From the NCBI RefSeq assembly GCF_965363235.1, contig NC_134841.1:30533440-30597439 (forward strand): 64,000 nucleotides of DNA, given 5' to 3'. The translations under genes and the position numbers were made by a program. Positions 1 through 64,000 of this stretch are shown here, piece by piece (position 1 is the stretch's first letter; the number at the start of each line of letters is the position of its first letter). This DNA comes from Mytilus galloprovincialis (lineage: Eukaryota; Mollusca; Bivalvia; Mytilida; Mytilidae). The notes beneath the pieces are model-generated. The model was not told the DNA's origin. It did no database searches and saw only the letters and a list, made by a program, of their open reading frames with translations.

Positions 1-285
1 CAGAACTTCTCATTTCCGATCATGTTTTCCTTGATAAAAGTTGTTACTTACAAAGAGACTATGAAACCAAGAGTTCCAAGGGGTGAAGCGAAATTCAACA
101 TTACTATTACGAATTGGTTGATTGTTATGGAACATCTAATTCACATATTTTTTCAATTGTTATAACTGAATTACCCACAATCCCGTCCTCCCTTCCTCAA
201 ATTTGTTGACACAAGTAACACAACTAGACGGTGCCACATGTGGAGCAGAATGTACTTACCGGTCCGGCGAATCTCCCGTTTTTAT
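1..285. other. Left edge, no gene recognised
   Basis: AT-rich sequence with no supported exon or repeat boundary. It probably belongs to the intron upstream of the ADISSP exon at 2117, since that gene must continue off the left edge. Confidence 0.4.
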
Positions 286-1632
286 TAGCTCACATGGCCC
301 AAAGGGCCAAGTGGGCTTTTCTTATCACTTGGCGTCCGTCGTCCGTCGTCGTCTGTTAACTTTTACAAAAATCTTCTCCTCTGAAACCACTAGACCAAAT
401 TTATCCAAACTTGGCCACAATCATCTTTGGGGTATCTAGTTTAAAAGAAGTGTTCGATGACCCGGCCAATCAACCAAGATGGCCGCCATGGCTAAAAATA
501 GAACATAGGGGTAACATGTAGATTTTGGCTTATATCTCTGAAACCAAAGCATTAAGAGCAAATCTGACATGGGGGTACAATTGTTCATCAGGTCAAGATC
601 TATCTGTCCTGAAATTTTCAGACGAATCGGACAATCCGTTGTTGGGTTGCTGTCCCTGAATTGGTTAACTTAACGAAATTTTGCAGTTTTTGGTTATTAT
701 CTTGAATATTATTATAGATAGAGATAAACTGTAAACAGCAATAATGTTTAGCAAAGTAAGATCTACAAATAGGTCAACATGACCAAAATGGTCAATTGTG
801 TGATTGTCCGTTGTTGTAAATTTTTACCAATTTTTTGGTAAATTTTTGTTATCTTACAAAAATCTTCTCCTCTGAAACTACTGAGACAAATTAAGCCATA
901 CTTGGTCAAAATCATTATAAGGGTATCTAGTTTAAAAATGTGTCCGATGAACCCACTAGCCAACCAACATGGTCGACATAGCTAAACATAGAACATAGTG
1001 GGTAAAATGCAGTTTTTTGGCTTATATCTCTGAGACTAAAGCATTTAGAGCAAATTTTACATAGATAAAAATGTTCATCAGGCTAGGATATATTTGTTCT
1101 AAAATTTTCTGACGAATCAGACAAACTGTTGTTAGGCCCCTGAATTAGTAATTTTAAGGAATATTTATTGTTTTTGGTTATTATTTCGAATTTTGGTATA
1201 AATAAAGATAAACTGTAAACAGCAATAATGTTCAGCAAAGTAAGATTTACAAATAAGTCAACATGATCAAAATGATCTATTGACCTCGTAAGGAGTTATT
1301 GCCCTTTAAAGTCAAATTTGACAATTTTTCATAAATTTTTGTAAATTAAATCTTTACAAAAGTCTTCTCCTGGAACAACTGAGACAAATTTAAATAAACT
1401 TAGTCACAAATAAGCATAACGGTATTTAGTTTTTAAAAATGTGTCCGATAACCCTGCCTGCCAACCAACATGGCCAACATCGCTAAAAATAGAACAATGG
1501 GGGAAAATGCAGTTTTTGACTTTTTTTCTCTAAAACTAGGGCAAAAGTAGTATGACGGTTGCATTATAATTAAGCATCAATTGTAAATAAAAATATCATG
1601 TGAGCGACACAGGCTCCTTGGATCCTCTAGTT
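286..1632 (-). repeat. Dispersed repeat family A, reverse copy
   Basis: This copy opens with TTAGCTCACATGGCCC and closes with GTGAGCGACACAGGCTCC, which are inverted versions of the ends of the family A copy at 14859-16750. Inside, the module containing AGCAATAATGTT and AGCAAAGTAAGAT occurs near 740 and again near 1220, so the internal period is about 480 bp. The end nearest 340 carries the GTCCGTCGTCGTC-type low-complexity run typical of this family. No coding capacity is evident; the short reading frames here are chance. Confidence 0.75.
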
Positions 1633-2116
1633 TAGGGTCTTGTTGCTCAGTCTTTGGTTTTCCATATGCTGTGTTTTATAGATCGTTGTTTGTCTTTTAG
1701 TCTTTTTCCGTTATAATCTTACATAGACTAAGCTTTTGACACCACAAACATCGTCCGTCACCTGAAGTAAAACTTGTAAATACAAAAAAGTGTATAGAAA
1801 GATAAAGTTCTACAATAAAGCTACAGGCAAAAAGACATAAAATCAGTGGTAAGGATTGTCATTAAAGAAAAATAACCCCAATAAGGAGTCATTGTTGTTT
1901 ATTTATCTTTTTATCTATCTATTATTGTTTTTTATGATATTATGCCAAATTTATTATGCATATTTTTTTCATATTTAATGTTCTCCATGCAAACCGATAG
2001 GTATTAAAAAACCTGACCGAAAAGTTTCCCAACTCGCAAAACCTTTTATAGCAAGATCTAAAATATGATATGTAGGTTTTTTGAAGGAACAACTGTAACA
2101 GTTTCTTATATTTCAG
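1633..2116. other. Intron of the ADISSP homologue with a family D fragment
   Basis: Positions 1633-1740 hold a degraded piece of the short mussel repeat that I call family D (TTGGTTTTCCATATG, then TGTTTGTCTTTTAG). The rest is AT-rich and unassigned. It ends in a pyrimidine-rich acceptor, TATTTCAG, at 2109-2116. Confidence 0.4.
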
Positions 2117-3494
2117 GAAATGGTCATTCGCTCATGCTACATTTTTATGCTCATAAAGAAAAGCTATTAAAGGAGATACTATTCCTTAAAAGTTGTAGTG
2201 AACCAGAAAAGACTGTGAAATTGATTTTACACGCTAGGGTACTAGGTATGTAGACCAGACAGTATATATTATTCATTTATAGTGTTGTAACTCTTGACGT
2301 AAAATAAATTAGCTTTATTAAAATGTCTTTATATAATCTTGGTATAAAAAAAAACCATTTGATGCTGATGGCAGAATGTATAAGAATATATTCAACATGA
2401 CCTTTGCTTACTACGTCTTTTTGCCATAAAAGGCTAATGGATACTTCGCCTACATTAATTTTATCTTTATTATCTTCTTTTGTGAAATGAAATACTAGTA
2501 CACAGCATTTGAATTTTTATTTCTTCACGAAGACATCATGATTGAAAAATATATTGGTATCGAAGTTAACATTATCATTCCAATAGATGTGGGTGCTTCG
2601 TATATGAATATTGAATGAATAACCTCGAGGTATAGTAATATTGTCATGATAAATTATAGCTTTGTAATAAGGGATTATAGAGATAATGGCTAATGTCGAT
2701 ATGTGGTGACATAGAGATTACAAGGAGATGGCGGTGTTTCTCGAGAGAAACGAGATCTATGGAAAATCATTGTCTATTGAGAATAAGAAAGCGCTGTATA
2801 ACTTTAATGGAGATTTATGGCGATACGAAAGGTCGTTTAATCTACTTTGTTCATTGCTAAACTTGTCAAAGGAAAATTGTAAATTAATGTTGGTTGACTT
2901 TATAATAGAGCATTTAAAAATTATTTCAACGTTTACGTTCAATTGCAAATATTTCATACATATATAAGATGCTAAAAAGTAATTTTAAAGAGAGCATGAC
3001 ACATACGTGACAAAGAGGACATGGTCAACAAAGGCTTCAAAGTCTCATCCTGAACATGCATGAAATATTTATCACTGGACGTTAGGTAACCTACATTTAA
3101 TCAATCATAGTTTCGTCATAGAGGCAGATAATATATATTTTAAAGATCGATGTTCAAGTGACATAAATAATTTTACCGTTTAGTCCAGTGTCCTGAATAC
3201 AAGTGAAACATTAGCCACTGGAGGTAAACAATCTTGAAACATGTTGATTTCTTTGCGCCAGTCAAATTACGAAAAAGATGAATGATGATAATCTATTTTT
3301 GTTGACAATAGAAATTAAAATTACTGCAATCATTTATAATGTTGTATTTGTTATAAGAATACTTGCTATTTTTGCATTATACTGTATTTGTAGGTAGGGG
3401 TAAGGGAACACCAGCTTTAAAGAATGGCATCAAATGTTTTAAAGTGGACCCTGAATATGATTCTGACGCTATGAGTGACTGGCAAGGCTTTTGA
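2117..3494 (+). CDS. ADISSP: Adipose-secreted signaling protein homologue (C20orf27), 3' two exons
   Basis: These are the last two coding exons of a homologue of human C20orf27/ADISSP, a small conserved protein reported as a secreted adipose signal in mammals; its role in molluscs is not known to me. The exons are 2117-2245 and 3394-3494, ending in TGA at 3492-3494. The acceptors are TTTCAG and TTTGTAG, the donor after 2245 is GTATGT, and the junction is phase 1 on both sides. Joined, they give about 76 residues with the human landmarks in order: FYAHKEKLLKEILFL (human YSAHKEGVLKEEILL), KTVKLILHARVLG, GTPALKNGIKC (human GTPMLLDGVRC), and the ending EYDSDAMSDWQGF (human EYDSEHSDWHGFD). Earlier exons, including the HVHFD region, are not in the window. 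The 1.15-kb intron shows no recognisable element. The match rests on memory of the human protein but is long and collinear. Confidence 0.85.
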
Positions 3495-4439
3495 TTTTGG
3501 TGTATAACAGTTTTTGTTGAGGAAGCGAAACATAGCGGTCTATCATTCCGTCATCTTTTAGGATTTGTCTGTATTTGTTTTTAGACATCAATTAATTTGT
3601 CAAACCTCCAAAGGATTTTATTAATTCTATTCAAAGCTTTTTTTATTTTTTTATACCAGAGCAAAATTTGTTTTTCTTGATCTTTTTTTTTTTGTATTTT
3701 ACTAACAGATTAATTTAATCCTGTTCACATTTACAGACAGTCTGGCTCATACCACATCTTCTTATATCTGTAATCTGGATAGGATTTATTTCTTTTGACA
3801 TGATACATTTGTAAACCATTTTGATGGTTATGAAACTTAAACTTCATAGATATAAGAAGATTTGGTATGCGTGCCAATGAGACAATATATCTTATATTCG
3901 AGATCAAGAAAAAGAATCTGAAGAAAAAAATGATTTTTTAGAAAACATTCTGTCTTTTAATGAAAAGTCATCATTACAGTCAACATTATACTTTACACCG
4001 ACAGCAGCTATCGAAAGTAGGACACGGGTTTCCGCAAAAACTTTTATATCTTTTAAATTTCAAATTACTAGACGGATTTCAAGTTTTTTTCTTGTAATAA
4101 CACAATCATGTTGTATTGACCTATACTAATGGATGAGGAATATTGTTGGTTGTTTTACCAAACGTTTAAACGTTAAAAGAATATATGTTGTAATATTGTG
4201 TATGTTGTATCATCAAATGATATTTTAATCAAAAGTATGTTTAACATATTAGATATATATATATATATACGTCTTGCCGTGTTTTTTTATTCAAGACACA
4301 CAATTGACAACTCAAACAGACTGCACCTCCTGTATCCTTCTTTTTACATCACAATTTCTTACCCTCCGATACACATACTAAAAATCAGCTCAATATAAGA
4401 AGGCGTTTTAAAAAAGACTTAAATAAAACTCGTGCATTC
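3495..4439. other. 3' flank of ADISSP with a small inverted pair
   Basis: No gene is seen. An inverted pair of family B ends lies here: CATACCACATCTTCTTATAT at 3749-3768 and its approximate complement ATATAAGAAGATTTGGTATG near 3850-3869. A TA run lies near 4252-4270. The remainder is AT-rich and unassigned. Confidence 0.4.
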
Positions 4440-4790
4440 TTTCAATGCAAGACTTTCAGCTTAATTTAATCAAAAGGAAGTTTCGAACCTTCAAGTCAGC
4501 TCACAGTCAGTTAAAGAAAAAGCCTATATCTCACATGTGAAAGAGTATGGCAGCTGCATCTGGGACCCACACACAAAATCACAAAAATCACAAATAGAAA
4601 TCGGGTTCAAAGACGAGCAGCCAGGTATACATGCAATCGATACCATAACACCAGCTCTGTGACAAACATGCTTAACCATCTCAACTGGCCAACGCTTGAA
4701 CTTAGAAGAATTAGAACAAGACTTATATTTTGCTTAAAATTATACACCACCAAGTAGTAATATACCGTACGACATTGTTTTAAAATACCA
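4440..4790 (+). mobile_element. Degraded LINE fragment (reverse transcriptase C-terminus)
   Basis: The plus strand translates in two frames to the usual C-terminal stretch of a LINE reverse transcriptase. The first piece has SVKEKAY, then VKEYGSCIWDPHT. After a frame change comes RRAARYTCNRYHNTSSVTNM followed by LNHLNWPTLELRRIRTRLIF. This order (YGSxxWDPHT, QRRAARxxxxxY, NTSSVTxML, LxWxTLExRR) is typical of Jockey/CR1-type LINEs in bivalves. Stops and at least one frameshift show a dead 5'-truncated copy. The clade is not resolved. Confidence 0.8.
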
Positions 4791-5149
4791 TTAGACAGTC
4801 GAACAAGTTGCTTTTAAAAAAAAAATCAATATGTGAACCTTAGAACTTTTTTTTATGCAAATCTTATTTCAACTGAATTGTAAATTATATCTCAGTGTTT
4901 TCATTATCATGTGTGTGGAGGATAATATTTTCTCTTTATTGTAAATCAGGACACTTTGGGTATGTTGAGAGTGGTGTTAAATATAAAGAGGAGATAATTA
5001 ATGTTTTTATTTCGATATTAATTTTTACCAACGTGAAAGTTCAAACTACTAGCTACCAATGGATGACACTTCTAGGGTTCTTATTGGTAGAGGTAATATT
5101 TCACCTAAGTCCAACAGCCATTTTATTTACTTTTCTGTTAAAAAAAACA

Positions 5150-5440
5150 TATTAAATAGATATAGGAAGATGTGGTATGAGTGCCAATGAGACAATTTTC
5201 CATCCAAGTAACACTTTATAAAAGTAAACCATTATAGATCAAGGTATGGCATTAAACACAGAGCCTTGGCTCACAGTGAACAGCAAGCTATAAAGGGCCC
5301 AAAAAAATACTAGTATAAAACCATTCTAATGGGAAACTCCGGTCTATATAGAAACGAGAAACACGTATGAACTACATAAACAGACGACAACTACTGTACA
5401 TTAGATTCCTGACTAAGGATAGGTGCAAACATTTACAGCG
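5150..5440 (+). repeat. Dispersed repeat family B, diverged copy
   Basis: It starts with ATAGGAAGATGTGGTATGAG followed by TGCCAATGAGACAATTTTCC, then TATAGATCAAGGTATGGC and CATAAACAGACGACAACT. This is the order of the common mussel repeat also seen at 30775, 35310, 36785, 37700 and 40040. No coding capacity. Confidence 0.7.
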
Positions 5441-5662
5441 GGATTAAACGTTTAAGTACGATTATTTTGTTTCATAGACTGTGGAATGTTTATTCCTACC
5501 AATAAGACAAAAGCTACTTGCTAATCATTTGTTTTGTGCATGCCGTAAAACCCTGTTCCACATTAGAAATGGGGTTGGATCAAGCTAATACATTCAATTT
5601 GCTGCTTACACATGTATACTTAATATACCTGTCCGAAATCAGGAGCCTGTTTTTGTTGTTGC

Positions 5663-5944
5663 TTATTTTAGTGTCTGTTTTTCGTTGTTTAGTATAAAAA
5701 AATTGCCATTAATTTGATGCAGATATGTGCATAATGGTGAAAATATACCACCCATGGGCGCTCTTATAACTTGTTTGTATAACTGTCCATTAAGCCCAAA
5801 TTCATTGTTTCTTAGAAATAATTTTACAAATGCAGTTAAACCTTTTTTGTTGGAAATCTTTGAAGGGTATTCTTGTGTATCAATTAATTCTATTGCATTG
5901 ATAACTGTTTCTATTAAATTAACAATGATCATATTTGTGTACAT
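5663..5944 (-). mobile_element. Penelope-like element fragment (reverse transcriptase)
   Basis: The minus strand encodes about 93 residues resembling the central reverse transcriptase of Penelope-like elements. It contains YTNM (family YTNMP or YTNIP), then FLRNNEFGLNGQLYKQVI and RAPMGGIFSP, where the family has GAPMGAIPSP. There is no start, no GIY-YIG domain and no flanking sequence of the element, so this is a small truncated relic. A second Penelope-type fragment lies at 51681-52076. Confidence 0.7.
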
Positions 5945-6180
5945 TTACGTTACATCATATGCATATAAGGCCGTGTTCACACCAACCGCCGTGTACAGTA
6001 AACATGTTTACATTTGGTTTTATAATGTAATGTACACTAGTTTCACATTGAATTTGTTCACATCTATACACCTTGTTTAGTTACCTGTACATAAGATTTG
6101 TTTCCACTTGTAAACTATATGTCATTTAAATGTTCATTACGTAGAACCAAATTCAAATTTTCGGACAACTTTTCTAGCAG

Positions 6181-6435
6181 TTAGGGAACGACCATTTGAC
6201 TTTAAAAAAAAAAAAGGGGGGGATGGATTTTTCCACAATTTGATTAAAAAAAATCGGGTCATACAGATGATTAGAATAAACAAATATTCTGAATCCAAAG
6301 TTTCCCAATACATTATAGTGTTAAATATTGAATTGGTACCATCGAAACAAAAATATAAATATAAACTTTCGCGCGAGAAAAAATTCAGAACCCCCTCCCC
6401 CACTTTTTTTTTTAAGTAAAGTGGTTGCTCCTTAA
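6181..6435. mobile_element. Small TIR element (MITE) with poly-A/poly-G subterminal runs
   Basis: The left end TTAGGGAACGACCATTTGAC followed by an A-run and G-run matches the inverted right end, a C-run and T-run followed by TAAAGTGGTTGCTCCTTAA, at about 80 percent. The TIR is roughly 25 bp. The AGGGAACGACCATTT type of end is known from hAT-type MITEs in molluscs, but I cannot define a target duplication here. Confidence 0.55.
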
Positions 6436-6680
6436 AGAAAGTAATTTTGGATGATTTGCAGTAGTTTAAAGATGTCTCGATTACGCATTAAAAACGTAGG
6501 CTGCATCAGCGTGCTTACAGACGAAGAAAAATAATTGCAATGTTAAGGATCACTACATTTCTATCTTTTCTGTTTGTAAAAATGTTTCAAATGGTATTTT
6601 TTCTCCAAGGAGTATTTGGCAAAGGGAGGGGGTAATGTTTTTTTTTTTTATTGCTAATTGTATTTTAACGGATCCTAGAT

Positions 6681-7826
6681 CAGGGCCGTAACTACCTATG
6701 AGGCAGGGGAGGCAAATGCCTCCCCTGAATTTTCTACAACATTTTTTTTTTAAGTTATTTATAATGAAATATTGACAATATGTACACGAAGAACTTGAAT
6801 TTATATAAAAAACAACACAAGTTTGTACAGTTTTAACAGTGTTATCATGATACGTGATATATCTGTCATTTTCCGGATTTTTGATCGAAAGTGAACCGTT
6901 TCAGTATTTTTATTTATTTTTTTTCGTGTGGCCGTCCGTCTTTTATTCAGTATTCGTACGAGAACACATATGAAACTTTGCTTTCGACAATTTTGAATAA
7001 AACTTAACTATTCATTTTTATTTAGGTGCTCAATTAAGCAGAGGAAGTTTCCATTGTATTGTGAATCTTTTATGATATCGGAAATTCGTTACCGGCTAAA
7101 TGAGCTGTTGGGTTATTAAATTTGTTTTAACGTCTCCCGATCGTACGAGAACAATCTGGTCAATGCCTTAGTAGTTAAACACTCCCATTCGTTGTAGCAG
7201 GGACTTTCTATACTAAGTATATACTATTATATATAGGTCCCTGGTTGTAGTTATATACATGTCGTTATATACAAAAAAAGTACACTTAAAATTACGTTAA
7301 TTCAAGGTCCTAGATATATATAAAACAAAATGTTGCATTCTATGATTTTGCTTTATATGTTTTTTTAACTTACCTGTTTGATTTCTAACAAAAATATCTT
7401 TAAATACAGATAATAATTGTTTGCATAAAAAACCGCTTCCAGGATCCAGCAATGAGCTGATGTTTCTTAAAATTAAGAAAATCGAAGGAAAACGGGTCAT
7501 TTTTAGCTATATTCAGAAAAAAAATCAGCGCTCCCAATGTATTTAATGTTAATAATTATAGGTCAAAGTACGGCCTTCAAGACGGAGCCTTAACTCACCC
7601 GAACAGCAATCTCAGCTTGTTTTGCATAAAAATTGCTTTCAGGTTAAAGCAATACTGGTGTTTCTTAAAGTAAGGAAATCGAAGGAAAACGGGTCATTTT
7701 TAGCCATTTTACCGAGAGAAAAAAATCGGCGGGGAGCTGCGCCCCCAACCCCCCTCTCAAGGGGTCCTCAATCGGCGGCCCCCAAACCCCTGCCTCCCCT
7801 GAATTCGAACCTTAGTTACGGCCCTG
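6681..7826. mobile_element. hAT-like TIR element with 5-bp target duplication
   Basis: The ends are CAGGGCCGTAACTA and its inverse TAGTTACGGCCCTG. The flanks share TAGAT on both sides (6676-6680 and 7827-7831). The subterminal regions carry GCCTCCCCTGAATT on both ends. Two internal direct repeats, 7419-7535 and 7620-7740, share AAATCGAAGGAAAACGGGTC and are separated by a family B scrap near 7560-7615. CAG ends fit hAT. The usual hAT duplication is 8 bp, but a 5-bp group (hAT5) is described. No transposase remains. Confidence 0.65.
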
Positions 7827-8351
7827 TAGATACTACACAAACAAACAATTAACCTCACCCTTTTTCAGTAATGCATTTATGAGTGAATCGTTGTTTGAGT
7901 AAAGACCAGTGGCAAACATTTCTGTCCATGTGTACGTCCAGTCGATTCGGGAAGACATTTTCAAATGAATTATGTGTTCGGCAATGATGATGGATGCGTC
8001 TTTGTAAGGGGTTAATAAGGCCACGTAAAGTGTTTTTATAACAAATAAATATATCAAGTTTAGACAAATATTTCTGTAAAGAACCTTATTAATAAGTGTT
8101 ATAAGTATCAATTTTATATAAAAATCGTTTCCTTTTTAAATATACATGGGAAAATTAAAGTTCTGAATGCCTAGTTTTGTGTACACTTAACCTATGCAAG
8201 GCCTACATCGACTATCGACTGCGTGTAGACAAAACATGATTTTTAAACTACATGTAAACATTGAGTTTTATCAATGGGAACGTAATTATGTTTAGTTTAT
8301 GTGTGAGTTACAGTAACACAACACCGAGTTTAGGTCAATGTGAACACGGCC

Positions 8352-9130
8352 TAAGTGAGTTAGCGATCAGTGTAAAGTTCTTTATTGCCATGTTTTAAAT
8401 ATATTGAATACACCGTATGGAGGTGCTCTTAATTGCAGGAAGCTAATACAGATAAGAAGAACAAATGTTCCGAATGAATAAAAAGAAAGTTTCCGAATAT
8501 TCCTCCATTAGACCATCATTGCTAACTAATAAATATGCGTGAATCCTCAGGGGTTCACACAACAAGACAATACACTCACAGTCACTCATTTAGGCACATA
8601 CAGACAAAAAAAGACTCCAGGCCTATAAATTTTCATTCTATCAAAGGACAATCATCCGATGGAACCTTTTACCAGTTACTGCTCAACTTATTTTACAAAA
8701 GTTCAAAAATGAATATAGCATAAAACAGTGTGTGGAATAGATATCTGCATCAATAGATTACTAGTAAATGACTATTCTACTAGAAATATTTTCTCTTGCG
8801 GAGATTTTGAATAATATGACGGCACCCGCTTCAGACGAAATAGAAGGGGACTATACGTTTGCACTCTGTCCGTCTGTCAGTTCATTAGTCAGTCCGGCAT
8901 ATCAGTTTTCCATACTTTTTTTCGTTCATGCTTGAAGATATTTTAATTTTTGATTTTTGTTCCGGTCTGATGATTTTGTGCACAGATACGGTCCTTGGAC
9001 TTAGAAAAGAAAAGTCCACTTAAATAATCAGTTTTACACACTTTTTTTGCTTGAAGATATCGATTTGATAATTAGTGTATAGCTTTATCATGACTAGTTA
9101 CAGACCAAATTTAAATTGTGTTCCGGTCTG
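8352..9130. other. Unassigned, with a degraded tandem repeat near its right end
   Basis: No gene is seen. From about 8813 the text GTCCGTCTGTCAG, then TTGTTCCGGTCTGA at 8957 and TGTTCCGGTCTGA near 9119, with TGCTTGAAGATAT at 8930 and 9049, indicates two or more degenerate units of a dispersed repeat of about 120-160 bp. Confidence 0.4.
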
Positions 9131-10030
9131 AAGGTTTCAAGCAGAGTTCTATCTATAATAGTATTAATATTCAAGATAATAACCAAAAGCTGCAAAATAT
9201 TCTTTAAATTACCAATTCAGAGGCAGCAGCCCAACAACAAAATTTCAGGGCAGACAGATCTTGACCCAATGAACAATTTATCCACAGCAGGTTTACTGTA
9301 AATGGTTTCAGAGATATGAGCCAAAAACTGCATTTTACCCTGTGTACTATTTTCAGCCATGTCGGCCATCTTGGTTCACGGGCAGGGTCATTGGACACAT
9401 TTTTTAAACTAGATACCCTAATGATGATTGTGGACAAGTTTGGTTAAATTTGTCTTAGTAGCTTCAGAGAAGAAGATTTTTGTAAAAGATTACAAAAATT
9501 TAAAAAAAATTGTTCAAAATTGACTACAAAGGGCTATTACTCCTTAAGGGGTCAACTGAACATTTTGGTCATTTAACTTATTTGTAGAGCTTACTTTGCT
9601 GAACATTATTGCTGTTTACAGTTTATCTCTATCTATAATAATATTCAAGATTATAACCAAAAACAGCAAAATGTCCTTAAAATTACCAATTTAGGGGCAG
9701 CAACCCAACAACGAGTTGTCCGATTCATCTGAAAATTTCAGGGCAAATAAATATTGACCTGATAAACAATTTAACCCCCATGTCAGATTTGCTCTGAATG
9801 CTTTGATTTCAGAGATATAAGCCAAAATCTACATTTTACCCCTATGTTCTATTTTTAGACATGGCGGTCATCTTGGTTGGTTGGCCGGGTTACCGGACAC
9901 ATTTTTCAAACTAGATACCCCAATGATGATTGTGGCCAAGTTTGGTTTAATTTGTTCCAATAGTTTCAGAGGAGAAGATTTTTGTAAAAGTTCACGACGA
10001 CGGACGATGCCAGGGCCAATGAGCTAAAAA
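9131..10030 (+). repeat. Dispersed repeat family A, truncated copy
   Basis: It contains the family A module (TTACTTTGCTGAACATTATT, then GCAGCAACCCAACAACG, then GCCAAGTTTGGTTTAATTTG) and ends with GACGACGGACGATGCC followed by GCCAATGAGCTAAAAA. The module start is present twice (near 9155 and 9640). The 5' end is missing. Confidence 0.75.
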
Positions 10031-10545
10031 TGGGACTAGGAAACAAGAGCAATGCTCTTATTTAAATGTATCCATTTATTGTATAAATCATTTTATTTCA
10101 AAAGGTAGTAGACCTTGCTAATTATTTCTTGTATACAAATTATATCATGTGTTCTGGAGATGACGTCTAAAATATGTCATTTGTTCTTGACTCAATTTAT
10201 ACGGTTTAACAGCTGCCTTAAACAGCACTGAATTGTATGTGTCAACATCACAACCGTTCGTTTATTAAGTTCAGAGTTATGCCTCTTTGTCCGACGAACA
10301 CCGCTATTAACAACTTAAAATTATGATAAATGGAAAGAAAAGAGCAACTGGTTCAAGAATGATTGTGCAAAAAAATAACTCCCAAAACTAACACCAATCA
10401 CAAATTACAGTTTTATTTTTATATGCCTAAATTATTTGTAAAGATTGCGACTACTGTCACAGAAAGCTCGACATAGAGATATTAATCCGGCGGCGGCGTT
10501 AGCTTACCTATTAAAAGCTAATATTTAGGAAGGTAGAATACCTGC
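10031..10545. other. No feature recognised
   Basis: AT-rich sequence in which I see no exon, TIR pair or tandem repeat. Confidence 0.4.
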
Positions 10546-11045
10546 ATGGATCCTTCGTACTTTGTATATAGATGCCTTGTTATGAAGTTTCCGTCTGTCA
10601 TATGTCCATTGTCCTTGACCTCATTTTCATGGTTCAGTGACTACTTGAAAAAAGTTGATATTTTTAGTACTGGTTTGCTTAATTCCTCTCTTATGAGAAA
10701 CAGGACAACTATATTTGGTATGTGCGTACCTTGCAAGGGCCTCATGCCTGTTAGTTTTCATGGTTAAGTCCATATCTCAGGTACTATAAGCAATAGGTCT
10801 ACTCTATTTGGTGTATGGAATGATTATAAGATGTACATTTCAATCTTGCCGGTGTTCTCTGACCTTGACCTAATTTTCATGGTTCAGTGTCAGTCTGGCA
10901 TGTTTTATTTGACCTTGACCTCATTTTTACGGTTTATTGCTTCATGTTATTTATTTTTTTTCTGTTTTTCTTATAATAATAGCAATAGCTCAACTATATT
11001 TGTTGTATGGAATGATTGTAAGTTGAATATGTCTGTCTGACAATA
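10546..11045 (+). repeat. Tandem dispersed repeat family C, plus-orientation copy
   Basis: Units of about 150 bp share GACCTTGACCTCATTTTC or its variants, ATGGTTCAGTG, and a phrase like CTATATTTGGTATGTG or ATTTGTTGTATGGAATGATT. At least three units are visible. The same family runs in the other orientation at 33645-34400 and as a scrap at 50641-50885. Confidence 0.7.
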
Positions 11046-11325
11046 ATAACTATTAAGGACCGGTTTAAGCTGTGATGTAACATTGATGTATTATCGGAAA
11101 TTGTAATTCTAATATGAGATAAAAAAAAAATAAATAAGAATAAAAAGTTACTTTAACATGCATATGCATGTGCATACGCTTATAACTGGATCAATATGAT
11201 TATCATTTCGATTTGTATTGGCAAATAGTTAACTAACTACGCACATATTATACAAATTCATTCAGGAAGTACAAGTTTATAGCCTACCATGGTTTACATA
11301 AATTAAGTAGTCTCATAAGGTCACA

Positions 11326-11395
11326 ATGAATATTTTACACTCTGCAGTATTTGTTACACTAGTTATTGCATGTGCAAATTTTCCTGTGACTTACG
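11326..11395 (+). CDS. Probable signal-peptide first exon of an unidentified secreted protein
   Basis: An ATG at 11326 opens a short frame, MNILHSAVFVTLVIACANF followed by PVTY, which has the form of a cleavable signal peptide: short polar start, hydrophobic core of about 14 residues, small residues near the end. It runs straight into a strong donor, G|GTAAGTC, at 11395/11396, leaving phase 1, the usual phase for signal-peptide exons. I could not find the next exon; the following 2.3 kb holds only repeats and unassigned sequence, and the foldback element begins at 13695. A candidate 3' piece near 12120-12215 is too weak to call. The protein could be any small secreted molluscan product. The assignment as a real exon is inference from these two signals only. 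Confidence 0.45.
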
Positions 11396-13694
11396 GTAAG
11401 TCAGTCTTTATTGCATTTATTTACTGGTATAGTAAATACTTTGTTTATGTATTTTTTTGGGGAAAAGGGGGGTGTTCTGTTGGGCGTATGATATTTGCGC
11501 CGATTTTTAAAATTGTCAATCTTTTATTTGCGCCGATTTCATTTTTTCATTTGCGCCGATTTCATATTTTCTATTAATTGCACAGTTTGACACAGGTGAG
11601 TAAATACTTGTACATGTACTATACCTCAAGTCCTATAATATGTGACTTTGGAGTTTCATATCATTTACATTCAATTTATCATAATTTTTTTGCTATCAGG
11701 GTTTCAACATTGACAGTAAAAACAACTCCAAAGTCATATTATAGGACTAACTAGACCTCATACCACATCTTCTTATATCTACTTTTAAAAAGGTATATTA
11801 GTAAAATCTGGTTATAAACGGTGATCACTTACGTTTAATTTTATTGTAAAACGATGGACATATTGCACACTGAAACGAGCCGAGGAGTGTCAAAATCGGC
11901 GAAAATGAAATGCTTATCGGTACAAATGCTAAACACCGGTTCTGTTGAGTTGAAAGGGGGGGGGGGGGTGGCGGGGGAGGGGGATTTAAACAAGATTATT
12001 TTTTAGCATGTCTTTTGTCAGGCAGAAAAGCTTCTCTCGAGAAAAGTGACTTGCTTTATATAGATATTTTTCTCTCATTGAATTGAGGTATTGTCATCTT
12101 CCATTTCTTAAATTGTGTAGTTCTTGGTTTATTTGATGGATATGATACATGGATGAATAGACCGTTTCGAGTCTCAGGCCCTGTCTACTTGTTCATAGTA
12201 CATAGACTTTAAATTAATTAGCAATTCTGATATCAACTGAATATAATTCATTTCATTTTCAATAAATAGGAAAGCTGGTATCGATCCAAGAGGATGTTCT
12301 TCGTGCATTATTGGTGATGAATAGGTCATGTGACACTGGTAATTATTCATATCTAACTTATTGTTTAACAGCAAACAAATCAGACAGACACAAAAAATGA
12401 TACAACAAAAACGAAAGTGAATAACATTACAGTAAAAAAAAGTTTTCGTCTTGTAAATGAGAAAATTGGTCTCATTTTAAAGATATTTAATACCTTACAA
12501 ATTCTAATCATACACTTTTAAAATGGTAAATATTATTAGTTACATAGTGTGCTAGTGACATAATACGGCGGATATCATTGGTATGGGGTCAGTAAGTTTC
12601 ATATGGGGTGATAGCGATGTCCATCAAAGTGAACAAGTCTTCGATATCATTAGTATTAAGAACAATAACAACTTGATAGTTTCAGGCCGTATGAATTTTA
12701 TTTCAATCGTTCATCATCAATTCCTTCGTCTGTACCTTTAAAACGCCCCTCCTTTAAGATTTTCCTCAACACCGTGTTGTTTTCATATTGAAATAAACAC
12801 CAACTACTTACCTAATATGAAATCCTACTAACCTAAAATGAAATAAACTTAATCTCCACGCAGTTGCTTTTAACAAATCATATTCAATCATAGAAATACA
12901 TAGGAGGTAAGATAAATATATAATATACATTTTATATAAATGGTCCGAGATTCTCTGACGCCTGCCGACCTTTTATATGAACTTGCAGTTGTTTGGACCG
13001 TTCCAAATATGTGATACAATCAATGGCAATCGTTCCGTATCAGCCATTAGTGATATATAATAACGGGTATATTATATGACTTTTTCAATATCACACAGCT
13101 CTTTTTTTATATTGGTGTCTTGATTTGATTTTTCTATTTTCGCCGTGGCATTGTCAGTTTGTTATTGGTTTCTGTGTTTGAATATCTATTTTGTATCTCT
13201 CGGCTCTCTTTTTATATGGTTGATATATTGAAAAGGCCATATCATATTTTCTTTTTTTATATCTGATAAATTTTAGTTTGTTTTTTTTTTTTTTTGGGGG
13301 GGGGGGGGCAGGAATTATAAAAACAAAGAACATCTTTATAAATCGGTAATTCAATGTCGGACATGTTTCATTCCACTTTTTTTAATCTATTCTTATAATG
13401 AATAATTTCATAAGTCAGATTAATATTTTTTGTATATCTTATTTCTCATATGATCAAAGATATTTACTTCATACATACTATATAATGCATTGATATTAAC
13501 GTTATGTTATAACCATTTTTAAAAGATGCTCATTACAGAATTAACTTACAAAAAACAAAAGGAGAAAAAAAACTGCATAAAAACCCTTCGTTCTTTTACT
13601 GAGGTACTGAAATCGGTTGACCGCAAGTTCTGGAGGGTCACAATCAATTATTTTCATGAATATTTACTGATGAAATTAATATATATTACAAGCG
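11396..13694. other. Putative intron or intergenic, repeat scraps
   Basis: Contents: a triplicated TTTGCGCCGATTT motif at about 11492-11562 with a spacing near 30 bp; a MITE at 11639-11748; a G-run with GC-rich surroundings at about 11955-11985; a family D scrap at 13085-13215 (TTGTCAGTTTGTTATTGG); a T-run plus G-run at 13277-13309. No exon was supported. Confidence 0.4.
11639..11748. mobile_element. 110-bp MITE with ~25-bp TIRs
   Basis: The left end AGTCCTATAATATGTGACTT, continuing TGGAGTT, is mirrored by AACTCCAAAGTCATATTATA, continuing GGACT, at the right. One base differs in the arms. The core of about 55 bp is unrelated. No clear target duplication. Confidence 0.65.
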
Positions 13695-14858
13695 ATAATA
13701 TCAGATTATTACATGGCATTTTTCATATCGCATGTATTATCAGCCCTAGGTTCAATATCAGCCCAAGAGCCGCATGGCTCGAGGGCTGATATTGACCGAG
13801 GGCTGATAATACATGCGATATGAACAATGACATGTTATGATCTTTTTATCATATGCTTCAACAGTAGAGAAAAATAACAGATTCATATATTGATCCTTTT
13901 ACGTGGTTCCCGAAGTTTAAAGAGTAAAAAAGTTCACGGCCGTCGGGCCCAAAATTTGATACATTCAATATGAAATTTTTCTATCATATGCCTCAACAGA
14001 GAGAGAAAAAAAACATTTTAATATGGACGAATCGACAAAAAAATAATTCAACAATATACATAATGATCATTGTTTGGAAAAGTCAACTTTTTAAAGAAAC
14101 TTTCTAAATTATGTTTCAGAAAAACTCAAAAAATGCATTTATTAAATAATTTGTTTGTTTTTTTTTCATTTTTATTTTTTTATTATTTTAAACAATATAC
14201 TTTCCAGTATTCAAAAAATTGTTTTGTACACTACTTTGTAATGTTTTTCACTGAAAACGTAGCATTGAGGTGTATTTTCCGGAATTGGCCGAGTATTACC
14301 GGAATGCCATGTGATAACGTTACGGAAAGGCATGTGATAACAATCGAAGCATGTGATAAACTTTTCATATCAGCCCGCTAAGCACCAATTCGAAAAATAT
14401 GGAATTTACGTCAATTTAATGCTATTATCATACGATAAAATTAATATGTTATCAAGTCTAAGTATGTGATAAGGAATGTTATCATATACTTAGACTAAAT
14501 AACATATGATTTTTACCGTATGATAATAGCATTAAATTAAAGTATTTTCCATATTTTTCGAATTGGTGCTTAGCGGGCTGATATGAAAAGTTTATCACAT
14601 GCTTCTATTGTTATCACATGCCTTTCCGTAACGTTATCACATGGCATTCCGGTGATACTCGGCTAATTCCGGAAACTACACCTCAATGCTACGTTTTCAG
14701 TGAAAAACATTACAAAGTAGTGTACAAAACAATTATTTGAATACTGGAAAGTATGTTGTGTAAAATAATTAAATTAAATTAAAAAAAAAAGAAAAAAAAA
14801 TATTGAATAAATGCATTTTGAAGTTTTTCTGAAACATTATTTAGAAAGTTACTTTAAA

Positions 14859-16750
14859 CAAGAGGCTCTCAAGAGCCTGAATCGCTCACCTTAATTCTTT
14901 TGGTTAAATCTCTCATCAATGATTATTTTGGCTTTTCAATTTATTTAAATGTTTTTTGGATCGTCCTATTTTCTTCAAAAGCCAAAAAAAATAATCATTT
15001 TCTCCTATGTTCTATTTTAGCCATAGGAGCTATGTTTCTTGACATACAAGGAAATAAAATATAAAATTTATACTAGATACTCTGAAACTCATTTAGCCTA
15101 AGTTTGGCTGAAATTGATACAGCAGTTTCAAAGGAGAAGATTTTTTAAAGTAAGTCAACATGATGAACAAATTGTGAAAAAAGTCTTTAAAGGGCAATAA
15201 CTCCTTAAGTGGTCAATTGACAATTTTGGTCAATTTGACTTAATTGAAGATCTTACTTTGCTGAACATTATTGCTGTTTACAGTTTATTTCTATCTATAA
15301 TTATATTCAAGATAATAAACAAAAACAGCAAAATTTCCTTAAAATTATCAATTCAGGGGCAGCAACCCAACAACAGGTTGTCTGATTCATCTGAAAATTT
15401 CAGGGCAGATAGATCTTGACCTGATAAACAATATTACCAAACGTCAGATTTGCTCTAAATGCTTTGGTTTTTGAGTTATAAGCCAAAAACTGCATTTGAC
15501 CCCTATGTTCTATTTTTAGCAATGGCGACCATGTTTGTTGATAGATCATAACTTCGGATACAATTTACAAACAAGATACCCTAAGGAACATTCAGTTAAA
15601 GTTTGGAAGTATTTGGCCCAGTAGTTTCAGAGGAGAAGATTTTTGTAAAAGATTACTAAGATTTACGAAAAATGGTTAAAAATTGACTATAAAGGGCAAT
15701 AACTCCTAAAGGGGTCAACTGACCATTTCCGTCATGTTGACTTATTTGTAAATCTTACTTTGCTGAACATTATTGCTGTTTACAGTTTATCTCTATCTAT
15801 AATAATATTCAAGATAATAACCAAAAACAGCAAAATTTCTTTAAAATTACCAATTCAGGGGCAGTAACCCAACAACAGGTTGTCTGATTCATCTGAAAAT
15901 TTCAGGGCAGATAGATCTTGACCTGATAAACAATATTATCCCATGTCAGATTTGCTCTAAATGCTTTGGTTTTTGAGTTATAAGCCAAAAACTGCATTTG
16001 ACCCCTATGTTCTATTTTTAGCAATGGCGACCATGTTTGTTGATAGATCACAACTTCAGATACAATTTACAAACTAGATACCCTAAGGAACATTCAGTTA
16101 AAGTTTGGAAGTATTTGGTCCAGTAGTTTCAGAGGAGAAGATTTTTGTAAAAGATTACTAAGATTTACGAAAAATGGTTAAAAATTGACTATAAAGGGCA
16201 ATAACTCCTAAAGGGGTCAACTGACCATTTCCGTCATGTTGACTTATTTGTAAATCTTACTTTGCTGAACATTATTCCTGTTTACAGTTTATCTCTATCT
16301 ATAATAATATTCAAGATAATAACCAAAAACAGTAAAATTTCCTTAAAATTACCAATTCAGGGGCAGCAACCCAACAACGGGTTGTCTGATTCATCTCAAA
16401 ATTTCAGGGCAGATAGATCTTGACCTGATAAACAATATTACCCCATGTCAGATTTGCTCTAAATGCTTTGGTTTTTGAGTTATAAGCCAAAAACTGCATT
16501 TGACCCCTATGTTCTATTTTTAGCAATGACGACCATGTTTGTTGATAGATCAAAACTTCGGATACAATTTATAAATTAGATACCCTAAGGAACATTCAGT
16601 TAAAGTTTGAAAGTATTTGGCCCAGTAGTTTCAGAGGAGAAGATTCTTGAAATAGTTTACGACGACAGACGACGACGGACGACAGACGACGGACGACGAC
16701 GGACGCCAAGTGATGGCATAAGCTCACTTGTCCCTTCGGGACAGGTGAGC
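14859..16750 (+). repeat. Dispersed repeat family A, full-length copy inserted in the foldback
   Basis: It starts CAAGAGGCTCTCAAGAGCC, followed by GAATCGCTCACCT, and ends GGGACAGGTGAGC. TAAA flanks both ends (14855-14858 and 16751-16754), and removing the insert restores the palindrome arm. Before the 3' end lies a run of GACGACGGACGACAGACGAC. The interior is three tandem modules of 502 bp. It is noncoding and widespread in bivalves; the class is unclear to me. Confidence 0.75.
15251..16655 (+). repeat. Tandem array of ~502-bp modules
   Basis: The phrase TCTTACTTTGCTGAACATT occurs at 15251, 15753 and 16255, a spacing of exactly 502 bp twice. The neighbouring units are nearly identical by eye, including CAACAACAGGTTGTCTGATT or its one-base variant and CCTAAGGAACATTCAGTTAA. 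The third unit is cut short by the 3' end of the family A repeat. Confidence 0.85.
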
Positions 16751-17153
16751 TAAAAAGTTGACTTTTCTAAACAATGTTCATTATGTATATTGTTGAATTA
16801 TTTTTTTGTCGATTTGTCCATATTAAAATGTGTTTTTCTTTTCTCTATTGAGGCATATGATAGAAAAATTTCATATTGAATGAATCAAATTTTGGGTTCG
16901 ACGTCCGTGAACTTTTTACTCTTTCAACTTCTTTTCGGGAACCACGTAGAAGGATCAATATATGAATCTGTTATTTTTCTCTACTGTTGAAGCATATGAT
17001 AAAAAGATCATAACATGTCATTTTTCATATCGCATGTATTATCAGCCCTCGGTCAATATCAGCCCTCGAGCCATGCGGCTCTTGGGCTGATATTGAACCT
17101 AGGGCTGATAATACATGCGATATGAAAAATGCCATGTAATAATCTGATATTAT

Positions 17154-18982
17154 TTTGCAATCGATAATATCTGCGTAGTTATACGAAATACGTTCTGTTA
17201 TCATTCAAAAACGTAAGTCACGTATGAAGTAAGTAGAAATGTCTGTAGCTGCGGAACCGTAGCTCTTAGGTCTTTGACTATTTAATTTGCGGACCATCCG
17301 CAAACAGTAAAAAAATAACATAAGGACCTCAGAGCTACGGTTCCGCAGCAAAAATGTCTGCGGCAACATAACACCGGAAAAACTCTTGAATGGTAATCCG
17401 CTGTAAAAAGAAGATGTTTGAACCCATATACACAATTGGAGATTACGAGTTGTTACGAGAGAAATATCATGAATCTATTTTTTTTGTATGGCTGACTTTT
17501 TTCCTTTAAAGTTCATTTTTGTGTAAAAAATTTAATAGATAACAGATTAATAATCTACAAATGTATATGCTGTAAACTGGTAACATGTATAGGAAAATCA
17601 AAATATTTTCAATTCAAGTTTCCTGTTATACCAAAATATGTTGTGTATGAACGACAAAACGGAAAGAAGTCTTGTCATTTTTACCGGCTACTGATTTTTA
17701 TTTTTTCTCCAACAAATTAAGGCTACATTAGAGCATATATATAGCAAACACGTAATATGATTATAAACATATGCAAAAGAAAATATACATTCAATCTATA
17801 GAAAAGACATAAAATGAAAGAAAAAAGTAGTGTGTAAAGTTTTAAGCAATATTGAATAATCCTAAATCGTTTTTGAGATACAGCGCGACATGTGACCCCC
17901 CTCTTTTTTCTTTTACAAAAAACTCAATAACTCTTAAATAAAAATTTGAATCATCATCAAAAAGTATACAGATCTTTAGATTAATATAACTAAAGTTTTA
18001 AAGGGGCACTAGCTACGAGATATATAAAAAAAATCTAATACAAATGTAAATAATTGTTTTTTTCTCAATCATTAATGAAATGCAAATAGTGAAATAAACA
18101 TTCGCTTTTCGCAGCCAATATGGTAGAATTTTGTCAAAATAAGCTAAAAAAAAACATTGATTATTAATTATTCACTTGCAAGTGGATAATTCGACCTCAT
18201 TGAATATGTATTCATGTCAGTGAACCCAGTGTCTCGCCTACTTTTGCTGTTAATCGAAGGCTCAACAAAAATGAGGAAAAAAATCAATAAAATTATTCCT
18301 CTTGGTACTATCTTTTAATTGTAAGAAGCTTCTGTCAAATTTCGTTAAAAATTCAGGATAGTTTATGAATCTAAAATAAATGTTTTAACTGCAGACTGTA
18401 TGTAATGTTAATTAAATGGAAGAAAAACTAAGTCCATTTATAAGTAAAATCTAGATACACAGGCACAAAATTTAAACACAATTTCCTTCTGGATACTAGC
18501 TTTTGATCATAAACAAGCTTCTGTCAATTTTGAAACAAAACCAAAATAGAATAAGAAAGTTATTAAAATTTTAAAAACTTTAACCACAGAGTGAATGTGT
18601 TGTTTCCTGGCAGAAAATCTAAGTCCATTTATAAGTAAAACTAGAACACACCCGTGATATCGCGTGTCCGTGACTGAATTAAAGTATATAACTTTGCGTA
18701 AGCCTTATTTTAGTATTGGTATTGTCATCTGATAAAGTCATGCCGATTATAAGAGACAGAGTTTCTTTGCTTTCAAATCTTTCTGTTTGAACCCGTCGAC
18801 CTGGAACTTATCAATAATTGGTAATATCAATTATTTGGAAAACAAAAGGTCCTGGAATAGAGTATTTTTTAATCAACAGCATTGTCCTATATTAGCTATA
18901 AATAAAGTTGAATTCTTTGATTTGTCGTTTTTAACTCATGACGGCTGACAAATTGGACCTCGTTATTTTGTAATATATAGAT
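17154..18982. other. Right flank of foldback; older dispersed repeat with internal units
   Basis: A short palindrome lies at 17248-17349 (separate entry). From about 18180 to 18982 an older repeat carries units with AAGCTTCTGTCAA (18329 and 18517) and AAGTCCATTTATAAGTAAAA (18431 and 18620). At 18640 GAACACACCCGTGATATCGC begins another widespread mussel repeat. The same AAGCTTCTGTC unit continues beyond the nested insertions at 27318, so the older repeat is split by them. No gene seen. Confidence 0.5.
17248..17349. repeat. Short palindromic element
   Basis: GCTGCGGAACCGTAGCTCTT, continuing AGGTC, is mirrored by GACCTCAGAGCTACGGTTCC, continuing GCAGC: 25-bp arms with one difference and a 52-bp middle. 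The size and shape fit a MITE or an orphan hairpin. Confidence 0.6.
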
Positions 18983-19120
18983 CAGTGGCGGATCCAGGGG
19001 GGGGGGGGGGGTTCCGGGGGTGCGCACCCCCCCTTTATTTTTGCCGATCAATGCATTTGTATCGGGACATATGTTTTGCACCCCCCCCCCCTTTTGCCCT
19101 GGGTGCCCTGGGTTAGCACC

Positions 19121-19357
19121 TGTTATATACCTCTATTTGGTATTTCTGGTTACCGGAAATGTAGGACATAATTTATACTGTTTACTGTATTTTACGGGAC
19201 TGTATACCTTTTTTATGCTTGTCGGCGGCGAACAGTTAGTGTCGTCTGTCACCCATGTGTTTTGTTAGATGGCAGTAAAATAAAATTTGGAAAACGAAAA
19301 GCGTGACTTCAATCCCATAGTCCCCCCAGACAACAAAAAGGATTGAGGCCCACGACA
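19121..19357 (+). repeat. 5' LTR of the Gypsy element
   Basis: 237 bp, starting TGTTATATACC and ending CCCACGACA. It reads identically to the 3' copy at 26976-27212. An AATAAAA-type signal (TAAAATAAAATTTGG) lies in its second half. Confidence 0.93.
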
Positions 19358-19511
19358 TGGTGGAGGACTTAAAAGGCTCTTATTAGCGTAAATATTGCTT
19401 TTATTTGTGATATAATTTTTGGTGAACATTATCTTTGCGAACACGTGGAAGTGGACAATTTTGTCAGCGACAAGTCAGCTACATATTTTGATTAGTATCT
19501 CATAATTATTT

Positions 19512-19749
19512 GGTGATAAAGTATCGCCAGTGCATGTCTCAACAACTCAGCAATCCGATATTATCCGTTTTCGTTTATTTAGGAAGGAAAAATGATGCAT
19601 GCATAGACAGGGTGATAATAGTATCGCCAGTATTATAATATTGCATTCCAAATTAAATAAATGTGCAGTAAACAGTTTTGAATACGTGTGTAGACATATA
19701 ATATTTTCGATGTTCCAATTAATACTTGTTTGGTGATATTTGTATCGCC
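19512..19749 (+). promoter_or_regulatory. Three-hairpin cluster in the Gypsy leader
   Basis: Short stem-loops lie at 19512-19528, 19611-19628 and 19732-19749. Each reads GGTGATA, a 3-4-nt loop (AAG, ATAG or TTTG), then TATCGCC. The 7-bp stem includes one G-T wobble. The same stem with a changed closing pair recurs eight times in the 3' noncoding region. A role as an RNA signal (packaging, translation or protein binding) is a guess. Confidence 0.75.
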
Positions 19750-19816
19750 AATGAGTTTCAAGTAGTGCCTATTGTATCCATTCTATTAACATGAACACAA
19801 AGTTTTGTACCGGTAA

Positions 19817-21187
19817 ATGGTGATTATGTCAGATGAAAATTCCGAGCCTTCTATAGAACACAACGAATATCAAAGCGATTCAGAAACGGACAGTAACATA
19901 CAAAGTTTATCTTCTAGATCATTATTAAGTGACGGATTCCTTGAGGATAACGAAATTGTAGGACTAACAGAGTTTGATTTACAAAATGTAGGTGATGTTA
20001 ATTCTCCAGACAACACTGCAAATTTTGAACCAGAAATAAATGTGTTATTAGCCGAGGCAAGTCCAATTACATCTACCCCACAACCGTTAAATGTAACAGA
20101 AATCCCCACAGAATCGGTTGATCTACCTATTAAGATTCAGACTACTTCAATAATGAGCAAATTAGTCAGGTGTCGTGAATTTTCAGGATACCCCCAAGAT
20201 AATGCGAAAGGATTTTTCAGTGAATTTGAATCTTACGCACTTCTCCATGAATTGCCAGAAACAGACAAAAGACGCATTGCAGCATTTCATTTACATCTAA
20301 AGGGGCCTGCGTTAACTTGGTACAATTCTTTGAGTGACGAGTCTAAAAGTTCGTGGATAACAATTTGTGTTTTGTTCAAGGAAAAATATATAAATTTTAG
20401 TTGGCAAAGCGCAACAGTTATAATGGAAAGTGAAATTTTCCAAAACATGGTATTATCTCCGGGTCAGTCGTTAGAAGATTATTTCAGTCAGCTGTCGGAA
20501 AAAGCTCAAATATTAAGAAAGCATGACCACGAGTTAGTAGCAAAATTTATAAGTGGGTTGCCCGAAAAAATGTCGTTTTTTGTACGTGCTGGTCAACCAG
20601 TCGATGCACACCATGCCTTAACTTCTGCAAAAATGGCGGAAGCCTGTGGGTATAGACAACACGGAGACTCTATAAATGCTCTTAAACATGAAAATAAACA
20701 TGCACCTCGGCAGTTGCCAGGAAAATCAAACAGTACTGATTCCAACCAGAGCGAGGTTATCCGTGATTTAAAAAATCAGGTTGCTATTCTTACCGACTTA
20801 GTTCAGGGTAAACGCAAGGAGCATGTTCAGAGTGAACCATCACGTTCTGATGTTCATGACATTAGGGATCAAATCGGACAGTTAAGCGGTCTGATAACTA
20901 GTATGGCAGTCAGGGAAGTACCCCACAAAGAACCACAAAGACCTGAAAATACAAGCACGAATAATGCAAATACGTCTCGTTTTGACTCAGCTGAATGTAG
21001 GAGATGCAAAGGTCTCGGTCATTTTCAAAGAGTTTGTAACTGGAACGGGTATGGTCAATTTCAACCGTCTGATCAATGCCAACTGTGTAATCAGAATGGC
21101 CACATTGCTCAATCTTGTACCAAACTGGAGTTTTATGCACAGGGAAACAGAACCAACCCGGGTGTGGGGCACAATCGTCCGGGTTAA
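19817..21187 (+). CDS. gag: gag region of the Gypsy element
   Basis: An open frame of 456 codons encodes the structural Gag protein. The retrotransposon Gag homology region lies at about residues 120-230, with FHLHLKGPALTWYNSL and LEDYFSQLSEKAQIL typical of the family. Two CCHC zinc knuckles near residues 395-440 (CRRCKGLGHFQRVC and CQLCNQNGHIAQSC, both C-x2-C-x4-H-x4-C) would bind the element's RNA. The first about 110 residues are acidic and serine-rich. The pol frame begins upstream of the gag stop and lies in the -1 frame, so ribosomal frameshifting, known in many Gypsy elements, is the likely route to Gag-Pol. The start at 19817 is the first ATG of the frame; a second ATG lies four codons later. 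Confidence 0.9.
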   Translation: MVIMSDENSEPSIEHNEYQSDSETDSNIQSLSSRSLLSDGFLEDNEIVGLTEFDLQNVGDVNSPDNTANFEPEINVLLAEASPITSTPQPLNVTEIPTESVDLPIKIQTTSIMSKLVRCREFSGYPQDNAKGFFSEFESYALLHELPETDKRRIAAFHLHLKGPALTWYNSLSDESKSSWITICVLFKEKYINFSWQSATVIMESEIFQNMVLSPGQSLEDYFSQLSEKAQILRKHDHELVAKFISGLPEKMSFFVRAGQPVDAHHALTSAKMAEACGYRQHGDSINALKHENKHAPRQLPGKSNSTDSNQSEVIRDLKNQVAILTDLVQGKRKEHVQSEPSRSDVHDIRDQIGQLSGLITSMAVREVPHKEPQRPENTSTNNANTSRFDSAECRRCKGLGHFQRVCNWNGYGQFQPSDQCQLCNQNGHIAQSCTKLEFYAQGNRTNPGVGHNRPG

Positions 21188-24100
21188 CTTCGTCTATTGG
21201 TGCCGATTTTGATAAAAATTCAACTAAAGATAAATTTTTGTACATAACTGTTTTATTTGGTGATCTAAGAATAGCTGCATTAGTTGATACAGGGAGCTCT
21301 ATCAATGTCATTTCTAAATCTTTGTATGATTCGATATCCGATCGTCATAAACTTTATTTTGAACAACTAAGTGAATCGGAAATTCGATTAGCCAACAACG
21401 ATAAAATCAGAATTAACGGAATATCCAAACTTCAAGCCACAATTCATCAGAAAAATGAAATTATTGAAACATATATCATTCCCAAAACATCTCATCCTTT
21501 GATTCTCGGTACTGAATATTTACGAGAAAATAAAATTGTTTTAGATTTTAGTGATTTTAGTTGTAATCAGAAGACTGTGCCAGTTAAAACAGTTAAGAGG
21601 ATAGAACTTGAACCGAATACAGAATACTTGACTTTTGGGAAGTTACCAAATTACGTTACAGTCGGATTGCAAGGGATATGCGTAAACAGCAAATTTTCAG
21701 TTAACCACAAGTTTTTAGTTGCCAAATCTTTAGTTGTCGTTCCTGTCAATCGCAAAGTTCCGATTAAATTATTGAATGCTAGTAATGTGAAAATAACGAT
21801 TCCAAAAGGCAAAAATATTGCCGAATTTTCAACATTATCGAATGAGTACACCTATGTTGCAATGTCTGAAAAACCCGAGATACCCGAAGTGCAGAATATT
21901 CAGTTGGTTGCTAATGAAAATGGACTGCGGACCGATAATTCCGAACAGCAATGTGACATTACAGACAGTCCCGACAGGCAAGAAATTTTGACCAAGATTA
22001 AGACAGATTTTGATTTATCCGATCATTTAACACACGATCAAAAATCAGAATTAGCTGAATGTTTGTTGGATAATCTTGATTTATTTGTGACGAAAGAAAA
22101 TCCAAACCTTGGATATACACATTTAGTGGAGCATAAAATACATCTGAAGCCGAATGCTGTTGGTAAACATCATAAGCCGTACAGGTTACCCCCTTACAAA
22201 CGTGAGGTTTTGCGTGAGCAACTGGATAACTTGCTTGAACAAGGAATAGTTGTGCCAGTTAGTGAACAAGAGGAGCTACCCATTACAAGTCCGATAGTAT
22301 TAGTCACAAAGCGAAATGAAACGTCGAATAGTAAGACTTCAACTCAAAGTTATAGGTTTGTTTGTGATTTTAGACATTTAAACGCGCAAACAGAAGATTT
22401 TAAATATGTTATACCAAACTTACAGGAACTGACGGAATCCTTTGCTGAAATAGTACCAAATTATATAACTTCGATAGATTTATCTTCCGGATTTTTTCAG
22501 ATGGGCATATCCGCCGAATCTTCAAGATATACCGCTTTCAACACATGTTTTGGAACGTACAAGTTTTTAAGGCTGCCAATGGGGTTAAAGACGGCACCTA
22601 ACACATTTCAGCTTCTAATGGACAAGGTACTGCGTGGTCTAAAATTCAGAACTTGTTTGTGCTATTTAGATGACGTATTGATCTGCTCTGAAACCTTTGA
22701 AAAGCATTAAGACGATATAAAAGAAATCTTTAAACGATTTCGAGATGCAGGACTAAAACTTGGACAGAAAAAATGCCATTTTGCAAGTGAGACGTGTATT
22801 TTTCTTGGACACGAGATTTCTAAACATGGGATAAGACCCCCAAAAGATCGAGTGAAGGCTATTGTCGACTTTCCAGCACCACAGAATATAAAACAACTTC
22901 GTCGCACAATTGGATTATTTAACTGGTTTAAAAAGTTTATACCAAATTTCAGTGCTATAATTAGTCCACTCACTAAACTTCTGAAGAAAAATCAAAAATT
23001 TGAATGGAAAATTGAACAATCTACAGCATTTCAAAATCTTAAAACTCATCTTGTAAATACCGATAATCTCAGTTTCCCCCGTTTCGATTTACCGTTTATA
23101 TTGGCTGTGGATACTTCATCAAAAGGAATAGGGTACATGCTTTATCAGAAGGACCCAACAAAGGAAAAACCAAATATCATTCGTTTCGGATCAAAGTCTT
23201 TATCACGATGGCAGCAGTCGTATGGTCCTACGAAATTAGAGTTGTTGGGAATGGTCACTAGTATTCTTGACTGTGCGGACTATTTAAGGGGTACACAATT
23301 TATCGTGGAGTGCGACCACCAAGCACTCCAACCATTGTTTATGAAGCAATTCAAAGGAGCTATTTATGAGCGTTGGCTTGCCATTCTCCAGCAATTTACA
23401 TTTGAAATTCAATATAAGCCTGCAGAACAAATGAAAGTCGCTGATGCGCTCTCAAGATGTGAAAATCCCCAAAACATTCCGATCGAAAGCCCTGCAGAAG
23501 ATGATCCGTTTTTCCCCTTGGTAACAGAAAATACAGGAGAAATACGTTTACCCGGTGGAGTGAAATTTGTTGATTTATTTGAATCGAATGACAATACCGA
23601 CGTTGTTGTACAGGCTATAGACATAGTAGCTGACAAGCACATCGATTTATACAGTGTAGAAACTGACGAGCATGACTCGCTAAATGATCCATATGATGCC
23701 GATACGGACGAGTCAGACTCTTATGTACATAATCGCAAAAAGAAATTTGGCAGAAATAATCAGAACGTTGAACAACTTGCTAATACTTTGCGCGATTTTC
23801 AAGTTGGTGCAAATACCTCTAACATCAAAAAGTTACAACGGAAAGATAGCGATTTAAAGAAAATCATTGCATATTTAGAAGATGATGTTTTGCCAGATTC
23901 ACAAAAAGAATCTCGCCGTATTTTATTGGAGTCGTGTGATTTCATTTTAGTTGACGATGTGTTATATCACTGTAGAAAGGCAAAATCAGAAAGGACAAAG
24001 AACATGAGTGAATTTCAACTTGTTATTCCTAAGCAATTGATTTCGCAAATTTTAAAAATTACTCATGACTCCCCATTAGGTGGACATAGTGGAATTCAGA

Positions 24101-25548
24101 ATACTTTAGACTCTGTTAGAGAGCGTTATTATTTTGCGCGAATGGGTAAAATAATCAGTGAATACGTGCAATCTTGTCATGAGTGCCAGTCACGTAAAGT
24201 TAGCAATTTAAAAACGAAAGCAAAAATAGTAGCATATCCTACTCCTAGTGAACCATTTCAAGTATGGCAAATGGACATTTTTGGACCACTTGTTTCATCA
24301 AATAATGCCAATACATACGTTTTTACAGCAGTTGATGCTTTCAGTAATTTCTTGTTTGCTGTGCCATTAAGAAATAACGATGCAATATCAGTTTCTCAGG
24401 CAATTTTCAATTTTTTCTGTAATTTTGGTGTGTGTAGCACGGTTATTTCAGACCAAGGATCAGAATTTATTGCCAAATGTACAATGGAAGTTTGCAAAAT
24501 GTTGAATGTAGAGCAAGAATTTACACCTAGTATGATGCATCACTGTTTGGGTCGCTGTGAACGTACACATCGTACCTTAGCGGAGCGTTTAACGCCTTAT
24601 GTTTTAGACAATAAACAATGGGAAGAAATGCTTCCTGGAATAGTATTCTCAATCAATAGTTGTGTAAATTCAGGATCAAAATACTCTGCTTTTGAAATTG
24701 TCTACGGAAAAAGGCCAAATTTTCCGTTATCGCCTTCTTACATAGTTGATTTTAAAGATATTCCGAAAGATGTAAAAACCTATGTTGAGAATTTGAATGC
24801 CCGTTTGAACATTATTCGAGAGCATGTAAAATTGAATACCCTTGTTGCTCAACGGAAAATGGTAGAAACCGAAAATAAAAATGCACATGAACTAGATTTG
24901 ACCGTAGGCGACAATGTTTATTTATCCAGAGAGCCCGTTGGACAAGGCAGGAAATTTCAGCATATTTATGATGGACCGTTTACTGTAACATGTCTTCCGA
25001 GTGCACATCTAGTTATTTTAAGAGATCCAACAGGAAAGAGAAATTTTCGCCGTCCCGTGCACATCAATAGATTAAAGCTTGCACATATACGGGTGCCCTT
25101 ACCAGCACCTTATTTTAACCAACAAACCGACGAAAGTGAAAATACTAGCAGTAAGTCGGATAATAGTTCTAGCTCCGTTGACAGGGACACCTCGGAGAAT
25201 TCTAAGTCTATTTCTACAAATGTTACGACAGAAAGTGACGCCCCGGATACAGATGTGGTTTCTCAACATGATACTACAAATTTAAATAGACCAAGAAGGA
25301 ATATTCAGAAGCCTGTGCGGTACCGTGATGATAACTATATAGACCCCGATAAAATAGTGGATTCATGCGAAAACAATCAATTGAAAGTAAAACGTATTCT
25401 TGCCAAGCGAAAAGACGGTGCAAATTTCGTTTACTTGATTCAGAAAGTAGGAGAACCAGCACAGAATGCAATTTGGCTCCCTTTATCAAAATTACCACCC
25501 AAAGCACAAACCTTGCTACTTTCAAGACCACCGCCGTTGATTCAGTAG
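21115..25548 (+). pseudogene. pol: pol region of the Gypsy element
   Basis: Domains in order: an aspartic protease with the LVDTGSS active-site motif; reverse transcriptase with YLDD; RNase H starting near AVDTSSKGIGYML; integrase with an HHCC zinc domain (GGHSG, later CHECQ) and core motifs MDIFGP and ISDQGSEF; and a C-terminal tail. The last about 45 residues (VKRILAKR, YLIQKVG, WLPLSKL) look like a degenerate chromodomain, a module some Gypsy lineages use for target choice. The preceding stretch is Ser/Asp-rich. The region is well preserved with about one break, so this copy is probably not autonomous. The type label reflects that single defect. Confidence 0.88.
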
Positions 25549-25573
25549 TTATATTTTTAGTAAAATTTCGCAT

Positions 25574-26256
25574 GGTGATGATTGCATCGCCAAACGATTA
25601 GCTCAAGTCAAATATGTCATATATTGAAAAGTTATTCCAATGAAACAATCAGAGTGCCGTAGATGAAATTTCAGAAATCGGTTTAATTCCTTGTTTTGGT
25701 GATGATTGCATCGCTAAACAGAAAATGCGTGCGTTGTAAAGTGATGATTGCATCGCTTAACTGAAATTATACACTTCGTTTAAAAATAGCATTGATTGGA
25801 TGTCTTACAAAATTTAGTTGCGACCTTTTTAAAGTGATGATTGCATCGCTCAATTTATTTACACTTCGTTAAGCAATACCTATGTTTGGACTTTTGAGGA
25901 AGATAAATATATATGTATATTGTTGTTTTGGTGATGATTGCATCGCTAAACTAACATAACATTCGATTGCGGGATTTACACAGTTTATATGAACTATGCA
26001 GAAGGACATAATCTTCTTGATTTGTGACCTTTTTTTTTGGTGATGATTGCATCGCTCAATTTATTTACACTCCGTTAAGCAATACCTATGGTTGGACTTT
26101 TGTTCTGCTGTTTTGGTGATGATTGCATCGCTAAACTTACATACCTTAGATCGCGAGATGTGAGCAGTTACAGCCATACCCTGATTTTCAGCTATGGACT
26201 ACAGAAGGATATAATCTTCTTAATTTGTGACGTTTTTTGGTGATGATAGCATCGCT
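25574..26256 (+). promoter_or_regulatory. Eight-hairpin array in the Gypsy 3' noncoding region
   Basis: Stem-loops lie at 25574-25591, 25698-25715, 25741-25757, 25834-25850, 25930-25947, 26039-26056, 26115-26132 and 26239-26256. Their pattern is (G)GTGATG, ATTG (once ATAG), CATCGCC or CATCGCT. Spacing is irregular (about 40-125 nt between starts). The block around the fourth to sixth hairpins is a ~200-bp unit repeated once, since TTATTTACACTTCGTTAAGC recurs about 200 bp later with one change. The sequence between hairpins is much less conserved. Confidence 0.8.
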
Positions 26257-26975
26257 ATTATTGCATTGTACTAATGTAAATGTACTTTTATTTACTGTTA
26301 TTTTCGTATGATATTACGATTGATTGTTTTGATTTTTTCTTAAAGATATGCATTTCTATCATATGTTTCATTCAAAAGGTATATATATCATAAAGCTAGA
26401 TAAGGCATTAATTGAACAAGATGTGTTACATGCAACAGAATTGAAAAGTTTTTCAAATACTTGCGAAAGTTTTTCTCAGTTGAATATATAACGGTGTACA
26501 GAGTGTTAGTGTCTGCTGGAGTGAAAACCTGTATATTTTCTATAACATTGTTTATTGAGGCTGAGAGTGTATGTATATATGTCTATCAAAATTATTTTCA
26601 TGAAACTTTTGGCTACTTTATAAGTGTGCGTGTGATAGTGTTATACTAGATTGTGTTATTTAAAATAATTATATTAAGAGTTTCTGGTCTCTGCTAGCAG
26701 CACTGTGATTAGAGCACAAATTGTCACCAATATATAGCAAACTTAAGAGTGAAGTCAACTGTATAAAATGTTTATTAATCTTTTATTATATATGCAAGTA
26801 CAAACAAAACTGGGTCCATGTACGGAGTCTGAGACGGAGTTGGTGATGCCAGAGTGAGAAATGGTGTATACAAATTTGAAATATATTTTTGTTTTGTTTA
26901 TTGTATTGTTTTATTGATGTCTGCATTTCCAGTGACCAGACCAAAATTTTTCAAATTTTATATTTGGGCGGGGGA

Positions 26976-27212
26976 TGTTATATACCTCTATTTGGTATTT
27001 CTGGTTACCGGAAATGTAGGACATAATTTATACTGTTTACTGTATTTTACGGGACTGTATACCTTTTTTATGCTTGTCGGCGGCGAACAGTTAGTGTCGT
27101 CTGTCACCCATGTGTTTTGTTAGATGGCAGTAAAATAAAATTTGGAAAACGAAAAGCGTGACTTCAATCCCATAGTCCCCCCAGACAACAAAAAGGATTG
27201 AGGCCCACGACA
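26976..27212 (+). repeat. 3' LTR of the Gypsy element
   Basis: 237 bp, reading identically to the 5' LTR. It is preceded by the purine tract GGGCGGGGGA at 26966-26975 and followed by the CACC flank. Confidence 0.93.
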
Positions 27213-27252
27213 CACCCCCCTTTCGAAAATTCCTGCATCCGCCCCTGTAGAT

Positions 27253-28547
27253 GGATACAGAAAAAGGGAATTTTATTTTTACAAAATTTACTTCAGGATA
27301 CTTTCTTATGATTATAAACAAGCTTCTGTCTAAGTTTGGTAGAAATCCAGTTTAGTTTAAGAAAGTTATTAAAATTTAAAAAACTTTTACCAGAGTGAAT
27401 ATTTGTGGACGACGACGACGCAGACGGAATGTAGGATCGCTATGTCTCGCTTTTTCGACTAAAGTCGAAAGTTCGACAAAAATGATATAGTGTTGACATT
27501 GCTGAAGAATCTTACTCGCTCACTGTACTGCTTTATATTCATTGAATATTAAGATTAATGTGTAGGGTGGATGAACAGTTGGCTATTTGAAGTCCAGTGG
27601 CGCATACGGACGAGAAAATGCCAATGTGGTATGAATAATAAACTGTTTATGTATTAGAACCACTGATTGGTTTATTTACGTGCTAGTTCAAAAGGTTAAC
27701 AGGAAGACATATTTAATATGTCACACTGTTAGGACATCTCATTGTGACTCCGAGCCGACCCGTCTTTGCTCATACTCCTAAATGTCGTGTGCTTATCAAA
27801 GAATTGACAAATACCAATAAGTATGAGTCTTTGTTTTGAACCGGATAGTGATCAAACATACAGCCTCCGTACTTGGTGGTTGGGTGGTTAGTACACTGTT
27901 GGTAGTGGTGTTATGTCCCTTTATAAAAACAATACGGCGTCAAAGCAAAATTTGAAACGTTTTGCCCGAACAACAGATGAAGAAATTGATATTGAACAAT
28001 TGGAATAAATGCAAAAAAAACTCTACAGTTTACAAGTTGTTATTGCTGGCGATCGTTTTGTATAGACAGATGGATGTAGGTTCTTTTGTGTTGAAGACTT
28101 GATCACTTTGATAGGCCACTTGTCTTAATGCCATGTGCTAAGATAGTCGGTAAGATACATTCGGTACACAATGCGCTAGCGACATAGTACTATAGGATCA
28201 TTTACATAACAGCGTGGACAAGACCATTTCTTATCGCGCTCCGGTTATCAATTGACTGGGTCAGCTGAGGTAAAAGTTTGTGTTGATTTAAATGTTCAAT
28301 AATTTTATAATTAAATTTGCATGTACTTTACTCTTTTATTCTATTAACCTCCCATCTGGAATCTGCCACTGAATGAGCGTAACATCTCTGTTATCGATAG
28401 CAGATGACAAACAAGTTAACAACATAACTATGATCAACTATTGCGGATGTCCACGCTGTTATAACAATGATTCTATATATGGAGTCAGTTAATATTGCTT
28501 ATGGGGTCACGATTTGCTCTCACCAAACATGGAATATAATGATACCC
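27253..28547. other. Continuation of the older repeat, then unassigned sequence
   Basis: To about 27480 this continues the AAGCTTCTGTC repeat split at 18982 and ends with a GACGACGACGACGCAGACGG run and CTCGCTTTTTCGACTAAAGT. From 27480 to 28547 I see no gene. A 31-codon frame at 27913-28008 is discussed under rejected items. Confidence 0.4.
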
Positions 28548-28850
28548 ATAAATATCGTATAAGGCCGCTCGAACCTCATTTAAAATTTACTGACCCATAT
28601 GTACCGTATATGAGGTCGCTCGAATCCCATTATAAATTTTCTGACCCCATTTATATCGTATTAGGTCGCTCGAACCCCATATGCAATTTACTGACCCCAT
28701 AAATATCGTATAAGGCCGCTCGAACCTCATTTAAAATTTACTGACCCATTTGTACCGTATATGAGGTCGCTCGAACCCCATATGCAATTTCCCGACCCCA
28801 TATATATCGTATTAGGTCGCTCGAACCCCATGTCCAATTAATGGCCCCAT
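28548..28850 (+). repeat. Minisatellite with ~50-bp monomers in a ~151-bp higher-order unit
   Basis: Monomers share TCGCTCGAACCCCAT or GCCGCTCGAACCTCAT and ACTGACCCCAT. AATATCGTATAAGGCCGCTC occurs at 28551 and 28702, 151 bp apart, giving three monomers per higher-order unit and about two units. Noncoding. Confidence 0.8.
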
Positions 28851-29931
28851 ATATCACATTTGGTCACTAGCACAATCTTTACTGACTTATACTAGTATTG
28901 GTAGTTTTCTTAGTATTCTTCATTTATAGATCTCTGAATATCGATGATCATAATTCATATGATACACTGCTACTTTTGTGTAGGTACTTTTTCTGTACTA
29001 AAACATGTAGTACTGGAAATTTACTTTTAATATTTAGTACTATTTCTTTACTTTAAAATTATTGTAATATTTAGGTACCTTTTCTTTTACAGTACTGTAT
29101 TTGTAATAAAAATGCTGAAAATCAAATGTAACAGTGTAACCAAAAATCTGTAGTACTTAATTTTCAAATTACAAATCAAGTACTGTAAAATACAGATACC
29201 TAAATATTACAATAATTTCACGGTGTAGAATGGTAACGGACTTATCGGTTTTTTTTCGACGTTTCCGCACTAATCGGGTTCAGCAACGGGTTTATCGTGT
29301 TTTCAGGTGACAACATTTGGCGTTAACACATGACAAGGGTAAAATCTCTTTGTTCTTACTGTGCTATAATCTGGATAATGCACAGCAAAGGTGGGTTTGG
29401 ACGACCAATGCAGTTTAGTATGGCGTTCATTATCACAGATCTAGTATATATATATGTTTAGTGGCCAGCTGATGGACGCCTCCGGGTGCGGGAATTTCTC
29501 ATTGCATTGAAGACCTGTTGGTGACCTTCTGCTGTTGTCGGTTTTATGGTCGAGTTGTTGTCTCTTTGACACATTCCCCATTTCCATTCTCAATTTTATT
29601 TGAATGGGAACATATAGTTACTCTGGGTTGGGACCCCCTTTTAAAATGGCTGGATCCGCCCATGTAATAAATTTTGTCAAAGTTTTAATCGTCATTAATT
29701 AAATTAAACTGTGAATAAATTTAACAGAAACGATAAAAAAAAAACTACCATTATATCGCAATTTTAGAATAAGTCTAAAATTTAAAAAAAAGTTATTAAT
29801 TTAAAACTTACCAAAGTCGCATTTTCCCCCTATCTTTACCCCACAAGAAACTTTCCTAGGTTCGTAGATTGCGGAATATCGTCCACATTTCTAAAATGTT
29901 CACGTAAATTGATTGCGTCATGGGTTAAAAC

Positions 29932-30080
29932 AGTTATTGACCAATCAAATCGGTATATTGGATTTCATTTGCACACCTCGTGTGACCCTTTAACCCGAAC
30001 TCCTACGTCGTTCGGGTTAATTAGGATCACACGAGCCGTGCAGATTAAATCCCATATACCGACTTACTTGGTCAATAACT
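29932..30080. repeat. Palindromic MITE, ~70-bp arms
   Basis: The left arm starts AGTTATTGACCAA and the right arm ends TTGGTCAATAACT. The arms also match through CGGTATAT, CTCGTGTGA and TTAACCCGAAC, meeting at a centre near 30005. Identity is around 80 percent. Confidence 0.7.
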
Positions 30081-30640
30081 ATAACTAAGTGGTTATTTCT
30101 TTCAATTTGTATTAAAGCAGAATTGATATTTACAAATAAGCTTGATGTCACGGAATGGGGACATTATTTATTTTGCTGGATATATAGTCATATATTCATG
30201 GGAAGCTACGATTTATTTTAAATTGTTTCCACCAATGTGGTACCCCAACTTGAAAACAAATATTTTTCATGGAAAGATGTCCAAGCGTGTTTTAAGCTTG
30301 TTGTTTTCTTCTCCAAGTAAATATTTGGTTATCATTCATTAAATGTAGACATTTTCCCTTTCGGAACTGTTTCATGCACTATTAAGGTCTTAAATGATGG
30401 TTAATTTGGAAAACTTGTGGCACCGGACTCTTTGCGTTTTTGGCACCGGACTTTTTGTTCGCAAATGAATCTGGAAACTCATATCTTCTCAGTCAGTCTA
30501 AGTGTTTACTCCGCCTGCATGGTTGTTCAACACTTCAAGTCTTACTTTATACATTAATCACACATCACACAATGATATACTTTATTTATCCACAAGCAAA
30601 TGTGTGGGATTCTATCAGTATCTCGGCCTCATAGCAGGGA

Positions 30641-30767
30641 GGGTTCTAGTCCGAATAATTATGACATCTGGGAAGGCTATTCTAAATGCTTGCTTTAACG
30701 CCCTTCTGCGACGATGTAAGGCGTCAAAGAAAGCCTTTCAAGACGTGATATTTATTTGAACTATTAG
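30641..30767. repeat. Short degenerate TIR repeat (TCTAGTCCGAATAATT type)
   Basis: GGTTCTAGTCCGAATAATTA, then GAAGGCTAT and GGCGTCAAAG, then CTTTCAAGACGTGATAT. The ends are weakly inverted. A relative in the reverse sense lies at 48678-48800, with GATGTCTTGAAAGGC, GACGCC and ATAGCCTTCCAAGATATCAT. Confidence 0.45.
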
Positions 30768-30774
30768 GTATATA

Positions 30775-31490
30775 AAAAGAAGATGTGGTATGATTGCCAA
30801 TAAGACAACTCTCCACAAGAGACCGAAATGACACAGTAATTATCAATTATAGGTCACCGTACGGTCTTCAACAATGAGCAAGGCCCATACCGCAAAGTCA
30901 GCTATAAAAGGCCCCGAAATGACAATGTAAAACAATTGAAACGAGATAACAAACGGCCTTATTTATAAATAAAAAAATGAACAAAACACAAATGTGTGAC
31001 ACATAAACAAACGACAACATCTGAATTACAGGCTTGGGACAGGCACATACATACATACATAATCTGACAGGGTTAAACATGTTAGTTGGGACAGTGGTAT
31101 AATAGTACACCATAAGAAAAAACTTTACATTTCTGTTGAAAAAGGCTTAGGGGGAGGGTGGCGATCCCGCTAACATGTTTAACCCCGCCACATTATTTAT
31201 GTATGTGCCTGTCCCAAGTCAGGAGCCTGTAATTCAGTGGTTGTCGTTTGTTTATGTGTTACATATTTGTTTTTCGTTCATTTTTTTTTTACATAAATAA
31301 GGCCGTTGGTTTTCTCGTTTCAATTGTTTTACATTGTCTTATTGGGGCCTATTATAGCTGACTATGCGGTATGGCCTTTGCTCATTGTTGATGGCCGTAC
31401 GGTGACCTCTAGTTGTTAATGTCTGTGTCATTTTGGTCTTTTGTGGATAGTTGTCTCATTGTCAATCATACCACATCTTCTTTTTTATAT
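30775..31490. repeat. Inverted pair of family B copies
   Basis: A plus-sense copy, 30775-31100, starts AAGAAGATGTGGTATGATTG. A minus-sense copy, about 31150-31490, ends CAATCATACCACATCTTC. They meet around a ~60-bp middle. Both run through GGTCACCGTACGG, AACAAACGACAAC and GGACAGGCACATACAT or their complements. The result is a 0.7-kb hairpin-capable block. Confidence 0.8.
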
Positions 31491-32888
31491 TAACACATCA
31501 GATGGACAAAAATACAAGTGGACGTGGCTGGGTACTTGTACATCCCAACAACAAAAGACACAATGAACAGATCTGCGAGTACTCGCAGTTATTTGACAAC
31601 TCGTTTAAAGTCACTAACAACTATTACAAAATCATGCATCTAACATGCACTAAATGGGTTCATAATTAAGGTTTCATAGTTATTCACCTGCTCCATCAAC
31701 AATTGTTTTTCAGGACTGACACATAAAGCTTCACTCATACATGCATCATTTGTTGTCTCTTTGACACATTCCCCATTTCCATTCTCAATTTTATTTATCA
31801 TTGTGAATATTTCTATTACGCCGGAATGAACGTGTCTTTTCGAAACATCCGCCAAAAGACCTTCACGTGTTAATCTGGGATAGAGCAGAAATATACCATT
31901 TGTGTTTTGTTTGGCATTGCATGTGATTTTGCCCCATACCGATGTACATTTACTCAAAGAAAAAAAATCAAGATTGCGGAAAAACACTTGTCAGTGAGAA
32001 GTTCCAGACTTGTATAATTCTAGCACACGATGTCAAATACATGGGGTTATAAAAATCTTTTATATTTCATTTCCCAAACAAACAAACAATACGTAAACAT
32101 AATTTTTTACCCTTATAAAACAATAAAAACACAATAAGTCCTGTACTAAATAAACCTCAACAGTATGGTGCCAAAAAACCTCTTTTAAGGGAAACCTGAT
32201 TAGTCCGCTGCCAAGCAATTTTGATAAAGCTTTTATATACGATATTTTAAGTTTTTGAATGCACACAAGTGGTTCTAATATGTATTTTGTATGAAATAAA
32301 GGAGCACAAAAAGTCCACATTCTAATTAATATACTGTGTATTTGAACGGAAACACACCATTAATAGCTGTGTTCGGCCAGTTGTCCTGTTTAGTGTGGAG
32401 CTTTATGAAAAAGCCAAGAGTGGAACAGAAGCAAAATGAAAAATTTTGCAAAGTTAGATCATCGGTGCCTTCTGTGATCATATAAACATAAACACTAACG
32501 ACTTATTTTCGTCTATTTGGCTCATTTTGTGTCACACAGTCTGAAAACGAAACGCGAATAAGTCCGTTGCTGAACCCGATTAGTGCGGAAACACCGAAAA
32601 AAACCGACAAGTCCGTTACCATTCTACACCGTGAATTTTAAAGGAACAAAATAGTACTGAATATTAAAAGGAGATTTCCAGTACTACAGATTTTTGGTAC
32701 AGAAGTTGTACCTATGCTAAAGTAGCTGTGTAACAAAGTTGAGTCAGTTCCTTCCTCCTGAGATATGAGGACTTACTTCAACAAGCATAGTAAAACAATG
32801 GATTTTATCAAAGTTAATAAATTCAGTCAAAACTAGGTAAAAAATGCACCGTAGTGTTAAGTATGTTGACATTAATTTATCTTTCAGT

Positions 32889-32947
32889 CATCTTCGCTAG
32901 CCAAGGGTTACGACCCACTTCCCTCTAACCCTTGGCTAGCAAAGATG
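32889..32947. repeat. Short perfect-type hairpin
   Basis: CATCTTCGCTAGCCAAGGGT, continuing TA, pairs with TAACCCTTGGCTAGCAAAGA, continuing TG. The arms are 22 bp with one mismatch around a 15-bp loop. It lies about 110 bp upstream of the C1q exon acceptor. Confidence 0.65.
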
Positions 32948-33059
32948 TCTTTCAGTCTAAACAATGACAAAAAAATATTGAATTCCTAAATCCAATCTCT
33001 TGTTAACATTGCAAATTTCACAAATTATTTATCAATGAATATTTTCAGGAGCCAGTAGT

Positions 33060-33452
33060 TCTCATTATGCATTTTATGCGTATTTGTCACATGACTTACC
33101 AGAGCCTGGAGGGAATCGTCATTTAATTTACGACACTGTCAAGACAAATATTGGAAATGCATATAACAACATCACAGGGACATTTACAGTCCCTCGTAAT
33201 GGAATCTACTCTTTTACCTGGTCCACTCGAGTCCAGTGTTCCAAGGCACATACAACAGAACTTGTTCTCAATACGAGAGTTCTTGGGAGTACTTACATCT
33301 GGTGTGGTTATAATACAGTGACTGGTCATGTCGTCACTTATGCTTCACAAGGCGAGGCTGTGTTTGTTCGAACCCACTCTTCGCCAGGTAAAGGGGCAAT
33401 AAAGAGTAATAACTCAGGCCGGTCTGCATTTTCAGGATTTTTGATTGGGTAA
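33060..33452 (+). CDS. C1q-domain protein, C-terminal exon (orphan)
   Basis: This exon encodes nearly a whole C1q domain, the jelly-roll module that binds ligands in secreted defence and recognition proteins, and ends in TAA after FSGFLIG. C1q landmarks include YAFYAYLSHD, YNNITGTFTVPRNGIYSFTW, CGYNTVTGHVV and GAIKSNNSGRSAFSGF. It is about 74 percent identical by eye to the C1q exon at 38637-39046, so the two are tandem duplicates. Two acceptors are possible, AG at 33048-33049 and AG at 33058-33059. The first would place a TAG in frame at 33057-33059, so I chose the second, which gives phase 0 while the sister exon is phase 1. No signal-peptide/coiled-coil exon is recognisable upstream, where a TIR element ends at 32733. 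It may be a decayed duplicate or a gene with a distant first exon. Confidence 0.75.
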   Translation, partial: SHYAFYAYLSHDLPEPGGNRHLIYDTVKTNIGNAYNNITGTFTVPRNGIYSFTWSTRVQCSKAHTTELVLNTRVLGSTYIWCGYNTVTGHVVTYASQGEAVFVRTHSSPGKGAIKSNNSGRSAFSGFLIG

Positions 33453-33644
33453 TTTTTTACCCTAAATTTCGATTAGCGATATATTTTTTTTATACATATT
33501 ATATATATATTATTCATTTCAATGATAAACGAATGCACACGTTGAAATGTCTCTCCTGCTTTACTTATCATGATTAAATTTGTGTTGAAATTTTGTAATA
33601 TAAAGTTTTACACTAAATTTCAAATAGAATTAGAATTATCAATT

Positions 33645-34400
33645 ATCATTGTAAATGAGGTCAAGGTCTATTAGTCTTGGACCCCGACTGACAAACATGT
33701 ACACCTTACACCAAATATAGGTTGCTTATGGTATCCCAGAAACATACCCAATTATGAAAATTAAACATTGATCAATGAACCATAAAATTGAAGCCAATGT
33801 CAGATGAACCCTGCCAGACAACATATACACCATGCAATCATTCCATAACCAAATAAGCTGACCTATTGCTTACAGTATCCGGAGAAAAAACACCAGACAT
33901 AACCGTGAAAGTTTACATTCACTAATGAATCATGAAAATGAGATCAGGGTCAGATTAACCCTGTCAGTCTGACAAGTGCACATCACAATCGTTCCAAATA
34001 CCAAATATTTTTGAAATATTGCTTATAACAAGGTATAGTACTATACAAATCCTTGCTTATAGTATTTATATAGTAAATAGACAAAACCACGAAAACAAAA
34101 CATAGACCAATGAATCATGAAAATGATATTAGGGTCAGATTAACCCTGTCAGACTGACAAGTACACATCACAATCGTTCCATGCATCAAACATATTTGAA
34201 ATATTGCTGATAGTTTTTGGTAAATTACAGAAAAAAACATAAAATCATAACGTAGACCAATGAACCATGAAATGAGATCAAGGTTAGATGAATCCTGCAA
34301 GACGGACAAATGTACACATTGCTTCAAAATAGACCAAACAATAGTCGGTTTTACACAAGTATTTCTTATGAAGTTAAATCCAGAAAGGTGCTTTGGTCGC
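33645..34400 (-). repeat. Tandem dispersed repeat family C, reverse copy
   Basis: Units start with CAATGAACCATGAAA-type text at about 33776, 33921, 34109 and 34258 (spacing 145-190 bp). They share GGTCAGATGAACCCTGCCAG or variants, then CACATCACAATCGTTCC or similar. Noncoding. Confidence 0.75.
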
Positions 34401-34546
34401 ATTACATTATAGTGTTGTTTTCACAATTTTAATCAGAATTCAGTAAAGTGACTGTTTATAAAATAAGCATTGGAATATTCATATACATATATTGTCCCAT
34501 TACTCTGAAACATCAGTCCAGACTGATATTGCAAAATCGAAAGTGA

Positions 34547-34756
34547 GACAACATTCACCAATTCAAACAACAGTGTAAAGTTTGTAGTTGTTTAGACAAA
34601 CTCAATGAAATTACTGATCCGACGAATATTATATTATGTAGAGATCAAAGACTATGTGTCGCTGGTAAGTTGAAACAGACTTATCGTGACTGTCAACCAA
34701 TTCGTGATGGTAACACTTTTGTAGTGTCGATAGATATAAGCCAAACTTCCTCGTAA
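34547..34756 (+). other. Cysteine-rich open frame, unidentified
   Basis: A stop-to-stop frame of about 69 codons, without a good ATG, reads HQFKQQCKVCSCLDKLNEIT, then DPTNIILCRDQRLCVAG, then KLKQTYRDCQPIRDG, and ends at TAA 34754-34756. Six cysteines (CxxCxC, then single C) and ordinary composition make it look coding. The G|GTAAGT at 34662 could be a donor after VAG. I do not recognise the family. It may be an exon fragment, a decayed gene piece or part of a repeat between the two C1q loci. Confidence 0.3.
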
Positions 34757-35309
34757 ATATGTTGGAGCAGTTTTCGTTTAGATTGCACACCGCTTCTATA
34801 CTATTAAACGAGAAGACCTCATTTTGGGTGTCGCTTCTCCTCTTTCCACAATAAATTAATCAACACGCCTCTGTGTCCTATAGGTATAGTGCATAGTCGC
34901 ATTTGTCATAAATTCATATGATTATTCAAATTGAGTTATTTCGGGAGAAAAACGAGAAAAAGTATCCGGATATTGTCCCGCCATTGGACGAAATTTTAAG
35001 TCAGATTAGACTTCCGGTTTGCGTTTTTCTATATACTTTGAACATACATATACAAAGAATAAAGTGTATTTTCAGAATTCTATCTGCTATCATTTTCAAG
35101 TTTACTATCAACGGCGGTCACAGAGTTTATTAAATAGAGAGGGTCTGTATACTATATCAATCACCACCATGGATCGATTAGTAAACTTAGAATTGAAAGT
35201 AAATACACTATATTTACAAGGAATGAATTTTCATAATATACAGATAAGCGCTAAAAATATTCATGTGAACTTTTGATACCTTTTCTGAAATTCTCCAGTC
35301 ATTAAATCT
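34757..35309. other. Unassigned, repeat-like
   Basis: The frame at 34918-35133 and its overlapping neighbour have no supporting signals. The sequence style (GACGAAATTTTAAGTCAGAT, then AGACTTCCGGTTTGCG) resembles dispersed mussel repeats I have met, but I cannot define ends. Confidence 0.3.
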
Positions 35310-35600
35310 TTTACAAAAAAAAGAAGATGTGGTATGATTGCCATGTCGAGACAATTCTCCACAAGAGACCAATATGACACAGAAATTAACAACTATTATA
35401 GGTCACCGTACGACCTTCAACAACGAGCAAAGCACATACCGCATACTCAGCTTTAAAAGGCCATGAACTGACAATGTAAAGAAAACTAGCGGCCTTATTT
35501 ATGTACAAAAAATGAACGAAAAACAAATAAGTTACACATAAACAAACGACAACCAGTACTGAATTACAGGCTCCTTACTTAAATGTCCATAACATACTAA
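35310..35600 (+). repeat. Family B copy, plus sense
   Basis: AAGAAGATGTGGTATGATTG, then GGTCACCGTACGACC, then AACAAACGACAACC and ACTGAATTACAGGCTCC. Confidence 0.8.
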
Positions 35601-36784
35601 ATGTATGTTCATATTGAAATTGATAGAAAACCAAAAATTGGGAATTTGGAAATAAAGGAGGAGGGATAAAAAAAAAACATTTTTCTGTCCCCAATAAGCT
35701 ATGACTTAATTATGACACTTTTGCTGAAATTCCCCAGTCATTCAATTTTTTACAAAATTCTTCCAACAACACTTTACATACTTTAAACTACGCTCTGAAT
35801 GCCCGCGATTTCGCGGGTGTGTTCTAGTTGTTTAATAAAGTATAACAATAATACCGAACTCCAAGAAAAATTAAAAAGGTGAAATTTATAAAAAGAAAAT
35901 GACAAAATCAAACGCTTTAAATAAAAAATAAACTGACATATTCATGCCTTGGAGCAGAAAATATGTCAGTTTATATAGTTTTAATAACGCGATCGCAATG
36001 TATCAAAAAAGATATGTTAGCGCAAAACGAAGGGGCAGATGGTTCATCCAAACATACTGGAGCTATTTTACTTGACGTGTGATTTATAAAAAAAAAACAT
36101 AAATCTTAAATTTGAAGGTAAAGTCCCATAACTCTGGAATAAAATAAATTCCAATGAGCTAGTAAAGTTTAGAGAAAACTTATAGTATGCATACTCTAAA
36201 AATGTGCAATACGTGAAAACTAGTCTTACAGAATAGAATAGAATATTGTTATTTCCCGAAATTGCAGGGCCCACGAAGGGCATAAATCAGTTACAATTAA
36301 AAACATCACAGTATACATCAGGGCTACATATATGACGGCTAAAGTCGCATTACTCTGGAACGGTATTCAAAATAAGTTTTAGAAAATCAAGAGAGTGTCT
36401 ATCAACCCCAACAAATAGCAAACAGTCTAAGTAAATAGATCAGAGCAAACACACGTTAGTTTGGGATCTGAGAAAAAAAATCGTCTTTCTTATCTATTAA
36501 CACAATTTTCAAAATCGAATGGGAACTTTCTTCTGTCAACCGTCCAAAGATAATTGTTGACAACTAAAGCCGATGATAAATAGAAAATGAAACAATTCAT
36601 AAAAAAATTTAGTCACTTCAACCTATGTTTACAAAACTTTCAAAAAAAAATCTGTTCGTAAATTCTACAACATTTTACATAATATAGAATACTTATCTTT
36701 GAGACACTTGAGGAAAATTAAGTTTTAATTTTAACTATTGTTTCCCTATATAATGTATATATAGGCTCCATCCACCACTCAAGG
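35601..36784. other. Intergenic, no gene recognised
   Basis: At 35790-35830 GCCCGCGATTTCGCGGGTGT, continuing GTTCTAG, is the end of the same repeat whose start is at 18643. The remainder is AT-rich and unassigned. Confidence 0.4.
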
Positions 36785-36995
36785 GTGTAATTTGTTGCTG
36801 TTTTATATATTTGTTTTTCGTTCATTATTTTGTATATTAGTTAGGCCGTTAGTTCTCTTGTTTGAATGGTTTTACATTTGACATTTCGGGGCCTTTTATA
36901 GCTGTCATTGCGATATTGGCTTTGCACATTGTTGAAGGCCACCTTACGGTGACCTATAATTGTTGAATTCTGTGTCATTAGGTATCCTGTGAAAA
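36785..36995 (-). repeat. Family B copy, minus sense, partial
   Basis: Reads TTGTTTTTCGTTCATTA, then TTAGGCCGTTAG, then CGGGGCCTTTTATAGCTG, then CCTTACGGTGACC. It lies about 160 bp upstream of the C1q start codon. Confidence 0.75.
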
Positions 36996-37155
36996 GTTTT
37001 CTAAGTGGTGATCATAATTTGAAATACAATTGTGCAAGGTCCCATATGAAGCTTGGATGTTTTCCCATCTCGATTCGAAGATAAGATTTGTCAAATAGTA
37101 CGTGTTTTATCTTGAATGCACTAAGAATCTTACATATTCAAAACTACCTATAGAA

Positions 37156-39046
37156 ATGGACACTTCGTATGTGTATTATAAGCTTTTTCTTCTAATTTTG
37201 ATATTACATGCGACTTACTCAGACACCATAGTGGCTAGGCTGCAGAAACTAGAACAATATGCAGCTTCTCAAAACGAAAAGACCACTTCATTGGAAAATA
37301 TCATCAGGCACCTAGAAAATACCGTCAGACACCTTGAAAAAGAAAACAGTGAATTGCAGTCGGTCCAAAACACGCACCTATTAACTAAAAGAAGGGCTCG
37401 GGATCAGTTAAATGCGAAAGATGCACGGAGACTCTTGTTAGGTAAGTTGGAATTTTCTGTCGGTGATATAATAGAAAAGGGAGAATACAACGTAGGAGTT
37501 CATGCCATTTAATAACACATAAACACTAAAACATTAACAAAAAAAACCACAAAATATTGAAAACCGGTACAAACAAAATTAACGCTACTATTGTAACAAG
37601 AAGAGGATATACACCAGGATCAGTTCGACGTTAAATGCAGACTCTTGTAATGCAATATTCCGCTTTAATTAATGTTTGAAACATTTTTTTGTCAAAATCG
37701 TAGTTAATATTTAAACAGGAAAATGTGATAAACGATTGCTAATGAAACAACATTCCACAAGAGACCATATGTTAAAGAAGTTAACAACTATGGGTCATCG
37801 TATGGCTAAGCCTTTAACCATGAGCAAAACGTATACCGCAAAGTCAGCTATAAAAGACCCCGAAATAGCAGTTTTTAAAACAATTCAAACGAGAAAACTA
37901 ACTGCCTGACTAAGATACATAACCAGGAAGAAACAAAAAATGAAATACAGCATCAAACAACAACTACTGAATAACAGTCTTCGGACTTAGGACAGGCACA
38001 TACAAAATATGGTGGGGTTAAACAAGTTTGCTGGTGCCATATCCCCCCTTACCTGGGACATTGTTTTTTCAGTATAACACAAGAACAAACTATAAAAATC
38101 TGTTAAAAAACTGGCCTTAACTCATCGATACAAAGCAGAAAAACATCTAACAACAACTCAGACCGGACGTAGGAGGGTATTTATACACCCCAAAAGAAAA
38201 AGACGACGTGCAGATCTGAGAGTACTCGTAGCTACTGACAGCTAGCACACGCAAAAAAAAAATACTAATATGTAAAGCATGCATCTATAAGACTTATTCA
38301 TACAACAAACTATTGATTCAGCGTAATCAATGACCCTTTATGCTTTTTTTCCCTCTGATAGATTGGTACAGAAACTATCTTGTATCTTGTAAAATCATAA
38401 CAAAATTTCAAATGTGTTACAGAAAAATTATGAATTTCCAAAGCAAAATAATAAATGTAGTAATGGTAAGATAAAGCAGTGAACGCACTGTGCTTTAGGG
38501 TTTCTGTGCAATTTTGAAATTTTATGTGTCATGAATTATCCCGTATTCTAGCTTTCCGTTAAAAGTTCAAGATATTTTAACATTCGAACAGACATTTGAC
38601 TCACTTGTACATCTATTTACTTTTTATATGTTGCAGATGGACCATCAAATGGACAGTATGCTTTCTATGCGTTTATGTCACGTGACGAACCGGAACCTGG
38701 AGGACACCATCTTCTCGTATACGACAATGTCAAGACTAATGTAGGAAATGCGTATAACAATTTTACTGGTATATTCACAGTTCCTCGTTCAGGTCTCTAC
38801 TCGTTTACCTGGTCTACTAGAGTCGCATGTCATAAGGCACACACAACTGAATTAGTAATCAACACGAGGATTCTTGGCAGTACATACGTTTTCTGTGGCT
38901 ACAATACCGTGACTGGACATGCTGTCATCTCTGCTACCCAAGGTGAAGCTGTTTTCATTCGGACTCATCTGACTTCACCGGGACAAGGTGCGATAAAAAG
39001 TGATGAATTCGGTAGATCAGCATTTTCTGGATTCATGATTGTCTAA
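37156..39046 (+). CDS. C1QDC: Secreted C1q-domain-containing protein, complete two-exon gene
   Basis: Exon 1 is 37156-37441 and exon 2 is 38637-39046 (stop included). The donor is G|GTAAGT, the acceptor is GTTGCAG, the junction is phase 1, and the product is 231 residues. Residues 1-22 are a signal peptide (KLFLLILILHATYS). Residues about 25-72 form a coiled coil (VARLQKLEQY, LENIIRHLENTVRHLEKE) for oligomerisation, then a basic stretch (TKRRARDQL). Residues about 102-231 are the C1q domain (YAFYAFMSRD, GIFTVPRSGLYSFTW, GRSAFSGFMIV). C1q-domain proteins of bivalves are extracellular pattern-recognition molecules of haemolymph. I chose the ATG at 37156 because the upstream frame opens only with a GTG and adds residues before a good signal peptide. 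AATAAA lies at 39132-39137. The 1.2-kb intron holds a family B copy. All C1q landmarks and splice sites look intact. Confidence 0.9.
37700..38060 (+). repeat. Family B copy inside the C1q intron
   Basis: ATTCCACAAGAGACCATATG, then GGGTCATCGTATGGC, then CCGCAAAGTCAGCTATAAAA, then GGACAGGCACATAC and GTGGGGTTAAAC. Diverged from the other copies. Confidence 0.7.
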
Positions 39047-40039
39047 AGAAGCTAAGACATTCCAATAACTAACTTAATCCTGTATAGTTAAGATAAAATG
39101 GAAGAAAGGGTAAATTAACTTATTCGGGAAAAATAAAGTATTAAAATATATATATATTTTTTATCTTTTGTATACAATTCCTAGAAGAACAATAGTTCTG
39201 GAAACAAATTACCTATGCCAGCCTAATCTTTGTGAGCCCAATAAATAACATATTAAAATTTATGGATAATTTTTGTTTCAGAGACAAGTGCTTGCAATTA
39301 TACTGCGGAAATGTATCACAAGGAACGTTTTAATTAAGTCTCATAATACAGAAATAATGTCCTTTTCTTGATTTTGGATATTTCTAAGGACGGAAAAATC
39401 GTCTCTTGTCGAAAATTCTTGAATACAATTTCATATGTAAAATTGGAATACATGTATAGAAATCTAGAAAAGAACAATTATTGGTGTTTGTATTAGATGT
39501 ATTTAATTTAAGTTTCCTTGCGTGAATTTTCAGGGTACAATTGGAAAATTCTTAATTGTTTAAAGCTAAACAGCAAGAAAACGGTCTGTGTTGTCGTTTA
39601 TCAAGTAAATGTAGTTTAGACGGATCTTTACTGAGTTTGGTAATAAAGTGTGATGTATAACAATACAGGAACAAGTTTGTTTTTAAAGGAGCGCAAGTGA
39701 TACCCATAAAAATGCCTTGAGGAAAAAACAAAATGTAAAGGAGCTGTTCTAATTTGGACGTCACAGTGATACCTTCAATACCAAACATATAATCTTACCT
39801 CATTGTGTGTTCAAGACGGCCCCAGCACTGTGTTGTGCGGGACTATTTGACAAATATTAGGATACAACTGTGAATTGCAGTTCACAGATCACTGCGTGTT
39901 AATTGGTATTATTTTCATGGTTTGATTTGCTGTTTTTCTGATACTATAAAATGTAGGTCAACAATCTGTGTGTTTCTTCTTTGTATCGAGCATCTGATGA
40001 GCTAAGCCCTTTTCGACTGATTTTTATAGTTTGTTCTTA
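39047..40039. other. 3' flank of the C1q gene, unassigned
   Basis: Contains the C1q polyadenylation signal at 39132-39137 and a TA run near 39150-39160. No other feature is recognised. Confidence 0.4.
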
Positions 40040-40660
40040 TGGTGTACTGCTAAACCACTGTTCCAGGTTAGGGGAGGGTAGGCGCCTTCAAATTATTTTA
40101 ACCCCATCACAATCTATGTGTGCCTGTTCAGATAAGGATGTAGTTGGATGGTTGTCGAGTTTTTGCTGTTTCTAATATTTGTTTTTCTTTTATTGTTCTG
40201 CATAGTTTATTTTTATGTTGAACCGTTACACCACTGTTCCAGATAATATGAAGGTTTTCGCGCCACCACATTCGGTTTGCCACTGTCCCAAGTCAGGAGC
40301 CTGTAATTCAATAGTTGTCGTTTGTTGCCGTGTAACCTATTTGTTTTTCGATCATTATTTTGAACATATATTGGGCCATTAGTTTTCTTGAATTATCACA
40401 AGTTTAACATTGGTCATTACAGGGTCCTTTCATCTTTGTAGCCCATATCATAACTGTATGATATGGGCTTTGCTCATTGTTGAATGCTGTATGGTGACCT
40501 ATAGTTGTTAATGTCTGTGTCATTTTGGTCTCTTGTGGACAGTTGTCTCATTGGCAATCATACCACATCTTCTTTTTTATATATAGTTGAAAATTTCTGT
40601 GTCATTTGGTCTCTTGTGGAGAGTTGTCTCATTGGTTATTATACCACATCTTATTATTAT
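40040..40660 (-). repeat. Two or three overlapping family B copies, minus sense
   Basis: AAACCACTGTTCCAGGTTAG near 40051 and ACCACTGTTCCAGATAATAT near 40230 show a duplicated 5' part. TTGGTCTCTTGTGGACAGTT near 40527 and GGTCTCTTGTGGAGAGTT near 40609 show a duplicated 3' part, both leading to CATACCACATCTT. Confidence 0.75.
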
Positions 40661-40859
40661 TGTATGTCTGGTGTATTGACTTATACAAGCAAGTCGTGGC
40701 AGCTTTTTTTTTAAATAGCGAGATATTGAAAGCAGCAAAATTAATTGACAAGATAGATTTATACAAATAAGTCAAAATTGTCTAACTTAAAACGCTAGTA
40801 CCAAACGGATGAAAGAACAATTTTAGGTATAGGTCAATATTTACTGCAAGGATTCGACT

Positions 40860-41755
40860 AACAATTTTTATCATGTTGATTGTTTGCAGATGCCTCGATC
40901 TACACGATCTAGTATAGTTTTTTTAAAAGAAATCATTTGATTCTTTGTAGATGCAAGAAAATACCAATCAACAAAAATATTTCTAATCTTGTAATTCAAA
41001 GGCAATAACTCCTTTCAGAATTCGTTTGACAATCTTGATTACCGTTATGTTGACTTGTGTGCTGCTTACCGTTTCCCATATTATGCATATCAATTCTTCG
41101 TTTCAACATTATTCCCTCCTCGCAATGAAATTGGTAAATTTCTTTATTCAGTGACGATAGCTACTATCATGACTATAAGAGTCGACTGAACATTTTGGTC
41201 GTCGTAGATCATTTCTTGATGATATTTGTCTTTTTTTATAGTTTCCTCCTATCTTTGATAATCAAACAAAATTAGATTAACCTTTATCAGGGAAGCTCAA
41301 ACCACAACATTTGAAAGCCATGAATATATAAAACTAAAACACATGAGCTATATAACCTAAAGGGACCATAATAAAGCCAATTTATCCAAGGTAAACAAAA
41401 ATGAAAACAACACGTTAAAGTCTAAACATCGGCGTTTAGAAGCAACAATGAGTCGTCCGATACTAAGTAGTTAGATCTCGACATTCGGATCATAGTGTTA
41501 TCTTCTATGGTTTCCAATTCATAAGCCTATTACATGTTATCCATATGAACTATTTTTAGCCATGGGGCCATTTTGGTTGCTTTAAGTGCAGGAACAAAAA
41601 TCAAAAACATTTTATTTCAAATATCTGAATACTCATCCCGTTCAAGTTTAATTTAAATTTGTCCATTGGTTCCCGAGATATTAGAGAAAAGAATTTATGA
41701 CGGACGATGACGACAGACACCAAATAATGTCAATAGCTCACCTGGTCCTTAAAAA
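40860..41755 (+). repeat. Family A copy, old and degraded
   Basis: AAAGGCAATAACTCCTTTC, then GTTATGTTGACTTGT, then TAGCCATGGGGCCATTTTGG, then GGACGATGACGACAGACACC and AATAGCTCACC. It ends just downstream of the ZBED-like gene. Confidence 0.6.
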
Positions 41756-42046
41756 ATTATTTTCGACCGAGCAACACTTACATATACATTGTATTTAATT
41801 ACCGAACACGTATGTATTTCTTGACATGAAATAATCTGATTAGATTTATACACAATTAAATTATGTTCGAACACTACATGCATTTTGACATGGGAAAATA
41901 CAACAAAAATGTGTGATTCTTAGATTTTTTTTATAACGTGAATAATAAATGCATAATCAACATAACAATTCAAACTCATAAACCGAACCCAAACATTGCG
42001 TACTGAGAGTCAAATTCGACTGCTGTAAGGAACTTCTTAAACATGA

Positions 42047-43987
42047 TTACCGGCCGTAATAATTGTGATGGAGAAACAATAGTTTATCGACCGTTTCTGG
42101 AGATAATTTGGCATTTTTCACTGTATTGTTTTCACTAACACTGAAATTGTTCATGCAAAGATAACGTCGGGCTAAGCGGGATAATGTCGGATATAAATTT
42201 TCTCTGCTGGACCACCACTGTAGGGGAGGTGTAGAGACTTGTTGTGTGGATATGTAATGGTCTATTTCAACCAAAACTTTCTCTTCTTTGTCGCTGCCTT
42301 TATCCACCGGATTGTCTTTGCAGACGACATCAGCTAGCCAATCATCTGTCCCATTCCGATTTTCCTGATGGTCCAGCTTTTGCCTCTTTTCCATCGGTTC
42401 GATCCGGATCACATCTCCAGATTCTTCCACGACGATGATTTCGCCGTCATATGAACCATTTGTCCGATTTCGTTCGCGGTACATTTCTGTTGCTACCGTG
42501 CCGAGAAGCTCTCTTGCCTGTGTCTTCTCAGTTGTTTCTACAAATTGTAAGTCCTTATAGCGGGGATCTAACAAAGAGCTAATAAGGAGGAATTTTCTGA
42601 CAGCTGTCGAATTAAAAGGTGTTGAAATAGATGACCACGTTGCTTTCTTTAAAACTTTAATGAACTCTGAATCTGATTTCTTTGAAGCAAGTGCCATTTC
42701 TAACTTTCTCAGTATTGGTAAGATCATGGAAGATATTACGCTCGAATTGTCACTAAGTAACTTGTATGCTTTCTGTATCGGCGACAACACGGCTTCCATG
42801 TCAGAAATCTCTTGCCATCTCTCATCTGTAAGGTTCAATTTTGAGTCCATATCTGTTGTCTTAAACGATTGTTTATTTTCGATGATGCATGATATAACGG
42901 AGTTAAATGCTGTCCAAGAGAAAGTTTTTGCTTCAATTTCCTTGTAATCCTTGATTATCTCGAACATTTTCCCATACAAATCAGCGGGAGATTTATCTTG
43001 TAAAATTTGACCTATTATCAAGATAACCTGCTCGATGACAGATTTGGTCACGGTTTGGTTTTTCATTAAATTTTCGCCAGCTGTTAGGAGACCAGTAGTA
43101 CAACTCGGCATGTTGACCAGACGTAACGATGTAATAGCTTTCTGTATTACGTTTGACCCATCATTTAGTAATGTTGTGGAACTTTTAATCTCCCATTCCT
43201 CACACGTAGCCTTAAATAGTCTCAGAAACACATCTTCGTTAATGACACTGTTCAATGAGACTGTTTTCAAAAGGAATGTTTTCATTTGCCATTGCGTGTT
43301 AATGAGCTGAACTGATATCGAGACAAACTTCTCGCCGGTAATCGATTCCCAGACTTCTGCTACCGTAATCACTTCATTCCCTGATATTTCCGAGGCGATC
43401 GATTTCTTTGTTTCAATGTAAAACTGATGAATTAAATTGCCAAATAAATATTCCTTATCTGGGACCACATACATAGGATCTGCTACTGCTATCATGGAAT
43501 AAAATGAAGTGCTCTCTACCACCGAAAGAGGCAATAAATGTTCAATAAAAAAGTTAACAATGGTATCATTTAGTTGTTGATGTTTTGATCGCTGACCTGA
43601 TTTATTATCATCGGTAGTACTAGAAGTAGTTTGAATATTACCTGCAGCTTTAATATCCTCCACAGTAGACTGAACAACGGAATCCACATACTTAAATTTG
43701 AAGTCCGGTGAAGCGTGCATCCAACTTTCATCTAAATCTTCAAATAATCCAGTATTTTCACGACGATGTTTGGTTAAATGACAATGAAGGTTCGTTGTAT
43801 TACCTGAGTATCTGATCCCCTGTCGACATATTTTACATACGGCTCGAGATTTATCTAATTCTCCGTCACTGCCTTTCTGAAATCCAAAATGATTCCACAC
43901 TGAGCTTTTGGATCGTCCAGGAAACTTATATATTTGTGGGTCTAATGTCAGGATATCGACTTCTTGTTCTTGTTTCATCGACATCAT
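42047..43987 (-). CDS. ZBED-like protein derived from a hAT transposase
   Basis: A single uninterrupted frame of 646 codons from the MMSMKQEQ start (the frame stays open to an upstream ATG at 44038, adding 17 poorly conserved residues). Near the N-terminus is a BED zinc finger: VWNHFGF, then CKIC, and HCHLTKH as the distal ligands. Then follow pieces of the hAT fold: LLNDGSNVIQKA, DERWQEISDMEAVLSPI, SSLLDPRYKDLQFV, and a C-terminal dimerisation stretch, QWWSSRENLYPTLSRLARRY and KLSPETVDKLLFL. Two hAT hallmarks are missing although the frame is open: the CxxH-type motif after the first Asp reads MPSCTTGLLTAGE, and the PSERVFSTAG block is absent between RYLC and KLSPE. No TIRs are evident nearby; family A borders it downstream. 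An intact frame with a lost catalytic core suggests a host gene of the ZBED kind (DNA-binding regulator) rather than an active transposon. Expression and function are unknown. Confidence 0.75.
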   Translation of the reverse strand: MMSMKQEQEVDILTLDPQIYKFPGRSKSSVWNHFGFQKGSDGELDKSRAVCKICRQGIRYSGNTTNLHCHLTKHRRENTGLFEDLDESWMHASPDFKFKYVDSVVQSTVEDIKAAGNIQTTSSTTDDNKSGQRSKHQQLNDTIVNFFIEHLLPLSVVESTSFYSMIAVADPMYVVPDKEYLFGNLIHQFYIETKKSIASEISGNEVITVAEVWESITGEKFVSISVQLINTQWQMKTFLLKTVSLNSVINEDVFLRLFKATCEEWEIKSSTTLLNDGSNVIQKAITSLRLVNMPSCTTGLLTAGENLMKNQTVTKSVIEQVILIIGQILQDKSPADLYGKMFEIIKDYKEIEAKTFSWTAFNSVISCIIENKQSFKTTDMDSKLNLTDERWQEISDMEAVLSPIQKAYKLLSDNSSVISSMILPILRKLEMALASKKSDSEFIKVLKKATWSSISTPFNSTAVRKFLLISSLLDPRYKDLQFVETTEKTQARELLGTVATEMYRERNRTNGSYDGEIIVVEESGDVIRIEPMEKRQKLDHQENRNGTDDWLADVVCKDNPVDKGSDKEEKVLVEIDHYISTQQVSTPPLQWWSSRENLYPTLSRLARRYLCMNNFSVSENNTVKNAKLSPETVDKLLFLHHNYYGR

Positions 43988-44038
43988 TCTTTGAAAATGG
44001 CATGAACATGCGCAGATGACGATATATCGGAAATACAC

Positions 44039-45137
44039 GTCTGCACAAACAAACCCTTATCGATTCGCCTGTATGACTTATCTCACAACAAACACGCTTT
44101 GCACTGAAAGTAGATCGGCATTTAATCACACAGTTCGATATGTGTACGATTACCTGAGGCTTATTGTGTCATTGATTTATCACATGTGTACATGACCTTT
44201 ATATTATCAACAAGTGTGTATGAAGAAAGCCGATTACAAAATGATAATAATCGCCCTAAATCAAGTTGACATTTTAAAATTATTTTTGTTGTATAAAAGT
44301 TTTGTTAAAAACACCTGCGCGTCTTTCTTCAATGATCGATTAGCACGTGAATAAGTAAACTACATGTCCATGATAGGTATTGACTTTTTTGTTATTTTTC
44401 TTGGACCACTTTTCAAACGATCTTCTGTCAAAATGTCTGTAGGGCGTTGTATTACACCTATAGATATCAAGGTTACTTACTAATATAACTTTCTGTAACA
44501 AAATCAAGCACTAATCGGTAAATTAGCTTTCGATGATCTTTGTTATTGATCTTTATTCATAGATGCTCATAGATGAGCGTTATAAATACTATTTTAAATA
44601 TTTACTTTAGTTGTATATGTCTCTGTTTTGGTCATGATAGATGATATCTTTGTTAGAATATCAATAGTTATAACCATGGTATAGACAATTACACATGGAT
44701 TTAAAATATATAATACTGATATATCATACTCAGTCTGAAACAACCATCATGATCAATCACGGTATAATTTCCTACAAAAAACCAAACACATTAAATAGAT
44801 GAATTTATACTGTGACAATAATATTACATTAATACTTTATTATTAAAAGCTTTTATTGAAGCCAAATTTTATGCAATTATCCCTCCATTTGATAAAAATC
44901 TTTTAAATATTTATTTAGGAATAAAATCGTTTTGAAAAAAAAATCGCATCCAGTTATCCGTATATATAGCGATTATTGGATGTTATGGAGGATTACGCAC
45001 CTTCCTTCCTAGAAATAAGTATACTCGATTGTTCTTCCCTTGTTGCCACACATTGTCAAGAATAATATTTATTGAGTGTCTGATTTACATACTCCTTAAA
45101 AAAAGAGGGGGGGGTCTTAAAAGTTACAAGTGCTTGC
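44039..45137. other. Upstream region of the ZBED-like gene, no repeat recognised
   Basis: About 1.1 kb of AT-rich sequence with no recognised exon, TIR or tandem repeat. It should contain the promoter of the minus-strand ZBED-like gene, but I cannot point to an element. Confidence 0.4.
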
Positions 45138-45340
45138 TTGCAAATTAAGCGTTGCAGTTTGGTTTTTGGTGGGGTTCGTGTTGCTTATTCTTTAGTTTTC
45201 TATGGTGTGTCATGTGAACTATTGTTTGTCTGTGTGTCTTTTTCATTTTTAGCCATGGCGTTGTCATGCAGTTTATTTTCGATTTATGAGTTTGACTGTC
45301 CCTCTGGTATCTTTCGTCCCTCTTTTGTAAACAATGCTGG
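45138..45340 (+). repeat. Family D repeat copy
   Basis: GTTCGTGTTGCTTATTCTTT, then TAGTTTTCTATGGTGTG, then AGCCATGGCGTTGTCATGCA, then TCGATTTATGAGTTTGACTG and CTGGTATCTTTCG. This wording recurs at 1633-1740, 13085-13215 and 63340-63480. The 130-codon frame over it is a repeat artefact. Confidence 0.7.
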
Positions 45341-47205
45341 GAATGCAAGCTTTTATTCTCAAATGTGCATGTGTTGTACGACCTGCAAAGGCAGTCTGGA
45401 TTATCGATTTAGGAATAAAATTTGTGAATTCCAAAATGTAAGTTATTTATATTTTATTATTTTAAAAACCTCTCAGTATTCTGGAATGGCCGGAAAGCGT
45501 AATGGTGTTTCAAATTATGTTATGCAATGAATGAAATATGTAGAATATAGGATATAGCAGGTATCTCTTTAATGTTTTCAATCTGAATGTTATATTATGG
45601 GTATAAATATACGAAATAATACTTCCAATGTCAATAACAAGTAGGGACAACCAGAAAATATAGCAACAAAAAGCAAATATACAACGATATTCATCATGTT
45701 TGCATACCAGGTGAAAATCGGCTAAAATGGCACCCAATGAGAGTCTGAGATGACAACAATTTTTATAAAATATATTACTTAGTATTCAAAATCGTGAAAT
45801 GAATGGCTAAAATGATTCCCAAATGACGAACAGGGTTTTCGAAAATATGTAACAAACCTTTTTTTAGGTCAGTTTCTATTTATTTTTGCTACAAAGGATT
45901 CCCCCGTCTGAACATGAGATGCGGGGGTTATAAAAAAAGTGTTTTTTTAACAAATAAATAACCAAAAACTGATACTTACTGGACTAAACTTTGTCAACAT
46001 CTTCTTGATGTTGTTCGTTAAAAAAACACGATGACGTCAGCGGATTGACCACGACGTTTCGCGGAAAAAATGCAAACTGACGGTAACTGGTCGTCGACCA
46101 GTAAAGAGAAAAATTACAAATTTTTAATATTATAAACGATTTATTTTTACATAGAAGTTTTGTTATTTTATGTAGCTGTATTTAATTAGTGTCGGCAGGC
46201 TTTTCAGTTTGCTATGAACAAAATATTTCAATGTGCTTATATGCGGGGAATTCATTAAGGAAATCCATTTGAGAGCAATTTATTAACATGTGAGATTCTG
46301 CATTTATAACCGGTGGTATGATGATGGGGTACATGTCCGTCCGTTAGTCCTCGGCTCCGTACGTCCACTTTGGTTCGTCCATTGATATTTGCTTCTGATT
46401 CTGAACAGAATATTTAAAACATGATATCATTGATCATTATTTTTGCAACACGATCCTAATTCATTTCTCAGTCACCCGATGTTCAGAGCGGAGTATGCAT
46501 GATGTTCGGAAGGGATAGTCCCAACTTCAATCAAAGAATTGTAATCAAAAACTTTTAAATGATTTGCAATGCTCATGATTTCGCCTTTTATGAAATGAGC
46601 GTCACTGATGAGTCTTTTGTAAATTTATAAAACTCGCTTCTTGAGGTACAGTTTTTTTAGAGAGTTTTTCCAGACATCACTATTGCTGATATATCATTAG
46701 ATAACACTACTCCGTCATAAAAAGTTAACTGTTCCTTTTCAAACAAAATATGCACCAGCCGTAAGCTTTCGTGTTAGGATATATACAAATAATGTATGAC
46801 ATGAATATGTATAACAATGGCTCTATTCAAATCCGAGAATTTCTTTTAGCGTAAACTATATAGTGTCTTGTGTGTGGATAGTTTGCGCATCTATGTGCTT
46901 ATTTATACAGGGACATATATATATAGTGATCAATGCATACCGTCTGTCTGTCCAAGTAACCCGATACCTATTACCACAGGAACATCAATCCTTTTTTCTT
47001 CTTTTTTTATTTTTTTTTGGGGGGGGGGGGGCATCGTTTATATGCGTATGTTGTCTTGTTGATGAGTCTCTTTTTCAAAATCATATCTTGAGTATAGTTC
47101 TACATATTTTAGATTGACAAGGAGTTGTGTTGACAACCAACTTGAAATTATTGCACTATCTGTAAGACACAAATGATGTCCCCACCCTGACCATAGGAAA
47201 TCATA
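45341..47205. other. Intergenic, small hairpins and homopolymers
   Basis: CCCCCGTCTGAACATGAGAT followed by GCGGGGG (near 45902-45928) and CAACATCTTCTTGATGTTG (near 45998-46016) are minor hairpins. A T-run and G-run lie at 47006-47031. No gene is supported. Confidence 0.4.
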
Positions 47206-47209
47206 AATT

Positions 47210-47480
47210 AAATACTATGAAACCCTCTGCATTTTTTCGTTTGTTGATGTGGTTCATAAGTTTCTCATTTTTTATATAGACTAGCTCGTTGGTTTTCCCA
47301 TTTGACTGGTTTAACACTAGCCATTTTAGGAGCCCTTTATAGCTTGCTGTTCGGTGACCGTGTGAGCCGTGTTGAAGACCCTACTTTGACCTATAATGAT
47401 TTCTTTTACAAATTGTGATTTGGATGGAGAGTTGTCTCATTGGCACTCGTACAATATCTTCTTATATCTATGATGTGGTA
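47210..47480 (-). repeat. Family B-like copy, strongly diverged
   Basis: Reads TTAGGAGCCCTTTATAGC, then GGTGACCGTGTGAGCC, then TTTGACCTATAATG, then GGAGAGTTGTCTCATTGGCA and ATATCTTCTTATATCTA. Confidence 0.65.
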
Positions 47481-48033
47481 ACTGTAGGAGGAGATAGCCA
47501 GACAAATCATATAAATCTCTTTAAGCAGCGAGAACCAAAAAAGTAATGACCAAGTCCAACTAACTGCCATTTTCTGAATATTTGAAAACAAGAATGTGTC
47601 CCAAGTACACAGACGGCCTACTCGCACTATCATCGTCTATACTCAATTTTTTGCTTTTGTGCAATACACTGCTGTTGCGAAATGCCCGCCCCCACCCCCT
47701 GACCGAAAAATAACAAAAAACTACACCCCACTTTTAATTTTTGTTCCCTACCCGAAAAAAGAAAATTGTATCCCCCTTTGTTTTGCAAAAAAAAAAAATA
47801 TATGAAGAAATTGTCTTAATTTCTGAAAAAAAATCTTTTTTACCCCCCCCCCCCCCTTTTTTCCAAAAATAAAATTCTTTCCCTCAAGATATGGTCATAA
47901 ACCAAATTCAAATTTCCATTGGAGATTCAAACATAATTAACCATTTAAATACATCATAAAAGTTTAATAGTAAATTCTTAAAGTAAATTGACAGCTAATC
48001 ACCTGAAGACGATACAAAATGTCTTTATACATA
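47481..48033. other. Unassigned, C-rich and A-rich runs
   Basis: Pyrimidine and C-runs near 47688-47700 and 47846-47860 with flanking A-runs suggest an old element with G/C homopolymer ends. No boundaries could be set. Confidence 0.35.
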
Positions 48034-48122
48034 ATTTTAAAGCAGTGTAAGGTAGGTAATTCAATGTTCTACTTAAAGTATAATTTTGTGATTGGATTAC
48101 ATCCCTTACACTGCTTTAAAAT
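48034..48122. mobile_element. 89-bp MITE with ~18-bp TIRs
   Basis: ATTTTAAAGCAGTGTAAGG and the inverse CCTTACACTGCTTTAAAAT bound the element. ATA-type AT-rich flanks lie on both sides. It is the shortest clear TIR element in the window. Confidence 0.65.
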
Positions 48123-48320
48123 AATCTTAATTGTCCATTAACCAAGAAGCCCTCGTTGTTCCCCTAATACCTAAACGGGTTGAGCCACAACCCCCAAAGC
48201 CAATCCTTACCATCCCTTTGTGGTATGGAAACTTTTGGTAAAATTTCAAAGAGGTCCATACATTTAAAGTTTAAAACAAGATACCTTTATTCAGGTACAC
48301 ATTTTGTGCCATATCTACTA
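48123..48320 (+). repeat. Family E fragment
   Basis: CTAATACCTAAACGGGTTGA, then CCATCCCTTTGTGGTATGGA, then GGTAAAATTTCAAAGAGGTC. Same family as 50230-50640, 54231-54512 and 60166-62590. Confidence 0.6.
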
Positions 48321-48677
48321 AAGAACATCAACAAACAGAGATTTATGATTATTTTGTGAACTTGCAAGATGCAAAAAAGTATAATGTTAATTTTGCTTTT
48401 GAAATACAAATTCATAAGAGAAAGACATATCATTATTTCCAACTGATCCTTAAGATTACAAAGCCTCAGTTTTAACTTCCGATATATAAAATAAAGATCC
48501 AAAATAAATAGCCCATGAAATTACAATAGAAGTGTAAATTAATTGATAGAAGAACTAAAAACCAATAATTTAACACAAAAACTGTACTTGCCCGCTATGT
48601 ACCATGTACAAAGACAACTCGCCCACACCAAATTGTTCCACTTTTTCACCAAGTTGAACTCGCCCTAGTCCACATGA

Positions 48678-48800
48678 TTATGATGTCTTGAAAGGCTTTT
48701 ATATTTTTTTACTTTGACGCCTTACGCAGGAAGGCGTTAGGCTCCAATCAAAAATTTAAAATAGCCTTCCAAGATATCATATAGTAATTTGGACTATAAC
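48678..48800. repeat. Relative of the short repeat at 30641
   Basis: GATGTCTTGAAAGGC, then TTTGACGCCTTACGCAGGAA, then GGCGTTAGGCTCC, then ATAGCCTTCCAAGATATCAT. Reverse sense relative to 30641-30767. Confidence 0.45.
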
Positions 48801-49079
48801 TCGCTTCACTCCAAATTGCCCAACTTTAAAAAAAAAATCACCCCATTCATAATAAAGGGTTAAAATTTAACCGGTTAACCGTTTGAACGACCGAATACCG
48901 AATACCAAAAACGCTAACCGGTTAATCGGACTTTTTTTTCAATTTTGATAGACTTGATAATCATTAAATAGTTAGGTTTTCTTTAAAAATTGTCGTCGTG
49001 GTAATTACTCAAAAGTTGTGAAATGCAAACCAATGTATATTGATAGTATTGTCATAGAGTAAATATATGTAAATCAAGG

Positions 49080-49510
49080 GTATGTAATACAAAGTTTCCC
49101 ATCGAAACAGAAAGATGGAGAAATGTACCACGAAACGAGAGAATTTGTCCACTTTGTAAAGCTGGTCTTGGGGACGTATACCACTATATATGTAAATGTA
49201 CCAATTGTGAAGTTAAGGATTTAAGTGGGAAGTTCATACCTCCATATTATTTAAAATATCCAAATGTTAAAAAAGCACTGGGCATGCTTAAATATTGTAA
49301 TAGTTACAGTGGCGGATCCAGGGTTGGAACCCCCCTTTTTTTGGACGATCAATGCATTTGAATGGGGACATGTAGTTGGAAGCCCCCTTTGTCCTGGGTT
49401 AGGAACCCCCTTTTTAAAATGGCTGGTTCCGCCACTGAGTTATGTGCTGTCTAAGCTGTCAATTTTTATTCAAAAGGTAGAAAAGATGCTTGTCGGATTT
49501 AATTGCAATA
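49080..49510 (+). mobile_element. LINE 3' tail (C-terminal zinc-knuckle-like domain) split by a MITE
   Basis: The open frame KFPIETERWRNVPRNERICP, LCKAGLGDVYHYICKC, GKFIPPYYLKYPNVKKALGM, LKYCNS is interrupted at 49307 by a 131-bp TIR element. It resumes as VLSKLSIFIQKVEKMLVGF. ICPLC followed by YHYICKC is the Cys/His end domain of bivalve LINE polymerases. The rest of the LINE is missing. Confidence 0.8.
49307..49437. mobile_element. CAGTGGCGG-type MITE inserted in the LINE tail
   Basis: It starts CAGTGGCGGATCCAGG and ends GGTTCCGCCACTG. AGTTA flanks both sides (49302-49306 and 49438-49442). Same family as 18983-27247 and 50313-50454. Removing it restores the LINE reading frame. Confidence 0.85.
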
Positions 49511-49883
49511 AACAAAGATTTATTTCTGAAGATGTATAATTTAAAAATGTATACTGTATGTATTATGAACTATGTATACTGTATGTATTATGAACTATGT
49601 TGTAATTTATATTGTGTATAATATGCTCCTATTACGCAGTCTTCTTCGCCTGAGTTTTCTTTAATACACTATGAAACTATAGTACGAGTAACAGGCTTAA
49701 TTATTTCAATTTGAAACACTCCACATTATTTTTGGAGACAACAAGAGAAAATGAAAAAATTGGTTTCAGATATATTAAATTCTACGAGATCAAGAAGGTT
49801 TTTTTTTTCAATCTGAAGTTAGTACAAACGCCATAGCTGATACGGTGTATTTGATTATTAAAAGTCAAATTTCCCAAGGAATC

Positions 49884-49980
49884 TTCCACAGGCACTTGTC
49901 TCAATTTTTTTCCCCTATATACCTATAAGTGTTATATTAAGGTATATAGGAATTTTTTTTTTAGACAAGTGCCTGTGGAA
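49884..49980. repeat. 97-bp hairpin with ~42-bp arms
   Basis: TTCCACAGGCACTTGTCT, a T-run and CCTATATACCT are mirrored by AGGTATATAGG, a T-run and AGACAAGTGCCTGTGGAA. The loop is about 13 bp. The homopolymer segment is T-rich on both arms, so it does not pair. Confidence 0.65.
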
Positions 49981-50229
49981 TCTTCACAGACAAGCCTTAT
50001 AATACCAAAAGACAAACTTCAATTCATCGTATCATAAAAACGTAAATGTAAGACTTGGATGGAAGGTTGTCACATTGACACTCATACCACATCTTCTTAT
50101 ATCTATATGTAGGGTACTATAGTAAGGCATTCCAATGAATTTAAACTACCGGTTAACCGGTTAATCGGTCGAACGATTATCCGAGTAACCGGTTAGGCAA
50201 AAGTGTACGATTTGACAACACTAATTTAA

Positions 50230-50640
50230 ACACAAGTTTTGTCTGAAAACTAGAAAAATGCCTTTTTGGGCCTCTTTTTTGTCCCTTATTCCTAAACTGT
50301 TAGAACCATAACCAGTGGCGATTCCAGGGGTTGGAACACCCCCTTTTTTGAACGATCAATGCATTTGAAATGGGACATGTAGTTGCAACACCCCCCCCCC
50401 CCTTTTGTCCTGGGTTAAGGAAACCCCCTTTTTAAAATGGCTGGATCAGCCCCGACAACCCCCAAAATTAATCCCAACCTTCCTTTTGTGGTTATAAACC
50501 TTGTATTTTATTTCATACATTTCTATTTACTTATACTAAAGTTATTTCCCGGAAACAAACTGTCTTCTCACGACACAGACGACGTCGACATGATACCAAT
50601 ATACGACCACAATTTTTTATGCGGTCGTATAAAAACTTAA
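50230..50640 (+). repeat. Family E copy (right part), carrying a CAGTGGCGG-type insertion
   Basis: TTTTGTCCCTTATTCCTAAA leads to an insertion at 50313. The text resumes CCCCCAAAATTAATCCCAAC, then GACACAGACGACGTCGACAT, and ends TTATGCGGTCGTATAAAAAC, the characteristic family E right end. Confidence 0.7.
50313..50454. mobile_element. CAGTGGCGG-type MITE, diverged
   Basis: Starts CAGTGGCGATTCCAGGGG and ends GGCTGGATCAGCCCCG. The flanks ATAAC and ACAAC are near-identical, consistent with a 5-bp duplication. Confidence 0.65.
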
Positions 50641-50884
50641 CTATGACTACTGAGCCATGAAAAGTAGGTCACGGACAGATGAAGCCTGCCAGTTGGACAT
50701 GTACCCCTCATAATCATTCCATACTTCAAATATAGTAAACCTATTGTGTATAGTATCTTAGATATAGGCTTAACCAAAAAACTTAACCTTATTCACTGAT
50801 CCATGAATTGAGGTCAAAGTCAAGTGAAAACTGTATTACTAGCACGAAGACCTTGCAAGGTACACGCATACCAAATATAGTAAT
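50641..50884 (-). repeat. Family C fragment
   Basis: GAGCCATGAAAAGTAGGTCA, then GCCTGCCAGTTGGACATGTA, then ACTTCAAATATAGTAAACC, then GATCCATGAATTGAGGTCAA. Confidence 0.6.
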
Positions 50885-51400
50885 CTCAAGGCCGTAGCGC
50901 ATGTCAAATCAACTGAGGCAATTCGCCGAGCGTAACGAGCCTGAAACGGGAGAAGCTTATTTCAGCATTACTATGGGCGAGGTCAATGTATTCATAATAA
51001 AAAAAAACAAAAAAAATATAACGGAAACGCGTTTTTTTTTTATTAGCTAGCCTAGTAAGTAGCAAAACAAGTTTAATATTAAAGTTAATCTCTATTTGTC
51101 AAAGCTTTCCGATTCTCCTGTGACCTGTACTATCGAAAAGCTTCAACACACGTTCTTTGTCAACTGTATCATTCCTATGCACATGGAGCATGGCTAGCCC
51201 ACAAAGCCTGTCACCACCCATTGTAGCCCGTTCCCAGGTTTTCAAATGCCTTAATTGTGAAAACGATCTCTCACAACAGACTGATGTGACAGGCAGTGTT
51301 AAAAGTACTTGTAATATTATGAAAACATTTAAGATAAAGCGAAACCCAACGTCCACGGCTTCCCTCTTCATCTTCACACAATTACTATCATTGTTTTAAT
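50885..51400 (-). mobile_element. hAT transposon 3' fragment (dimerisation domain)
   Basis: The minus strand 51099-51377 encodes LTLPVTSVCCERSFSQLRHL followed by KTWERATMGGDRLCGLAMLH, the conserved C-terminal dimerisation domain of ZMYM/TTF-type hAT transposases, ending at a stop near 51099. Downstream on that strand (50885-50990) the AAGGCCGTAGCGC motif resembles a hAT terminus. Only this 3' end is present. Its upstream edge runs into the inverted repeat at 51329. It belongs to a different hAT branch from the ZBED-like gene at 42047. Confidence 0.75.
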
Positions 51401-52453
51401 AGAACATTGCAAGGTTCATGTTTGGAACCATATCGAAATATATTTGTTTTACTAATGTCCTGCAATAATTATATCACATGATCTATAATTATGTTTATAA
51501 AGAGATATATTCCTTCTGATAAGAAATTATCAAGTTTGTATTATATATGCTATTTATAAATTTTATGTGTTTGCAATCAATCCTACACTAATATAGCGTT
51601 TCGGCGGTATTTTTTATGATAAATAAAATATTGTTATATAGGTCCGCCATCATCAGGGATTGTCCTATATATTTCAAAAATTATGGTTTCTTTACCTTGG
51701 TCGATGTCAGAATATCTGATAAATTTCTGTGCCTTTTATAAGCAATTATCGGTGTTTTTGTGAATACTTCATTGCAAACCACATTATCTCTTATGAGATG
51801 CCAATGTTTTAAAAGGTGTTTTCGTAATTTGCTTATGCAAGGATTATATTTAGTAGCCATTACAAGAGGAATTTCCTCTTTACGTTTCCCTTCCTTAGTT
51901 GAAAACAAATGTTTTCTCTCTTTGGTTAAGGCTTCATTGAAGCTAGACGTCATGATTTCATGGTCAGTGTAACCCCTATTTATCAAATTCTGTTTGAACT
52001 TTAAGAGAATTTCTCTAAGGTCATTATCATTGTTTGTTGATCTTCTGTAACGAATTACTTCTCCCCGGATAAATGCTTATAAAAAAAAAAAAAAAAACAT
52101 AATTTTTGAAATATATAGGACAATCCCTGATGATGGCGGACCTATATAACAATATTTTATTTATCATAAAAAATACCGCCGAAACGCTATATTAGTGTAG
52201 GATTGATTGCAAACATATAAAATTTATAAATAGCATATATAATACAAACTTGATAATTTCTTATCAGAAGGAATATATCTCTTTATAAACATAATTATAG
52301 ATCATGTGATATAATTATTGCAGGACATAAGTAAAACCAATATATTTCGATATGGTTCCGAACATGAACCTTGCAATGTTCTATGAAAACAATGATAGTA
52401 ATTGTGTGAAGATGAAGAGGGAAGCCGTGGACGTTGGGTTTCGCTTTATCTTA
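51329..52453. repeat. Large inverted repeat: two ~357-bp arms around a Penelope fragment
   Basis: The arms are 51329-51685 and 52098-52453, near-identical in inverted orientation (for example CCGCCATCATCAGGGATTGT and its complement). The spacer is 412 bp. The outer about 50 bp of each arm is the start of the hAT fragment reading (GATGAAGAGGGAAGCCGTGG), so the duplication includes hAT-derived DNA and ends abruptly at 52453, where family A begins. An A-run lies at the inner edge of the right arm. Confidence 0.85.
51681..52076 (-). mobile_element. Penelope-like element fragment (region after the reverse transcriptase)
   Basis: The minus strand reads AFIRGEVIRYRRST, then LREILLKFKQNLINRGYTDH, then LVMATKYNPCISKLRKHLLK, HWHLIRDN, and KTPIIAYKRHRNLSDILTST. 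This order (FIRGExIRYxR, LxxRGY, TYNP, KHWxLI, P.IAYKRxxNLxDIL) is that of Penelope-type retroelements between reverse transcriptase and GIY-YIG. The frame is open over the fragment, which stops next to the left arm of the inverted repeat. Confidence 0.7.
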
Positions 52454-53055
52454 ATTGTGGACAAGTTTGGATAAATTTGTCTAAGTAGTTTCAGAGGAGA
52501 AGATTTTTTTAGAAGATAACAGAAATTTACAAAAAATTGTTAAACATTGACTATAAAGGGCAATTACTCCTTAAGGGGTCAACTGACAATTTTGGTCATG
52601 TTGACTTATTTGTATATCTTACTTTGCTGAACATAAATGCTGTTTACAGTTTATCTCTATCTATAATAATATTCAAGATAATAAACACAAATGGCAAAAT
52701 TTCCTTAAAATTACCAATTTAGGGGCAGCAACCCAACAACGGGTTCGCCGATTCGTCTGAAAATTGCAGGTCAAATAGATCTTGACCTGATGCACAATTG
52801 TACCCCATGTCAGATTTGCTCTAAATGCTTTGGTTTCAGAGATATAAGCCAAAATTTACATTTTACCCCTATGTTCTATTTTTAAACATGGCGGCCATCT
52901 TGGTTGGCCAGGTCACCGGACTCATTTTTTGAACTAGATACACCAATAATGATTGTGGCCAAGTTTGGTTTAATTTGGCCCAGTAGTTTCAGAAGAGAAG
53001 ATTTTAGTAAATGTTAACGACGACGGACGACCGATTCCAAGTAATGAGAAAAGCT
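52454..53055 (+). repeat. Family A copy, 5'-truncated
   Basis: One module: TTACTTTGCTGAACATAAAT, then GCAGCAACCCAACAACGGG, then GTGGCCAAGTTTGGTTTAAT. The end is GACGACGGACGACCG and GAGAAAAGCTCACTT. Confidence 0.75.
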
Positions 53056-53164
53056 CACTTAATTCGCCAATGCAGCTTTGCAGTAGAGGCAGTTGCTGCG
53101 TTCTCCATATGAACTTGACGCCCAACTCGCCTATGTGGCATTAAGTCTATTTCAATGGCTAAAC

Positions 53165-53765
53165 AATCTCCATGTAAATGAGATGTGCCAATGCTTATAC
53201 AACTGCATACCAAATACCATCATGACCATTGACTTATCACAAGTTGTTCCCAAATCTAAATACAAACATTAACTAGTAAACTATAGAAAAGTTTCAAAGT
53301 CAATAAGAAGGGTTGGGGCTATATAATCTCCATGGAAACGATACTTGCAAACCCCAATAAATTTGCATACCAAATATCATTGACTTAACATTAGCAGTTC
53401 ATTTTAAACTGATCTAATCACAAACTAATACATGTAAACTAAGATAAGTTTCAGTCATTAGACTTTGACTGAGGGTAAGGTTAAAAATTCTCCATGGAAA
53501 TGAGATGTGCCAATGCTTATACAAATGAATACCAATTAACATTGGCGTACCACTAATGGATCCCCTTGAATTGACCTAATCATAAACTAATACATGATAA
53601 CTCAGAAAATTTTTCGAAGTCAATAGACCATGACTAAGGGGGCGGAGCTAAATTATCTCCATGGAAATGAGGTATGCCGATGCTTACACAACTGCATACC
53701 AAATATGATTGACCTACCACTTGTGGTTCACCATAAACTAGACCTAATCACAAACTAATACATTG
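53165..53765 (+). repeat. Tandem repeat family F, four ~160-bp units
   Basis: ATCTCCATG(T/G)AAA(T/C)GA-type starts lie at about 53169, 53327, 53491 and 53657 (spacing 158-166 bp). Units share GCCAATGCTTATACAACTGC or variants, then ATACCAAATA, then AATCACAAACTAATACATG. Confidence 0.8.
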
Positions 53766-54230
53766 TTGACGCCACCGTCGCCGACAACAGCATACCTATG
53801 ATGACTGAAATGCTAGGTGACTTTGACTTCTATGCCATTAGATCTATGAGATTCTATATAATAACATGAGGATTGTGCCCATTGACACTATACATACATT
53901 TCAATAAGGAGGATATTCCTTAAGAATAATAGAACATTTCATATCACCTATCTAAAACAATGTCCTCACAGTGTTGACAAATTAACACAAAATTCACATT
54001 TGATATTTTAATTTACAATTTTATCAAAATCAGTAACAATGACATGGTGTACAAACTGAATATTCTTCATAAAAAATAGTTTTTTGAAAGTATACATAAC
54101 TTGAAGTTGCATGGATTCAATAAATGAGCACTGCAACTTTCTGAATCACTTAATATCTTTGATATATTATGCTTCAGAAATAAGGTAGTTGTTTTACTTA
54201 CTTTTCATTCAGAATGTTTTAATACTAAAC
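53766..54230. other. No feature recognised
   Basis: AT-rich, without exon or repeat signals I can support. Confidence 0.4.
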
Positions 54231-54512
54231 CAGATGCTCCCCAGGGCACAGCTTAATACGACCGCAGAGGTCAAACCCTGAACAGTTGGGGCAAGTATGG
54301 ACACAACATTCAAGCTTGATACAGCTCTGAATTTGGATTGTGATTAAATAGTTGACACAGAATAGGTTTCTGACACAGAATGAATGTTGATTTATACTTA
54401 TACTAAAGTTATTATCTGGAAATCATCCGTCTTTGGACAAGGCTGACGATGACGATGACGTGATACCAATTTACAACCAAATTCTTTTTTAATTTTGCAG
54501 TCGTATAAAAAG
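54231..54512. repeat. Family E copy, short form
   Basis: It starts CCAGATGCTCCCCAGGGCAC, then AATACGACCGCAGAGGTC and CTGAACAGTTGGGGCAAGTA. It ends TTTTGCAGTCGTATAAAAAG. The ACGACCGCA start and TGCAGTCGT end are inverted, marking TIRs. Confidence 0.7.
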
Positions 54513-55126
54513 CTTTCAGTAAAATAAAAATATATTTGACAATTGGTACTTGCAAGAAAATCAGTAAAATGTTGAAGCCATATGTATCTAGTTCTAACTT
54601 TCCTTATGTTTTGCCTATCTTCTATATCTGTGACTATAACCATTAACAAGGTAACATCAATGACTACTTACATACTGTAAACCAACTTATTTTCGTGGGT
54701 ACTTTATCTCGTATTTAGCCCTATCTAGCCCAATTTGTGGCGATTTAATTTTGCACCTCCAAAACCAACGTGATGGAGATAAAAAGGGAAAAATCTAAGT
54801 TTTACATATATGTGACGGTTTATATTTGTGCTATTTTTTCTGATCGTGAAATTCATGAAAATAAATTGTTTGCGAAAATAAGTTGTTATACAGTAACTGT
54901 ATCTTTGCATTCCCTATTTAAAAAAAAAATGATTTTTTTCTAAATGAAATATGTACAGTCTTCATACTATTTCATTTGTTCTCATAAATAACATGGTTAT
55001 ACATTTATTTCATCATGTATTACAACAACACATTACCTCAAGTTTAAACAAAATTAATGATGACAGAAAAAAATCCTATGACTCAATGACTTGTCTATAA
55101 CAATGATGATAATGAGAACATAAACT
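54513..55126 (-). other. 3' flank of NCBP1
   Basis: On the minus strand an AATAAA lies at 55014-55019, about 110 bp past the NCBP1 stop, a fitting polyadenylation signal. No other feature is recognised. Confidence 0.5.
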
Positions 55127-58100
55127 TCAGGATCGTAATGCACAGAACTGTTGGAATATTTCCAAGATATGGAAATCAATGTCACTTGTGAATAACAATG
55201 TCTCTAATGTACTGATGTATCTGTAAACCAATTCATGGTGCTGAAATAGAACAAAATAATGCTAATTATAGACAGAAAAAATATATTGCATAAATTATAG
55301 TATAAACCAACCAATGATATATCTACATATAAAAAATAAACATTAACTTTCTTCAAACAGTGAATTAATTCCATTTTGTGGATTAAAATAAAAAAAAAAT
55401 CTTTGAATTGTAAAAATTGATAAACATTTCTTAAGCCACAATAACCTGTATAAACAAATAAAAGTTTAATAAATATATGCCATAAGCCACACTATGGGTG
55501 TCACTGTGGAAACAGAACTTGTTTACCCTTCAAAAAAATTAACCCTCAGTTTGAGTTGAGTTTGTTTTGTTAAATTGCTGTTGTTTTCATTGGAAATTTT
55601 GACAGTTAATATTTGTCTTTTTTTTGGGTCAAGGAAACAACAATGTGTATGGTTTGTTCCACATATTTTCTTTTCATCTTTTTCACAATACCAACATATA
55701 GCATGACTGTCAAGAAAACAATGGTAAATCTTAATTCCCCTTCAGCCGTGGCAGCTGCAGCATAAAAATATGATTTTCTACTGGTAAATAGTAATAGATC
55801 AGTATGGTTTTATTTACAATTGGCATATCATTTCAGGTTATTACAAGGTTACATATCTGGCACATATATATGGCATGACCTTGAAAGAAACTATATATGA
55901 CCTAAGAGATAATTTCCTAATGCATGCAGAGCAAAACTTTGGTTAACTTGCTTGCTTTGTTTGTATATTTTACTATTGTAATTGAGATAATGTCCAATCA
56001 AATTTAAATATAATATATACAGGTTTAACTATGCCTATATATATTATTTGAAGGTGTCAATCTTAATTACAAAGCATGAATAAACATTTATACAAACAAA
56101 TCAAGCAAGCCAACCACAATTTTACTCTACAAGCATTAGGAAATTATCTCTAGCAGTACAAGTCATGTGACCATTGATTTTAATGACTTACTAAAAGGAA
56201 TATTTGCTGTAATCTTTCTATACACCATTTATACCAGGGTGTGCTGTAATCAATGCCATTCGATTCACAGTTGGCAAGATGGTCAGATAAAACCATTATA
56301 AATCTCTGAAACATAAAAACGTCATAGCTGGCAATGTTATATATATAAATAAAGGATAACCCTGTTATGAAAATTATAGTTGGTCAAAAAGTTGGAAAAA
56401 ATATTAAACCTCAATTCACAAATATATATGTTAAAATCAACTGCCCACCTACACCTCTTAGAAAACTCAACATATCTAATTAACCAAATATACAATCTTA
56501 AACCAATGGTGTTCATATAATATTGTCAGACAAATTATAACTGGATTTAGGAAGGACAAACCTTCATAGACATTACCTGAAATATGATAAGAAAAAGTCT
56601 CTTTTGTTGATTTTGTGCCAGATCTAATCTTTCCTCCATTCTCTCTATCAGAGATTCTGTAGGTACTTCGTCATCATCATCATCTTCTAAACCATCATTT
56701 ATCTAAAAATACAAGTTACATACCAATTAACAGGGGAGGTATATAGTCATTCAGTTTACTGTTGTAATACTTTAAACCTCAACACTCATATACTTCAGCA
56801 ATTTCTGTGTGCATTTATTATTGATTATAAATGGACAAAAGTGAGATCAATTATTACAATTTCAGGAAATACTGAATAAAATAATGCTATCGAAATATAA
56901 AACATGTGTTTTATTCTTGCGAAAATCATAATTGTTCCCTCTAATTTACAGTAATCCTAGTCACATATCATTCAGCAACAGCAGACATATTGATGATTCA
57001 ATATTTACAGGCTAAAGTACCCCATTTGGAGTCCTTTAACTGAAAAAATATTATTATCTGCCTTAAAACCACCTACCCTTCTTTTGTAAGCATCCAATTT
57101 GTCTTTAGCATCATCAACTTCTTTCTGTAGTTTATCAACATGTTTACTCATCTTTGTTATTGTACTGTGCATTATCTCCCAAACATAAAATCTGCAAACA
57201 AATTGTTTATTTTATTTACAACTTATTATTGTCTTCCATTAGTAGTCAATTCTATTTATAGTTTTAGGAAATAGCAGATGCTGAAACCAAAACTGCTCAG
57301 GTTGATCTATGTCCGTCACAGTTAAAGACCTGTATAATTTAGATATTATAAACAGAGTAGAATATGTGAAAAGAGCTGTAGGATATCCTTTCAACATATA
57401 TTAAAATACCAGCAGTGTATCTTATATGCTCAATGAATTAAATGGGACCACTTTAAAGGAATTGAGACATCAAATGTTCAATAAATAATACATCAAGAAA
57501 TTTCCATACCATCACAAGACACACTTACTTAAAGCCAGTTGAAAACATGATCAACAAATATACAGTTTAGTGTAATGAAATTTATTTAAATATGGAAAGC
57601 TTACATTTTTTTACAATCTCACACAAACATCAGCCAGAAAGTAGTAGTCTAAAACTTGACTGATTTCCCCCTATCTAGTGAAGTTAGATGGACACATACC
57701 CCTTACAACAAAACATCAAAATGCCACATACAAATGCCCTGAGACTAGGTTATTTCCTAAATACTTACTTAGTAAATTCTGGTTGCATTTCACTTGAGAA
57801 CAACCAGTTAGCCACAGCTGATGGTTCAATGATTTGTGTCTTTAATAATTTATCCACTAAAACTACCATCATCTGAAATAAATAAAGCTGCATGTCATTC
57901 AAACTCACAAAATATGTTTCAAATTATTCACTTTTTTCCCTTTGTTAAAAGTAGGAAGACCATGCAGAGAGATGAAAATACTTTAAAAGTCTTCTGACAG
58001 AGATTTTATGTTTAAAATTATGCATTGGGCCAACATTAAAAATATCTTTGTTTCCCCTCCCCGACTGAGGTTATCAGGGTATGGGTAGGTAGGTAGGCAA

Positions 58101-61100
58101 ATTATTTTATTTTATTTCTTGATATAATTTTTCTATAATGAATTTTTATAAAATTCAACAGGTAAGATAAGTCAAGAAAAGTGGGGTATTCCCTGTATTC
58201 ATTGTAAACCCCAGTCTTCTGGTGTTAAAAACAGTATACAGGGACCTCCTTTTTTCTATTCATTTTATGGTATGAAATCTACAAAAGCACACATTCATCA
58301 TGTGATAACAATATTTAATGAAAGCAAGTGTTTCATTAGTTAAAAATCAAGCTTATTTCAAGTCTAACTTGATGCATAACTCAGAACAAAACAATTCCTG
58401 TGTTCACCAATTCATACCTTGATCATCAATTATGAGATGACAAAAAGATATGTTAATGACTTGGGAATTAAAATTCAATGAATACAAATTCTCAGTAGAA
58501 GTGAACATAATTCAGTAATGTTCAGTTACACCTGGATCATGCAGCTTGGTCAATTGATTTCTAAACAAAAGATTTGTATGTTTTTTCGAGTTCTAGAAAA
58601 AAACAGGCTTCACTTATTCATGTTTTGTTGTTCCTAGACCTAGAATACTGATGAGTATTTACAAATTCAACTGATGCAGTTATAACGTAAAACGTGCCCT
58701 TTTGTAAATGACATGCCATAAATTGGAGAAAAAAAAACACATTTAACTGGATTTTTTTACACCAGAAATCAGGGATGTTCCCTGAAAGCAGGGAATTCAC
58801 GTATCCAACATTTTCTGACTTGTGCCAAACATGTTCGAAGTCGAAGACAAAAGTAAATTGATTTCAAAGCACGATTCAGACCATTTTTACTAAAGATTTT
58901 ATCCTTTAAACAGGAACAGAGGTAAAAGACAAAGCAAATCAAGGTGCACTCAGTGGTTGAAAGATGCTTCAGATTTTTATTTTCAAATATCACATTTGCA
59001 TGCAACACAAATCGTGTGGGCAGGCATTATGTTTGTTTTCCTTGATTCCGAATCATATAGACGCTTCAATGCAAAAATGCCTCGATTTAAAACGCTTGTT
59101 GACTACAGCATCGGAAAGGTATGACAAAAAACCAATGCACGTTTACATTCGGCAATCCTCGGTAGAATCCGCTAATCTCTTTCTATCCGTTAGATGAGGG
59201 TACGGAATCGGCCGAGTTGAGACAAATGTGCACGTTTACTACAGCATCGGAAAGATATCACCAAAAACCAACATAGCAAAAAAAAAAAAAATTTGGACAA
59301 GAATGGCCAATAAAATTTTTCGAGTCGCGGCGATTTTACCGGGTCGGTAGTGGGAGGGGAAACAAACAATATTTTATTTTTGGCCTTGTAGAAATTCTGA
59401 ATATGAACTATACAATCGAATCTGATTAAAGTACAAGTCCTGTGTTCAAGCTTTGTTTACATGGGTTTGAAAATGCTCAGTTCCACTTTCTGTTTAGAAA
59501 GACCTTACAGGATCCTCTGATTTTATCAAATTAATTTACACCTTCAAAAATTAGAAGGCTGAAATTTCATTGGCTGATTACCTTAACAGAAAGTAAATCA
59601 AAGTATTGTGAGATCTTTCATCTTTGTAAGAAAAGCTTGGACATAAGATCTGCTGCATCTAAATCAGATTTTATACAACCAAGCACATAGTTCCAAGCCT
59701 TTTAACGCATCCTATATTTACTAGGAGACATGTTTAACTAGAATTAAAATAATCTGAAATATTCATCCCTAACATCCAATTTATCTTTACTTCTAAATCT
59801 GACAGTTGCTTACTTGTTGGTGAGATCTCCAAACTTCAAACATTGTCCGTAACACCCAAATCTGTCCTTCTTCTGTGTCTGCTAGTAACTTTAAAATGTG
59901 GTGGAATCTATAAACAAAATTGATTAATTTGAGTTATTTAAGCCTGTAAATTCATCAGCAAAATTTCAAAAACCCTTCTGATGTATTTCCTGAGAAAGAT
60001 GTGACATAAAATATTCATGGACAGACAATCAGAGGTAAAACAGTATAACCCCATCTTTTTAAAGCAGGGATATAAATATTATCACTTCATTATTTAATCT
60101 TCTCAGCCAAGACGATCACCAATTCTGGTGTAAAATTGAAACTTTTTATCAAAATACTTAAAACCAGATGTTCTGCAGGGCACAGCTTTATACTACCGCA
60201 GAGGTCCCTATAACAATCCCTTTGAAGTAAATGTATGGAAACTTGTGGTATAATTTCCGAGAGATTTATACACTTAAACACAAGTTATTGACTGAAAAAT
60301 ACATAAATGCTTATTTGGGCCCCTTTTTTGGCCCCTCACTTATTGAAGCCCCCCCTTGGAGCAAGAACCCCAAAACTCAAATCCAGCCTTTCCTTTGTAT
60401 TAGGAAACCTTGTTGTATAATTTTAGAGAGACCAATACACTTAAACACAAGTTATTGTCTGTAAGGCCAATTAAAATTAATTGATAGATTTTCATCCCCG
60501 CCCGCCCCTCTGAAATCGTCCCGCCCTGATTTTTTTTATTTTGAAAAATTTTCGATTTCCGGATTTGTTCATCTCCGTTTCCGGTAACCGTCAAAAATTT
60601 TGTTTCCTTCCAAACTTCCTGTTTCAAATTTTGGTTTTCGTATTACTTCGAGTAATTAAAAGAGATTCTGCAGCTCTATGATGACAAAATCGTCTACCGA
60701 GAAAAGAGATTGATTTCAAGAAGGGCATGAAATAATCGGGTTACAAGTAATAGGCTGTGTCCAAGATGGCAAATCGCGGCATGACACAAATTTCTGTGAT
60801 TTAGAAAACCGTTGATTTTTTTATTGATAAAATGACTTTGTGGCAGGAATTTTGGACTGTGAATTATACCCAAAGAGCACGAATCGTGGAACACATTCGT
60901 ACAAAACCTTAACTGTATAAATAAAATGACGCAAGGACGAATTTGTTAGATTTATGACAGTATAATTGAGTTCAAAAAGTCGGCAAACATACACTTAGAT
61001 TTACCCATGGCTTTTTTTGTTGACAAACAGCACAAACACCTTCTGTCCCAATAACCTCAATAGAGCCATTAAACATCTTCTTCTTTTTGGTTAAGTTCAC

Positions 61101-64000
61101 GTTTTACATATTAATTATATTTGCATCTATAAGAAGAATCATAAAAGCGCCAACCCTTTCGTTTTCAAAACGGTTTCATTTTATTCTGAACTCGTAATTC
61201 TTTAGTTGCATATTTGTTTCATTTTATGGAGACAAAAGAATGGTCGCTTAAAAAGACACTAAATTTGGTGAAGGTAGTCCAACTGAAGAGAGCATTCTTC
61301 TTTTATCTTTTTGCTGATTAGGTTTCTAAAGCAGCAATTACATGTAGAACAGTGGTTGCCAATTAGAGATTTTTATGCCCCACCTACGATAGTAGAGGGG
61401 CATTATGTTTTCTGGTCTGTGCCTCCGTTCGTCCGTGCGTCCGTCTGTGCGTCCGTCCGTTCGCTTCAGGTTAAAGTTTTTGGTCAAGGTAGTTTTTGAA
61501 GAAGTTGAAGTCCAATCAACTTGAAACTTAGTACACATGTTCCCCATGATATGATCTTTCTGATTTTAATGACAAATTATAGTTTTGACCCCAATTTCAT
61601 GGTCCACTGAACATAGAAAATAATAGTGCGAAGTTCAGGTTAAAGTTTTTGGTCAAGGTTGTTTTTGATGACGTTAAAGTTACATCAACTTGAAACGTAG
61701 TACACATGTTCCCTATGATATGATCTTTCTAATTATAATTCCAAATTATAATTTTGACCCCAATTTCACGGTCCACTGAACATAGAAAATGATAGTGCGA
61801 GTGGGGCATCCGTGTACTATGGACACATTCTTGTTATTCATGTTAAGATTTGAAATATTATGTACGATTCCTTATATATGTATATACATAATATAAGCTT
61901 ATTATTACACTTGCATATTCGAAGAACACGTCACAAGAGGGTTTCATAAGAAATAAAAATTAAAAAATAAATTCCTCCCACCCGCCCCATTTTTTTCAAA
62001 AATTTGGATGAAAATCTACTAATTAATTTTAGTTGGCCTAAACTAGAAAAATGCTTCTTTTGGCCCTTTTTTGGCCCCTTATTCCTATCTGTTCAGGGAT
62101 ATTAACCCCAAACTGACATCAAGCCTTCCCTTCATTATATGGAACCTTGTGGTAAAATGTCAGAGAGATCCATACAGTTACACAAAAGTTATTGTCCCGA
62201 AACTTCAAAAATGCTTGTTTTTGGCCCCTTTTTGGCCCTTAATTCCTAGATTGTTTTCCCCATAACCCTTAAAATAAATCCCAACCATCTGCTTAATGGT
62301 ATGAACATTGTGGTACAATTGCAGTGTAAATGAAATACTTATACACAACTTATTGTCCTGAAACTAGATAAATGTATGTTTTGGGCCCTTTTGTGCCCCA
62401 AATTTCTAAACTGATGAAACCATAACCCCCAAAATCAATCCCAACCTTCATTATGTGGTTATAAACATTGTGTTAAAATTTTATTGATTTCTATTTCCTA
62501 ATACTAAAGTTATTATCCAGAAACCATCTGTTTTCGGACGACGCCACCTATGTGATACCAATATCCGACCGCAAAATAGAAAGGTATCCTTGTTTTACTG
62601 ACTATGTTATACATGTACATTTATGTGAAATTGTCCGCACCAGAGATCTTAATACACACATGGCTATTAACAGGGTAAATCTTTCATGGCAATTAACAGA
62701 ATAATACATACTTGGCAATAGCTGCAAAAGAGTGACTGAATGATTTGTTTCCTAAATGTAGCAATGTAGACACAAAGACATCAATTCTCAGAGGATGGTA
62801 TGTTGGATCAGCTGAAAAAAGATGTTATATAAATTTTAAATAAAACATGAGCTTATTGTTTTCAAATCTTTCTTCCTCTTTTGTATGGGTTAAAAATACA
62901 TTTGGTCTTGAAAAAATAAAACAGATGAGTAATAACAAATACAACATTTATCATTGACAAAAATGTTTGAAAAAAGGATTGTATTGACTGTCAGAACAAA
63001 AGATATATAGAATACCGTTAATAAACCTTGGGATAGGATAAGCTGATAACACATTATACTTACTTTCATCATCTTCTTTCAGGGGGTTGGGTAAATCTTT
63101 TAATATCCCCATGGTTTCCTCTGGAGTACATTTTGATTTGATGGCTTGGATCAGCTGATGAGCTGTCATAGTCCCTGGTAATGACCCTGACCCTTCCTTC
63201 TCATATTTAAAATGAGACAGTGGTTTCTCTGGTATCAATGGTGCAAAATCTTCAGTACAAGTCTCCACAATTCTTTGATGGTAGGATAACCTGAATGTAC
63301 AGTATAATAACAACTTGTATTTTATTACAACATCAAACAATAGTGTGGGGTGTTTGTTGTTCAGTTTTTAGTTTTCTATGTTGGGTTTCGTGTACTGCTA
63401 TTTGTTATCTTTTAAGTATAATGGCATTGTCAGTATCTTTAGCCGCTCTTTCATATCTGTTCAGTCTTAAATATAAAGGTGTTGTACATGTATTTCTAAA
63501 ATTCCAAGAACATTTGTTTTCAAACAATATCATGTTTGAGTTGTTCTTTTCATATTCCTTCATTATATATATACTTGAAATTACCTTCAATAAATCCTGT
63601 TTTGTTAATAATTATAATAAATTCTTTACTTAAAGAGGGTACACTCAGTTAGTTACAATAAACTAATCTTCCCTGAGGCCCTCACATACAAATTACAATA
63701 CAATCAAAACAGATATTTACACATAGTTAATTTACAGTCATGTAGTTCAATGTATTGTTATTAACATAACCTTTTAATTCCAAAATTAAGGGCTGGTCGA
63801 TTTCACTATTAACCTGGAAAGAAGTTGATAACAATAAATTTATTTGTATACATACCTCATACATTTGATGAGAACTTCTTTAATAAACTTTGGTTTGGGT
63901 AATTCTGGATCCATTTGTAAACATGAACTCCAATCATCCCAACTCCATCGAAACTGGAAATTACTCAAGTGATAGGCAAACCAGTTGGTTAATCTGGGTT
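55127..64000 (-). CDS. NCBP1: Nuclear cap-binding protein subunit 1 (CBP80), last nine exons
   Basis: NCBP1 is the large subunit of the nuclear cap-binding complex; with NCBP2 it binds the 5' cap of new transcripts and couples splicing, export and surveillance. Exons in transcript order: 63856-64000 (cut by the window edge), 63064-63290, 62712-62811, 59814-59907, 57769-57872, 57077-57191, 56577-56702, 56192-56305, 55127-55240 (stop included). All have AG acceptors and GT donors with matching phases, giving 378 residues. Human-like landmarks in order: [139 protein letters not shown] and the end [10 protein letters not shown]. This is the end of the second and all of the third MIF4G-like helical domain. 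An acidic run, EDDDDDE, replaces the human acidic/charged linker. The 5' half lies off the right edge. The introns carry several repeats but all exons look intact. Confidence 0.95.
58740..59275. repeat. Intronic repeat with a duplicated ~140-bp segment
   Basis: Within the NCBP1 intron 57873-59813, CTACAGCATCGGAAAGGTAT near 59101 and CTACAGCATCGGAAAGATAT near 59241 are followed by near-identical CACCAAAAACCAA-type text. The rest of that intron, 57873-58740 and 59276-59813, shows nothing I can name. Confidence 0.45.
60465..62038. mobile_element. PIF/Harbinger-like TIR element in an NCBP1 intron
   Basis: The left end GGCCAATTAAAATTAATTGA, continuing TAGATTTTCATCC, matches the inverted right end with few differences over about 33 bp. 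TAA flanks both sides (60462-60464 and 62039-62041). The 1.57-kb interior has no transposase. Subterminal GCCCGCCCC and CCCGCCCC lie inside both ends. It contains another repeat at 61375-61830. Confidence 0.75.
61375..61830 (+). repeat. Dispersed repeat with two 169-bp units
   Basis: It begins GCCCCACCTACGATAGTAGA and GGGGCATTATG, with a GTCCGTCCGT run. TTCAGGTTAAAGTTTTTGGT occurs at 61465 and 61634, 169 bp apart, and CCCCAATTTCATGGTCCACT recurs. It ends GGGGCATCCGTGTACTATGG. Confidence 0.75.
63340..63480 (+). repeat. Family D copy in an NCBP1 intron
   Basis: GTGTGGGGTGTTTGTTGTTC, then AGTTTTTAGTTTTCTATG, then TTATCTTTTAAGTATAATGG and CATTGTCAGTATC. It lies in the intron between the first two NCBP1 exons of the window. 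Confidence 0.6.

What the first reader, a model, noticed from the sequence alone, without database searches (positions are those of the whole stretch)
19512..26256. Covarying hairpins flank the coding region of the Gypsy element
Eleven stem-loops share the frame GGTGAT(A/G), a 3-4-nt loop, (T/C)ATCGC(C/T). The three before gag all have A...T as the loop-closing pair, and the eight after pol all have G...C. Both sides change together, and the outer pair changes only between G-C and G-T wobble. Sequence between hairpins is poorly conserved. Compensatory change in repeated copies is the classic sign that the RNA fold, not the primary sequence, is kept. I know of no described Gypsy element with such an array. 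Recognition by Gag or a host RNA-binding protein is speculation.
Basis: seen in the sequence. Interest (0 to 1): 0.75.

Follow-up and report, generated by a model that had tools for sequence, protein, structure and literature searches.

The report
Conserved RNA hairpins flank mussel retrotransposons
A mussel "jumping gene" carries a row of small RNA hairpins on both sides of its genes, and diverged relatives keep similar hairpins with matching changes on both sides of the stem, which suggests a tag by which the element's RNA is recognised.

Summary
All eleven hairpins are present, sense strand only, and the pattern occurs nowhere else in the 64 kb (0.31 expected). The element is a recently inserted Gypsy copy in a Mytilus genome. 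Of eleven related Mytilus families that I examined, nine carry a similar stem-loop before gag and after pol; two (I, J) do not. A Bathymodiolus element also carries it. Covariation is strong: inner pairs change T-A/G-C/A-T and A-T/G-C, and a bulged form has very different outer arms that still pair (96 of 105 positions; at most 76 in 20,000 permutations). In 14 copies of the window's family stems differ about 14 times less often than spacers. Sense-strand U.G pairs and the bulge point to RNA rather than DNA.

Deletion derivatives lacking gag and pol, at least two with their own target-site duplications, kept the arrays. I infer a cis-acting recognition tag for the element's RNA, most likely bound by Gag and used in packaging. 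The structure is well supported; the binding partner is not known. I found no Rfam family and no paper in my searches that describes it.

The parts
19117..19120 (.). target-site duplication CACC (left)
   Evidence: sequence read directly
19121..19357 (+). 5' LTR, 237 bp, TG...CA, 100% identical to the 3' LTR
   Evidence: direct repeat D1
19358..19816 (+). 5' leader (starts TGG, putative primer-binding site); holds three hairpins
19512..19528 (+). hairpin 1: GGTGATA AAG TATCGCC
19611..19628 (+). hairpin 2: GGTGATA ATAG TATCGCC
19732..19749 (+). hairpin 3: GGTGATA TTTG TATCGCC
19817..21187 (+). gag ORF (456 aa): Retrotrans_gag; two CX2CX4HX4C knuckles read by eye
   Evidence: zf-CCHC 19.6 bits, just under the 20.8 cut-off
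21115..25548 (+). pol reading frame (RT, RNase H, integrase); interrupted by an in-frame stop in this copy; open frames of 1485 aa exist in other copies
25574..25591 (+). hairpin 4: GGTGATG ATTG CATCGCC
25698..25715 (+). hairpin 5: GGTGATG ATTG CATCGCT
25740..25757 (+). hairpin 6: AGTGATG ATTG CATCGCT (outer pair A-U)
25833..25850 (+). hairpin 7: AGTGATG ATTG CATCGCT (outer pair A-U)
25930..25947 (+). hairpin 8: GGTGATG ATTG CATCGCT
26039..26056 (+). hairpin 9: GGTGATG ATTG CATCGCT (outer pair shifts by one base in the predicted fold)
26115..26132 (+). hairpin 10: GGTGATG ATTG CATCGCT
26239..26256 (+). hairpin 11: GGTGATG ATAG CATCGCT (folds alone, not in the MFE of the whole stretch)
26966..26975 (+). 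putative polypurine tract GGGCGGGGGA
   Evidence: sequence read directly
26976..27212 (+). 3' LTR, 237 bp
   Evidence: direct repeat D1
27213..27216 (.). target-site duplication CACC (right)
   Evidence: sequence read directly

Best explanation
The hairpins are a conserved, repeated RNA recognition element in the element's full-length transcript. SHOWN by sequence: the stem-loop exists, is kept by compensatory change across diverged Gypsy families, is read on the sense strand, and is kept in derivatives that lost gag-pol. INFERRED: the array works in cis as a tag by which the element's own machinery, most likely the Gag nucleocapsid region with its two zinc knuckles, picks out its genomic RNA for packaging, with several sites on both sides of the coding region giving avidity. 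RNA marked in this way but lacking gag and pol could then be packaged and moved in trans.
For: RNA structure. Scan with only four core pairs fixed: 96 sense against 8 antisense hits, near-copies included; the two free inner pairs both form in 84 of 96 against 1 of 8. Relaxed scan: 78 against 4 full hairpins in 42.3 kb. Bulged form, 28 sequences: 92.9% of cells paired (shuffled 75.7, 0/500), 53 double-change cells, covariation 0.588 against at most 0.218 when slid. Unbulged form, 44 sequences: 88.9% (shuffled 80.8, 0/500), 0.302 against at most 0.139. Core pairs 1-4 were part of how rows were chosen; pairs 5, 6 and the outer arms were free. Outer arms of the bulged form: 96 of 105 positions pair; permuted mean 58, maximum 76 of 20,000. 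A covariance model of the bulged form also found leader hairpins in family F that my pattern had missed, with one core pair C-G instead of A-U. Selection: stems 4/1386 substitutions against spacers 279/6959 in 14 copies of the window's family; in five derivatives 8/403 against 150/1795. Cis role: derivatives of about 2.55-2.75 kb have LTRs, the start of the leader and the hairpin array but no gag or pol match. L053 and L056 have their own 4-bp duplications, CTAG and CAAT. Matches to their middle part lie at nine places; in eight of the nine, held as loci, the array follows ORF0 without gag or pol between. Element-linked: the Bathymodiolus element groups with Mytilus families B and D on the integrase tree (100/100; with B alone 90/57) and its hairpins look most like B's. 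Precedent: a review says that Ty3 RNA packaging depended on UTRs or POL sequences and that Gag sites are not precisely defined (PMC4974528, passages).
Against: No binding or packaging data exist. Families I and J, which also match the gag and integrase queries, have no hairpins in the leader or 3' region that I read, so not every relative needs the tag. Eight of eleven hairpins lie 3' of pol, unlike classical retroviral packaging signals, which are mostly 5' (recalled). The derivatives also kept about 700 nt of other 3' sequence, so retention of the array may partly reflect how the deletion arose. Neither hairpin form is a single clade on the integrase tree (two changes each). The model of the bulged form does not find the unbulged one significantly (best E 0.31 in the window, none up to E 1 in L104), so the kinship of the two forms rests on core letters that were part of my search, on position and on related genes. 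p6 is unpaired in 7 of 28 bulged rows. In the unbulged set two of five measures do not exceed the shuffles (348/500 and 328/500 as high), and the two outermost pairs fail in 22 and 16 of 44. In the predicted fold of the whole 3' stretch one hairpin of eight does not form.
Confidence: 0.5

Rival explanations
1. The hairpins are bound by a host RNA-binding protein, for nuclear export, localisation to the germ line, stability or translational control, in the manner of retroviral transport elements or 3'-UTR stem-loops.
For: Repeated 3'-UTR hairpins with a fixed core suit a host factor. The Mytilus families share one host, and a GTG...YCRY core, in part imposed by my search pattern, was found in nine of them.
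Against: Bulge and loop differ between families within one genome, while the Bathymodiolus element, in another host, has hairpins like those of a close element relative. Families I and J do without. I did not find a matching Rfam family. None of this excludes a host factor.
Confidence: 0.25
2. The partner is the SGNH/GDSL-like protein encoded upstream of gag in many of these elements (ORF0), or the hairpins regulate expression at the ORF0-gag junction.
For: An ORF0 match was found in at least one leader of families B, C, D, E, F, G and K and in the Bathymodiolus element, with hairpins following it. Derivatives lacking gag-pol keep ORF0 and hairpins; ORF0 is open over 246 aa in L050 and L056. 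Families I and J lack both in the stretches read. An active SGNH esterase in some non-LTR elements is thought to act in RNP assembly (PMC5408684, passages).
Against: Family A (window, L097), family H, and one copy each of B (L094) and C (L116) have hairpins but no ORF0 match in the leader read. The predicted fold is that of a GDSL esterase, not a known RNA-binding fold. A junction role does not explain the 3' arrays.
Confidence: 0.15
3. The arms pair with arms of other hairpins, linking the 5' and 3' arrays or two RNAs (cyclisation or dimerisation).
For: In the window's element left and right arms of all copies are nearly interchangeable.
Against: In the bulged families outer arms differ between copies of the same element yet match within each hairpin, so selection is for local hairpins.
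Confidence: 0.05
4. The palindromes are DNA sites for a dimeric protein, as with clustered Su(Hw) sites in Drosophila gypsy.
For: Near-palindromic clustered sites outside the ORFs.
Against: Core pair 2 is U.G in 44 of 44 unbulged rows and in 14 of 28 bulged rows, and core pair 1 is G.U in 16 of 28 (the pattern allowed A or G, and C or T, there). These would be A.C mismatches on the other strand. The bulge and changing outer arms do not suit a DNA site. 77 of 100 listed genomic matches lie near an element match, and each of the 77 has at least one such match on its own strand.
Confidence: 0.03
5. Neutral tandem duplication of a chance inverted repeat.
For: Part of the 3' array arose by local duplication.
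Against: Present in families with about 44-65% integrase identity to the window's and in another mussel genus, with compensatory changes; in the window's family stems are about 14 times less variable than spacers.
Confidence: 0.02

Closest known systems
Ty3/Gypsy (Metaviridae) LTR retrotransposons; Ty3 RNA packaging by Gag
   Same: gag-pol with RT-RNase H-integrase order; packaging reported to depend on UTRs or POL sequences (PMC4974528, passages read).
   Different: The review says that Gag binding sites in Ty3 RNA are not precisely defined and that its RNA structure is uncharacterised. The passages I read mention no repeated hairpin array; 'hairpin' occurs 0 times in the text.
Retroviral packaging-signal stem-loops (psi; recalled)
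   Same: Several stem-loops near gag that could be read by zinc knuckles.
   Different: Here one hairpin type is repeated up to eleven times, mostly 3' of pol; Gag binding untested.
Iron-responsive element and coliphage MS2 coat-protein operator (recalled)
   Same: A short stem-loop with a 5'-side bulge; MS2 also has a four-base loop. Iron-responsive elements occur in UTRs, sometimes several in a row.
   Different: Loop and bulge positions differ; the core stem sequence is conserved here. I did not find an Rfam match.
Drosophila gypsy insulator, clustered Su(Hw) sites (recalled; search listing only)
   Same: Clustered repeated sites in a Gypsy element's noncoding region.
   Different: That is a DNA-binding array; here the evidence is for RNA structure on the sense strand.
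GDSL-bearing LTR retrotransposons of bdelloid rotifers (PMC5408684, passages read)
   Same: LTR element with an extra SGNH/GDSL ORF.
   Different: There it is ORF3; here it lies upstream of gag. 'Hairpin' and 'stem-loop' have 0 occurrences in that text.

Membership tests
Ty3/Gypsy LTR retrotransposon | paired LTRs starting TG and ending CA, with a short target-site duplication | tested here: met
   237 bp, 100% identical, CACC duplication
Ty3/Gypsy LTR retrotransposon | pol order RT - RNase H - integrase | tested here: met
   Pfam RVT_1, RT_RNaseH, Integrase_H2C2, rve in that order
Ty3/Gypsy LTR retrotransposon | gag with zinc knuckle | tested here: met
   Retrotrans_gag E 3e-9; zf-CCHC E 9e-4, 19.6 bits against a 20.8 cut-off; two CX2CX4HX4C motifs read by eye
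Ty3/Gypsy LTR retrotransposon | named mollusc clade (such as Mag/C-clade or MolGy) | not tested
   no reference clade sequences were compared
Conserved structured RNA element | more compensatory change than shuffled or slid controls | tested here: met
   two of five measures do not exceed the shuffles
Conserved structured RNA element | phylogeny-aware covariation test (R-scape) | not testable with these tools
Retroviral/retrotransposon packaging signal | bound by the element's Gag or NC | not testable with these tools
   no binding data
Retroviral/retrotransposon packaging signal | kept in cis by derivatives lacking gag and pol | tested here: met
   suggestive only, since other sequence was kept too
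Iron-responsive element or any other Rfam family | match to the Rfam model | tested here: not met
   window element: one sub-threshold U4 match on the minus strand only; seven loci: none up to E 5
DNA insulator/protein-binding palindrome | structure or site equivalent on both DNA strands | tested here: not met
   antisense forms 0 of 8 stems in full; U.G in 44 of 44 unbulged rows

The most novel reading that the evidence does not exclude
The hairpin arrays are the shared tag of a two-part retrotransposon system. The window's autonomous family supplies Gag and Pol but has no ORF0 in the leaders read, while a small partner family with LTRs 85-98% identical to the window's supplies the SGNH-like ORF0 but no gag or pol. 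Both RNAs carry the hairpin tag, so each could be moved with the other's help, and ORF0 and/or Gag reads the tag. This would be a segmented-genome-like lifestyle for a Metaviridae lineage.
Probability: 0.12. Interest if true: 0.88.

Novelty: new variant of a known kind. Interest (0 to 1): 0.75.

Why it matters
How Gypsy-type elements select their own RNA is poorly defined even for Ty3 (PMC4974528, passages). Here a candidate signal can be read from sequence: a small hairpin with known variants, in several families and in two mussel genera, with natural negative controls (families I, J) and natural minimal elements (the derivatives lacking gag-pol). That makes the question directly testable in vitro. 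It also gives a structured-RNA marker for this retroelement lineage that I did not find in Rfam.

Tried and rejected
Tried without result. The hairpin 16-mer in IMG/VR gave 25 contigs with one match each, taken as chance and not used. Pol in viral contigs, alone and as an alignment, found no relatives. GTDB contigs gave one locus, L104.

Considered and rejected: neutral duplication, a DNA palindrome site, arm exchange between hairpins (see rivals). I first read the middle ORF of the deletion derivatives as foreign. Searches showed that it is the ORF0 found upstream of gag in other families, so they look like gag-pol deletion derivatives.

Corrected on checking. I had taken all eight 3' hairpins to form in the predicted fold of the whole stretch; one search shows seven of eight cores.

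Choice of rows. (A2) holds 28 rows from five families, chosen from the list. Dropped from the bulged-family rows: L099:18-44 and L122:645-671 (overlapping or chance). Rows labelled type 2 from other sources with no sensible stem (L097:525, L058:434, 1467 and 3187, L104:6837) were dropped too. Anchor hits outside the scanned sub-regions (such as L109:219, L111:170, L110:481) were not. (A3) holds 44 rows; rows of subfamilies A2 and A3, two L051 rows, L085:1313 and L056:1765 were left out. The triloop hairpin 19512 and the 5-nt-loop hairpin L111:516 are in neither. Leader hairpins of family F were found after A2 was made and are not in it.
Full report
What the element is. The window lies in a 1.38-Gb genome. 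Its pol matches Mytilus proteins best among named hits: up to 99% identity to M. galloprovincialis over 31% of the query (P0069), 88% to M. edulis over 93% of it (P0001). So this is a Mytilus genome, probably M. galloprovincialis (inference). Between 19121 and 27212 lies an LTR retrotransposon with identical 237-bp LTRs and a CACC duplication, gag, then pol with RT, RNase H and integrase. This copy's pol frame has an in-frame stop; other copies have open frames of 1485 aa. No ORF of 100 aa or more lies between pol and the 3' LTR.

The hairpins. All eleven exist, on the sense strand only, and the pattern occurs nowhere else in the window. Alone, each forms the six-pair core. In the predicted fold of the whole 752-nt 3' stretch seven of eight cores form and 26239 pairs otherwise; that stretch folds only moderately better than shuffles (z -1.89; antisense -0.72). 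The antisense forms none of the eight in full because the U.G pair becomes A.C. Two of the eleven have an A-U outer pair, and part of the 3' array is duplicated in larger blocks.

Relatives in the same genome. A DNA search with the 3' array gave 46 matches and an integrase search 105; both lists are lower bounds, and I read letters for only part of them. I labelled families by letter. Families A-D have an unbulged stem, usually GGTGANR-tetraloop-YNTCGCC. Families E, F, G, H and K have a bulged form: outer arms of about 2-7 bp, one unpaired base (usually C or T), then GTGRNN-tetraloop-NNYCRY. Nine of the eleven Mytilus families examined have hairpins on both sides; the family F leader ones were found by model only. 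Two, I and J, have none in leaders and 3' regions that reach their LTRs. An element on a contig filed under a Bathymodiolus septemdierum symbiont (L104) has two before gag and six after pol, one of the six with an unpaired position. Its integrase core groups with Mytilus families B and D (100/100); its pairing with B alone has 90/57. On that tree neither form is a single clade, and family F (bulged) stands beside the B-D-Bathymodiolus group (94/87).

Is it more than chance? With only four core pairs fixed, 96 sense and 8 antisense hits occur, and both free inner pairs form in 84 of 96 against 1 of 8. This scan includes near-copies of families A, B, E and G. In the whole genome the pattern GTGANNATTGNNTCGC, whose inner pairs are free, occurs 271 times against 12 for the control. 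Of the 100 places listed, 77 lie within 8 kb of an integrase, gag or ORF0 match, each with at least one such match on its own strand; 11 more fall in three clusters with no such match in my lists, and 12 are the rest. The AT-rich pattern GTGANNTTTANNTCAT gives 1322 against 533, a weaker excess with many unrelated strings.

Covariation. Core pairs 1-4 were partly fixed by the search pattern, so the telling pairs are 5, 6 and the outer arms. In 28 bulged hairpins from five families 8 of 11 pairs change on both sides, and the pair next to the bulge is G-C 10, C-G 9, A-U 8, U-A 1. Among 21 distinct arm pairs 96 of 105 positions pair; permuting arms gives 58 on average and never more than 76 in 20,000. 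In 44 unbulged hairpins core pair 5 is U-A 28, G-C 10, A-U 3 and core pair 6 A-U 24, G-C 18. Against this, two of five measures do not exceed the shuffles and its outermost pairs fail in 22 and 16 of 44. Shuffles ignore relatedness; the slid controls, which keep it, are far below the true register in both sets on covariation and on cells paired. A covariance model of the bulged form found the hairpins it was built from and, beyond them, family F leader hairpins with one core pair C-G instead of A-U. It did not find the unbulged form significantly (best E 0.31 in the window, 0.61-0.69 in L083 and L079, none up to E 1 in L104 and L082).

Selection within the family. Between the window copy and 14 autonomous copies, stems differ at 4 of 1386 aligned positions, loops 3 of 396, spacers 279 of 6959. 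For five deletion derivatives the figures are 8 of 403, 0 of 116 and 150 of 1795. Copies share ancestry, so these are not independent events.

Deletion derivatives. L052, L053, L055 and L056 (2554-2746 bp) and L050 (2571 bp, with a partial 5' LTR) have LTRs, the first 91-101 nt of the leader, an ORF0-containing middle, 5-7 hairpins and the 3' region, but no gag or pol match. L053 and L056 have their own 4-bp duplications. Ten strong matches to the middle part group into nine places; at eight of them, held as loci (L050-L053, L055, L056, L058, L059), the array follows ORF0 without gag or pol between. They therefore seem to have moved without gag or pol of their own. The 5' LTR of L052 is also the 3' LTR of an autonomous copy.

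ORF0. Upstream of the leader hairpins, families B (one copy, in two frames), C, D, E, F, G and K, the derivatives and the Bathymodiolus element encode a related protein of about 240 aa, of which several stretches held are partial. UniProt names one relative SGNH hydrolase-type esterase (P0121). Pfam Lipase_GDSL scores 20.8 against a 23.6 cut-off. The model (pLDDT 88.9) matches GDSL lipases (best E 8e-7, TM 0.6). Between families it is 40-63% identical, with dN below a saturated dS in the 4 of 15 pairs where dS could be estimated. Among three derivatives omega ranges from 0.24 to 1.04 on very few changes, so selection there is unresolved. Families A, H, I and J and one copy each of B and C show no ORF0 in the leader read.

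Mechanism. Well supported: a sense-strand RNA stem-loop under selection, repeated before gag and after pol. Inferred: it marks the genomic RNA for the element's own machinery. Retention in derivatives that must be moved in trans, and a hairpin form that the Bathymodiolus element shares with a close element relative, favour an element-encoded partner. Gag is the first candidate because NC zinc knuckles bind RNA (recalled) and Ty3 packaging depended on UTRs or POL (PMC4974528, passages). ORF0 and host proteins are the main rivals. I rate the structure at about 0.97 and the Gag/packaging reading at 0.5.

Known or not. No Rfam family reached its threshold in the window element or matched seven other loci. 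Paper searches for such arrays listed none by title or start of abstract; one search listed 20 of 40 papers. In the main text of a mollusc LTR survey 'hairpin' and 'UTR' occur 0 times (PMC6238403, passages). The library holds open-licence PMC papers only.

Unexplained. In families B, C, D and Bathymodiolus, leader hairpins mostly have G-C at core pair 5 and 3' hairpins mostly T-A or A-T. Why the two arrays differ is open. The second 3' hairpin of family G lacks inner pairs in four of the five copies examined (L092, L106, L107, L121) and was not matched in the fifth, L108.

Noticed in passing
L113:3-716(+), L110:2-772(+), L096:1-600(+), L109:1-510(+), L111:541-999(-), L104:1-636(+): An SGNH/GDSL-esterase-like ORF (ORF0) lies upstream of gag in many of these Gypsy families, also in Bathymodiolus; no match in the window.
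   Followed up: yes
L050, L052, L053, L055, L056 (G000:C14, C6, C13, C3, C10): Deletion derivatives of about 2.55-2.75 kb with ORF0 and hairpins but no gag or pol; L052 shares an LTR with a neighbouring autonomous copy.
   Followed up: yes
L104 (JACCHT010000022.1): A host-type retrotransposon sits on a contig filed in a bacterial symbiont genome (Candidatus Thiodubiliella), most likely host contamination of the assembly.
   Followed up: partly
G000:C2:114988161-114988361, C3:101181440-101181606, C5:72930543-72930647: Three clusters of 3-4 family-F-like hairpins with no integrase or gag match in my lists: missed, diverged or non-autonomous copies.
   Followed up: no
G000:C1, e.g. 2255567-2255581: GTGATAATTCATCGC makes up 12 of the places listed; perhaps a different repeat with a similar inverted motif.
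   Followed up: no
L092 oriented 3' region at 98; L106, L107, L121 likewise: A family G hairpin (GTGGGA tttt CACCGC) keeps its outer arms but lacks the two loop-proximal pairs in four copies.
   Followed up: no
window 18470-18600 and 27275-27406: Sequences flanking the element on the two sides resemble each other (76-84% identity), so it may sit inside an older repeat.
   Followed up: no
window 28537-28854: Tandem array with a period of about 50 bp just downstream of the element.
   Followed up: no
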